NCBI GenBank assembly: GCA_012728595.1
Contig: JAAYEU010000071.1
Span: 1 to 35,569, forward strand
DNA length: 35,569 nt
Reading direction: 5' to 3'
Source: Tissierellia bacterium
GTDB taxonomy: Bacteria > Bacillota > Clostridia > Tissierellales > Tepidimicrobiaceae
Positions 1 through 35,569 of the stretch are shown piece by piece. The notes beneath the pieces are model-generated. The model was not told where the DNA came from. It was given only the letters and a program-made list of their open reading frames with translations, and did not search any database. The translations under genes and the position numbers were made by a program. How positions within the stretch are numbered: the first letter of the stretch is position 1; the number at the start of each line of letters is the position of its first letter.

Positions 1-270
1 ATAAGCCTAGAGGATATGAAGATAGTTGCTTATGTAGAAGATACTGAGGTTATTAAACAATTAGTCTCACTAGGAGTTGGGATAAGCTTTCTATCTTCAA
101 AGGCTGTAAATGACGATATTAAGTCGGGCAAATATAAGGCATATTATGTAAAGGGAGTAGACTTTAATCGAAAGTTTTATTTCGTTTACCATAATAAAAG
201 ACAGCTTTCACCTTTAAATAAAACCTTTAAAGACTTTATGCTTGACTATATAAAGAACAATTCCATATGA
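1..270 (+). CDS. LysR-family transcriptional regulator, C-terminal fragment
   Basis: The reading frame is open from the window edge and ends at 270, so this is the last ~90 residues of a longer gene. The pattern VAYVEDTEVIKQLVSLGVGISFLS followed by a basic Y/F-rich strand and a final helix (FKDFMLDYIKN) is that of the second half of the LysR substrate-binding domain, in which the effector-binding lobe closes on the 'G.GI..L' turn. The DNA-binding domain lies outside the window, so target genes and effector are unknown. A clear terminator follows 47 bases downstream. Family assignment is fairly sure; any more specific name would be a guess. Confidence 0.7.
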   Translation: MSLEDMKIVAYVEDTEVIKQLVSLGVGISFLSSKAVNDDIKSGKYKAYYVKGVDFNRKFYFVYHNKRQLSPLNKTFKDFMLDYIKNNSI

Positions 271-316
271 GGCTACAATGAAGTGTCTTCGTTGAAGAAC
301 CACATACCTTGATAAT

Positions 317-361
317 GAAGAAACCAAAGAGATAGTACCCTTGGTTTCTTCAAATTTTTTT
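317..361 (+). terminator. Rho-independent terminator of the LysR-type gene
   Basis: An 11-bp perfect stem (GAAGAAACCAA at 317-327 with TTGGTTTCTTC at 341-351) is followed by AAATTTTTTTT on the plus strand. No T run follows on the minus strand, so it serves the plus-strand gene. The stem overlaps the stop codon of the converging response-regulator gene. Confidence 0.85.
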
Positions 362-1006
362 GATGTCATTTTTGAAGGCAAAAATGGCAGCCTGAATCCT
401 ATCATTAACATCCAGCTTTTTAAATATGCTAGATACGTGATTCTTTACTGTTTTTTCACTGATAAATAGCTTGTCAGCTATGTCCTTATTACTCAGTCCT
501 TCTGCAATTAATGATAGTACCTCATATTCCCTCTTGGTTAATTGTCTAATCTTATCTAATTCCTTATTGCTATCTTTTTCTTCTAATCCCTCCACTAGCA
601 TAGAGGCTATACTTGGCTGAATGTACGTTTTTCCCATATTTACATCCCTTATAGCCTTTATTAGGCTATCTGCATCTGAATCCTTTAACACATAACCATC
701 CGCCCCTATTTTCATGGTTTCAAATAGGTATTCTCTATCCTCATGGATGGTTAACATGATTATTTTAGACACGGTTCCTAAATCCTTTAGTCTTCTTAAA
801 ACTTCGATTCCATTCATACTAGGCATGTTTATATCCAATAGTATAACGTCTGGATTGTACTCAAGAGCTTTTTTAACAGTCTCTTCTCCATCACCACTTT
901 GAGCAATTACTGCTATATCTTCTTCCAGCTCTAGCAGCTGTTTAAGTCCTTGACGCATTAATACATGATCGTCGGCAATCATTAAAGAAATTTTTTCAGC
1001 AACCAT
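350..1006 (-). CDS. NarL/DegU-type response regulator
   Basis: The 218 residues give a receiver domain plus a LuxR-type helix-turn-helix, the standard NarL/FixJ/DegU architecture and length. The receiver (about 5-122) has the acidic pair D12-D13, phospho-acceptor D58 in LLDINMP, T86 in IIMLT and K108 in YVLKD. The DNA-binding domain (about 150-212) has [20 protein letters not shown] and the recognition segment [16 protein letters not shown]. Phosphorylation by the adjacent DegS-like kinase should promote dimerisation and DNA binding. The ATG lies one base after the kinase stop codon, with GGAGG inside the end of the kinase gene, so the two are co-translated. It resembles DegU most, but orthology to degU is not proved. 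Confidence 0.93.
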
Positions 1007-1007
1007 A

Positions 1008-2174
1008 TCAAATATCCTCCTCTGGTAACATTATGAAAATATTGATTCTAGTTCCTTTTCCTTTAACGGATTTTATATCTATCTTCCCATTTAATAGATC
1101 TACCCTTTCTCTTATGCTAATTAAGCCAAAACCTCCTATGATGCCTGTACTAGATTTTTCTACTTCTTCTACATCAAAGCCAATTCCATTGTCTATTATG
1201 GACAAATTCAACCTTTTAAGGGAATATTCCAGATACACTCTTGCTTCCGTGGCTTCTGCATGCTTGTAGATGTTATTTAAAGATTCCTGGATTATCCTAA
1301 ATATAGCAGTCTCAATACTGGGGTTTAAATTAATCGGATCCCCTAGGACATTAAACTTAACTGGTATTCCAGTATGTTTGGTGAAGTTATGGATATATCT
1401 TTCCATAGTGGGTATTAGGCCTAGATCATCTAAGGACATTGGCCTTAAATCATAAATGGTCTTTCTCAAGTCCTGTAGAGTGGATCTTACTATTTTTTTT
1501 AGGTTCTGTAGCTCTTCTTTAGACTTCTCTTTGTCAATATCTATTAACCTTTCACATATTTCCGTCTTTATTAGTATGTTAGCCATTGATTGGGCTGGCC
1601 CATCATGCATATCTCTGGCTAAACGCTGCCTTTCCTCTTCCTGAGCTTCGATTATCTTTATACCCAAAGCCTGCCTTTTATTCAAATGCTCTACAGTAAA
1701 GATAATCTCATCTAAATTCCCTTTTAGATACTCCGTAACCACGCTGACGGATTTTCTCACCTTTTCGGCCTTATTAAACACCCTTATGGCAGACCTTAAT
1801 CTTAGCTCTAATTCCTTTCGCTTTTCTAAAAACCGTTTTTCTTCTTCTCTTTTTAAGTACAATTTGATTCTGGCTTCATTAGCCTTGTCGTAGACATCTT
1901 TTAATTCTGCTTCCGTATAGATACCAAAGTTTTTACTTACATTGGCTAAGTAGGCCTTGGTCTTCTTTTCTTCAACCTCCAAATAATCCACTTCTCTTAT
2001 TAGCTTGTCCACCTGCTTTTTAATTTGGGATAACTCCATTTCGATTCTTTTAACATCTTCTCTTGCATGTTCGACAATTTCCGTAATCTCTTCTTTATTG
2101 TTTTCTATGGAATGAATGGTTTCCTTTAATATCTCGTTGATTCGTTCAACCCTTAAAGAAAGACTTGTCACCAC
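1008..2174 (-). CDS. DegS-type cytoplasmic sensor histidine kinase
   Basis: At 388 residues with no membrane segment, this is a soluble kinase of DegS architecture. A long charged coiled coil (about 5-160) precedes a HisKA_3 dimerisation/phosphoacceptor region with [15 protein letters not shown] (H190) and an HATPase_c domain with the N box at 296-306 ([11 protein letters not shown]), DNGIGF at 328-333 and a glycine-rich G box near 347-351. It autophosphorylates on His190 and should pass the phosphate to the response regulator encoded immediately downstream. The start is GTG directly after the TAA of the CheW-like gene; a second GTG codon follows at once and is slightly better spaced from the AGAGGTG site. 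The input signal is not evident, but the upstream CheW-like protein is an obvious candidate partner. Confidence 0.92.
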
Positions 2175-2648
2175 TTACACCTCTTGTTCTATTTCCATCT
2201 TTTCTATCTGTTGCTTTTCTTCATCTGTTAATATATTGTGTAGATCTAATAGAATCAATAGCCTTTCTTCCCCTATCTTGCCCACACCTGTAATAAATCT
2301 CCTATCAACTTCGGAAATTATATCTGGCGTCGGATCAATTTGTTCATCCTCAATTACCATGGTTTGAGAAGCTTCATCTACAACAAAACCCACGTCCTTA
2401 TCATCAAAAGTTATAACTATTATTCTGGTATCCTTTGTAATTTCTGAACCAGAAAGGTTGAGTCGCTTTTTAAGATTTATTATGGGTATAACCTTTCCCC
2501 TGTAATTGATTATACCCTCTACAAACTCAGGGGTATTGGGTACATTTACCGATTCCTGGTAGGGGATTATTTCCTTAACATTCATAATGTCGATTCCAAA
2601 TTCCTCAGAATTCAAATTAAAGATTACGTATTGGTTTTCAGCCAACAT
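2175..2648 (-). CDS. CheW-like coupling protein
   Basis: The 157 residues cover one complete CheW domain: YVIFNLNSEEFGIDIMNVKEI at the N terminus, IINYRGKVIPIINLKKRL in the middle, and VDEASQTMVI plus ILLDLHNIL towards the C terminus. CheW proteins normally couple methyl-accepting receptors to the CheA kinase. No CheA, receptor or other chemotaxis gene is nearby. The gene is first in an operon with a DegS-like kinase and a DegU-like regulator and abuts the kinase gene with no spacer (TAA then GTG). The start is a good ATG behind AAAGGAGGGAGC. It may bring a receptor signal to the DegS-like kinase, or bind chemoreceptors as a second CheW; the sequence does not decide. Confidence 0.9.
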   Translation of the reverse strand: MLAENQYVIFNLNSEEFGIDIMNVKEIIPYQESVNVPNTPEFVEGIINYRGKVIPIINLKKRLNLSGSEITKDTRIIVITFDDKDVGFVVDEASQTMVIEDEQIDPTPDIISEVDRRFITGVGKIGEERLLILLDLHNILTDEEKQQIEKMEIEQEV

Positions 2649-2715
2649 GCTCCCTCCTTTATTTCTACTTTATAATAATATTCTACAAAAATCCTCTTTA
2701 CCCTTCTATAATTTA

Positions 2716-3849
2716 TTAATTTGCATAAAGATTAAGTTTGTCCTTTATCCTGTATTCTAATTTTTTTCCTATATTGTAATTTACCCTTTTACCAGCCCTT
2801 AAATATTTAGATATATCTCCATCAAATCTTATATTTTGTCCAAATAATATTAACTCGAAAAATCCCTTTATTCTATTTAAAACAAACTTATTATCTTCTA
2901 TTATACCATTTTCTACATAATCGGCCAAAATCAAACTTAAGGCTTCTATAACCTTGTTCTCATCAAAATCTTTAAAGTTAGAATTAGAAAAGTCGGTATA
3001 TTCATCGATAAAATATACTTCCCTTTCTTTTGCCTCCTGTAAAATCCTCTTAGTATATCCAATTATACACTCATTGCCTACACATCTTCCGCATCTTCCT
3101 TCCCCAAGACAAATATCCTCTACCTTTCTTTCCATGATATTACTCTTAATATATAGATGGTCTGCTACCTTTTTGATAGGGGAGTATGTATCCTTTTCCC
3201 TTTCCAATATAAGCCTTCTTGTAAGAATGAAATGAATGATCATAATTACTACAAAGTAAAACTTAATGTGATTTAATTCTAATACATTTATCGGTAACCA
3301 ATGGTAAAGCTTTAGCGTTCCAACCAAAATAAACAGAATGGATGAGATTATTTTTGCTGAAATATCGGGTATTTTTTCCCCAATTTTGCTGCCCGCTAAG
3401 ATACCTAATCCACTAGTTGCAATCATTCCTGATATTGTACCCAAAAGGGTTATCATAGGCTCCCTTCCTTCAGCTGACAAGGCCATAGCAGTCAATTGAG
3501 TTTTATCGCCAAATTCTCCTAGGAAGAAGACAATGGCTACTGTTGTAATGGGACCAAAGGAGGTTTTTCTGCCTGTTACTTCAATTTCCTCCCTCCTTAA
3601 AGCCAAAAAACCGAAAATAATAAACATACAACCTGCTATAGATTGAATTACATCCATCGGTACCATTTTAGATAAATAATTGCCCAGGATTATGGCTAAT
3701 CCATGATTTAGAAACACCCCTATAGATACACCCAGCAAGACCTGACTAATTTTATATCTGGTTGCAAAGGTCATAGCTATTATCTGGGACTTATCTCCCA
3801 TTTCCGATATAAATATTAAGAAAAACGTCTTAAACAGTTCTTTTATCAT
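2716..3849 (-). CDS. GDT1/UPF0016 (TMEM165-type) cation transporter with cysteine-containing C-terminal extension
   Basis: The first ~190 residues hold two repeats with the family signature: E16-MGDKS and E112-FGDKT, each in a hydrophobic helix. The family exports Mn2+ or exchanges Ca2+/Mn2+ for protons. Ordinary members end after about 190-220 residues. This one has 377: a further hydrophobic helix (about 196-212) leads into ~165 charged residues containing C247-x5-C253-x2-C256-x4-C261, a possible metal or Fe-S binding knuckle, and then a helical tail that I do not recognise. The start is ATG behind GAAGGAG. A 240-base upstream region carries a terminator-like hairpin, so conditional expression is likely. 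Membrane location and family are sure; the ion is inferred from the family. Confidence 0.88.
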   Translation of the reverse strand: MIKELFKTFFLIFISEMGDKSQIIAMTFATRYKISQVLLGVSIGVFLNHGLAIILGNYLSKMVPMDVIQSIAGCMFIIFGFLALRREEIEVTGRKTSFGPITTVAIVFFLGEFGDKTQLTAMALSAEGREPMITLLGTISGMIATSGLGILAGSKIGEKIPDISAKIISSILFILVGTLKLYHWLPINVLELNHIKFYFVVIMIIHFILTRRLILEREKDTYSPIKKVADHLYIKSNIMERKVEDICLGEGRCGRCVGNECIIGYTKRILQEAKEREVYFIDEYTDFSNSNFKDFDENKVIEALSLILADYVENGIIEDNKFVLNRIKGFFELILFGQNIRFDGDISKYLRAGKRVNYNIGKKLEYRIKDKLNLYAN

Positions 3850-4089
3850 GTTCTTCTCCTTCTTCTAACTTAATTTATAGTATATATTAATTATAAATTT
3901 GTAGGCCTATAAAAAGACTTCTAGAAAGGGATTGTTTAAAATCTTTTTAGTTTATTATTAAGTCCCTCCAGCACAAAAAAGCTTTAGTTCAATAGTAACC
4001 CCTATTGAACTAAAGGTCATCTCCTTTTATCGACTCATTTTAACACATTAACAAGTTAAAGCATAAAACCACAGGCTTATCTGTGGTTT
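3850..4089 (-). promoter_or_regulatory. Leader/intergenic region upstream of the GDT1-like gene
   Basis: This 240-base region between thpR and the exporter gene holds two separate minus-strand hairpins: one next to the thpR stop (see the terminator at 4064-4090) and a stronger one with a T run at 3975-4015, about 125 bases before the exporter start. A TAAAAT box near 4036-4041 could be the -10 of a promoter lying between them, without a convincing -35. The remainder is AT-rich with no recognised riboswitch. The layout suggests a leader ending in an attenuator, but a small terminated RNA fits equally well. Confidence 0.4.
3975..4015 (-). terminator. Strong intrinsic terminator-like hairpin in the GDT1 leader
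   Basis: A perfect 14-bp stem (CTTTAGTTCAATAG at 3982-3995 with its complement at 4002-4015, six-base loop) is followed on the minus strand by CTTTTTTG. There is no T run on the other side, so it acts only on minus-strand transcripts, that is, on those heading into the exporter gene. Confidence 0.8.
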
Positions 4090-4090
4090 T
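4064..4090 (-). terminator. Terminator hairpin at the end of thpR
   Basis: AAAACCACAG and CTGTGGTTTT form a 10-bp stem around a six-base loop, starting at the thpR stop codon. The T run is mostly inside the stem, so termination may be moderate. The element is near-symmetrical. Confidence 0.6.
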
Positions 4091-4650
4091 TATTCCCCTT
4101 TAAACTTATGGATTTTTATTGGAGTATAGACCCTTTTTCTCATAATCTCCTCACTTTTCATTAGGCTGATATTATCTAATAAAAAATCTCTACCCAGTTT
4201 ATAATGGATAAGTTCCTCTAATTTATCAAAGGAATAAGATGTTCTTATCCTTCTTCCTAGCGTAATATGGGGGGTGAATTTCCTTCTTTCCATGGGGTAT
4301 CCGATCTTTTTCATCTCCCTCTCCATTATATCATATAGGCGGAATAGTTGGTCTAATTCTCCCCTTACTCCCAACCAAAGAACCCTATATTCCCCATTTA
4401 CATGATTGAAATAGCCTAAATTGTCTAAAGTAAGGGAAATTGGTGTAGTTTCAATGGCTATGCCTTTAATAACTTCATCTATTCTCTCAGCTTCTTCCTC
4501 CCTTATATTCCCTAAAAACTTTAAAGTTATGTGGAAATTAGATTGGGGAACCCAACTACCCCTTTTAGAATTATCTTTTAAAAGCTTTTGAATTCCATAC
4601 AACTCTTCCTTTAGTTGCTCATCTAAATCCAAGGCTATAAAGGCTCTCAT
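4090..4650 (-). CDS. thpR: RNA 2',3'-cyclic phosphodiesterase (ThpR/LigT family)
   Basis: The 186 residues match the 2H phosphoesterase family in length and motifs: the start MRAFIALDLDEQLKEEL, the first HxT in FHITLKFLG (H40, T42) and the second in FTPHITLGRR (H128, T130). The two His-x-Thr motifs face each other in a bilobal cleft and hydrolyse 2',3'-cyclic phosphates, giving 2'-phosphomonoester RNA ends; some members have weak 2'-5' RNA ligase activity. The gene starts 13 bases after the LacI-type regulator ends and is probably transcribed with it. No functional link between the two is obvious. Confidence 0.93.
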   Translation of the reverse strand: MRAFIALDLDEQLKEELYGIQKLLKDNSKRGSWVPQSNFHITLKFLGNIREEEAERIDEVIKGIAIETTPISLTLDNLGYFNHVNGEYRVLWLGVRGELDQLFRLYDIMEREMKKIGYPMERRKFTPHITLGRRIRTSYSFDKLEELIHYKLGRDFLLDNISLMKSEEIMRKRVYTPIKIHKFKGE

Positions 4651-4663
4651 ATATACATCACCA

Positions 4664-5674
4664 TCATACTTTTCTACAGCTTTCCCTTTCCATTATCCTA
4701 ATGGGTAGATAGATATGCTCCTTTTCCACCTCTTCATTCTTTAGGATTTTAATGATTCTCCTAATAGCAACGGCCCCAATATCATAGTAGGGTTCCTTTA
4801 CAGTGGTAAGCCGAGGCCTATATATAGAGGCTATCTTCGTATCCCCATATCCACAAACGGAAATATCATGGGGAACTTTAATCCCGTTGTCATAGCAGTA
4901 GTTTAAAAACCCTATGGCCAATTCATCTTGGCAACAGAATACGGCAGTAATATCATTTTCCTTAATTAGCTTTGCCACTTCCTCTCCCATATTATAGCCA
5001 TCTTCTATGCCAAATCCACTGCTGGAATATACATGTCCCTTTACCCCTTCGGTGTCCTCTAAAGCCTTTATATATCCATCTATTTTAAATTTTTCTAAGG
5101 AAGTTTCATTGTCTTCATTATTGGTAACGTATAATATATTCTTATGGCCTAAGGACAATAGATATTTTGTCATTTCAAAGGCTGCTTCATAATTATCAAT
5201 AGATACAGTAGGCTTATCTAAGCTATCATAATATCTATTCAAATAAACAAAGGGAATCTTATAGCCTTCTATTTCCTCTATTACATCCCAATTAGGCTTT
5301 TCTGAAACCAGTATTATACCTTCTACTTGTTTACTCATCAATAGCTGAGCAAATTTCTTTTCTGTATTTGGGTTTCCATAGCTGCTAGACAGAACTATGT
5401 CGTATTTATACATCCTCCCAACCTCTTCAACCCCTCTAACCATCTCTGCTACATAGGAGTTGCCTATATCCGTGATGATAACTCCAATTAGATTGGACCT
5501 TCTGGTGACTAGGCTTCTTGCCACCTGATTAGGCTTGTATCCTAACTCTTCTATTGCATCCAGTACCCTTTGCCTGGCTTCCCGGCTTACAGGCTTGGAA
5601 TTATTGATAACCCTTGATACGGTGGATATGGATACATTTGCCAACTTAGCTACATCCTTTATCGTAACCGACAT
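4664..5674 (-). CDS. LacI/GalR-family transcriptional regulator
   Basis: Starting at the ATG at 5674, which sits behind AGGGAGGTG, the protein has 336 residues; an in-frame start at 5701 would lack a binding site and put extra residues before the HTH. The N terminus is a textbook LacI helix-turn-helix (VTIKDVAKLANVSISTVSRV, then hinge helix NQVARSLVTRRSN). The rest is a type I periplasmic-binding-protein fold with SNLIGVIITDIGNSYVAEMV, the DNYEAAFEMTKYLLSLGH segment and a domain-closing segment ISVCGYGDTKIASIYRPRLTTV. It likely binds a sugar or nucleoside effector. No sugar transport or catabolic gene is in the window, so the ligand is unknown and it may act at distant sites or on itself. Confidence 0.93.
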   Translation of the reverse strand: MSVTIKDVAKLANVSISTVSRVINNSKPVSREARQRVLDAIEELGYKPNQVARSLVTRRSNLIGVIITDIGNSYVAEMVRGVEEVGRMYKYDIVLSSSYGNPNTEKKFAQLLMSKQVEGIILVSEKPNWDVIEEIEGYKIPFVYLNRYYDSLDKPTVSIDNYEAAFEMTKYLLSLGHKNILYVTNNEDNETSLEKFKIDGYIKALEDTEGVKGHVYSSSGFGIEDGYNMGEEVAKLIKENDITAVFCCQDELAIGFLNYCYDNGIKVPHDISVCGYGDTKIASIYRPRLTTVKEPYYDIGAVAIRRIIKILKNEEVEKEHIYLPIRIMERESCRKV

Positions 5675-5716
5675 CTCTACACCTCCCTTTTGCGAAACCA
5701 CTTAGATTTTTTACAT

Positions 5717-5725
5717 ATTATATCA
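5717..5725 (-). promoter_or_regulatory. Extended -10 promoter element of the LacI-type gene
   Basis: On the minus strand TGATATAAT is a perfect TGnTATAAT extended -10 element, about 43 bases before the start codon. No good -35 is visible, as is common for extended -10 promoters. Two TAGCTA half-palindromes lie just upstream (5744-5749 and 5760-5765, 16 bases apart) and might be an operator, but the evidence for that is thin. Confidence 0.6.
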
Positions 5726-5809
5726 TATTTCAACATGATTTAGTAGCTAAAGGCTATGGTAGCTAGTGTTATAGTAAAAGCAATTGTCCTACCCTAAAAT
5801 TATTTTTCC

Positions 5810-8800
5810 CTATTTGGATTTGTTATAATCTACCGTTCCCAATAAGGTGGAAAATATGTCACATAATGTTTTGGCTAGATTATAATTATTGTAGTCGAAT
5901 TCCTTTTCCTTTATGGGGACTGTAGCATAGACTACACCCTTGATCTGGTATTTAAATATCAATGGTATGGCTATTACCGATTGCCAATTTGGTGTCTTTA
6001 AGTTGAGATTTTCTTCACTTATACTTTCCCAGTCGATTAAGAATTCTCCCTCACCCTTATTTACAATCCTCTTAACTATGGTTTCGTTTAAAAAATCTGT
6101 TTCTACCCAATTTAAATTCTGTCTCCTTCTACCATAGGAATTAAGGATTTCTTTACTGCTGGGTTCGATTTCAATAAAGGCACAATTTTCCGCTTCTAAA
6201 ACCTCTATAACCCGGCCCAAGAAATTGAATATCTTGTCTTCATAGTCTATGTCTTCATTTGTTATTTTAATTACATCTAGCAGTGCTAAAATATTTCTTT
6301 GATCCCTATTTGTATTACCTGAAATAATCCCTGCTAATCGGTCTCCTCTGTTTAGGGTGTCGGCTAAATTTGTATCCCACATTATAACTCTATTTTTTCC
6401 TCTCTCCTTTGCACAATAAAGGGCCTGGTCTGCCTTTTCTATTAACTCCTCTTTAAACTGGCTATGGATAGGAAACATGGATATTCCAGTGCTTATGGTT
6501 ACCGCTTTCTCTATTGCAGGCAGCCTTATGTCCTCGATATTTTGTCTGATTTTTTCAGCTATGGTCTTAGCCTCGTCTTCCAACACATTTCTAAGTATTA
6601 TTATAAATTCTTCTCCACCATATCTTGCCACCAAGTCGGTACTTCTTATGCTTTTCTTTAATATCCTTCCTATTATGCTTAAAATTTCATCACCAGTCCT
6701 GTGACCATAGGTATCGTTTATCTCCTTAAATCCATCTAAATCCAACATTAAAACCGCAAAGGATTCCTCTTTCCGTTTAGCTTCCATCAGAATCTTGTTA
6801 AACTCGCTTTCATAATACTTTCTAGTATAGATACCCGTTAGCTTGTCTACATTGGAAAATACCCTTAATCTGTAATTGTCTATATTTATATATAGTATTT
6901 TGGCTAAAGAATTAACTAGATTTTGTCTTTCTTTATCAAATCTATTGAATACTCGCCCTGTTTCTAAGTAGACATATCCTTCTATTCTATTAGAACGGCC
7001 TACCACCTTCTTCCTTCTTTCTACACTAGGTGTTTCTGGCTGAATTAAGGGAACAAAAATGGGAACGCATATTATTGCCCTAATATTCTGTGGTAAAAAG
7101 TCCTTGTGTAAGCCTATAATATTGCTGCCCAAGCTGCTTAATAGTATTCCCCTGTCGTACCTACTCGATAAGGCCAGCAAATTCTCATTAGGCTTCCACT
7201 GATCCTTATCATCAAGGCTGGCAATGGGTATATAATCATCCTTTTCTTCATCATAGCTTAGAATAAATCCCTTTTGAGCTAGGGTCTCTTTGGATAGATA
7301 TTTCAAAATTAGATTTAAGTTAAATTGATAGTCATTTGTTAGTCTAGCTATTAATTCTTCAATGGAGGAAACATCCTTTATGTCCTCATATAGATAGTTT
7401 AATTTAGTAATCTTTATAAAATGCTCATCATCTATAAGATCGAATATGGAGTTATAATCAAAGTATATATCTATAGGCTCCTCAGCCTTCAAGTCATCTA
7501 TATATACAAAGTTTAACCTTTTATTGCTTATATTATAGATGGCCTCGGAAAGAATACGCTTTATGTCATCGGTCTTATGCCTTTTTATAAAGCTGATTTG
7601 TAGACTCCTCAAAGGCACCTTCTTTATTATGCTGTATATTAAATCTAAGGCCTCTAAAAGATAGTTTATAGCTTGATAATACTTCCCTTCCTTTGCAAAG
7701 TTAGTAGCTATTATGGTATTTAATAATATATCCAGATTTATTATATTGTGCTTTTTCATTTCCTTCTCTAGATTTTCTAAATACCTATTCCTGTCCTTAT
7801 CTCGCCTAGCACTATAGAGTAGTATCATTCTCAAATACTCCAACGGTAGTAAGGATAATTGCTTTCTTAATTCATTGTCTTCATCGATTATGTTGATTAA
7901 AAATTCATAATCATCTTCGAATAATGCTATCAAACCAAATTGCAGTAAGGAGTTCCTTCTTTGGAATATTAACCTGCTAGTCGTCAATTCGGCTAGCAGT
8001 TTTTCCATAGATTTTTTGTCATACTCTCCAGTTTTAAAGTATTTTACAAGAATAAGCCTTCTTTTAGACATTAGATATTCTATATTGTTAAAATCTTTAG
8101 AAAAATCTATGGCCTTATTGGAATATTCTATTGCCTTGTCCCATTGTCCAAAGGTAGAATAGAATTCACCGAGAAAGTTATAGTATTGTCCCACTATTTC
8201 GAAGCTAACGTTAGGGTTTTGAGCATAGCTTTCCTTCAAAATAGAATAACAATTATAACTGTGCCCATATTCTCCAGTAGCTAGATAGATTAGCCCTAGA
8301 TTGATGCTAGTTAAAAATATAATATTGGTATCCTTAATTTCTATTGCAATATTTCTTGCTTCTTCTATGTATTTTTTTGCTTCATTATAGTTTCCTAGAT
8401 TGCAATATACCTCTCCAATATTATTAAGAAATACCAACTTCAAATTTAACATGCCATATTTTTCAACAATCTCTAAGCCCTTTCGATAATACTCCATGGC
8501 CTCTTCATATTTACCGTTTTGAATGAATACGTTAGCAATATTATTGATGGGTTTGGTGGAATTGGTAAATTGGTCTGTAGCTTGAAAATATTTTATGCTC
8601 TCTTCATAGAATTCAATTGCAGCCTCTATATTCCCCTTAAAATATTCTACAAGACCCTTTAAGTTATAGATATCCCCCAATACTTCTTCTATTTTATTGT
8701 CCCTTGTAAAGCTTAATTGACCCTCTAGACTCCTTTCCATCTCATCCAATTTGCCTAAACTAAGCATGACCCTATTATATATTACTTCCGCCTTGGCTAT

Positions 8801-11224
8801 TCCCAATGGATAATGATTTTTTTCCGACAGGGATTTAATCTCTTCAGCCATAGTCAATATCTCATCTGTCAAATTTCTCTTAAGGTAGACCTCAGAAATC
8901 CCTAGCTTTGCAAGTACAATATACCTGTAATTCCTTATTTTTTCAGATTTTTCTAACAGTTCCTGGTATACTTTTAGGGCTTTATCGTTTTCACCCTTTA
9001 AGAAATATATGTTACCTAAAGACTCTAAAACCTCTAAGCTATATTCAATATCCATGTCTTTTACTATTTCATAAGCCTCTTCCCAAAGATATAGGGAGTG
9101 GCTGCTCATTATATTTTCCTCTTTTCTTGCTTCTTCTATTATTAGGCTTAGGGCCTTGTCCCTTTGCTTGGACGATATTAAATGGTGTATAAGCTCTTCC
9201 ATAATAGGCCTATAATTGTCCTTATAATTTCTTAGCAGTAGTTCTGCCAACTTCCTGTGGATGGCAATCCTTTCTTCCACGGGCATGTTATAGTATATTA
9301 GCCTTTTTAATTGGATATTATTTATGCCATAACTGTATCCCCAATCAGCTACCTTCTCTTCCAAAAGCCCCATCTTAACCAGTTCTTCCAGCCTTCCATT
9401 TAGATGTTTGTTTTCCTCATCTATTATTTTGGAAAGGATAGACTTAGAAATAGAGTCGTTATAAGCAGAAACTATCTTCATTATATCCATATATTGGCTA
9501 TCGATTAATGATATTTGATTCTTTAAGGTCTCGTCCCTACTGGTTGAAAAGTAAATATCCGTATATTTTTGGGTCCTAATCTCCCAAAATCCATTTTCAT
9601 TTATAAAAAGCTCTTCCCTTGCAAATAAATCCTTTAATACGTATTCAATATACCTTGGGTTACCATCACTTTCCCTTAATATTACAGCTGAAAACTTTAA
9701 GGGTTTATAGTTCATTCCCAATATGCATTGTATGAATTCCCCAATCTCTGCTAAGTTGAAGTTGGAAATCTTTATGGCTTCCACTCCTTCATAATTTAAA
9801 AGGTCGTTAAATATTTTTTCCTTTAAAGTTCCCTTGGGGATTTGCCTTTCATTGTAGGAGGCAATCATGACTAAGTTAGTATTATCCATATTTTCTACTA
9901 TATATTTAAATAAGCGCAAGAATTCCCCGCTACAATGGTCTATATTATCGATAATTAAGTATATTGGCCTTTCTTTAGTCAAATCCTTAAAGTAGTTGGT
10001 TATCCTATTATAGAGCCTAAGACTTTCCTTATCCCCGCCTATTTCATATAGGGGGTCAGCGTTTAAGAGGTATTTAAGCTCTGGTAAAACTTTAACAAAT
10101 TCTCTCCCGTACTTGTCCAGTATGTGATCTGGAGCATCTTTTAAAGTCTGTCTCAATATGTTGGTGGCAGGTTTTAGGCCTCGTTTGATGCTTTCGTTTA
10201 TTTCTAGAAAATATACTTCCCTTCCTCTCATCCTCAAGCGATGGGATATTTCTTTTAATAATCGAGTCTTTCCCACTCCTGTATCGCCGCTAACTAGTAC
10301 TATCCTTTTGTCCTTCTTATTGGCTATAAGATTATCATCTAGCTTAAGTACCCTTTCAACCTCCTCTTTTCTGCCAATTATCCTAGTTTTAAAGTTGAGA
10401 AAACTTCTCTCTTTGATTAAATCAAATTCATGCTCTATATTAAACAGCCTTTTAATATCCCTAATTATATCCCTTAAAGATATTTCTCTAGTTACTGGAT
10501 TATTTTTTGTTAACTCTCTTATAATATGCTTTAGATAGTCTACTTGAGCCCTGTCCATCTGATGGATATCCTTAAAACGATAGCTGGAACCCACTGAATA
10601 AAAGTCTTCCGTTAATAGATATAAAATCAACATCCCTAAGGAATACTTGTCCGAATTATAGCTTACAATTTCCTCCTGTTCCAACAATACCTCCGGAGCT
10701 AAAAAATACCTGGTAAGGTCTGAATAACTCCTGTTTACTACATTTTCGAATATATTGATTAAGTCCATGACCTTAATATCACCATTATCCAAAACAAATA
10801 TGTTAGATGGACTTAGATGTTTGTATACTATTCCTCTATAGTGTAGAAAATCCAGTAGATTACACAGCTTAAGTATGATTTTAAGCTTTTCTTCTAAACC
10901 TAGGCCCTCATGTACTTCAGCTAATGTAGGACTATCTATATATTCTGTAGTAGAATAATACCTTTTTATATTTATTTTTTTCCTGTCAATGGTTTTAATT
11001 ATAGAAAATTGTTCGCTTGAAAGCAAATTATCATGGCTAATGTGGGCGATATCGATGAAGTTGTTTATAAGATAATTGATGACCTTCTCCTGCCTATCCA
11101 TATTGTACATCTTCATAAATAGCCGTCTATCGTCATTCCAAAAATCTATTACTTCATAGACGCTATTATAAATGCTTTCCTCTACAATTTTGCTAATCTT
11201 ATACCTATTATCAACTAGCTTCAT
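5810..11224 (-). CDS. 1804-aa signalling protein: kinase-like, AAA ATPase, TPR, GAF, GGDEF, GAF
   Basis: Domains in order: protein-kinase-like fold (about 5-265); AAA_16/STAND-type ATPase (about 280-560) with Walker A GDTGVGKT at 313-320 and Walker B IYLIIDNID near 421-429; a helical and TPR region (about 640-1240) with clear repeats such as DIYNLKGLVEYFKGNIEAAI and VFLNNIGEVYCNLGNYNEA; a GAF-like domain (about 1285-1450); a GGDEF diguanylate cyclase (about 1453-1615) with DLDGFKEINDTYGH, active GGEEF at 1536-1540 and an RxxD inhibitory site R1527-D1530 five residues before it; and a second GAF-like domain (about 1640-1800). There is no membrane segment. The kinase domain keeps K38 and D154 but has YKHLSPSN where HRDLKPSN is expected, so it is probably a pseudokinase. 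PknK-like kinase-AAA-TPR proteins share the front half; the likely output here is c-di-GMP. It follows the marR gene by 28 bases. Confidence 0.88.
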   Translation of the reverse strand: MKLVDNRYKISKIVEESIYNSVYEVIDFWNDDRRLFMKMYNMDRQEKVINYLINNFIDIAHISHDNLLSSEQFSIIKTIDRKKINIKRYYSTTEYIDSPTLAEVHEGLGLEEKLKIILKLCNLLDFLHYRGIVYKHLSPSNIFVLDNGDIKVMDLINIFENVVNRSYSDLTRYFLAPEVLLEQEEIVSYNSDKYSLGMLILYLLTEDFYSVGSSYRFKDIHQMDRAQVDYLKHIIRELTKNNPVTREISLRDIIRDIKRLFNIEHEFDLIKERSFLNFKTRIIGRKEEVERVLKLDDNLIANKKDKRIVLVSGDTGVGKTRLLKEISHRLRMRGREVYFLEINESIKRGLKPATNILRQTLKDAPDHILDKYGREFVKVLPELKYLLNADPLYEIGGDKESLRLYNRITNYFKDLTKERPIYLIIDNIDHCSGEFLRLFKYIVENMDNTNLVMIASYNERQIPKGTLKEKIFNDLLNYEGVEAIKISNFNLAEIGEFIQCILGMNYKPLKFSAVILRESDGNPRYIEYVLKDLFAREELFINENGFWEIRTQKYTDIYFSTSRDETLKNQISLIDSQYMDIMKIVSAYNDSISKSILSKIIDEENKHLNGRLEELVKMGLLEEKVADWGYSYGINNIQLKRLIYYNMPVEERIAIHRKLAELLLRNYKDNYRPIMEELIHHLISSKQRDKALSLIIEEARKEENIMSSHSLYLWEEAYEIVKDMDIEYSLEVLESLGNIYFLKGENDKALKVYQELLEKSEKIRNYRYIVLAKLGISEVYLKRNLTDEILTMAEEIKSLSEKNHYPLGIAKAEVIYNRVMLSLGKLDEMERSLEGQLSFTRDNKIEEVLGDIYNLKGLVEYFKGNIEAAIEFYEESIKYFQATDQFTNSTKPINNIANVFIQNGKYEEAMEYYRKGLEIVEKYGMLNLKLVFLNNIGEVYCNLGNYNEAKKYIEEARNIAIEIKDTNIIFLTSINLGLIYLATGEYGHSYNCYSILKESYAQNPNVSFEIVGQYYNFLGEFYSTFGQWDKAIEYSNKAIDFSKDFNNIEYLMSKRRLILVKYFKTGEYDKKSMEKLLAELTTSRLIFQRRNSLLQFGLIALFEDDYEFLINIIDEDNELRKQLSLLPLEYLRMILLYSARRDKDRNRYLENLEKEMKKHNIINLDILLNTIIATNFAKEGKYYQAINYLLEALDLIYSIIKKVPLRSLQISFIKRHKTDDIKRILSEAIYNISNKRLNFVYIDDLKAEEPIDIYFDYNSIFDLIDDEHFIKITKLNYLYEDIKDVSSIEELIARLTNDYQFNLNLILKYLSKETLAQKGFILSYDEEKDDYIPIASLDDKDQWKPNENLLALSSRYDRGILLSSLGSNIIGLHKDFLPQNIRAIICVPIFVPLIQPETPSVERRKKVVGRSNRIEGYVYLETGRVFNRFDKERQNLVNSLAKILYINIDNYRLRVFSNVDKLTGIYTRKYYESEFNKILMEAKRKEESFAVLMLDLDGFKEINDTYGHRTGDEILSIIGRILKKSIRSTDLVARYGGEEFIIILRNVLEDEAKTIAEKIRQNIEDIRLPAIEKAVTISTGISMFPIHSQFKEELIEKADQALYCAKERGKNRVIMWDTNLADTLNRGDRLAGIISGNTNRDQRNILALLDVIKITNEDIDYEDKIFNFLGRVIEVLEAENCAFIEIEPSSKEILNSYGRRRQNLNWVETDFLNETIVKRIVNKGEGEFLIDWESISEENLNLKTPNWQSVIAIPLIFKYQIKGVVYATVPIKEKEFDYNNYNLAKTLCDIFSTLLGTVDYNKSK

Positions 11225-11252
11225 TTTTCCTTCCCCTTTTAAACATTTTTAT

Positions 11253-11696
11253 CTAATCATCCTTTATGGAATCGTATAAGGATTCTAAGCCTTTGCTGAG
11301 TGATATCTTCTCCTCCTCAGTAAAATCTGCCATCTTTTGCTCTAAAAAACGAATTCTCTTTTCCAATACCTGTTTTACAATTTCATGGCCCTTAGGTAAA
11401 ACCTCAATCCTTACAACCCTCCTGTCTTTCGGGTCCTTTTTCCTAACCACTAGTTGGTTTTTCTCCATCCTATCTACTAAATCTGTAATTGTACTACATG
11501 CCAATGCCATCTTGTCACTTAGTTGACCAATGGTTAATTCTCCATTTTTAATGAGGATTTGTAAAGCTGTAAATTGAGGAATTGTAATGTTAAAATCCTT
11601 TAGAATTTCTCTACCCTTTAATCTAATTATCCTGTCGATTTTCCTCAAGTGCCTTTCTATACTTGCAACGCTATCACTATTATTGTTTTCCTTCAA
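11253..11696 (-). CDS. MarR-family transcriptional regulator
   Basis: The 147 residues match the MarR family: an N-terminal dimerisation helix, a winged helix-turn-helix with FTALQILIKNGELTIGQLSDKMALACSTITDLVDRMEKNQLV, the wing KKDPKDRRVVRIEV with the conserved DxR, and a C-terminal dimerisation helix. The start is TTG behind GGAGGTG with seven bases between; no ATG fits as well. The gene lies between a lipid kinase and the giant GGDEF protein with gaps of about 30 bases, so the three are probably one transcript. It may regulate this operon; the ligand is unknown. Confidence 0.92.
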   Translation of the reverse strand: MKENNNSDSVASIERHLRKIDRIIRLKGREILKDFNITIPQFTALQILIKNGELTIGQLSDKMALACSTITDLVDRMEKNQLVVRKKDPKDRRVVRIEVLPKGHEIVKQVLEKRIRFLEQKMADFTEEEKISLSKGLESLYDSIKDD

Positions 11697-11728
11697 AATT
11701 TCACCTCCACATCCATTCCATATAAAAA

Positions 11729-12625
11729 TTAATTGGGTACGAAGATATCGAACCCCCCTGGTACTACTTCAAATACAGCTGGTAATTTCCCACCGTATTC
11801 TCCATCGATGTCTATGGCTACATCTTCATCAGTCTCTACCTTAATTCTCTTGGACTTAAAATATGATACATTGGGATGGTTAACATGTTCCCCTCTAAAA
11901 ATATTTATGAATATCTGAGCCAAATCCTGAACTTCCGATTTTTTTATTATGACCACATCTAGATAACCATCGGACACATTAGCATCGGGGGCTAATTTTT
12001 TAAAACCGCCTATTGATGCACTATTAGATATTAAGAACAATAGTATATCTTCTTCCTTAGTATACTCCTCACTTTCAAATCTTACCCTAATTGGTTCAAA
12101 TTTCTTCCTTGGTATCTCTTTTAACCCCTCTATATAATAGGCCATCCTACCAAAGATAGCCTTGGCTTCAGGGGCAACCTGGTAGCCAACATTGGCCAAT
12201 AGTCCACTTGCCGCTACATTGATAAAGTATTCATCATTAACCCTGCCCAAATCTACCTTCTGTATCTTCTCATTTTTTATCATTTCAAAGAATTCGTCTA
12301 TATTCTTAGGAAGACCCATATAGGTAGCAAAATCATTAACAGTTCCTGCAGACAATATAGCTACGGGAACCTTCCTTTCAGACTTGGCAATCCCCTTTGC
12401 TACCTCATTTACCGTCCCATCTCCTCCACATACCACTATGAAATCCCAGTCTTCCTTACAGGTCTTTATAGTCTCATACATGGCATCATCTTTTTTTTGA
12501 GTATTAAATTTCCCTACCACATAGCCATCATTTATCAATAGATTGCATAAATAATCTACCCTCTTTTGAACAATCTGCCTTCCAGATGATGGATTGCAGA
12601 TTACTTTAACCTTCTCCATCCACAT
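11729..12625 (-). CDS. YegS/DgkB-family lipid (diacylglycerol) kinase
   Basis: The start chosen is the ATG at 12625, six bases after AGGAG; a TTG just before and an ATG six bases after are alternatives. The ~298 residues have the DAGK catalytic domain: KVKVICNPSSGR at the start, the nucleotide-binding GGDGTVNEVAKG (about 67-78), ILSAGTVNDFATYMGLP, and the C-terminal region with APDANVSDGYLDVVII and the end block VAIDIDGEYGG. The family phosphorylates diacylglycerol or related lipids at the cytoplasmic membrane face, recycling diacylglycerol released during lipoteichoic acid or phosphoglycolipid synthesis. The exact lipid is not predictable. It heads an apparent operon with the MarR regulator and the GGDEF protein. 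Confidence 0.9.
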   Translation of the reverse strand: MWMEKVKVICNPSSGRQIVQKRVDYLCNLLINDGYVVGKFNTQKKDDAMYETIKTCKEDWDFIVVCGGDGTVNEVAKGIAKSERKVPVAILSAGTVNDFATYMGLPKNIDEFFEMIKNEKIQKVDLGRVNDEYFINVAASGLLANVGYQVAPEAKAIFGRMAYYIEGLKEIPRKKFEPIRVRFESEEYTKEEDILLFLISNSASIGGFKKLAPDANVSDGYLDVVIIKKSEVQDLAQIFINIFRGEHVNHPNVSYFKSKRIKVETDEDVAIDIDGEYGGKLPAVFEVVPGGFDIFVPN

Positions 12626-12736
12626 CAACCTCTCCTACTTGTTAATATTTTACATTCAATGGCCTATAATATATAGTACATCAATATCCCCCTGCTAGCA
12701 ACTTCAATATAATTATACCTTATTTTAGTCTCTATT

Positions 12737-12761
12737 TAAAAGAGAACCCGACTGGGTTCTC
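12737..12761 (-). terminator. Intrinsic terminator after the YtxG-like gene
   Basis: GAGAACCC and GGGTTCTC form an 8-bp perfect stem with a four-base loop, followed on the minus strand by TTTTAAA. It separates the ytxH/ytxG-like pair from the lipid-kinase operon. Confidence 0.75.
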
Positions 12762-12770
12762 AAAATATAA

Positions 12771-13223
12771 TTACCTATTCTTTAGTGCATTCTTAATTAT
12801 ATCTATTATTTCCACAAGAAGGTTTATGTAATCAGCTATATTTTTCACATTCTTCTTAACTGTATTGGCAGTCCCAGTTATGCTATCACCTACTACTTCA
12901 ATTGTATCAGAAATTACATCGCTAGTGGTATCAATTTTTTCTGAAATGGAATTTAAATTAGAGATCATATCCGTTATTTGAGGACCATTTTGCCCTATTA
13001 ACACTTTAGAATCCTCTAATATACAATTGATACTTTCAGATATCTCGGGTAGATTTTTAAGAACCCTGTCCAATTCCTTCTCATTCTTTTCAGCCAACCT
13101 TCTAGCCTGGGATACTAGGTTGTTGGCATTTTTTAAAAAGACTAAAAGGTAACCTAGTACCCCTATGCCTAATAGGAAAAGAATAAACTTAAAAAGCTCT
13201 TCTATAGTTACAGGAGTTGTCAT
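12771..13223 (-). CDS. YtxG-like/DUF948-type membrane-anchored helical protein
   Basis: The ATG at 13223 is preceded by AGGTGATCC, a close match to the anti-anti-Shine-Dalgarno sequence, so it is preferred to the GTG at 13232 that abuts the previous stop. The ~150 residues begin with one transmembrane helix (FKFILFLLGIGVLGYLLVFL) and continue as a heptad-like chain (NLPEISESINCILEDSK, then a long run of I/S/D/T repeats), ending in a short hydrophobic-basic helix. This matches the general shape of YtxG/DUF948 proteins, which often sit beside ytxH as here, and superficially that of methyl-accepting domains. A role in envelope stress is inferred only from family and pairing. Confidence 0.65.
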   Translation of the reverse strand: MTTPVTIEELFKFILFLLGIGVLGYLLVFLKNANNLVSQARRLAEKNEKELDRVLKNLPEISESINCILEDSKVLIGQNGPQITDMISNLNSISEKIDTTSDVISDTIEVVGDSITGTANTVKKNVKNIADYINLLVEIIDIIKNALKNR

Positions 13224-13232
13224 AAGGATCAC

Positions 13233-13589
13233 CTATTGCCTTTCCATATCCTCTTGTTCTTCATCATCGGATTCGTGCTTTCCTATTTCTACCTCGAACA
13301 TATCCCTCTCTTTAAATTCCCTTACCTTTTCTTTGATATCCTCTTTTACCTTTTCTTCCACGTCTTTTATGGAGGCAACAGATTCCTTTACCGATTTTTT
13401 TACACTTTCAGTAGTTTCCTTAGCCTTATCCTTTATGTCCTTTCTGGTTTCCTTTCCTGATTTAGGTGCAAACAATAATCCTGCTAATGCCCCTACAGCT
13501 GTACCTACTGCCAGTTTTTTAGCAGTATCGACTTTTTTCTTCCTTTCGGCCTCTTTTTTTCTCTCGTTTAGAAGATCGATTAATCTCAC
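13233..13589 (-). CDS. YtxH-like (GvpP-type) small envelope protein
   Basis: The 118 residues include the YtxH signature: a short glycine/alanine-rich helix VGTAVGALAGLLFAPKSGKETRKDI followed by a long amphipathic Lys/Glu-rich helix (about 50-95) and an acidic tail. The family is small, probably membrane-associated and linked to general stress in Bacillus, with no known enzymatic role. The start is GTG behind AAGGGGAG. It directly abuts the ytxG-like gene, and a terminator closes the pair. Confidence 0.8.
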   Translation of the reverse strand: MRLIDLLNERKKEAERKKKVDTAKKLAVGTAVGALAGLLFAPKSGKETRKDIKDKAKETTESVKKSVKESVASIKDVEEKVKEDIKEKVREFKERDMFEVEIGKHESDDEEQEDMERQ

Positions 13590-13651
13590 TTAAATCTCCC
13601 CTTCCCATGATTATTTGAATAGTTTTTACCCTAAAAAATACTCTACTAATC

Positions 13652-13680
13652 ATTATATGGGAGATTGGAGCTAAGTGAAA
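13652..13680 (-). promoter_or_regulatory. Possible promoter of the ytxH/ytxG-like pair
   Basis: A perfect TATAAT (minus strand, 13657 to 13652) lies about 63 bases before the ytxH-like start. With 17-bp spacing the -35 would be TTTCAC, a weak match. Confidence 0.35.
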
Positions 13681-13695
13681 GTATTTCTCTAAATT

Positions 13696-13890
13696 TTATC
13701 TATTTTTTTCTAATTTTTTTAACATATCCTGTAACTTTCTAGCCTGATAGCCTGACTCTAAGGCAAAGTCTTTAAATAGGTCTGCAACTTCAGCATCTTC
13801 AACTTTTTTAGAATAGGTTTCGTAATCCCTAACCATTTCCTGGGCGTCTAGTATTTTCTTCTTCAGTATTTCCTTAGTATTTAATTCCAT
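13696..13890 (-). CDS. Small helical protein of unknown function
   Basis: This is a short 64-residue gene with a very strong ribosome binding site (AAAAGGAGGGAGGG before ATG), so translation is likely. The product is almost entirely helical and charged, with the segment MVRDYETYSKKVEDAEVADLFKDFALESGYQARKL, which has the spacing of a ferritin-like or helical-hairpin small protein. It has no metal ligands that I would trust and no membrane segment. It lies upstream of the ytxH-like gene on the same strand, across a ~100-base gap with a possible promoter, and divergent from the ABC exporter. I do not recognise a named family. Confidence 0.65.
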   Translation of the reverse strand: MELNTKEILKKKILDAQEMVRDYETYSKKVEDAEVADLFKDFALESGYQARKLQDMLKKLEKNR

Positions 13891-14009
13891 CTTAACCCTC
13901 CCTCCTTTTACTGTTGGGTATAAAAAGCTTATCTAAAAGCTGTTAAATTTATTTCAAGTGGGTATGTAGACTATAGACTTAGTATGGGTAAAATAAATGA
14001 TTTTAATAC

Positions 14010-14037
14010 TTTAAAAATATTTTTTTTCCTTTATAAT
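14010..14037 (+). promoter_or_regulatory. Probable promoter of the ABC exporter operon
   Basis: TTTAAA at 14010-14015 and a perfect TATAAT at 14032-14037 are separated by 16 bp, about 55 bases before the first gene. The -35 is a partial match. Confidence 0.45.
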
Positions 14038-14091
14038 TATAGGTATAAGATTATTTTGGGTATCGAAATATTTTAGGGCAGGAGGAATTAT

Positions 14092-15837
14092 ATGAAAGCT
14101 TTTAGAACTTTAAGGGGTTTTTTTGTAGAACATAAGTGGTATTATATTTTGGGTATAGTCTGGCTTATTATAATCGATTCAATCCAATTGCTAGTTCCTC
14201 AAATACTAAGAAGGGCCACCAATCTACTTCAGGAAGGGAAGCTGACTTATGCTGGCATACTAAAATATGGACTGTTTATCATATTAACCGGCCTAGGTAT
14301 TGCTATAGGCCGATTTTTTTGGAGAAACTATATTATAGGTACTTCCAGAAAGTTGGAGTATTATTTAAGAAAAAAACTATTTGGTCACCTGTTAACCCTT
14401 TCCCCCAATTTTTTCCATACTCATAAAACGGGAGACCTAATGGCCCATGCAACTAATGATATTCATTCTATCCGACATGCTTTAGGGATGGGAATAGTAA
14501 TGTTTATAGATTCGGTCTTTTTAACCCTTTTGACTATAGTTATGATGGTGCGAACCACCAATTTTAGATTGACCATAATAGCCCTTTTTACACTACCTTT
14601 TATCTCTGTAATAGTTAGAAAATTTGGAAAGGTCATACATAGGAGATTTAGGCAGGTACAAGAAGCCTTTTCTCAACTTACAGATACAACTCAAGAGAGT
14701 TTTGCAGGTATTAGAGTAATTAAGTCCTTCGTGCAGGAAGATTTGGTAATAGAAGAGTTTAATAAGGTCAACAGGAATAATTTTGAAAAAAATCTAAAGC
14801 TGGTAAGGGTACATGGTATATTCCATCCTTTGATAAACTACATTGCAGCTATTAGCTTTTTTATAGTAATAATATATGGAGGAAGGCTTGTAATACTAGA
14901 CCTTATTACCCTAGGAGACTTTATAGCCTTCAATAACTATTTAAATCTGTTAGTATGGCCTATGATGGCCATGGGTTGGGTTATAAACTTTATACAAAGA
15001 GGCATTGCCTCAATGGAAAGGATTAATGCCCTATTAGATGAAAAGCCTGAAATTGTAGATTCTGTAAATGCTAAAGAGCTAAATTCGGTAGAGGGTAAAA
15101 TTCAATTCGAAAATGTCTATTTTAAATATCCTACCAGCAAGGATTATGTATTGAAGGATATTAATTTTACCATAGAACCAGGGCAGACTTTAGCTATAGT
15201 GGGTAAAACGGGAAGCGGAAAGACCACAATAGTAAATTTACTATTACGCCTTTATGATATTGAAAAAGGAAGTATCTTGATAGATGGCATCAATATTAAG
15301 GACATAAAATTAAAATCCATCAGGGAGAATATTGGATATGTACCACAAGACAATTTTCTATTCTCTACTAGCATTAGGGATAATATAGGCTTTGCCTTCG
15401 ATAAAGCTATAGATGAGGAAACCATGATACATTCCTCTAAATTAGCCCAGGTATACGATAATATAATTGCTTTTCCCAATCAATTCGATACGGTTTTAGG
15501 GGAAAGAGGAGTTACACTGTCGGGAGGTCAAAAACAAAGGGTTTCCATTGCTAGGGCCCTGGCTAAGGACTCACCCATCTTAATACTGGACGACAGCCTT
15601 TCAGCTGTGGATACTGAAACGGAAGAGCTGATATTAAATGGGCTCAAAAGCGTTACAAATCAAAAAACAACCATAATAATAAGCCACCGAATCTCTACCG
15701 TTAAGGATGCAGATGAAATCATAGTGATAGATGAAGGGGAGATTATAGAAAGAGGAACCCACGACAGCCTATTAGAATTAAACGGCTTATATAGATATCT
15801 ATATGAAAAACAATTGCTAGAAGAGAAGATATCTTAA
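14092..15837 (+). CDS. bmrC-like: BmrC-type ABC exporter half-transporter (degenerate-site subunit)
   Basis: The 581 residues are an ABC type I exporter half-molecule: six-helix transmembrane domain (about 1-310) and nucleotide-binding domain (about 335-575). Walker A is GKTGSGKT (371-378), the signature is canonical LSGGQ (476-480), and the switch His is H532. After Walker B the catalytic Glu position is Asp (ILILDDSLSAVD, D501), as in the degenerate site of heterodimeric exporters such as BmrC/YheI, which has almost the same length. It should pair with the next gene's product in the cytoplasmic membrane to export drugs or amphipathic compounds. The start is ATG behind GGCAGGAGG. The substrate is unknown. 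Confidence 0.92.
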   Translation: MKAFRTLRGFFVEHKWYYILGIVWLIIIDSIQLLVPQILRRATNLLQEGKLTYAGILKYGLFIILTGLGIAIGRFFWRNYIIGTSRKLEYYLRKKLFGHLLTLSPNFFHTHKTGDLMAHATNDIHSIRHALGMGIVMFIDSVFLTLLTIVMMVRTTNFRLTIIALFTLPFISVIVRKFGKVIHRRFRQVQEAFSQLTDTTQESFAGIRVIKSFVQEDLVIEEFNKVNRNNFEKNLKLVRVHGIFHPLINYIAAISFFIVIIYGGRLVILDLITLGDFIAFNNYLNLLVWPMMAMGWVINFIQRGIASMERINALLDEKPEIVDSVNAKELNSVEGKIQFENVYFKYPTSKDYVLKDINFTIEPGQTLAIVGKTGSGKTTIVNLLLRLYDIEKGSILIDGINIKDIKLKSIRENIGYVPQDNFLFSTSIRDNIGFAFDKAIDEETMIHSSKLAQVYDNIIAFPNQFDTVLGERGVTLSGGQKQRVSIARALAKDSPILILDDSLSAVDTETEELILNGLKSVTNQKTTIIISHRISTVKDADEIIVIDEGEIIERGTHDSLLELNGLYRYLYEKQLLEEKIS

Positions 15838-15856
15838 GACTAAGTGGAGGGATATT

Positions 15857-17869
15857 ATGAATAATAAATACGATGAAGTTATAGAAGGGAAAGCCTATGA
15901 TTCAAAGCTGATGAAAAGGTTATTAGGATATGCAAAACCCTTTTGGCATTATTTAGTTTTAACCATCATTTTGATGATAATTATCACTGGTTTAGAGCTT
16001 ATTAGACCCTATCTTATCAAGATAGCCATAGACGATCATCTAAACGGGGATAAAAAGCCTATGTTTGAGGTGGATTTATCTGAACCCTATGATGGTATAG
16101 TCTTTAATGATAAAAAATATATCCGAATAGATAGCTTAAAGGATGAAGAGGTGGAAGGATTAAAGCATTATCCTGTAAAGAGGATAGTGAAGGAGGATGG
16201 CCAATACTACCTAATTGGTGATAGAGGGAATATTAAAGAAGGTATTCCTTTATTGAAATCCGACTACCAAAACTTTAGAAAGAAGGATGTGGATGGCCTT
16301 ACTAAAATAGGCATAATATTTCTAGCTGCCATCACCATAGCCTTTTTATTAAACTACCTGCAAGTCTATATGTTAAATTATGCCAGCCAAAGGATAATCT
16401 ATAACATTAGACACGATGTCTTCTCTCATATACAGAGCTTAGCCATATCGTATTTCGATAAAAGCCCTGTTGGAAGGCTTGTAACTAGAGTTACAAATGA
16501 TACTGAGAACTTAAACGAAATGTATACCAGCGTTTTAGTCAACTTGTTTAAGGATATATTCATCCTGGCAGGCATAGTGATAATCATGATTTCAATGGAT
16601 TTAAGATTGGCCTTGGTATCCTTCACCTTAGTGCCTTTAATACTTATTCTTTCCATAGTCTTTAGAAGGAAGATTAGGGAAGTCTACAGGCTTGGTAGAG
16701 CCCAATTGTCCAAGATAAACTCTACTTTAAGTGAAAACATAACTGGAATGAAAACCATCCAAATCTTCAATAAGGAAGAGAAAATATTTAATAGATTCGA
16801 TGAGATTAATACAGATTATTTGAATACCTCTAAAAGGGAAGTTAAGCTATATTCCATATTTAGGCCTTCCATAGAGGTAATCAGATCCCTTGGTTTAGCA
16901 CTGCTCCTTTACTATGGAGGAAATCAAGTATTAGATGGAGCAATAGAGTTTGGAATGCTATATGCCTTTATTGAATACTTACAGAGGTTTTTCCAACCTA
17001 TTTTGGACCTTACGGAAAAATATAATATTCTCCAATCTGCCATGGCTTCCAGTGAGAGGATATTTGCAATTTTAGATGAAGATACCAAGATAGAAAATCC
17101 AGAAAACCCTGTAGCCTTAAAGGATTGTAAGGGAAAGATAGAGTTCAAAAACGTATGGTTTGCTTATGAGGATGATAACTGGGTTTTAAAGGATGTATCC
17201 TTTACCATCAACCCTGGAGAAACGGTGGCTTTTGTAGGGGCTACTGGTGCTGGGAAAACCTCCATTATAAATTTGATTACCAGATTTTATGATATACAAA
17301 AAGGGGAAATATTGATAGATGGCATCAATATCAAAGAATACGATAAATATGAATTGAGAAGAAATATTGGCGTAGTTTTACAAGATGTATTCCTTTTTTC
17401 CGGTACCATCAAGGACAATATAAGGCTCAACAACAAACATATCAGCGATGAAGAAATAGTTAGGATGGCAAAATACGTCAATGCCCATCAATTTATTGAA
17501 AAACTGCCTCAAAAATATGATGAACCCGTTATGGAAAGGGGCTCAACCCTTTCTGCAGGAGAAAGGCAATTACTGGCCTTTGCCAGAACCTTGGCCTTCG
17601 ACCCTAGTATTTTAATCCTAGACGAAGCTACTGCCAACATAGATACTGAAACAGAACTTTTAATCCAGGATGCTTTAGCTAAACTTATAAAAAACAGGAC
17701 CACTATTGCAGTAGCCCATAGATTGTCCACAATACAGAATGCAGATAAGATTATAGTTCTGAAAGAAGGGGTTATAGAGGAGATGGGTACCCACCAAGAG
17801 CTATTGGAAAAGGAAGGTATCTATTACGACCTTTATAGGCTTCAGTTTAAAGAAGATTTCTATGCCTAG
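15857..17869 (+). CDS. bmrD-like: BmrD-type ABC exporter half-transporter (catalytic-site subunit)
   Basis: The 670 residues match BmrD/YheH in length because of an ~80-90 residue extracytoplasmic insertion between the first two membrane helices (about 62-150), a hallmark of that subunit. The nucleotide-binding domain has Walker A GATGAGKT (461-468), the altered signature LSAGE (565-569) and true catalytic Glu590 in ILILDEATANID. With the upstream partner this gives one consensus and one degenerate ATP site: this Walker A and Glu face the partner's LSGGQ, whereas the partner's Asp-containing site faces LSAGE. The gap between the genes is 19 bases with a GTGGAGGG binding site. It converges on the zinc-ribbon gene with only 11 bases between and no terminator in the gap. 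Confidence 0.93.
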   Translation: MNNKYDEVIEGKAYDSKLMKRLLGYAKPFWHYLVLTIILMIIITGLELIRPYLIKIAIDDHLNGDKKPMFEVDLSEPYDGIVFNDKKYIRIDSLKDEEVEGLKHYPVKRIVKEDGQYYLIGDRGNIKEGIPLLKSDYQNFRKKDVDGLTKIGIIFLAAITIAFLLNYLQVYMLNYASQRIIYNIRHDVFSHIQSLAISYFDKSPVGRLVTRVTNDTENLNEMYTSVLVNLFKDIFILAGIVIIMISMDLRLALVSFTLVPLILILSIVFRRKIREVYRLGRAQLSKINSTLSENITGMKTIQIFNKEEKIFNRFDEINTDYLNTSKREVKLYSIFRPSIEVIRSLGLALLLYYGGNQVLDGAIEFGMLYAFIEYLQRFFQPILDLTEKYNILQSAMASSERIFAILDEDTKIENPENPVALKDCKGKIEFKNVWFAYEDDNWVLKDVSFTINPGETVAFVGATGAGKTSIINLITRFYDIQKGEILIDGINIKEYDKYELRRNIGVVLQDVFLFSGTIKDNIRLNNKHISDEEIVRMAKYVNAHQFIEKLPQKYDEPVMERGSTLSAGERQLLAFARTLAFDPSILILDEATANIDTETELLIQDALAKLIKNRTTIAVAHRLSTIQNADKIIVLKEGVIEEMGTHQELLEKEGIYYDLYRLQFKEDFYA

Positions 17870-17880
17870 TTAGGGGATTA

Positions 17881-18123
17881 TTAAAGTTCCTTCCGCTCGA
17901 TGGGATAGTTTTCTTCATAGCCACAGTTTAGGCATTGATAAGTATGGATACACCTTTCCTCCTTTACCCCATCGACCCGATGGCTTATATCATCTAATAG
18001 ATATGGACTATAATCATCCATAATATTTACTAAGGGTCCCCTCTCCTCCATAGGGGAGTTGCATCTAACACATTTAAAATCTATATCATATAGTCCATTA
18101 CATAGGGGGCAGACTAAATTCAT
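17881..18123 (-). CDS. Small zinc-ribbon protein
   Basis: The start is the ATG at 18123, five bases behind AAGGAGG; a longer in-frame start at 18162 has no binding site. The 80-residue product has three CxxC pairs (CPLC and CVRC near the N terminus, CLNC near the C terminus) plus an isolated Cys preceding HTYQC, the layout of two zinc ribbons or a rubredoxin-like knuckle around an acidic middle (NIMDDYSPYLLDDI). A nucleic-acid or metal-binding role is possible, but I recognise no named family. It is downstream of the 6S-like RNA and its terminator, with a TATAAT-like box at about 18171-18176 that could be its own promoter. Confidence 0.75.
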   Translation of the reverse strand: MNLVCPLCNGLYDIDFKCVRCNSPMEERGPLVNIMDDYSPYLLDDISHRVDGVKEERCIHTYQCLNCGYEENYPIERKEL

Positions 18124-18180
18124 AGCATCCTCCTTATGGTGGTATAGATATAGTATCTGCAAAATCCATCATTATATACT

Positions 18181-18216
18181 AAAAGTCCCTTGGGGAATAA
18201 ACCCTAAGGGACTTTT
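18181..18216 (-). terminator. Intrinsic terminator of the 6S-like RNA
   Basis: AAAAGTCCCTT and AAGGGACTTTT form a perfect 11-bp stem, extended by GGG/CCC pairing near the loop; the T run is the end of the stem and is short. It separates the RNA gene from the zinc-ribbon gene. Confidence 0.75.
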
Positions 18217-18398
18217 AAATTCCGCGGTGCCGTCCTTCCAACTAATTCACACCCGCCTCTTTCAAGGTGGGTGCCCTGTCAACAGCTTTAAGCTTCCATT
18301 CTAAGATGGCTTGCTCTACACTGCTGAACCCGAACTCCCTTTTCGTCTATGTCGGTTGAATTATTTGGACTAACGCACACCGTAGAATTATTATTCTG
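18181..18398 (-). ncRNA. ssrS: Probable 6S RNA (SsrS/BsrA type) with its terminator
   Basis: This fills most of the gene-free stretch 18124-18458. A minus-strand promoter points into it. The transcript ends would pair as an interrupted rod: AATTC, CGGTG and GTCC near the 5' end with GGAC, CACCG and GAATT near the 3' end. Inside is an apical hairpin AAGCCATCTTAGAATGG followed by GAAGCTTAAAGCTG, and then CACCTTGAA, closely resembling the conserved 6S segments GAAGCCTTAAAACTG and CACCTTGAA. An internal CACCC/GGGTG hairpin also fits. The size, about 180 bases before the terminator, is a little short of typical but within reach. 6S RNA mimics an open promoter and binds sigma-A RNA polymerase in stationary phase. 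Identification is by eye from motifs and folding. Confidence 0.72.
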
Positions 18399-18405
18399 TA
18401 TCTAT

Positions 18406-18434
18406 ATTATACCCCGTCAAACTTGATTCTGCAA
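18406..18434 (-). promoter_or_regulatory. Promoter of the 6S-like RNA
   Basis: A perfect TATAAT (18411 to 18406) has a 17-bp spacer from TTGCAG (18434 to 18429). Transcription would start near 18399-18397. The -35 lies in the loop of a weak 8-bp hairpin (TTGATTCT with AGAATCAA, 18423-18451) that may terminate the protease gene. Confidence 0.6.
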
Positions 18435-18458
18435 GTAAGTAGAAGAATCAAATTATGG

Positions 18459-20210
18459 TTATTTAGCCAATATTTCTTCCAGTTCTTCTTCTTCTAATGA
18501 TTCTTTTACTATTAGTTTATCTGCTATCATATTTAAATATACCCTATTTTTCTCTAATAACTCTATTGTGTTATGGTAATATTTTTCTAATATGTCTCTT
18601 GCTCGATTGATTAAAGAAATATCATTATTTAAGTTGCTATTTAAAATTACATCATAATTTAACAAACCCAATTGGTCATCCATTCCGTAGGAGCCAATCA
18701 TGGCTAAGACCATCTTGGTTGCTTTTTGGAGGTCTGAAGAAGCGCCTGTAGTTATACAGTCCTTGCCAAAGACTATCTCCTCTGCCGCCCTGCCACCTAA
18801 GGCAATCATTATATTGGCAATAATATCCTTTTTAGTTTGATACATCTTGTCCGTTGGAATGTTTAAACTAAAGCCTCCCATACCTTTAGTGCTGGGAATT
18901 ATACTAACCTTAGTAACTCGGATGGAATCTGATACCCTTTTAGCCACTAGGGCATGGCCTGCTTCGTGGTAGGCTGTAATCTTCTTATCCTCTAACGAAA
19001 TGCCAGTCCTATCCTTCTTTTCCTCTCCTACCAACACTTTAAAATAAGCCTTATTGATATGGTCCATGGTGATTTTTTCAGCTTTAGTCTTTGCAGCTAT
19101 CATAGCCGATTCATTCATCAAGCTTTCAAGTTTAGCACCGCTAAAATAGACAGTTTCTAAAGCAACCTTTTTCAAATCTACATCCTCTGAAAGGGGTTTG
19201 TTTCTGCTATGGATTTTTAAGATTTTAAACCTAGCCTTAACATCTGGTAAACCTACTTCAATTTGTCGATCGAATCTACCCGGCCTTAATAAAGCCTCGT
19301 CTAAAGTATCAATCCTATTGGTGGCTGCTAAAACTATTATACCTTCGTTTCCTTTAAAACCGGACATTTCTGTTAATAAGGCGTTTAATGTCCTATCCCC
19401 TTCTTCACTACCACTTGGGGAATTGGCTCCTCTTCTCTTCTTACCTAGAGCATCTATCTCATCGATAAAGATTACAGATTTACCCTTTTCCTTGGCTTTT
19501 TTGAATAATCCTCTAATCCTGCTTGCCCCTAACCCGGCATAAACTTGTACAAAGTCTGAACCAGATACTGCATAGAAAGGAACATTGGCTTCATTAGCTA
19601 AAGCTTTAGCAAGAAGTGTCTTTCCCGTTCCTGGTGGTCCATATAATAAAACCCCTCTTGGAAGTCTTGCTCCGTAATTAAGATACTTTTCTGGGTCCTT
19701 AATGAAGTCTACCAGTTCCTTTAAGGATTCCTTGGCTTCTTCATTACCAGCCACATCAGCAAAAGTGACCCTTCCTTCCGTCAATGTAGCAGCATCTACA
19801 TCCGACATTTTGGTCATCTCTTTTTCTGCCTGTTTAGAACTATTTCTTATTATATAGCTTACCCCTCCAATAGCCGTCAGCATAAGAAGGAAGCTAAGCA
19901 CTTGATTTAATAAACCCTTTCCTCCATCTTCCACTACCTTTATATCGTTAAGAAGTAAAAACTCCTTAAAATCTTCCTTTCTAGGATTATCTGTAGTAAA
20001 CATTTCTCCATCTTTAAATTTCCCTTTTAATTTATCTGAACCATCTAACCTTATCTCTTCTACTAAATTCATCTCTACACGTTTAAGGAATTGTTTATAG
20101 CTTATCTCTTTATATTTAAAACTTCTATTTCTATGAAAACCTATACTTATTACCACAATTATGGATAGGGCTAAAACTAAAGCTAGTTTTACTTTTCCAT
20201 TTGTTTTCAT
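18459..20210 (-). CDS. ftsH-like: FtsH-type membrane-bound AAA+ zinc metalloprotease
   Basis: The ATG at 20210 sits seven bases behind GAGGAGG and is preferred to the adjacent TTG. The ~583 residues have two membrane helices (about 8-25 and 103-121) around an FtsH_ext-like external domain, an AAA+ module with Walker A GPPGTGKT (about 191-198), Walker [10 protein letters not shown], and the second-region-of-homology arginines in [11 protein letters not shown], and an M41 peptidase with HEAGH (about 415-419) plus the distal acidic ligand in [12 protein letters not shown]. The pore loop is FVQVYAG where most FtsH proteins have FVEMFVG. It is shorter than the usual 610-650 residues, mainly at the C terminus, and may be a paralogue of a housekeeping FtsH elsewhere. 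It degrades membrane and short-lived soluble proteins using ATP. Confidence 0.92.
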
Positions 20211-20245
20211 CAAATTGCCTCCTCGGTTTACATAATACTATAAAA

Positions 20246-20274
20246 ATTATACCACCATATTAGCCCCTTGTCCA
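20246..20274 (-). promoter_or_regulatory. Sigma-A-type promoter of the FtsH-like gene
   Basis: On the minus strand TGGACA and a perfect TATAAT are separated by exactly 17 bp, about 36 bases upstream of the start codon. This is the best canonical promoter in the window. Confidence 0.8.
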
Positions 20275-20290
20275 TTTCATATATCTGGCA

Positions 20291-20333
20291 AAAGAGTAGG
20301 ATTCCCCTTTTGAGATGCTTTGAGGAATCCTAC
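20291..20333 (-). terminator. Terminator of the 96-aa helical protein gene
   Basis: GTAGGATTCC and GGAATCCTAC form a 10-bp perfect stem with an 18-base loop, followed on the minus strand by TCTTTTG, nine bases after the stop codon. The long loop contains CTCAAA/TTTTGAG-like pairing that may extend the stem. Confidence 0.75.
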
Positions 20334-20341
20334 CCATCAAT

Positions 20342-20632
20342 CTATTCTTGTTCTTTTTTTATAAGTTCTAATATCTTATCTAACTTTTCTAGCTGTTCTT
20401 CACTTAGTAAAGGTCTTATACTATCCAATTTTTGAAAGATCTCTTCATATTCCTCTGGACTCATCTTAGACTCCAACTCTTGGTTTACCCTTATTATTTC
20501 TACAAATATATCCTCTTCCGACTTATCGGCATAGGTATTAGCTAAACCTTCTATTAGTTCCAATTGTTCCTCCGATGGTTGGAAATCCTTTAAATTGTCC
20601 ATAGCCTTTTTTATTCTTTCATCCTTTTCCAT
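20342..20632 (-). CDS. Small acidic helical protein, function unknown
   Basis: The 96 residues are charged and nearly all helix, with no Cys, no Trp, no membrane segment and no catalytic motif. Two similar phrases occur (PSEEQLELIEGLAN and LSEEQLEKLDKILE), suggesting an internal repeat of a short helical hairpin. The ATG is behind a GGGGGG tract. It is monocistronic: a terminator follows and a divergent gene of unknown function starts 130 bases upstream. I do not recognise the family. Confidence 0.65.
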   Translation of the reverse strand: MEKDERIKKAMDNLKDFQPSEEQLELIEGLANTYADKSEEDIFVEIIRVNQELESKMSPEEYEEIFQKLDSIRPLLSEEQLEKLDKILELIKKEQE

Positions 20633-20762
20633 ATTATTACCCCCCTATTGATTCTAATCTAATGTATGAACTAGAAGGTTAATATATTACAACTTAATTT
20701 AGTAACCTTTTATCTTTAAAAGCATACAATAGATATATATACTTATTTTAGGAGGCTTATGG

Positions 20763-21371
20763 ATGTATAATGTATACTTGCTATTACTGTTTTTTAGTTT
20801 TCTTTCCAATAAAGAGAATAAAGGCCCTAATGTGTTAAGAGAAACCATTAACAGAATAGATTTAAATATCCCCTATACCAGAGAAAAGATAGAAGTCTTA
20901 AAAAAAATCGGTCCCTATTTTCCCCAAGAATATATACCAGCCATAAATAAGGCTTTAATATTTACAGAAAGATTTATAAAACTATATGAAGCTGTGGAGT
21001 TTATAAGATCGAATGAGTCCATTTATATTAAACAATCCATTCCCGTTAACAGTAATCAGGAAAGGTTTAACTACATAGCGGATACCATAAAAAGGGAGTT
21101 TTCACAGGACAAATTAAGTCAAAGAGGAATTGTAGTAGATACCATTTTAACCCTAGATAGATTCAATAGGTTGTTTAAAATCCTTAACTCATTATTAGCC
21201 AATCCAGATATATTAAATAATCCTACTAGCATGGTTGACATAATGAAGCCATTTATGGAAGGGAAGGGGGAAAAGGAAAAGAAACAGCTTGAAGATATGA
21301 CTAAGATGTTGGAAATCATCAAAACATTGAATCCACCTAAAAAAGATGCTGATAAAGAGCATAAGAGCTAA
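20763..21371 (+). CDS. Hypothetical helical protein with hydrophobic N terminus
   Basis: The 202-residue product starts at an ATG seven bases behind AGGAGG; another ATG four bases upstream is out of frame. Residues 1-15 are hydrophobic (YLLLLFFSFLS) and may anchor it or act as a signal. The rest is helical with Lys/Glu-rich stretches, phrases such as REKIEVLKKIGPYFPQEY and RGIVVDTILTLDRFNRLFKIL, and a Lys-rich end. The layout resembles small clostridial proteins of unknown function found next to housekeeping genes. It is divergent from the 96-residue protein gene and converges, four bases apart, on the pseudouridine synthase gene. No family recognised. Confidence 0.7.
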   Translation: MYNVYLLLLFFSFLSNKENKGPNVLRETINRIDLNIPYTREKIEVLKKIGPYFPQEYIPAINKALIFTERFIKLYEAVEFIRSNESIYIKQSIPVNSNQERFNYIADTIKREFSQDKLSQRGIVVDTILTLDRFNRLFKILNSLLANPDILNNPTSMVDIMKPFMEGKGEKEKKQLEDMTKMLEIIKTLNPPKKDADKEHKS

Positions 21372-21375
21372 AGCC

Positions 21376-22281
21376 CTATGAATCTTCCTTTAAATGGTGG
21401 ATTAGCTTTCTTATATCCTCTGGCATGGAAGCTTTTAGCTCTATAAAGTCCTTGTTTCTAGGATGCTTGGCTTTTAAATAGTAGGAATGCAGGGCTTGCC
21501 TTTCTATGTATTCACTAGGCTTGTAATATAAAGTATCCCCTATAATGGGATGGCCTATATGGCTTAAATGAACTCGTATCTGATGGCACCTTCCCGTTAA
21601 AATTTGTACGTCTAATAGGCTAGCATCCTTATACCTTTCTATCACCCTGTATCTGGTTATAGCATCCTTGCCCTTTTTAGTAACAACCCTCTTGATACTT
21701 CTTTCTTCTTCCCTTCCTATGGGTAAATTTATAGTATCCTCATCCTTTTCTACAATGCCAGCTACTACCACTAAATATTTTCTCTCCACCTTATTTTCTT
21801 CAAACTGTAAGGCCATTTGCTGATGGGCAAAGGAGGACTTGGCAACCAATAATATACCAGATGTATCCATATCCAGTCTATTTATGAATCTAATCCTTCT
21901 ATTAAGCCCCTTAGCCTTGAAATAATAGCTAACCCCATTGGATATGGTATTGGTCTGGTGTCCCTTTGTAGGATGTACTACCAAATAGGGTTGCTTGTTT
22001 ATAGCTAACAGATCTAAATCCTCATAGATAATGTCTAAGGGTATGGCTTCTGGCTGTATATTGTTTTCTTCCTCTTCAATCTTTATAGATACTATATCTC
22101 CCTTTTTTAGTGGATGATCCCTTCTTTTAAATTCTCCATTTACGAAGATATTTTTGCCTCTAAAGAGTTTTCTGTAAAACCTACTGGAAATTTCATTTTG
22201 GATTAAAAATTTCTTCAAAGTTAAACCATCTTTTTCTACATGAAATACGATAATATCCTCAGTATTTTCAAAAAGATTCAT
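21376..22281 (-). CDS. RluD/RluA-family pseudouridine synthase
   Basis: The ATG at 22281 follows GGAGGGG; a GTG seven codons upstream has no binding site. The 301 residues show an S4 RNA-binding domain (about 18-70, FLIQNEISSRFYRKLFRGKN) and a catalytic domain with INRLDMDTSGILLVAKS, where D137 is the expected catalytic Asp. The usual His of HRLD is Asn here, a tolerated change in the family. Later motifs include RKYLVVVAGIV and the LLDVQILTGRCHQIRVHL strand that binds the flipped uridine. It isomerises specific uridines in rRNA or tRNA; which ones cannot be told. It is divergent from the NAD kinase gene, with ~100 bases of shared promoter region. Confidence 0.92.
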   Translation of the reverse strand: MNLFENTEDIIVFHVEKDGLTLKKFLIQNEISSRFYRKLFRGKNIFVNGEFKRRDHPLKKGDIVSIKIEEEENNIQPEAIPLDIIYEDLDLLAINKQPYLVVHPTKGHQTNTISNGVSYYFKAKGLNRRIRFINRLDMDTSGILLVAKSSFAHQQMALQFEENKVERKYLVVVAGIVEKDEDTINLPIGREEERSIKRVVTKKGKDAITRYRVIERYKDASLLDVQILTGRCHQIRVHLSHIGHPIIGDTLYYKPSEYIERQALHSYYLKAKHPRNKDFIELKASMPEDIRKLIHHLKEDS

Positions 22282-22381
22282 ATTCCCCTCCAAATATTCC
22301 ACCTTTTATTGTATAATATATACAGTCTATTATACCAGATAAACCATAAATTAAAAGTTAGACTGTTTGGAGGGAAATTAT

Positions 22382-23197
22382 TTGGTTCATAACAGGGATA
22401 AGAGAATTATAAATGTTATATATAACTATAATTCTCCTTCAAAAAAAACCTATAGCATACTGACGGAAAAACTAAAAAAGAAAGGATTTATTATACCTGA
22501 AAAATACGATGAAAAGGCAGAGTTAAATATCTGTATTGGTGGAGATGGCGCTTTCTTAAGAGCAATCCATAGGTTTAACTTCCCTAACATTCCCTTTATA
22601 GGGATAAATACAGGCCATTTAGGGTTTTTTCAGGAGATATTGCCTGAAAATATAGATGATTTTATTGAAAAATACATAAATGAGGATTATATGATAGAAG
22701 AAATATTTTTAGTAAAGGCCAGTGTAACCACCAAGGAAAAGAGTTTTCAACTATATGGGGTTAATGAGATAGTCATTAAGGGAATTAGATCTAAGGTAGT
22801 TCATTTGGAGGTCTTTATAGACGGAAACCACTTGGAAAGCTTCTGTGGAGATGGTATTATCATTTCCACTCCCGCTGGCAGTACTGCTTACAATTTCTCC
22901 TCCGGAGGAAGTATAATATATCCTTCTTTAAAAACTTTACAGATTACTCCCTTATCCCCTATTAGTTCAAGGGCTTATCGCTCTCTACCCAATAGTACGG
23001 TGGTACCAGGTGAAATTCCAATTACCATAAAACCTGAATACCGCTATGAAAATTCTATTTTAATAGTAGTAGATGGATTCGAAATAAAATACGACAACCT
23101 AACCGAAATTACTTTTACTGTTCCAAGCAAGACCATATCCAGACTAAACTTTGATAAAAACATGTATTGGAACAATTTAAAGAGTAAGTTCTTGTAA
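22382..23197 (+). CDS. nadK: ATP-dependent NAD kinase
   Basis: The start is most likely the TTG at 22382, seven bases behind GGAGGG; the TTG at 22367 would put the binding site inside the coding sequence. The ~271 residues carry NAD-kinase motifs: ICIGGDGAFLRAIH (GGDG about 53-56), INTGHLGFF (about 75-83), the NE pair in LYGVNEIVIKG, and DGIIISTPAGSTAYNFSSGGSI near the C-terminal half, all in the usual order. It phosphorylates NAD to NADP in the cytoplasm. The rare TTG start may limit expression. It is divergent from the pseudouridine synthase gene and ends at a strong bidirectional terminator shared with the PBP gene. Confidence 0.95.
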   Translation: MVHNRDKRIINVIYNYNSPSKKTYSILTEKLKKKGFIIPEKYDEKAELNICIGGDGAFLRAIHRFNFPNIPFIGINTGHLGFFQEILPENIDDFIEKYINEDYMIEEIFLVKASVTTKEKSFQLYGVNEIVIKGIRSKVVHLEVFIDGNHLESFCGDGIIISTPAGSTAYNFSSGGSIIYPSLKTLQITPLSPISSRAYRSLPNSTVVPGEIPITIKPEYRYENSILIVVDGFEIKYDNLTEITFTVPSKTISRLNFDKNMYWNNLKSKFL

Positions 23198-23201
23198 TAA
23201 G

Positions 23202-23244
23202 AAAAAAATCCTCTCCTTGAGTGAATCAAGGAGAGGATTTTTTT
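23202..23244. terminator. Bidirectional intrinsic terminator between nadK and the PBP gene
   Basis: A perfect 19-bp stem (AAAAAAATCCTCTCCTTGA and its complement at 23226-23244) around a five-base loop carries A and T runs at both ends, so it can terminate the plus-strand nadK and the minus-strand cell-wall operon. Confidence 0.92.
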
Positions 23245-23246
23245 AT

Positions 23247-24650
23247 CTATTTAATAGTATTTAGAGCCTCTATAATTATATTTCTTGCTATTGGTGCTGC
23301 AGCTTTTCCTCCGGTGCTACCTTCCTCTTCCAAAACTACTGCAAGGGCAATTTTGGGTTCTTCCGCTGGAGCAAATCCTATAAACCAGGCATGACTTTTC
23401 CCTGAGGGATTTTCGGCAGTTCCAGTCTTACCTGCTACCCTAACATTTTTTATACTAGCATTCCTAGAGGTTCCCCTCTTTACGCTTTCAACCATCATAT
23501 TCTTTACTTCATTGGCTGTAAAGATATCGACAGCTTTTGTAAGGAGCTGGGGTTGATTGTTCCTTAAAACTTTCCCTTCAGGCGATATAACCTCCTTAAC
23601 TAGAATGGGTTTAACAATGTCTCCCTTATTTGCAATACCTGAAGCTATTAAAGCCATATTTAAAGGGGTCATCAAAAGCTTGCCCTGCCCAATGCTTGCA
23701 GCTGCAATATCCGTTTCCCCCAGATTGTCCTTATAAGGGAAGGAGGATTTTGACACCGGTAGATCAAAATCGATCTTCTTATTTACTAAAAACCTTTCAG
23801 CTACCTCTCCTAAGGCGTCTTTACCTATTATTACGCCTTTTTCTCCAAAATAGGTGTTGCAGGATTTAACCAAGGCTTCTTCTAAATTCAACTTTCCATG
23901 GGGTTTGCCATCATAGTCCTTTAAAATATAACCATCGATATTAGCGCTTCCAGTACATTCATACTCCCTATCCAGATCTTTTTTTTCAATAGCTGCTATA
24001 GCCGTTAATACCTTAAAGGTAGAACCAGGAGTATAAAGGCCTGAAGTTGCCCTATTTAGTAGAGGGCTATTTTCATCTTCTACAATGTTTTTCCAATCCT
24101 CCTTAAGGTTTGTAGGATTAAAATCTGGTAGGCTGACCATTGCATATATTTCCCCTGTAGTTGGATTCATAGCAACAATAGAGCCCTTATGCCCCTTAAG
24201 AAGGTTTCTACTATATTCTTGTAAATGGTGGTCTATAGTAAGTTTTAGGGTATTGCCTTCCGTATTGGGAAGGACTATATTCTTAAGCTCATTTAAGGCT
24301 GTGGATTCACTAATATTTAATAGAGTATTATTATATTCCAATTCTAGTCCTGCTTTTCCGTATTCCCTATAGCTGTATCCAATAATATGGCTATAGAGGT
24401 TTCCATAATTATAAAATCTCTTATAAGTATCATCCACCTTTTCACTATAGGCTAAAATCTTTCCATTCCTATCTATGATTGAACCCCTTAGTATTTTCTC
24501 CTCATTTATCCACAACCTCTTATTGTAGCTATTCATCTTTACTGATTCGGCTTTAAATATTTGAAAATAGGTTAAATATGCCATCAGACTTACAAACAAT
24601 ATACATATAGCCGTTAAAACGGTAATTATCCTTTTAATCTCCTTATCCAT
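23247..24650 (-). CDS. Class B penicillin-binding protein (transpeptidase)
   Basis: The ATG at 24650, behind AGGAGG, overlaps the end of the FtsW/RodA gene by eight bases; a TTG five codons earlier would itself overlap that site. The ~467 residues have one membrane anchor (about 8-30), a short non-catalytic region with LRGSIIDRNGKILAYS, and a transpeptidase domain with SxxK S210-TFK, SxN S263-CN and K408-TGT. It is shorter than PBP2/PBP3 proteins of 550-700 residues and lacks PASTA domains, as in the PbpA type of Actinobacteria and Clostridia. It cross-links peptidoglycan and presumably works with the adjacent SEDS polymerase. Confidence 0.94.
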   Translation of the reverse strand: MDKEIKRIITVLTAICILFVSLMAYLTYFQIFKAESVKMNSYNKRLWINEEKILRGSIIDRNGKILAYSEKVDDTYKRFYNYGNLYSHIIGYSYREYGKAGLELEYNNTLLNISESTALNELKNIVLPNTEGNTLKLTIDHHLQEYSRNLLKGHKGSIVAMNPTTGEIYAMVSLPDFNPTNLKEDWKNIVEDENSPLLNRATSGLYTPGSTFKVLTAIAAIEKKDLDREYECTGSANIDGYILKDYDGKPHGKLNLEEALVKSCNTYFGEKGVIIGKDALGEVAERFLVNKKIDFDLPVSKSSFPYKDNLGETDIAAASIGQGKLLMTPLNMALIASGIANKGDIVKPILVKEVISPEGKVLRNNQPQLLTKAVDIFTANEVKNMMVESVKRGTSRNASIKNVRVAGKTGTAENPSGKSHAWFIGFAPAEEPKIALAVVLEEEGSTGGKAAAPIARNIIIEALNTIK

Positions 24651-25881
24651 CTTTTGCCTCCTCAAAATCCAATTCCTCCGAAGCTACTTGGAGAATCCCT
24701 AAGGCTATGAAGCTGGATAACATGGAACTTCCTCCATAGCTAACAAAGGGTATGGTTATTCCAGTAAGGGGTATCATCTTTAAAACTCCTCCAAATATTA
24801 TAAAGGATTGAATCCCAAACAGTATGCTTATCCCTATGGCAACTATCCTGTAAAATTTTATCTTCTGATTTATTCCAATCTTAAACCCCCTATAAACCAG
24901 AATCAAAAACAGCATTATTATTCCCATTCCAGTGAAAATCCCCATTTCTTCACATATGGCAGAGAAAATAAAATCCGTATGGACCTCTGGAATGAAGTCG
25001 GGATGCCCCAGACCAAGACCTGTGCCGAAAAAACCACCTTCGGCAATAGCAAATAAGGACTGGGTTATTTGATATCCCTTATTGTCTATATATTTCCATG
25101 GATTTAACCAGGTTTCAAATCTAATTCTCACATGGGGAAATAATAGATAGCCTAAAAATCCACTAACAATAGAAAATAAAAGGTTGTAGAGTATCAATCT
25201 CCTATTCTCTTCATATATGAATTGCAGAGCTATAAAAAGGGTGTATAAAATCAATACCGTCCCTAAATCCCTCTGTAAGAATAAAAATAGGATGAATAAA
25301 TAGGTAGTTGCTATTAAGTAATAGGAGCCATATTTTTGCTTTTTAAAGTGTTCGTATCTGGTATAATAGGAAGCTATTAGAAATATAGTCAACAGTTTAA
25401 TAATTTCAGAAGGTTGAATGCTTAACCCTCCTATTGATATCCAGTTGATGGCTCCCCTAATCCTAGAGCCAAATAAAAGGGTTATAATAAATAAAATAAT
25501 AGAGCCAATTCCATAAAAGTAAGTCCATTCCTCCCAACCCTTTATATTCTTAAAGACTAAATAGGTTAAAAAGAATATGAATATCCCCATTCCAATCCAA
25601 AGAATCTGCTTTATCCCCAATAGGGGGTCTATTCTATATATCATTATAAGTCCTATGCTTATTAACATGGTTACTATTAAAAAGATGTAAGTATCCCCTG
25701 TTGAAATCCGTAATAAAAGGAAGTTAGATACATAGACTATTAGAATTAGACCTATTCCATAGATGAATGTAAACTTATTTAGATTATCCTTACTATATAT
25801 AAAAAGAAGGAATAGGGCCAATAGTTCAAATAACATCAACAGATTACGCGGGTACTTATAAGAAACCATTTTATTAAACAT
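24643..25881 (-). CDS. SEDS-family peptidoglycan polymerase (FtsW/RodA/SpoVE)
   Basis: The 412 residues are strongly hydrophobic with about ten membrane helices. SEDS signatures are present: NWISIGGLSIQPSE (about 146-159), FLQRDLGTVLIL (about 201-212), GTGLGLGHPDFIPEVHTDFIF with the putative catalytic D303, and FVSYGGSSML near the C terminus. The enzyme polymerises lipid II and works with the class B PBP encoded just downstream and overlapping it. RodA/FtsW/SpoVE cannot be separated by eye; the FHA-SEDS-PBP order resembles actinobacterial rodA-pbpA clusters. The ATG is behind AGTAGGG. The FHA protein gene ends seven bases upstream. Confidence 0.93.
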   Translation of the reverse strand: MFNKMVSYKYPRNLLMLFELLALFLLFIYSKDNLNKFTFIYGIGLILIVYVSNFLLLRISTGDTYIFLIVTMLISIGLIMIYRIDPLLGIKQILWIGMGIFIFFLTYLVFKNIKGWEEWTYFYGIGSIILFIITLLFGSRIRGAINWISIGGLSIQPSEIIKLLTIFLIASYYTRYEHFKKQKYGSYYLIATTYLFILFLFLQRDLGTVLILYTLFIALQFIYEENRRLILYNLLFSIVSGFLGYLLFPHVRIRFETWLNPWKYIDNKGYQITQSLFAIAEGGFFGTGLGLGHPDFIPEVHTDFIFSAICEEMGIFTGMGIIMLFLILVYRGFKIGINQKIKFYRIVAIGISILFGIQSFIIFGGVLKMIPLTGITIPFVSYGGSSMLSSFIALGILQVASEELDFEEAKDG

Positions 25882-25888
25882 TCTATCC

Positions 25889-26320
25889 CTACTCTCTACC
25901 TACATATAAAAATTCTATCTGGCCAACCCTTATTCTATCACCATTTTTTAATTTTACCACATCTAAAATCCTCTCTTCATTTATATAAGTACCATTGGCA
26001 CTACCCAAATCCTCTAAATAATAATTTCCCTCGTCCTCCACAATTTTTAAATGCCTTTTTGAAATATAGGGGTCCCTTATAACGATTTGGTTATCCTTCC
26101 CCCGTCCAAGGTATACTTCCTTATCTAATGGATAATATTCCTTTACCTTAAAGGGCAGGGTATCCTTTCTATTTACAAGCTTTAGATAGCTGGCATTATT
26201 TAACGCCTTAGTATCTATCCCCTTTATATCTAAGTATATTAGCCTTATTATGCTCAATATAAATAGATAGATTATTATTATGAAGATGTATTTAAATATC
26301 AAAGAAACTATGTTAAACAT
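25889..26320 (-). CDS. Membrane-anchored FHA-domain protein
   Basis: The ATG at 26320 is six bases after GGAGG, so longer in-frame starts up to 26395 are rejected. The ~143 residues begin with a membrane helix (about 3-30) and end in an FHA domain with YLGRGKDNQIVIRDPYISKRHLKI (G72-R73, S87, H90) and SANGTYIN (N109), the residues that bind phosphothreonine. It resembles FhaB/FipA-type proteins beside rodA-pbpA. It probably recruits Thr-phosphorylated proteins to the wall-synthesis complex. No PASTA kinase or PP2C phosphatase gene is present in the operon as seen here. Confidence 0.9.
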   Translation of the reverse strand: MFNIVSLIFKYIFIIIIYLFILSIIRLIYLDIKGIDTKALNNASYLKLVNRKDTLPFKVKEYYPLDKEVYLGRGKDNQIVIRDPYISKRHLKIVEDEGNYYLEDLGSANGTYINEERILDVVKLKNGDRIRVGQIEFLYVGRE

Positions 26321-26354
26321 TTTCATCCTCCAACTAGATTCTATCCTTCTAATA

Positions 26355-26383
26355 ATGTTATCATAAAGAAGATTGCTTGTGAA
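26355..26383 (-). promoter_or_regulatory. Possible promoter of the FHA-SEDS-PBP operon
   Basis: On the minus strand TTCACA (5 of 6 matches) and TAACAT (4 of 6) are spaced by 17 bp, 35 bases before the FHA gene. Confidence 0.4.
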
Positions 26384-26403
26384 TAAATTTATCAATAGCC
26401 ATA

Positions 26404-26432
26404 TTCAATTTTTGCCTATTATCTGTTAAAAT
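26404..26432 (+). promoter_or_regulatory. Possible promoter of the PspC-domain gene
   Basis: TTCAAT and TAAAAT (5 of 6 to TATAAT) are spaced by 17 bp, about 36 bases upstream of the start codon. Confidence 0.4.
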
Positions 26433-26468
26433 AATACTAAATAGATACCCAAAATGAGGAGGAAACAT

Positions 26469-26864
26469 ATGGTTAAGAGATTAAGACGATCTAATACAGA
26501 CAAAGTATTAGCTGGAGTCTGTGGCGGAATAGGAGAATATTTCAATATAGACCCAGTAATAATACGAATTTTTTGGGTTATAATCACCTTCATGCCGGGT
26601 AGCCCTGGATTTTTAGCCTATATAATCTGCGCCTTAGTAATACCAGAAGATAACGGAGTAATCTATCAGGACGGTTCTTCTAGTTTTAGTGGAAAAAACA
26701 CCCCTTTATTTATTGGGATTGCTTTGATTATCATAGGGGGTTATATGCTAGCAAGAATCATTCTGCCTCATCACATATTTAGATTCTTCAACATCTTTAA
26801 ATACTGGCCTATTCTACTCATCATTGCAGGCTTATATATAATATATCAAAGTAGAAAGAAGTAG
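26469..26864 (+). CDS. PspC-domain membrane protein
   Basis: The ATG at 26469 follows GAGGAGGAAACAT; an in-frame start five codons upstream overlaps that site. The ~131 residues carry the PspC domain (about 1-60: RSNTDKVLAGVCGGIGEYFNIDPVIIRIFWVI) with its first membrane helix, and then two more hydrophobic helices resembling the LiaF/DUF5668-type membrane segment. PspC proteins sense or stabilise the membrane under envelope stress. It lies between the divergent wall-synthesis operon and the downstream cis-prenyltransferase homologue, which fits an envelope theme, but no regulatory partner such as LiaRS is present. Confidence 0.9.
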   Translation: MVKRLRRSNTDKVLAGVCGGIGEYFNIDPVIIRIFWVIITFMPGSPGFLAYIICALVIPEDNGVIYQDGSSSFSGKNTPLFIGIALIIIGGYMLARIILPHHIFRFFNIFKYWPILLIIAGLYIIYQSRKK

Positions 26865-26876
26865 ATATGAATTTTT

Positions 26877-26920
26877 TACCTTCCTAAAGGAGACAATATG
26901 GTAAAGTAAACAGGAAGGTA
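26877..26920 (+). promoter_or_regulatory. Leader hairpin masking a ribosome binding site, with a three-codon ORF in the loop
   Basis: TACCTTCC at 26877-26884 is perfectly complementary to GGAAGGTA at 26913-26920, which is the ribosome binding region of the next gene. In the 28-base loop is AAAGGAG, five bases, then ATG GTA AAG TAA (26898-26909), a minimal ORF encoding MVK. Ribosomes on the small ORF could open the hairpin. The base pairing and codons are visible; a regulatory role is inferred. Confidence 0.4.
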
Positions 26921-26928
26921 GTGATAGA

Positions 26929-27615
26929 ATGAGGCTCCCTAAACATATAGGGATAATTCCTGATGGCAATAGAAGATGGGCTGTAAAAAATGGTCTTCCC
27001 AAGGAAGCTGGCTATCAGGAGGGCTTAAAACCAGGGTTAGAGCTCTTTAAGTTATGCCAACAACTGGGCATAGAGGAAATAACCTATTATGGTTTTACCA
27101 TGGATAATACTAAAAGGCCTAGAGAACAAAGGTTGGCTTTTACCAAAGCCTGTGTAGAGGCAGTAAAGATGCTATCTAAAGAAAATGCATCTTTGCTAGT
27201 TGTGGGCAATACTGAATCTGACATGTTTCCCAAGGCCTTATTGCCCTTTACCATTAAAAGACAGAACTTTGGTAGCGGAGGAATTAAGGTAAACTTTCTA
27301 GTCAATTACGGTTGGCAGTGGGATTTAAGGAATTATTTTACTTCCCATGAAAAGAACCCTAATTTGACCCAATTAATAAGATCTAGGGATATTTCAAGAG
27401 TAGATCTTATAATACGTTGGGGAGGTAGAAGGCGATTAAGTGGCTTTCCTCCCCTTCAAACGGTATATTCAGATTTCTACGTAGTAGATGATTATTGGCC
27501 TGATTTTAAAGCAGAGCACCTTTATGCTGCTTTAAAATGGTATGACAAGCAGGATATAACCTTAGGGGGTAACCCCTTTTTTTATTGCTTTTATAGTAAT
27601 AAGATGCTAAAATAG
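26929..27615 (+). CDS. Divergent cis-prenyltransferase (UppS-family) homologue
   Basis: The 228 residues follow UppS almost from end to end: HIGIIPDGNRRWAVKNGLPKEAGYQEG at the start and RLSGFPPLQTVYSDFYVVDDYWPDF near the C terminus. Family members condense isopentenyl diphosphate onto allylic diphosphates in cis; housekeeping UppS makes undecaprenyl diphosphate. Several conserved positions differ: DGNGRW is D12-GNRRW, the usual AGH is AGY, FSTENW reads FTMDNT, and Arg167 occupies the Glu position of the RxGGExR segment. The Asp that binds magnesium diphosphate is retained. It is thus probably not the cell's main UppS and may make a shorter or different prenyl chain, or have lost activity. It may be transcribed with the serine dehydratase genes that follow 23 bases on. 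Confidence 0.82.
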   Translation: MRLPKHIGIIPDGNRRWAVKNGLPKEAGYQEGLKPGLELFKLCQQLGIEEITYYGFTMDNTKRPREQRLAFTKACVEAVKMLSKENASLLVVGNTESDMFPKALLPFTIKRQNFGSGGIKVNFLVNYGWQWDLRNYFTSHEKNPNLTQLIRSRDISRVDLIIRWGGRRRLSGFPPLQTVYSDFYVVDDYWPDFKAEHLYAALKWYDKQDITLGGNPFFYCFYSNKMLK

Positions 27616-27638
27616 ATATCTACGAGAGGAGGATTTGA

Positions 27639-28310
27639 ATGAAAGAATATGGAATATTCGATATATTAGGGCCGGTTATGATTGGACCTTCCAGCTCCCA
27701 TACAGCAGGTGCTGCAAGGCTTGGTAAAATCGGAATGGAAATAGCTGGTAGTGGATTTCATAGGGTTAGATTCTATCTCCACGGTTCCTTTGCTAAAACC
27801 TACAGAGGACATGGTACCGATAGAGCTTTAGTAGCAGGCGTTCTTGGCATGGAACCCTCTGATGAGAGAATAAAGGACTCCTTAAATATCGCCAGGGATA
27901 GGGGAATCGATATTGAATTTATGGAGGCTGATTTAGGATACGTTCATCCGAATACGGTAAAAATGGTCTTCTATTATAAGGATAGGGATGTCTATTATGT
28001 AACGGGTTCTTCTATTGGAGGGGGTAGTATAATAGTTATAGATATAAACGGAAATGAAGTGGAGTTTACTGGGGACTATCCTACTATATTGATAAAATAT
28101 GAAGACCAAAAAGGAACTATTAGCAGGATTAGCGCAATTCTTTCAGATGAAGATATTAACATAGCTACAATGAAGGTAACTAGAGAAGGTAATGTGGCAA
28201 CTATGGTTATGGAAATAGACAATCCTATAAAGAGTAAGGTTATAGACAGAATCAGAAACTTAGATGAAATACTATATGTTAAGGGTATCAATTCTATTAG
28301 GAGGGCTTAA
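27639..28310 (+). CDS. sdaAB: L-serine dehydratase, iron-sulfur-dependent, beta subunit
   Basis: The 223 residues have the signature GPSSSHTAG at 16-24, the conserved LHGSFAKTYRGHGTDRALVAG, and a C-terminal ACT domain (about 148-223, ILIKYEDQKGTISRISAILSDEDINIATMKV), typical of the two-subunit type of Firmicutes. With the alpha subunit it deaminates L-serine to pyruvate and ammonia through a [4Fe-4S] cluster. The ACT domain may bind serine as a regulator. The ATG is behind GAGAGGAGG. The alpha gene begins two bases after this stop. Confidence 0.96.
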   Translation: MKEYGIFDILGPVMIGPSSSHTAGAARLGKIGMEIAGSGFHRVRFYLHGSFAKTYRGHGTDRALVAGVLGMEPSDERIKDSLNIARDRGIDIEFMEADLGYVHPNTVKMVFYYKDRDVYYVTGSSIGGGSIIVIDINGNEVEFTGDYPTILIKYEDQKGTISRISAILSDEDINIATMKVTREGNVATMVMEIDNPIKSKVIDRIRNLDEILYVKGINSIRRA

Positions 28311-28312
28311 AT

Positions 28313-29179
28313 ATGTTCAATACAGGCAAGGAATTGTTGGAATTATGTAAGGAAAAAAATAGGAAGATATCTGAAATAGTCATAGAAAGGGAAATGGAAC
28401 ATAATAAGATGTCCTTTGACGAGCTTATGGACAAGATGAAACTGGTCTTAGATACCATGTTAAAATCTGCCCATAGCGGATTAGATAAGGAAATCATATC
28501 GGTTTCAAAACTTTCAGGAGGCAATGCAAAAAAACTGGAGGATTATAAGAATAGTGGTAGGACCATTTGTGGCGACCTTATAAATTCCGCCATGGCCAAA
28601 GCCCTATCTACTTCAGAGGTCAATGCCTCTATGGGAAAAATTGTAGCCGCTCCAACGGCTGGCGCCTCGGGAATAGTGCCTAGTGCACTTATTACTGTAA
28701 AGGAAAAATTCAACCTAACGGAAGAAAACATGATACATGGTTTATTTACAGCTGGAGGAATTGGTGAAATAATAGCAAAAAATGCTACCATTTCTGGGGC
28801 TGAAGGTGGATGTCAAGCGGAATGTGGCGCTGCCAGCGCTATGGCTGCTGCTGCGGTAGTAGAAATGGCAGGTGGAGATGTTGAAGCCTCTTTAAACGCT
28901 GCTTCTTTTGCCTTAACCAATGTAATGGGCTTGGTATGCGACCCAGTAGCAGGTTTAGTGGAATTCCCTTGTGCTTTAAGAAATGCATCTGGGGTAATCA
29001 ATGCCTTGTTATCTGCAGATTTAGCAATGGCAGGAATTAAGTCTTTAATACCTTTTGATGAGGTAGTTGAAGCTATGTATATGGTAGGTAAGGCTATGCC
29101 AGAGTCTTTAAAGGAAACTGCCTTAGGTGGAGTAGCTGCCACTCCAACTGGAGAGGAGTTTAAAAGGAGGGTTTTATGA
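28313..29179 (+). CDS. sdaAA: L-serine dehydratase, iron-sulfur-dependent, alpha subunit
   Basis: The 288 residues contain the catalytic serine dehydratase region with KIVAAPTAGASGIVPSALI, GGIGEIIAKNATISGAEGGCQAECGAA and MGLVCDPVAGLVEFPCALRNA. C167, C209 and C220 have the 42- and 11-residue spacing of the three cluster ligands in characterised bacterial enzymes. No C-terminal tail cysteine is present. The start follows GGAGGGC at the end of sdaAB. The stop overlaps the start of the giant downstream gene in an ATGA, so translation is coupled. Serine degradation to pyruvate is a common energy route in amino-acid-fermenting anaerobes. Confidence 0.96.
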   Translation: MFNTGKELLELCKEKNRKISEIVIEREMEHNKMSFDELMDKMKLVLDTMLKSAHSGLDKEIISVSKLSGGNAKKLEDYKNSGRTICGDLINSAMAKALSTSEVNASMGKIVAAPTAGASGIVPSALITVKEKFNLTEENMIHGLFTAGGIGEIIAKNATISGAEGGCQAECGAASAMAAAAVVEMAGGDVEASLNAASFALTNVMGLVCDPVAGLVEFPCALRNASGVINALLSADLAMAGIKSLIPFDEVVEAMYMVGKAMPESLKETALGGVAATPTGEEFKRRVL

Positions 29180-32100
29180 TTAAAGCCTTTGAAAATGTAT
29201 ATGAGTTCATTTTAGAAGAGATAAAAAAGGATTATCTATTACCCTATCAAGAGGAGTTAGTTTGTTTTACAGAGGCTGATGGCTTTAAAAGAAATTTAAA
29301 AGAACTAATATTAAAAAAACAATATGATGCCCTATCATTAATAGATCTTTTACATGACCTCTTTGCTAAATATAAAGACATCTCAAATATGGATTGGTTA
29401 AACTATATCTATGATTATGTGTTAAGCCTATCCTTTCCTGAAAAGGTCGGTAGGGACTTTGAAAGTAGCTTAACTCCTCTAGTAATTTTTTTCCTAAATC
29501 TTTTAAGAAGATTTTGTCAATTAGAAATAGAGTATGATGAATCTAGCTTTCTCTATAAATATCCCATTAGCTTTTTAAATGAGGAAGAGGAAAAGGAAAG
29601 TAAATCTTTAAATGAGTATTTAACCTTTAAAGATTCCTTTTTTAACAACTGGATATACGAATTGATGAAATTAGATCTATCCTTGACCAATCACAACACC
29701 CTAGACCATGTAGTTGGAGTTAATCACTTAAGTCTTAATATAGCTAGACAATTAAAGGACTTAGGGCTGCCTATAGATTTAGGCATTGTAGTTGGAGCTG
29801 GCTTAGGCCATGATATAGGCAAATACGGTGTGGAAGATAATGACAAGGATAGGGTTCCTTATCTTCACTACTACTATACTGAAAAATGGTTTAATGAATA
29901 TAATATGCCAAAAACCGGCCATATTGCTACCAACCATTCCACCTGGGACTTGGAATTGGAAAATCTCCCCTTGGAATCCCTAGTCCTAATCTATGCCGAT
30001 TTCAGGGTGAAAAACAAAAGGGATGAAGCGGGCCATAAAATGCACATCTACACCCTAGATGAAGCCTACCGCGTCATACTCAACAAACTGGACAACTTAG
30101 ATTCAAAAAAGGAAAGAAGGTATGAAAAGGTATATAAAAAACTCAAGGATTTTGAAGACTATATTATAAGCCTAGGGGTAGATACTAGTTTAAGGAAGAA
30201 GTCCACAAAAAAAGTGGATCCAATCCCCTATTCCTTAATAGATGGTGAAGAGATAGTAAAAAACATAAAGCACTTTGCCATTGAACATAATATAAATCTT
30301 ATGGCTAGGCTCTTAGAAGATGCTAGTTTCGATAATTTACTGGAGATGGCAAGATCTGAATACAACTGGAGGAGGCTTCGCCAAATTTTACAAATATTCA
30401 AAGAATATTCTACCTACCTAACCCAAAAACAAAAAATAGTAACCTTGAATTTTCTAACGGACCTTTTATTCCACAGGGAAGAAGATATACGGAATGAGGC
30501 CGCCCAGTTAATAGGTCTTCTAATAAGCCAGTATGATGAGGAATATAGAAAGGAAATACCCAAATCAGTTAAGCCAGACCATAAGGATACTACTAGCTAT
30601 CAGCTATTAAAGGAATTATTGGATTTTATCTTATATCCAGATCATAGGGTGGCAGATTCCCATATAGAATGGCAATATAACCTAAAAACCATTATTAAAT
30701 CCTTATTCCTAAAGGCCAGAGTAGAAAACTATAAAGAGTATTCCCAACTTTTGTTGGAATATTACCAACACTATAAGTCCATGGCCTTTACCAGCCAATT
30801 GTATCTAGCTCAAACCATTAAGTACATTCCCCTAGCCTACTTAAAAGATGAGGAGTTAAACAGGCTAAAAGATTATATCCTTAACCAGTTGGACTCTAGT
30901 GAATTGGAAATAAGGCTTTCTACTCTAGATATAATTGACGAAATATTCTCTGAATTAAAGGATAAGGGTGGCTTCCTAGCAGCCTTAGATAGTTGGATAA
31001 GGAATAATCTACAGATTTCTCCCTACCCTTCCGAAAACTATTTGAAATTTAAATTGGCTAGAAAGCTTAATATGGAAGAAGATATCTTAAATATATTAGA
31101 AAATAATTACAAGGGGGTAGAGGAAAACACCTCCGAGATTTACTTAAAGAATTTAAAAACGGCTACGGAATGGATGGATAAAAAGGTAAATATAGATATC
31201 CTATACGACCAGGTAAAAAAATCCCCTAAAACTTTTGGCCTATATACCGGCATGCATTTTTGTAATCTATTAAAAGTCAGTGCCATGGAAAAAGTGCGTA
31301 ATTATGCAGGCCACACACTACTCCATATATTTAAATTTCTATCTCAGGAGGAAAGAAACGATATTGCCATAGAGCTATTAAGGGCTTTAGAGATGCAAAA
31401 CTACCAATTTACCAAGTATATTCCCGATTATCTTGGTAGACTTTTATTATACCTACAACCTACTGAATTGGATGAAGTAATAGATGATTTAGAGGAAAAA
31501 GTCAGACTATCCAACACCCAAATTGTCTTCTTACTACTAAAAACCATAGGTGTATGCATCGAAAATTATCCCGAATATGCTAAAAGATTTGATGAATCCA
31601 AGATATCCAATAAAAGGAGATTGGAAAGACTGTTGGGGCTTTTATTAAATGGAATGGTTTCCTTTAACGATGAAATAAAGACCGAGGCTTTTAGAATCAT
31701 AGGCAGTCAAATTTTCAATTCAAGTAAACTATCCCTAGAGGATAAACATAATATCTTTATCCTAATTGGGAAGAAGATTCTGACCCTACTGCCTAAGAAG
31801 GAGGATGACGAATTTGTATTCTTAAGTAACTCTTCCTCCCTAAACAGCATATACAGGTTCATATTGGACTATGAGCTAAACTACGGCAGCATAAGGATTA
31901 AAGAACATAAAAGGATAGCCTTTTTCCCTGGCAGCTTCGACCCCTTCTCTTTAAGCCATAAAAAAATCGTAACGGAGATTAAGGAAAAAGGCTTTGAAGT
32001 ATATTTAGCAGTAGATGAGTTTTCCTGGTCTAAAAGGACTCAGCCCCATAGGTTTAGAAGGGATATCATAAACATAGCCATCGCCCATGAAAGGGATGTA

Positions 32101-34023
32101 TATTTATTCCCCAGCCAAATTCCAATTAATATAAGCAACGACAAGGATTTGTCTAAGTTGAAATCCCTTTTCAAAAACAAGGAACTGTTTATAGTTATGG
32201 GGACAGATGTTTTGGTTAATGCATCTGCCTATAAAAAGGATGGGCTAATAAACCAATTTAACCATATAGTATTCGATAGAAAGAGTATCCACTCCAAGGA
32301 TGATGATGACTACATCTTGGAGGAAAGGTTAAAAAATATAAGGGGTAAGGTTTTAAAGCTTTCCTTACCTCCCCAGTACGAGGATATTAGTTCTAGCCAG
32401 ATAAGGCGTTCTATAGATTTAAATAGGGATATTTCCAACCTAATAGACCCACTAGCTCAAAGATATATCTATAGGTATGGCCTATATTTAAATGAGCCTC
32501 AATATAAATTTCTAGTCCAAACTAAGACCTTAGAAACGCAAGTAATCGATAAAATAGACCATTCCACAATTGAATACTTAAGGGGTAAATTGACCCATAG
32601 AATAGATGAAAAGGCTCTTTATGAATTGAGGGATAAGCTAAGTCCAACTATAGTATTGGTTAGGGAGACCAAGGATAATTCCATATTGGGCTTTTCTACC
32701 CTTTACTGGGTGAAGAGCAATATGCTCTACGATGAATTTGAAAATACCAATATAACGGAATATTTTAGGCAGCATGCTAAGGGTAGAATGGTATTGATAT
32801 CTGGCATATATACCAAGGACAATAGCTATAGTAGTGCTGAAATCATTTTAAATGAAAGCTTAACCCATTGCATCAATACCGACTATAATTATGCCATATT
32901 TAAAAATTGCCTAACTAAATATAATGAAGACTTTATAAAGGAGAACCTAAAGCATCAGGGCTTTATTGAAACCCCCTTTATCTACAATGACTGCCCAATT
33001 TTTATGGTAGATATGAACAATCCTATGACCTTAAATCAAGACTTGGAAAATCTATTAAAGCCACCTTTTGAAGGGATTTTAGAGGTAAATGAGGTCATTG
33101 GAAGAACCAGAAAGAAGTTAAAAGAGGCCATCTCTAATTTATATCCAGGTGAACTCTTGATCTCCTTTAATAGGAATATGATATACAGTAAATTAATTGA
33201 AAAGATATGCAGCACCAATCAAGTACCCATCCTTCAAAAAAAGCAGAGTATGTTAGGCCCAAATATCTGTGTTCCCTTTGGCTCAATATTAAACGGTGCA
33301 GTGCTGCCAAATACCGTTACTAAAACCATGCACACGGAAAAGGTATTTAATTCAAGTATAAGCGATTTTACCATTCAAGCTTACCCTAATTATCTAAGCT
33401 TAGAAGAACAGACTAAAGTGATTAAATCCTTCAATAGACCAGTAATTCTAGTAGACGACTTACTCCATAAGGGGTATAGATTAAATGTAATAGTGCCCTT
33501 ATTACGGGAAGCAAGCATAAGTATCAAGAAGATAATAGTTGGAATCCTAACGGGTAGGGGCCAAGAAATGGGAAAGGTTAAAAATATTCCTGTAGACTGT
33601 GCCTACTTTATCCCGAATTTAAAACTATGGTTTAATGAAAGCGATCTATATCCCTTCATAGGAGGAGATATGGTAGAAAAAGACGATTTTAAGGATTACT
33701 TAATACCCAGTGTGAATTTAATACTACCCTATGTTTCACCTAACTTTATAAAAAACACCCCTACTAAAAATATATACAATCTATCTGAAACTTGCCTTAA
33801 GAATGCAATTGAAATCTTTGAAGTTATAGAAGGGGTCTATCAGGATATTAATGGGAAAAACCTAATAGTTAAAAACTTGGGAGAGATATTGATCTCCCCT
33901 AGAAGGCCAGATTTATACAAGAGTATAGAATCCATTTTAAACTTAAAGCCTTCCTCCTGTCTAAAGAGGGATTTAGGCCATCTTGAAAGGATTAAAAATT
34001 TAGTCTTTAGAGAAGTATTGTAA
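29176..34023 (+). CDS. 1615-aa multi-domain protein: HD, helical repeats, NadD-like, GNAT-like, phosphoribosyltransferase
   Basis: The ATG overlaps the sdaAA stop (ATGA). Domains by eye: helical N terminus (1-165); HD phosphohydrolase (about 170-335) with LDH178, GLGH212-D213-IGKYG, TGH249 and YAD275F; a long HEAT/ARM-like helical region (about 360-900); a nucleotidyltransferase like NadD (about 912-1105) with FFPGSFDPFSLSH (918-928), VMGTD (1008-1011) and ISSSQIRRSI (1071-1080); a tentative GNAT-like segment (about 1115-1280); and a type I phosphoribosyltransferase region (about 1330-1480) whose PRPP loop is RPVILVDDLLHKGYR (D1427, D1428). The HxGH of NadD reads SLSH. The usual HD-nadD neighbourhood (yqeK beside nadD) makes the HD-NadD fusion plausible. 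Soluble; no signal peptide. Domain calls for HD, NadD and PRTase are good; overall function unknown. Confidence 0.8.
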   Translation: MIKAFENVYEFILEEIKKDYLLPYQEELVCFTEADGFKRNLKELILKKQYDALSLIDLLHDLFAKYKDISNMDWLNYIYDYVLSLSFPEKVGRDFESSLTPLVIFFLNLLRRFCQLEIEYDESSFLYKYPISFLNEEEEKESKSLNEYLTFKDSFFNNWIYELMKLDLSLTNHNTLDHVVGVNHLSLNIARQLKDLGLPIDLGIVVGAGLGHDIGKYGVEDNDKDRVPYLHYYYTEKWFNEYNMPKTGHIATNHSTWDLELENLPLESLVLIYADFRVKNKRDEAGHKMHIYTLDEAYRVILNKLDNLDSKKERRYEKVYKKLKDFEDYIISLGVDTSLRKKSTKKVDPIPYSLIDGEEIVKNIKHFAIEHNINLMARLLEDASFDNLLEMARSEYNWRRLRQILQIFKEYSTYLTQKQKIVTLNFLTDLLFHREEDIRNEAAQLIGLLISQYDEEYRKEIPKSVKPDHKDTTSYQLLKELLDFILYPDHRVADSHIEWQYNLKTIIKSLFLKARVENYKEYSQLLLEYYQHYKSMAFTSQLYLAQTIKYIPLAYLKDEELNRLKDYILNQLDSSELEIRLSTLDIIDEIFSELKDKGGFLAALDSWIRNNLQISPYPSENYLKFKLARKLNMEEDILNILENNYKGVEENTSEIYLKNLKTATEWMDKKVNIDILYDQVKKSPKTFGLYTGMHFCNLLKVSAMEKVRNYAGHTLLHIFKFLSQEERNDIAIELLRALEMQNYQFTKYIPDYLGRLLLYLQPTELDEVIDDLEEKVRLSNTQIVFLLLKTIGVCIENYPEYAKRFDESKISNKRRLERLLGLLLNGMVSFNDEIKTEAFRIIGSQIFNSSKLSLEDKHNIFILIGKKILTLLPKKEDDEFVFLSNSSSLNSIYRFILDYELNYGSIRIKEHKRIAFFPGSFDPFSLSHKKIVTEIKEKGFEVYLAVDEFSWSKRTQPHRFRRDIINIAIAHERDVYLFPSQIPINISNDKDLSKLKSLFKNKELFIVMGTDVLVNASAYKKDGLINQFNHIVFDRKSIHSKDDDDYILEERLKNIRGKVLKLSLPPQYEDISSSQIRRSIDLNRDISNLIDPLAQRYIYRYGLYLNEPQYKFLVQTKTLETQVIDKIDHSTIEYLRGKLTHRIDEKALYELRDKLSPTIVLVRETKDNSILGFSTLYWVKSNMLYDEFENTNITEYFRQHAKGRMVLISGIYTKDNSYSSAEIILNESLTHCINTDYNYAIFKNCLTKYNEDFIKENLKHQGFIETPFIYNDCPIFMVDMNNPMTLNQDLENLLKPPFEGILEVNEVIGRTRKKLKEAISNLYPGELLISFNRNMIYSKLIEKICSTNQVPILQKKQSMLGPNICVPFGSILNGAVLPNTVTKTMHTEKVFNSSISDFTIQAYPNYLSLEEQTKVIKSFNRPVILVDDLLHKGYRLNVIVPLLREASISIKKIIVGILTGRGQEMGKVKNIPVDCAYFIPNLKLWFNESDLYPFIGGDMVEKDDFKDYLIPSVNLILPYVSPNFIKNTPTKNIYNLSETCLKNAIEIFEVIEGVYQDINGKNLIVKNLGEILISPRRPDLYKSIESILNLKPSSCLKRDLGHLERIKNLVFREVL

Positions 34024-34038
34024 GAGGGTGAGTAGAAT

Positions 34039-35289
34039 ATGATCAATTTTTATAGATATAAGGATAAATACTTTTTCTCCTTCCTAAAATATGATGAATT
34101 TGAAAAGGTGCGAGAAGAAGAACTTAAGAGGGTTGAAGGGAATATCTATTTTCTAAATAGACTAGACCCTATGAAATCGAGAAGAAGTTTCCTGGTAAGT
34201 CATCCCTCCCTCTTGTTCATCGATAAAGAGGGAGTTGAGCTGCTCCTTTTAGATACTAAAGACTATTCCCATTTGATACCCCCTTGGATAAGGGATAGGA
34301 TTTATAAAGGACTGGTTACCTCAATCAATACCTCTTATCCTAATTGGGAAACTGAGTTATATAAAGAAGATAAGTCCAAATGGAAAGTAAATCTATTAGC
34401 TTTAGGGGATGTAGGCAGTACCCTATTAATTGGCTTAAGACTATTAGGTAAGGATTGCATAGATGAGATAGGAATTTATGATAGGAATATCAATAGGTTG
34501 AAGCGGTGGGAATATGAAGCCAACCAAATAGTAAAACCCTTTTACAAGGAACCATTTCCAAAGGTTATTCCTTTGAAAATGGATGAGCTATTCGATTGTG
34601 ATATCTTTATCTTTTGTGCCTCCAAGGGCATACCCCCTGTAGGCAGTAAGGTAGATGATGTAAGGATGGCTCAATTTGAGTCCAATTCTAATATAATAAA
34701 GGAATATGCAACTTTGGCGAGGGATGTAAACTTTAAGGGAATTTTTGCTGTCGTTTCAGACCCGGTAGATTTATTGTGTAAGGTAGCCTTTTTGGAAAGC
34801 AATAAGGATGAAAGAGGAGAGTTTGATTTCAAAGGTTTAGCATCAAACCAGATAATTGGTTACGGACTGGGAGTTATGAACGGCAGAGCCTGCTTTTATG
34901 CAGAAAAATCCAAGGATACCATCCATTATCTAGAAGAAGGAAGGGTGTTTGGTCCTCATGGGGAGGGATTAATCGTAGCCGACAGTATAGAAAACTATAA
35001 TGAAGAAATTTCAGACTTCCTAACCCACAAAACATTGAATGCCAATAAGGAGATTAGAAAATTTGGATTTAAACCCTATGTCGCCCCTAGCCTTTCTTCA
35101 GGTGCCCTCTCCATTATAGCCACCATTAAAGGAGAATGGTTCTATGGTTCAACCTATATGGGAGAGGCTTATATGGGGTCTAAGTGTAGGCTTAGAAATA
35201 ACAGCATAGAAATTGAACAGTTGAAACTTCCTTCTAAACTATTTGAAAAAATAGAAAAGACCTATGAAAGGCTAGTGAGTATAATATGA
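34039..35289 (+). CDS. Divergent lactate/malate dehydrogenase-fold protein
   Basis: The 416 residues carry ~115 unrecognised N-terminal residues and then a Rossmann domain: VNLLALGDVGSTLLIGLRLLG (G123 to G126) with acidic D148 in IGIYDRN, which favours NAD over NADP. Next come DCDIFIFCASKGIPP, R209 at the substrate-loop Arg position, and VVSDPVDLL like the SNPVDIL of lactate dehydrogenases. The C-terminal domain keeps R283 (equivalent to the substrate-binding Arg171) and H307 in GPHGE, but the Asp that partners the catalytic His is replaced (Met280). It may be an oxidoreductase with altered chemistry or an NAD-binding non-enzyme. It follows the giant gene by 15 bases and overlaps the next gene by ATGA. 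Confidence 0.8.
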   Translation: MINFYRYKDKYFFSFLKYDEFEKVREEELKRVEGNIYFLNRLDPMKSRRSFLVSHPSLLFIDKEGVELLLLDTKDYSHLIPPWIRDRIYKGLVTSINTSYPNWETELYKEDKSKWKVNLLALGDVGSTLLIGLRLLGKDCIDEIGIYDRNINRLKRWEYEANQIVKPFYKEPFPKVIPLKMDELFDCDIFIFCASKGIPPVGSKVDDVRMAQFESNSNIIKEYATLARDVNFKGIFAVVSDPVDLLCKVAFLESNKDERGEFDFKGLASNQIIGYGLGVMNGRACFYAEKSKDTIHYLEEGRVFGPHGEGLIVADSIENYNEEISDFLTHKTLNANKEIRKFGFKPYVAPSLSSGALSIIATIKGEWFYGSTYMGEAYMGSKCRLRNNSIEIEQLKLPSKLFEKIEKTYERLVSII

Positions 35290-35569
35290 AAGAATACTAT
35301 CTAATATTGCCGGAAGAACCCTCTCCCCTATTAAAAAAGATGATAGAAAAGACTACCAAAGACATAGATTATACCGTCTTAAAAGATTATGAAGCCTTAC
35401 CCGACCTAAGAAACAAAAGGCTGATCTTTGCCGTTGAATTACCCATAACGGGGACTAGCAATAAATTAAACGATTTTTTCTTAAAGCTCTTTCAAAGGGG
35501 ATATGACTCCTTATCTGGTTCGGAAGGGATTGTATTAATCCACAGTAACTACCAGCACTTTACTAAAAC
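35286..35569 (+). CDS. 5' part of an unrecognised gene (third gene of the coupled cluster)
   Basis: A reading frame opens at the ATG at 35286, which overlaps the previous stop (ATGA), and stays open to the window end, giving 94 residues. The product begins MKEYYLILPEEPSPLLKK and later has RLIFAVELPITGTSNKLNDFF and GSEGIVLIHSNYQHF. The strand-helix pattern is faintly like a flavodoxin-like or Rossmann protein, but I do not recognise a family. The coupling suggests it works with the two genes before it. Confidence 0.6.
   Translation, partial: MKEYYLILPEEPSPLLKKMIEKTTKDIDYTVLKDYEALPDLRNKRLIFAVELPITGTSNKLNDFFLKLFQRGYDSLSGSEGIVLIHSNYQHFTK

Follow-up and report, generated by a model that had tools for sequence, protein, structure and literature searches.

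Which genes at the 3' end of this locus form a functional unit, and what might that unit do? The window, the whole 35,569-nucleotide stretch of DNA analysed here, comes from a Tissierellia bacterium. Close to its end, two serine dehydratase genes are followed by a gene for a protein of 1615 residues (the giant), a dehydrogenase-like gene (LDHL) and the beginning of a flavoprotein gene (FLAV).

Layout of the locus

A re-check of the open reading frames confirmed the gene layout, coordinates and junctions as first read. The features are listed below.

26929..27615, + strand: second, divergent cis-prenyltransferase (UppS-like; PF01255), a frequent upstream neighbour
27639..28310, + strand: sdaAB, L-serine dehydratase beta subunit (TIGR00719, 254 bits, cut-off 161), local passenger 5' of the module
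28313..29179, + strand: sdaAA, L-serine dehydratase alpha subunit (TIGR00718, 406 bits, cut-off 243), local passenger overlapping the giant gene
29176..34023, + strand: the giant, a five-domain protein of 1615 aa and core of the module (open reading frame; full-length homologues in the order, class and phylum samples)
29608..30210, + strand: HD phosphohydrolase domain of the giant, aa 145-345 (PF01966 and HDIG matches)
30211..31890, + strand: HEAT/ARM-type helical repeat region of the giant, aa 346-905 (PF02985 HEAT matches)
31897..32511, + strand: NMNAT/NadD-fold adenylyltransferase domain of the giant, aa 908-1112 (PF01467, TIGR00482; profile match to solved NaMN adenylyltransferases)
32530..33039, + strand: GNAT-fold domain of the giant, aa 1119-1288 (AlphaFold2 model, Foldseek GNAT matches, loop alignment)
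33079..33714, + strand: type I PRTase-fold domain of the giant, aa 1302-1513 (PF00156 below cut-off, Foldseek, motif alignment)
34039..35289, + strand: LDHL, divergent LDH/MDH-fold dehydrogenase of 416 aa (model pLDDT 93; structure match to solved LDH)
35286..35569, + strand: FLAV, N-terminal 94 of the 349 residues of an FMN-reductase-type flavoprotein (contig-overlap join; PF03358 in homologues)

The genes are tightly packed. sdaAB and sdaAA are 2 bases apart, and sdaAA overlaps the giant gene by 4 bases (ATGA). The giant and LDHL genes are separated by 15 bases, and LDHL overlaps FLAV by 4. FLAV runs off the window at 35569, consistent with the earlier note that the window stops before the operon does. 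The contig end shares 141 bases with another contig of the same genome (C91). Joining the two completes FLAV at 349 aa (down to C91:7970). The genes past FLAV are convergent, which places the end of the operon a short way beyond the window.

A terminator-like hairpin (27564-27578) is found at the end of the UppS-like gene, which is probably transcribed separately. The genome encodes a canonical UppS elsewhere, making the copy here a second one. The UppS-like gene was not included as a fourth member of the module because of the hairpin and its absence from many loci.

A module of three genes

Co-occurrence was analysed in 150 genomes of the window's order (Tissierellales). The giant is present in 86. 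LDHL is present in 83, all among those 86, and FLAV in 82, of which 81 are among them; the sole FLAV match outside is fragmentary. The associations with the giant have p values of 3e-39 for LDHL and 5e-35 for FLAV, which ignore shared ancestry. Adjacency, defined as a distance within 120 bases, was analysed in 65 fetched loci from many families of the phylum. The giant adjoins LDHL in 57 of these loci and LDHL adjoins FLAV in 58. The arrangement also holds in several phylum-level families and in Acetoanaerobium noterae. In one genome (G743) the giant is located elsewhere, and LDHL and FLAV are still side by side. The module is mostly single-copy, and its carriers, many of them anaerobes, include the named, cultured [Clostridium] ultunense and A. 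noterae.

These data bear out the proposal in the earlier note that the giant and its two followers are one unit, and the three genes stay together in most loci of related genomes. It is well supported that the giant, LDHL and FLAV form one functional module that is inherited and lost as a set, independently of serine dehydratase. Strict co-inheritance of the giant with two redox partners implies a defined biochemical job.

The earlier note also proposed that serine degradation supplies or consumes a substrate of the pathway. In the window and the nearest families, sdaAB and sdaAA lie directly 5' of the giant gene with the ATGA overlap. However, only 13 of the 65 loci have SdaA no more than 120 bases from the giant, and these 13 come from a few families close to that of the window; the link is therefore incidental. 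Most families sampled have the three genes without sda, which was rejected as a module partner. A metabolic connection to serine degradation is therefore very improbable.

It is also well supported that the module is real and undescribed. As the earlier note had supposed, no system of this composition was found: the open-access literature yielded no paper describing the module, there was no match in PADLOC, and the phage family library contained no such described system. A viral or mobile origin was rejected, as relatives are absent from the viral contigs and phages searched. The plasmid collection gave a single match, to an Acetoanaerobium record of 2.6 Mb; although it is filed as a plasmid, we take it to be a chromosome. 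Sporulation was rejected as the defining role, since the overlap between SpoIVA and the giant is loose (64 genomes with both, 22 with only the giant and 26 with only SpoIVA).

Domains of the giant and its redox partners

Three domains named in the earlier note, HD, NadD-like and PRTase-like, are matched by PF01966, PF01467 and PF00156, respectively. The list was incomplete, missing the GNAT fold and the HEAT repeats.

PF01966 matches the HD domain with an E value of 2.1e-04 in the window's giant, and matches 10 of 27 members. H178, H212-D213, H231, H254 and D275 correspond to the H...HD...H...H...D pattern, a dinuclear-type signature. The metal ligands H178, H212-D213 and D275, together with H231 and H254, are kept in all 62 giants adjoined by the dehydrogenase. 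Judged by its H...HD...D metal ligands, the N-terminal domain is a predicted HD phosphohydrolase. When the HD domain alone was compared with curated families, the best match was NF045665 (34 of 39 members, best E value 7e-09). Compared with NCBIfam at a threshold of E<0.01, the HD alignment matched no YqeK model, although that library may not contain one. Searches of PDB sequences with the HD and PRTase domains returned nothing useful. The region that follows matches HEAT repeats (PF02985) in 13 of 27 members, with a best E value of 1.2e-05.

The adenylyltransferase domain in the window's giant matches PF01467 (E = 5.7e-08). TIGR00482 (NadD) scores 41.6 bits in this protein and 36-57 bits in giants of ten genomes, all below the cut-off of 112. 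In a profile comparison this domain also matches solved NaMN adenylyltransferases, the best being 5llt (7e-11). GSFDPFSLSH occupies the position of GG(T)FDPxHxGH in NadD, DE(F/Y)SWSK is invariant in intact copies, and ISSxxIR is present. The first position of the (H/T)xGH active-site motif is mostly Ser (SLSH); 5llt itself has TYAH there. The second His, H928, and ISSxxIR are kept in 62 of 62 giants with a neighbouring dehydrogenase, as are all other adenylyltransferase residues checked. In contrast, adenylyltransferase residues are lost in three of the four giants with no dehydrogenase nearby (solitary loci L075, L118 and L121), and the L075 genome has no LDHL match at all. Retention in partnered copies and loss in solitary ones suggest that catalysis by the giant is under constraint.

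The C-terminal region was modeled with AlphaFold2 (construct 1106-1615, pLDDT 91). Foldseek matched its first part to GNAT folds. The usual CoA pyrophosphate loop (Q/RxxGxG/A) is absent, and the loop that follows the central strand varies among copies. The probable role of this domain is substrate binding, not acetyl transfer. The second part matches PF00156 weakly in the window's giant (E = 0.025, below its cut-off). Its model matches UPRT, XPRT and APRT (E about 5e-05 to 1e-03, TM 0.39-0.47 by target), which assigns aa 1302-1513 to the PRTase fold. As in type I phosphoribosyltransferases, its central strand ends with DD. Unlike them, it has DDLLxKGYR in place of the PRPP loop DDxxxTGxT, with KGYR for TGxT, and conserved motifs of its own, PNTxTK..H.EK and W.NE..YPF.GGD. 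The first Asp is kept in nearly all copies. Because the TGxT phosphate loop is absent and one marker residue is lost in four giants that do have a dehydrogenase partner, this domain may not catalyse. The giant, about 1600 residues long, combines two or more nucleotide enzyme folds, possibly four, and is intact together with its two redox partners across many families of Bacillota; no description of it was found.

The assignment of the second gene to a dehydrogenase fold held, though the protein is divergent. The LDHL model has the whole LDH/MDH fold and superimposes on the best solved LDH with a Z score of 29.6 and an rmsd of 2.7 Å over 279 residues. His307, Arg209 and Arg283 are invariant and equivalent to LDH His195, Arg109 and Arg171. 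In the profile alignment, however, the active-site Asp168 of LDH is replaced by Met280 and Asn140 by Asp, and LDHL appears to lack the full set of LDH/MDH catalytic residues. It also has about 110 extra N-terminal residues and scores far below LDH cut-offs.

FLAV belongs to the NADPH-dependent FMN reductase/flavodoxin-like family (PF03358), which strongly matches its C-terminal half. All 21 homologues match (best 8.5e-23), and the [Clostridium] ultunense protein scores 71.6 bits against a gathering cut-off of 24. FLAV differs from this family in its approximately 160 extra N-terminal residues and its strict partnership with the giant. Its conserved cysteines form a CxxC-x4-C-x8-C pattern.

Possible functions and known relatives

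Each of the 10 genomes tested encodes a canonical NadD that scores above the cut-off; in the genome of the window it lies at C175:1161-1742. The giant is therefore not the housekeeping NAD enzyme, and the module is extra to housekeeping synthesis. NadC is less frequent in genomes with the giant (15 of 86) than in those without (23 of 64, p=0.013), arguing against a link to de novo NAD synthesis through NadC. The connection to NAD raised in the earlier note stands as a possible one through the NadD-like fold; no genomic link beyond domain folds was found.

Our tentative explanation, to which we give less than even weight, is an accessory module that would synthesise, modify or repair a dinucleotide resembling NAD, outside the housekeeping NAD pathway. 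The reactions, substrates and products that we infer would be as follows. Most likely, ATP is the donor of an AMP group that the NadD-fold domain attaches to a phosphorylated acceptor resembling a nucleotide. The HD domain may hydrolyse a phosphoester or diphosphate bond of the product, a wrong product or a precursor, as YqeK does in NadD-YqeK fusions. The PRTase-fold domain could make or bind a phosphoribosylated substrate, the GNAT-fold domain probably binds substrate, and the HEAT region would be a scaffold. LDHL and FLAV may carry out redox chemistry on the group that the giant handles, or the product of the giant may serve them as a cofactor. Several observations weigh against this explanation. 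Marker residues of NaMN adenylyltransferases differ in the giant (HxGH to SxSH, with the low TIGR00482 score), the PRTase-fold domain may not catalyse, and the missing active-site Asp in LDHL makes any predicted reaction less certain. The lack of a genomic link to NAD synthesis beyond the folds and the lower frequency of NadC alongside the giant also count against it.

A more specific version is rather doubtful. In anaerobic Bacillota, the module might produce a new cofactor, an NAD-like dinucleotide, or else a dinucleotide signal. The giant would phosphoribosylate and adenylylate a base or acid, its HD domain would edit the product, and LDHL and FLAV would use or reduce it. Redox cofactors are few, and an NAD-like product would be one more.

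Equally doubtful is a quality-control role, in which the module would maintain the ordinary nicotinamide pool and make no new molecule. It would recognise NAD(P)(H) that is damaged, or fragments of it; the HD domain would cut these, the NadD fold would re-adenylylate them, and LDHL and FLAV, both redox enzymes, would restore the redox state. The proofreading role of the NadD-YqeK fusion in NAD synthesis (PMC9426524) and the ordinary NadD in the same genomes agree with this. However, residues at the adenylyltransferase substrate site differ from those of NadD, and the recurrent neighbours include no recognisable Nudix, NAD kinase or NAD(P)HX enzyme. The module is also missing in 64 of the 150 order genomes, though NAD damage is universal.

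It is unlikely that the adenylyltransferase and HD domains make and break a dinucleotide signal (such as ApnN, cyclic or mixed) while the PRTase and GNAT folds sense ligands and the oxidoreductases report redox state. The predicted opposed activities on one chain, the degenerate PRTase and GNAT sites and the hydrolysis of Ap4A by YqeK (PMC9426524) would fit. About ten loci have a gene of cluster c13, identified by eye as RelA/SpoT-like, close to the module, but it is on the opposite strand and outside the unit. A pair of LDH-fold and FMN reductase proteins is also atypical of signalling systems.

Modification of RNA or protein is distinctly unlikely. The 560-residue HEAT-type scaffold would hold the macromolecule while the adenylyltransferase modifies it and the HD domain restores it; such scaffolds and GNAT-type folds are common in macromolecule-modifying enzymes. 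However, the NMNAT/PPAT-type fold mostly acts on small molecules, and the obligate partners are a dehydrogenase and a flavoprotein. That the giant is the organism's own NadD, as the similarity of aa 908-1112 to that family might suggest, is practically excluded by the canonical copies.

The HD domain resembles the DVU_1551-type NTP-transferase family (NF045665), its best curated match. This match is partial and below the cut-off, and by name and model that family has a different, single NTP-transferase domain. The closest parallel to the accessory dinucleotide module is the fusion of NadD to the HD enzyme YqeK, whose diphosphatase activity proofreads NaAD analogues (PMC9426524). Both these fusions, found in mycoplasmas (JCVISYN3A_0380), and the nadD-yqeK pairs of Gram-positives (PMC9426524) resemble the giant in joining an HD phosphohydrolase to an adenylyltransferase of the NMNAT fold in one chain or operon, with opposed synthesis and hydrolysis. 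If the module is a repair system, it would extend this proofreading idea to a dedicated machine. In the giant, however, the HD domain precedes the adenylyltransferase, about 560 residues of HEAT-type repeats lie between them, and GNAT and PRTase folds follow. The giant also has obligate LDH-fold and FMN-reductase partners, in genomes that encode a canonical NadD as well.

Operon layout and its neighbours

The gene order and overlaps claimed for the serine dehydratase genes (sda) and the three ORFs behind them (1615 aa, 416 aa and a third that has only its start in the window) match the sequence. A profile search identified both sda subunits as genuine members of their respective families. The features considered are as follows.

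26929-27615: second, divergent cis-prenyltransferase (UppS); in 19 loci such a gene precedes the giant
29176-34023 (+): giant, 1615-aa multidomain protein
34039-35289 (+): LDHL, 416-aa LDH/MDH-fold dehydrogenase
from 35286 (+): FLAV, flavoprotein

The window is one entire contig, and its final 141 bases also form an end of another contig of this genome, C91. Merging the two contigs, on the strength of this sequence overlap rather than of reads, gives a third protein of 349 aa, in line with the earlier note's remark that the window stops before the operon does; relatives show the same three-gene order uninterrupted, with a third gene likewise of 349 aa. Past FLAV, C91 carries convergent genes, named by eye as a nucleoside-phosphorylase-like gene, an NAD(P)/FAD-type oxidoreductase and an ABC importer resembling a nucleoside importer (locus L006). 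These convergent genes indicate that the operon terminates just beyond the window.

Serine degradation had been proposed to supply or consume the pathway's substrate. In just 13 of 65 loci are SdaA and the giant no more than 120 bases apart, mostly in families f1, f5, f13 and f15. In the remaining families the three-gene module stands without sda, which places serine degradation outside the unit. The divergent UppS scores 142 bits, versus 286 for the canonical copy on contig C117; its frame here continues past ...DITLGG, where such proteins usually end, and runs into a terminator-like hairpin (27564-27578). In about 10 loci (within L050-L072) the opposite strand downstream holds a small gene, cluster c13, that by eye encodes a RelA/SpoT-like alarmone synthetase. 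Elsewhere in the window, a separate 1804-aa ORF (5810-11224, -) appears by eye to combine a protein-kinase-like N-terminus, an ATPase, TPR-like repeats and a GGDEF domain.

Co-occurrence of the three genes

A full or nearly full giant is found in 86 of 150 genomes of the order, LDHL in 83 and FLAV in 82. Among these genomes LDHL never occurs without the giant, and FLAV does so once, as a fragment match (G064). Fisher p values for co-occurrence with the giant, shared ancestry ignored, are 3e-39 (LDHL) and 5e-35 (FLAV). The three genes thus stay together in relatives, as the earlier note had proposed to check, and 57/65 fetched loci have no more than 120 bases between the giant and LDHL. In one exception (G743) LDHL and FLAV are paired on a contig other than the giant's; in family f41 (L107, L108) an ammonium transporter on the opposite strand and three glutamate-synthase-like genes separate the giant from LDHL. 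Since presence and absence alternate inside families such as f1 and f5, the module was likely lost or gained jointly and repeatedly. Wider samples, which take in members of the window's own order, contain the giant in 30/291 class and 8/398 phylum genomes; a few of the rows at class level (G167, G227, G240, G276 and G291 among them) are NadD-like matches only.

Domains and their constraint

By Pfam and NCBIfam, the giant has an HD domain at about residues 175-280 and a NadD-like domain at residues 908-1112. The HD domain carries the six-residue pattern H...HD...H...H...D, which is associated with two metal ions in the HD superfamily. The adenylyltransferase profile resembles solved NaMN adenylyltransferases (top match 5llt, 7e-11), with motifs FDPFSLSH, DE(F/Y)SWSK (invariant in intact copies) and ISSxxIR. 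HEAT repeats are found in 13/27 homologues. Structure prediction for residues 1106-1615 (pLDDT 91, 55 sequences) gives two domains, one with a GNAT fold and one with the fold of type I PRTases. Foldseek matched them to N-acetyltransferases and to uracil/xanthine/adenine phosphoribosyltransferases (E ~4e-05 to 1e-03), with moderate TM-scores by target length (0.4-0.6), as expected with a two-domain query. Alignments show that the CoA loop is absent from the GNAT domain and that KGYR replaces TGxT in the PRTase domain; both domains may therefore bind rather than catalyze.

The LDHL model is confident (pLDDT 93) and has an LDH/MDH fold (best Z 29.6 across 279 residues). In alignment with solved LDH/MDH, the catalytic histidine and substrate-binding arginines are retained, whereas the catalytic aspartate is methionine and the active-site asparagine is aspartate. 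The C-terminal half of FLAV is of FMN-reductase type, and four cysteines are invariant in the protein.

Every checked HD and adenylyltransferase residue is retained in all 62 giants with an LDHL neighbor; adenylyltransferase residues are lost in three of the four giants without one. L075 (G083), whose genome yields no LDHL match, has lost nearly all of these HD and adenylyltransferase residues, and is probably decaying or repurposed. L118 (G299) and L121 (G341) are solitary second copies that keep the HD and PRTase residues. Upstream of each is a divergent ~310-aa gene, by appearance an aminoglycoside-phosphotransferase-type kinase. The fourth, L135 (G743), is intact, with LDHL elsewhere in the genome. 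In Clostridium sp. Cult2 (L005, 10001-16380), a genome outside this set, ~118 residues are missing in frame from the adenylyltransferase domain (residues ~1003-1120) and the flavoprotein ORF is shortened to 207 aa, a pattern that resembles joint decay of the operon. These patterns are suggestive of constraint on the giant's catalytic residues tied to its partners, the partnerless groups being small.

Function and precedent

Housekeeping NadD was found in 10/10 genomes tested, which argues that the giant supplies a further adenylyltransferase. For its pairing of NadD fold and HD domain, the best precedent is the fusion of NadD to the HD diphosphatase YqeK, in which the HD domain hydrolyzes wrong NaAD analogues (PMC9426524). 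Together these favor an accessory pathway that would synthesize, modify or repair an NAD-like dinucleotide. Repair of ordinary NAD, handling of a dinucleotide signal and adenylylation of macromolecules are live alternatives; none of the giant's genomic associations singled out a substrate. Genomes that carry the giant have NadC less often than those that lack it.

The earlier note knew of no described system with this composition, and the whole was not found in the open-access literature searched; it may be described elsewhere. The family of each domain is known already, and so is a NadD-HD pairing.

Follow-up and report, generated by a model that had tools for sequence, protein, structure and literature searches.

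A conserved multidomain protein with HD, HEAT, NadD-fold, GNAT-fold and PRTase-like parts, encoded by the first gene of a three-gene operon in a Tissierellia bacterium

A single open frame on the plus strand (29176-34023) of contig JAAYEU010000071.1 encodes a protein of 1615 residues, which unites in one chain a predicted HD phosphohydrolase domain, a HEAT scaffold, a NadD-fold domain with intact catalytic motifs, and two further domains of GNAT and PRTase-like fold. The gene, here called A, is the first of a compact operon with two further genes, B and C. The protein is tentatively described as a multidomain nucleotide-processing enzyme, standing first in a dedicated three-gene module. Most likely it both makes and proofreads a NAD-like, nucleotidyl-linked molecule, which B and C would use or repair. 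The window, that is, the whole stretch of DNA analysed (35,569 nucleotides), contains the following features.

29176..34020 (stop codon 34021-34023), plus strand: gene A, HD / HEAT / NadD-fold / GNAT-fold / PRTase-like protein, 1615 aa
29176..29622, plus strand: A residues ~1-149, helical N-terminal region (predicted model; identity and dN/dS)
29623..30195, plus strand: A residues ~150-340, putative HD domain (PF01966; residue counts)
30247..31884, plus strand: A residues ~358-903, HEAT/ARM solenoid (predicted model; Pfam HEAT; fold matches)
31909..32490, plus strand: A residues 912-1105, NadD-fold nucleotidyltransferase (PF01467/TIGR00482; fold; motifs)
32527..33030, plus strand: A residues ~1118-1285, GNAT-fold domain (fold matches; alignment)
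33088..33675, plus strand: A residues ~1305-1500, PRTase-like domain (weak PF00156; Foldseek uracil PRTase matches; residue counts)
34039..35289, plus strand: gene B, LDH/MDH-superfamily protein, 416 aa (PF00056; catalytic residues; co-inheritance)
35286..35567, plus strand: gene C, FMN_red flavoprotein, first 94 of ~349 aa, cut by the contig end

Domains and conservation of the gene A protein

Full-length homologues of gene A are present in many genomes, which rules out a chance fusion or a frameshift artefact. At E below 1e-200 they were found in 42 of the 61 relatives, leaving out one genome (G025) whose match is an ordinary NadD (raw tally 43), and in 8 of 398 genomes sampled across the phylum, leaving out the ordinary NadD matches that form the bulk of a raw tally of 57. 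Every domain after residue 150 has a dN/dS of 0.017-0.136 (three unsaturated pairs), and the gene is under purifying selection. Residues ~1-149 are the least conserved part by both identity and dN/dS. The first-pass annotation had described HD and NadD-type domains in a single chain, and this is borne out as a conserved arrangement. The ~550 residues of helical repeats that it placed between them are identified as HEAT repeats by Pfam (22 of 39 family members) and by agreeing fold matches; the solenoid is modeled with a pLDDT of 88.7. The three folds proposed from the letters fared differently: the NadD fold was recovered, the support for a PRTase fold is modest, and the HD domain is seen in sequence only.

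The NadD-fold domain matches PF01467 (5.7e-8) and the whole length of TIGR00482 (1.3e-10, 41.6 bits). Its predicted fold superimposes on 4rpi over 183 residues (Z 16.4, rmsd 2.8 A), and NadDs occupy ranks 1-24 of the fold search. It resembles bacterial NadD in its catalytic motifs as well, carrying the [T/H]xGH- and ISSTxIR-type motifs of the nucleotidyltransferase superfamily. The motif G-[S/T/A]-F-D-P-F-[S/T]-x-[S/G]-H is near-invariant with its final His in 39/39 homologues, G-x-D is kept in all 38 homologues with residues at that position, and I/V-S-S-x-x-I-R in 38/38. In contrast to the TxGH-type motif of bacterial NadD, the first position of [S/T]x[S/G]H is mostly Ser (33/39; Thr in 6/39). 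The score lies far below the curated TIGR00482 cut-off for NadD (112.45 bits); in the search of the genome itself A reached 47 bits, where the separate nadD gene scored 203 bits. The lysine of the NadD P-H-K motif is retained in a changed setting, SWSK for PPHK (39/39). The conserved Trp of ordinary NadDs, which stacks on the nicotinate ring, is replaced by Tyr1019 (38/38). Published descriptions of inhibitors near Trp117 and of stacking in the nicotinosyl pocket agree indirectly with such an aromatic platform. Since the score is so far below the NadD cut-off, the phosphate acceptor of this domain may be other than a pyridine nucleotide. Housekeeping nadD and yqeK, a pair that the first-pass annotation had not noted, are present in the same genome as separate, adjacent genes, so A is not the housekeeping NadD/YqeK enzyme.

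The HD domain is assigned from sequence. PF01966 matches residues 175-256 at its cut-off (22 bits, cut-off 22), scores 23.3 bits with the N-terminal fragment and is matched in 29 of 39 family members. The H...HD...D metal-type residues of the HD superfamily are likewise present, and H178, H212, D213, H231, H249, H254 and D275 are invariant in 39/39 homologues. Searched against its own genome, the YqeK model TIGR00488 found the separate yqeK and not the HD domain of A, and hhalign of this domain with the genome's own YqeK was insignificant (probability 2%). A sequence-profile search of the PDB with the HD region returned nothing significant, and the fold match list for the N-terminal half of A was filled by HEAT proteins.

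A GNAT fold, absent from the first-pass annotation, is situated between the NadD and PRTase parts, with Z 13.0 to 6v3t (3.2 A over 152 residues) and likewise to 2cnm (3.0 A over 133 residues). The acetyl-CoA loop of GNAT acetyltransferases, R/Q-x-x-G-x-G/A, was not seen by eye in an alignment of 34 sequences of this region; none of 34 family members had a Pfam GNAT match, and a PDB sequence-profile search with the region gave nothing significant.

The PRTase-like domain matches PF00156 below the cut-off (E 0.025); the model matches 11 of 38 family members. In the Foldseek search, for which the domain was modeled as part of a longer segment, uracil PRTases appear at rows 29, 36 and 38 with E values between 9e-5 and 1.8e-4 and superimpose poorly (rmsd 7.7-10 A, TMt 0.40-0.43), and a PDB sequence-profile search with the region found nothing significant. 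The PRPP-loop motif noted earlier at about residues 1421-1435 is in place (altered loop at 1423-1435), with the hydrophobic strand and acidic pair (DD in 37/39, DE and TD in 1/39 each) shared with uracil-type and other type I PRTases. However, where those enzymes carry T-G-x-T most members of the A family read K-G-Y-R, with K1432 (34/39) and R1435 (38/39) where Thr is canonical. As the canonical T-G-x-T is lost, phosphoribosyl transfer by A is doubtful.

Operon and co-inheritance of A, B and C

Genes A, B and C are arranged for co-transcription and are co-inherited. The A-B gap ranges from -41 to +90 bases across loci, and in 20 of the 23 loci B and C overlap by 4 bases. Among the 61 relatives B is present in 41 of the 42 that have A and in none without it; in the single exception the locus ends at a contig edge. 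Across the phylum, strong matches to A, B and C are confined to the same 8 of 398 genomes. This operon, which the first-pass annotation had not remarked on, is more telling on function than the A chain alone. A further partner could lie beyond the ~7-kb flanks that were read.

The B protein shares with the L-lactate/malate dehydrogenase superfamily the Rossmann domain, both substrate arginines and the catalytic His (His307, Arg209 and Arg283, each in 23/23). It differs by Met280 at the position of the catalytic Asp of LDH (23/23), by an N-terminal extension of ~110 residues and by a loop insertion. An Asp also replaces the LDH Asn before PVD (23/23), and TIGR01771 for L-lactate dehydrogenase scores 32.9 bits, its cut-off being 303.55. 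Lacking the LDH Asp, and with Asp for Asn, B is perhaps not a dehydrogenase of the ordinary kind. The rest of gene C lies on a different contig of this genome. C resembles the NADPH-dependent FMN reductase / iron-sulfur flavoprotein type in its PF03358 domain (71.6 bits for the L003 protein, cut-off 24) and four invariant cysteines, and differs by carrying ~160 further residues as an N-terminal domain; it matched no NCBIfam model.

Other candidate associations were rejected. A serine dehydratase and UppS, each in the neighbourhood of A at 11-12 of the 24 loci, are missing there in distant genomes and so do not belong to the core. A strict link to sporulation is contradicted in both directions, with A in relatives having no Spo0A_C match (e.g. 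G021, G023, G032) and a Spo0A_C match without A in G008. Phage cargo is rejected, as no phage record holds A, and so is plasmid cargo, as the sole 'plasmid' match is a 2.63-Mb Acetoanaerobium noterae record, in effect a chromosome. In IMG/VR only three loci matched A, over 31-50 residues of the nucleotidyltransferase motif, and none matched B.

Proposed function and alternatives

In the proposed mechanism the NadD-fold domain would couple an NMP, either AMP or a different one, with a phosphorylated partner that bears a ring, and Tyr1019, the aromatic residue standing where NadD enzymes have Trp, would hold this partner. The HD domain would cleave mis-made or surplus product, comparable to YqeK in the fused mycoplasma enzyme. 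The PRTase-like domain would bind or supply the phosphoribosyl (or other phosphate) partner, and the solenoid would dock the parts of A, probably B and C too. B (LDH-like) and C (Fe-S/flavin type) would carry out redox steps on the product of A or use it as a coenzyme. Channelling of a nucleotide between the domains, and protein or RNA binding by the helical region, both raised in the first-pass annotation, are inferences. That the three genes form the whole core of a coenzyme system not yet described, whose product is a NAD-like dinucleotide other than NAD, built and proofread by A, with B and C as dedicated redox enzymes using it in place of NAD, is quite unlikely; this version is drawn from the conserved divergence of the acceptor pocket and the PRPP-type loop.

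The closest described system is the mycoplasma fusion JCVISYN3A_0380, in which a NadD-type adenylyltransferase is likewise fused to an HD phosphohydrolase and whose HD part, according to PMC9426524, removes mis-made NaAD analogues. As described there, the fusion has two domains only and is the sole housekeeping enzyme, whereas in A the HD domain is N-terminal and ~550 HEAT residues away, GNAT-fold and PRTase-like domains are added, and the genome carries separate nadD and yqeK genes. No description of the scaffold architecture, the extra domains or the A-B-C operon was found in the open-licence literature.

The protein could instead be a sensor or regulator in which NadD, PRTase and GNAT folds borne on HEAT repeats mostly bind NAD-like ligands and control B, C or other proteins. 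The altered PRPP loop, the GNAT fold lacking the acetyl-CoA loop and the typical role of HEAT proteins as protein-binding scaffolds are consistent with this, but the NadD catalytic motifs are near-invariant, as are the metal-type residues of the HD domain, more than a role in binding would require, and the reading is fairly unlikely.

A low probability is given to repair of coenzyme damage, in which C would re-oxidise or reduce abnormal dihydro-pyridine nucleotides, B would bind or handle them, and A would cleave the dinucleotide (HD) and rebuild it (NadD fold). YqeK-NadD is itself called a metabolite-repair pair (PMC9426524), and isomeric NADH strongly inhibits LDH and MDH and is cleared in animals by a flavoprotein (PMC7660482). 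The patchy, dispensable character of the module, absent from 19 of the 61 relatives, would fit, but C is of the FMN_red/flavodoxin type, with no kinship to renalase in the searches made.

Action on RNA ends or tRNA, with nucleotidyl addition by the NadD fold, phosphohydrolysis by the HD domain and RNA held by the helical repeats, is very improbable. HEAT solenoids are able to hold complexes of nucleic acid and protein, and the first-pass annotation had raised RNA binding by the helical region; against this, the PDB matches of the NadD fold act on small phosphates, Pfam found no RNA-binding domain, and the LDH-like B and the flavin protein C have no obvious RNA role. An anti-phage or stress-defence role, suggested by the form of a multidomain enzyme on a scaffold and by neighbours in one distant genome (L069) that we take, by the look of their sequences, to be TerD, TelA and a CitE-type lyase, is hardly credible, as the Ter neighbourhood occurs in just 1 of 24 loci, at E 0.01 no PADLOC model matched any of the three proteins, A is in no phage record, and its retention looks vertical inside one order.

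Significance

The A-B-C set points to an undescribed pathway making or repairing a nucleotide coenzyme, because A is passed on together with two genes for redox enzymes. The strict co-inheritance and the intact active site of NadD type, in a genome that also has a normal nadD-yqeK pair, suggest that a second nucleotidyl-linked molecule is made or policed. Its identification would bring a further pathway into the metabolism of many anaerobic Bacillota. The protein would test HD proofreading of nucleotidyltransferases as a general principle, and would be a rare bacterial HEAT solenoid organising small-molecule enzymes.

Gene layout around A

Gene A encodes a protein with HD, HEAT, NadD-fold, GNAT-fold and PRTase-like parts, and is followed by B, for a protein of the LDH/MDH superfamily, and C, for an FMN_red flavoprotein.

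28313-29179: serine dehydratase alpha gene, the stop of which overlaps the start of A by 4 bases
29176-34023 (+): gene A, an open frame of 1615 residues
34039-35289: gene B, 15 bases after A

The stop of B and the start of C overlap by 4 bases in the window; the contig stops within C, and the remainder of C is found where a second contig from this genome ends. Among 24 neighbourhoods compared (the window and 23 others), B adjoins A in 23/24 and C adjoins A in 23/24; at locus L069, B and C lie on a different contig of that genome, not beside A. The 4-base B-C overlap is found in 20/23 loci, and the A-B spacing ranges from -41 to +90 bases. Genes near A in the 24 loci include UppS (12), serine dehydratase alpha (12) and serine dehydratase beta (11); the window itself carries an UppS-like short cis-prenyltransferase gene at 26929-27615 (+). 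An FtsH-type AAA protease of 584 aa that includes an M41 peptidase domain is encoded at 18459-20213 (-), and a few of the 24 loci have related pieces upstream of A. The 1804-aa protein of 5810-11224 (-) combines a Ser/Thr kinase domain, an AAA/STAND-type ATPase, many TPRs and a C-terminal GGDEF domain, and is an unusual kinase-to-diguanylate-cyclase chain. In the distant genome of L069 (982-7401), A stands beside what we take to be genes for three TerD proteins, TelA and a CitE-type lyase. In the window's genome (L104, 465-7924), the genes convergent to C and adjoining its end presumably encode a nucleoside-type BMP/ABC transporter, an oxidoreductase and a nucleoside phosphorylase.

Folds and conserved residues

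Two AlphaFold2 models of A were built on alignments of 37 and 38 homologues, covering residues 880-1615 (pLDDT 87.4, pTM 0.87) and 1-905 (pLDDT 88.7, pTM 0.84). In the former, residues 912-1105 match NadD 4rpi (Z 16.4, 183 residues, 2.8 Å) and residues ~1118-1285 match GNAT enzymes (Z 13.0); uracil PRTases are among its Foldseek matches (E ~1e-4), with poor superposition. In the 1-905 model, residues ~358-903 match HEAT/TOG/karyopherin proteins with a best Z of 15.1, where helical arrangement alone often gives 13-14; Pfam HEAT is also found in 22/39 members.

Residues were counted over 39 distinct A proteins, from 51 frames after removal of identical C-terminal tails. The HD domain is assigned because Pfam HD matches 29/39 members and seven residues (H178, H212, D213, H231, H249, H254, D275) are each present in 39/39. 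In the NadD part, G919, F921, D922, P923, F924, H928 and the SWSK motif are likewise 39/39, with Ser (33) or Thr (6) at position 925 and Ser (33) or Gly (6) at 927. G1009, D1011, Y1019, S1072, S1073, I1076 and R1077 are 38/38, L004 being without that stretch. Of 22 NadDs collected from the window's and other genomes, 12 were aligned; SWSK falls over PPHK and Tyr1019 over a conserved Trp. In L004 10001-14488 (Clostridium sp. Cult2) and G019 C16, possibly one genome, residues ~1003-1120 are apparently missing in frame, which would remove the greater part of the NadD domain's second half. In the PRTase part, D1427, D1428, G1433 and R1435 are each 38/39, Y1434 35/39 and K1432 34/39; the acidic pair and the Gly of the PRPP loop are thus retained and two Thr lost. 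The acetyl-CoA motif R/Q-x-x-G-x-G/A was not seen in the aligned GNAT part, and 34 members gave no match to any Pfam GNAT family.

In three pairs whose dS is unsaturated or nearly so, a simple counting method gives a dN/dS of 0.017-0.136 in every domain from residue 150 onward and 0.108-0.231 over residues 1-150; dS is partly saturated in comparisons that use the window sequence. Constraint is as strong on the HD and PRTase parts as on the NadD part.

B falls below every cut-off of the LDH family models. Aligned to nine LDH/MDH proteins, it keeps both substrate Arg and the His, and has Met at the catalytic Asp position and Asp at the Asn before PVD (23/23). The second strand ends in an acid, which is Asp in 18/23. 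In a distant genome (L072 6626-7612, -) B is 328 aa long and has no N-terminal extension, which is therefore dispensable in at least one lineage. C belongs to PF03358 (71.6 bits, L003 protein), and its cysteines, C207-x2-C210-x4-C215-x8-C224 (21/21), form a pattern that recalls iron-sulfur flavoproteins.

Distribution and co-inheritance

Full-size A homologues (best piece E below 1e-200) are present in 42/61 relatives and in 8/398 genomes sampled phylum-wide; named carriers include [Clostridium] ultunense DSM 10521, Clostridium sp. Cult2, a Tissierellia MAG and Acetoanaerobium noterae. The phage records searched gave no match to A. Among the 398 genomes, B (E below 1e-100) and C (E below 1e-20) are confined to the same eight as A. 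Nine weaker B matches were ruled out by their GEHGD motif, that of ordinary LDH/MDH. B occurs in 41 of the 61 relatives, every one an A carrier; the sole relative with A and no B is G037, its A cut by the contig end.

Proposed function

NadD adjacent to or fused with YqeK is already known; the YqeK part of a mycoplasma NadD-YqeK fusion cleaves NaAD's C and U analogues, and proofreading of NadD was proposed as its role (PMC9426524). A plausibly relies on this pair of activities. Relative to the mycoplasma fusion, A has another domain order, a scaffold and two additional folds, and its genome also carries a normal nadD and yqeK pair; judged by the family models, A is a member of neither TIGR00482 (NadD) nor TIGR00488 (YqeK). 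No paper on the architecture of A or on the A-B-C set was found in the open-licence literature searched.

The architecture of A, its conserved HD and NadD active-site residues, the gene layout and the co-inheritance are directly supported. A combined reading, in which A joins and proofreads a nucleotidyl-linked product that B and C use, is tentatively preferred, at somewhat less than even chance; it is least secure in three respects, namely the altered PRPP loop, the role of the GNAT fold and the identity of the product. That A is a sensor or regulator is unlikely, and that A-B-C form a coenzyme-repair module is a little less probable still. Under the preferred joining and proofreading scheme, A would couple a nucleotide to a phosphorylated partner, which the PRTase-like part would bind or provide, and the HD part would cleave wrong or surplus product. 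The HEAT region would dock the parts of A, perhaps B and C too, and B and C would carry out redox chemistry with the predicted product of A.
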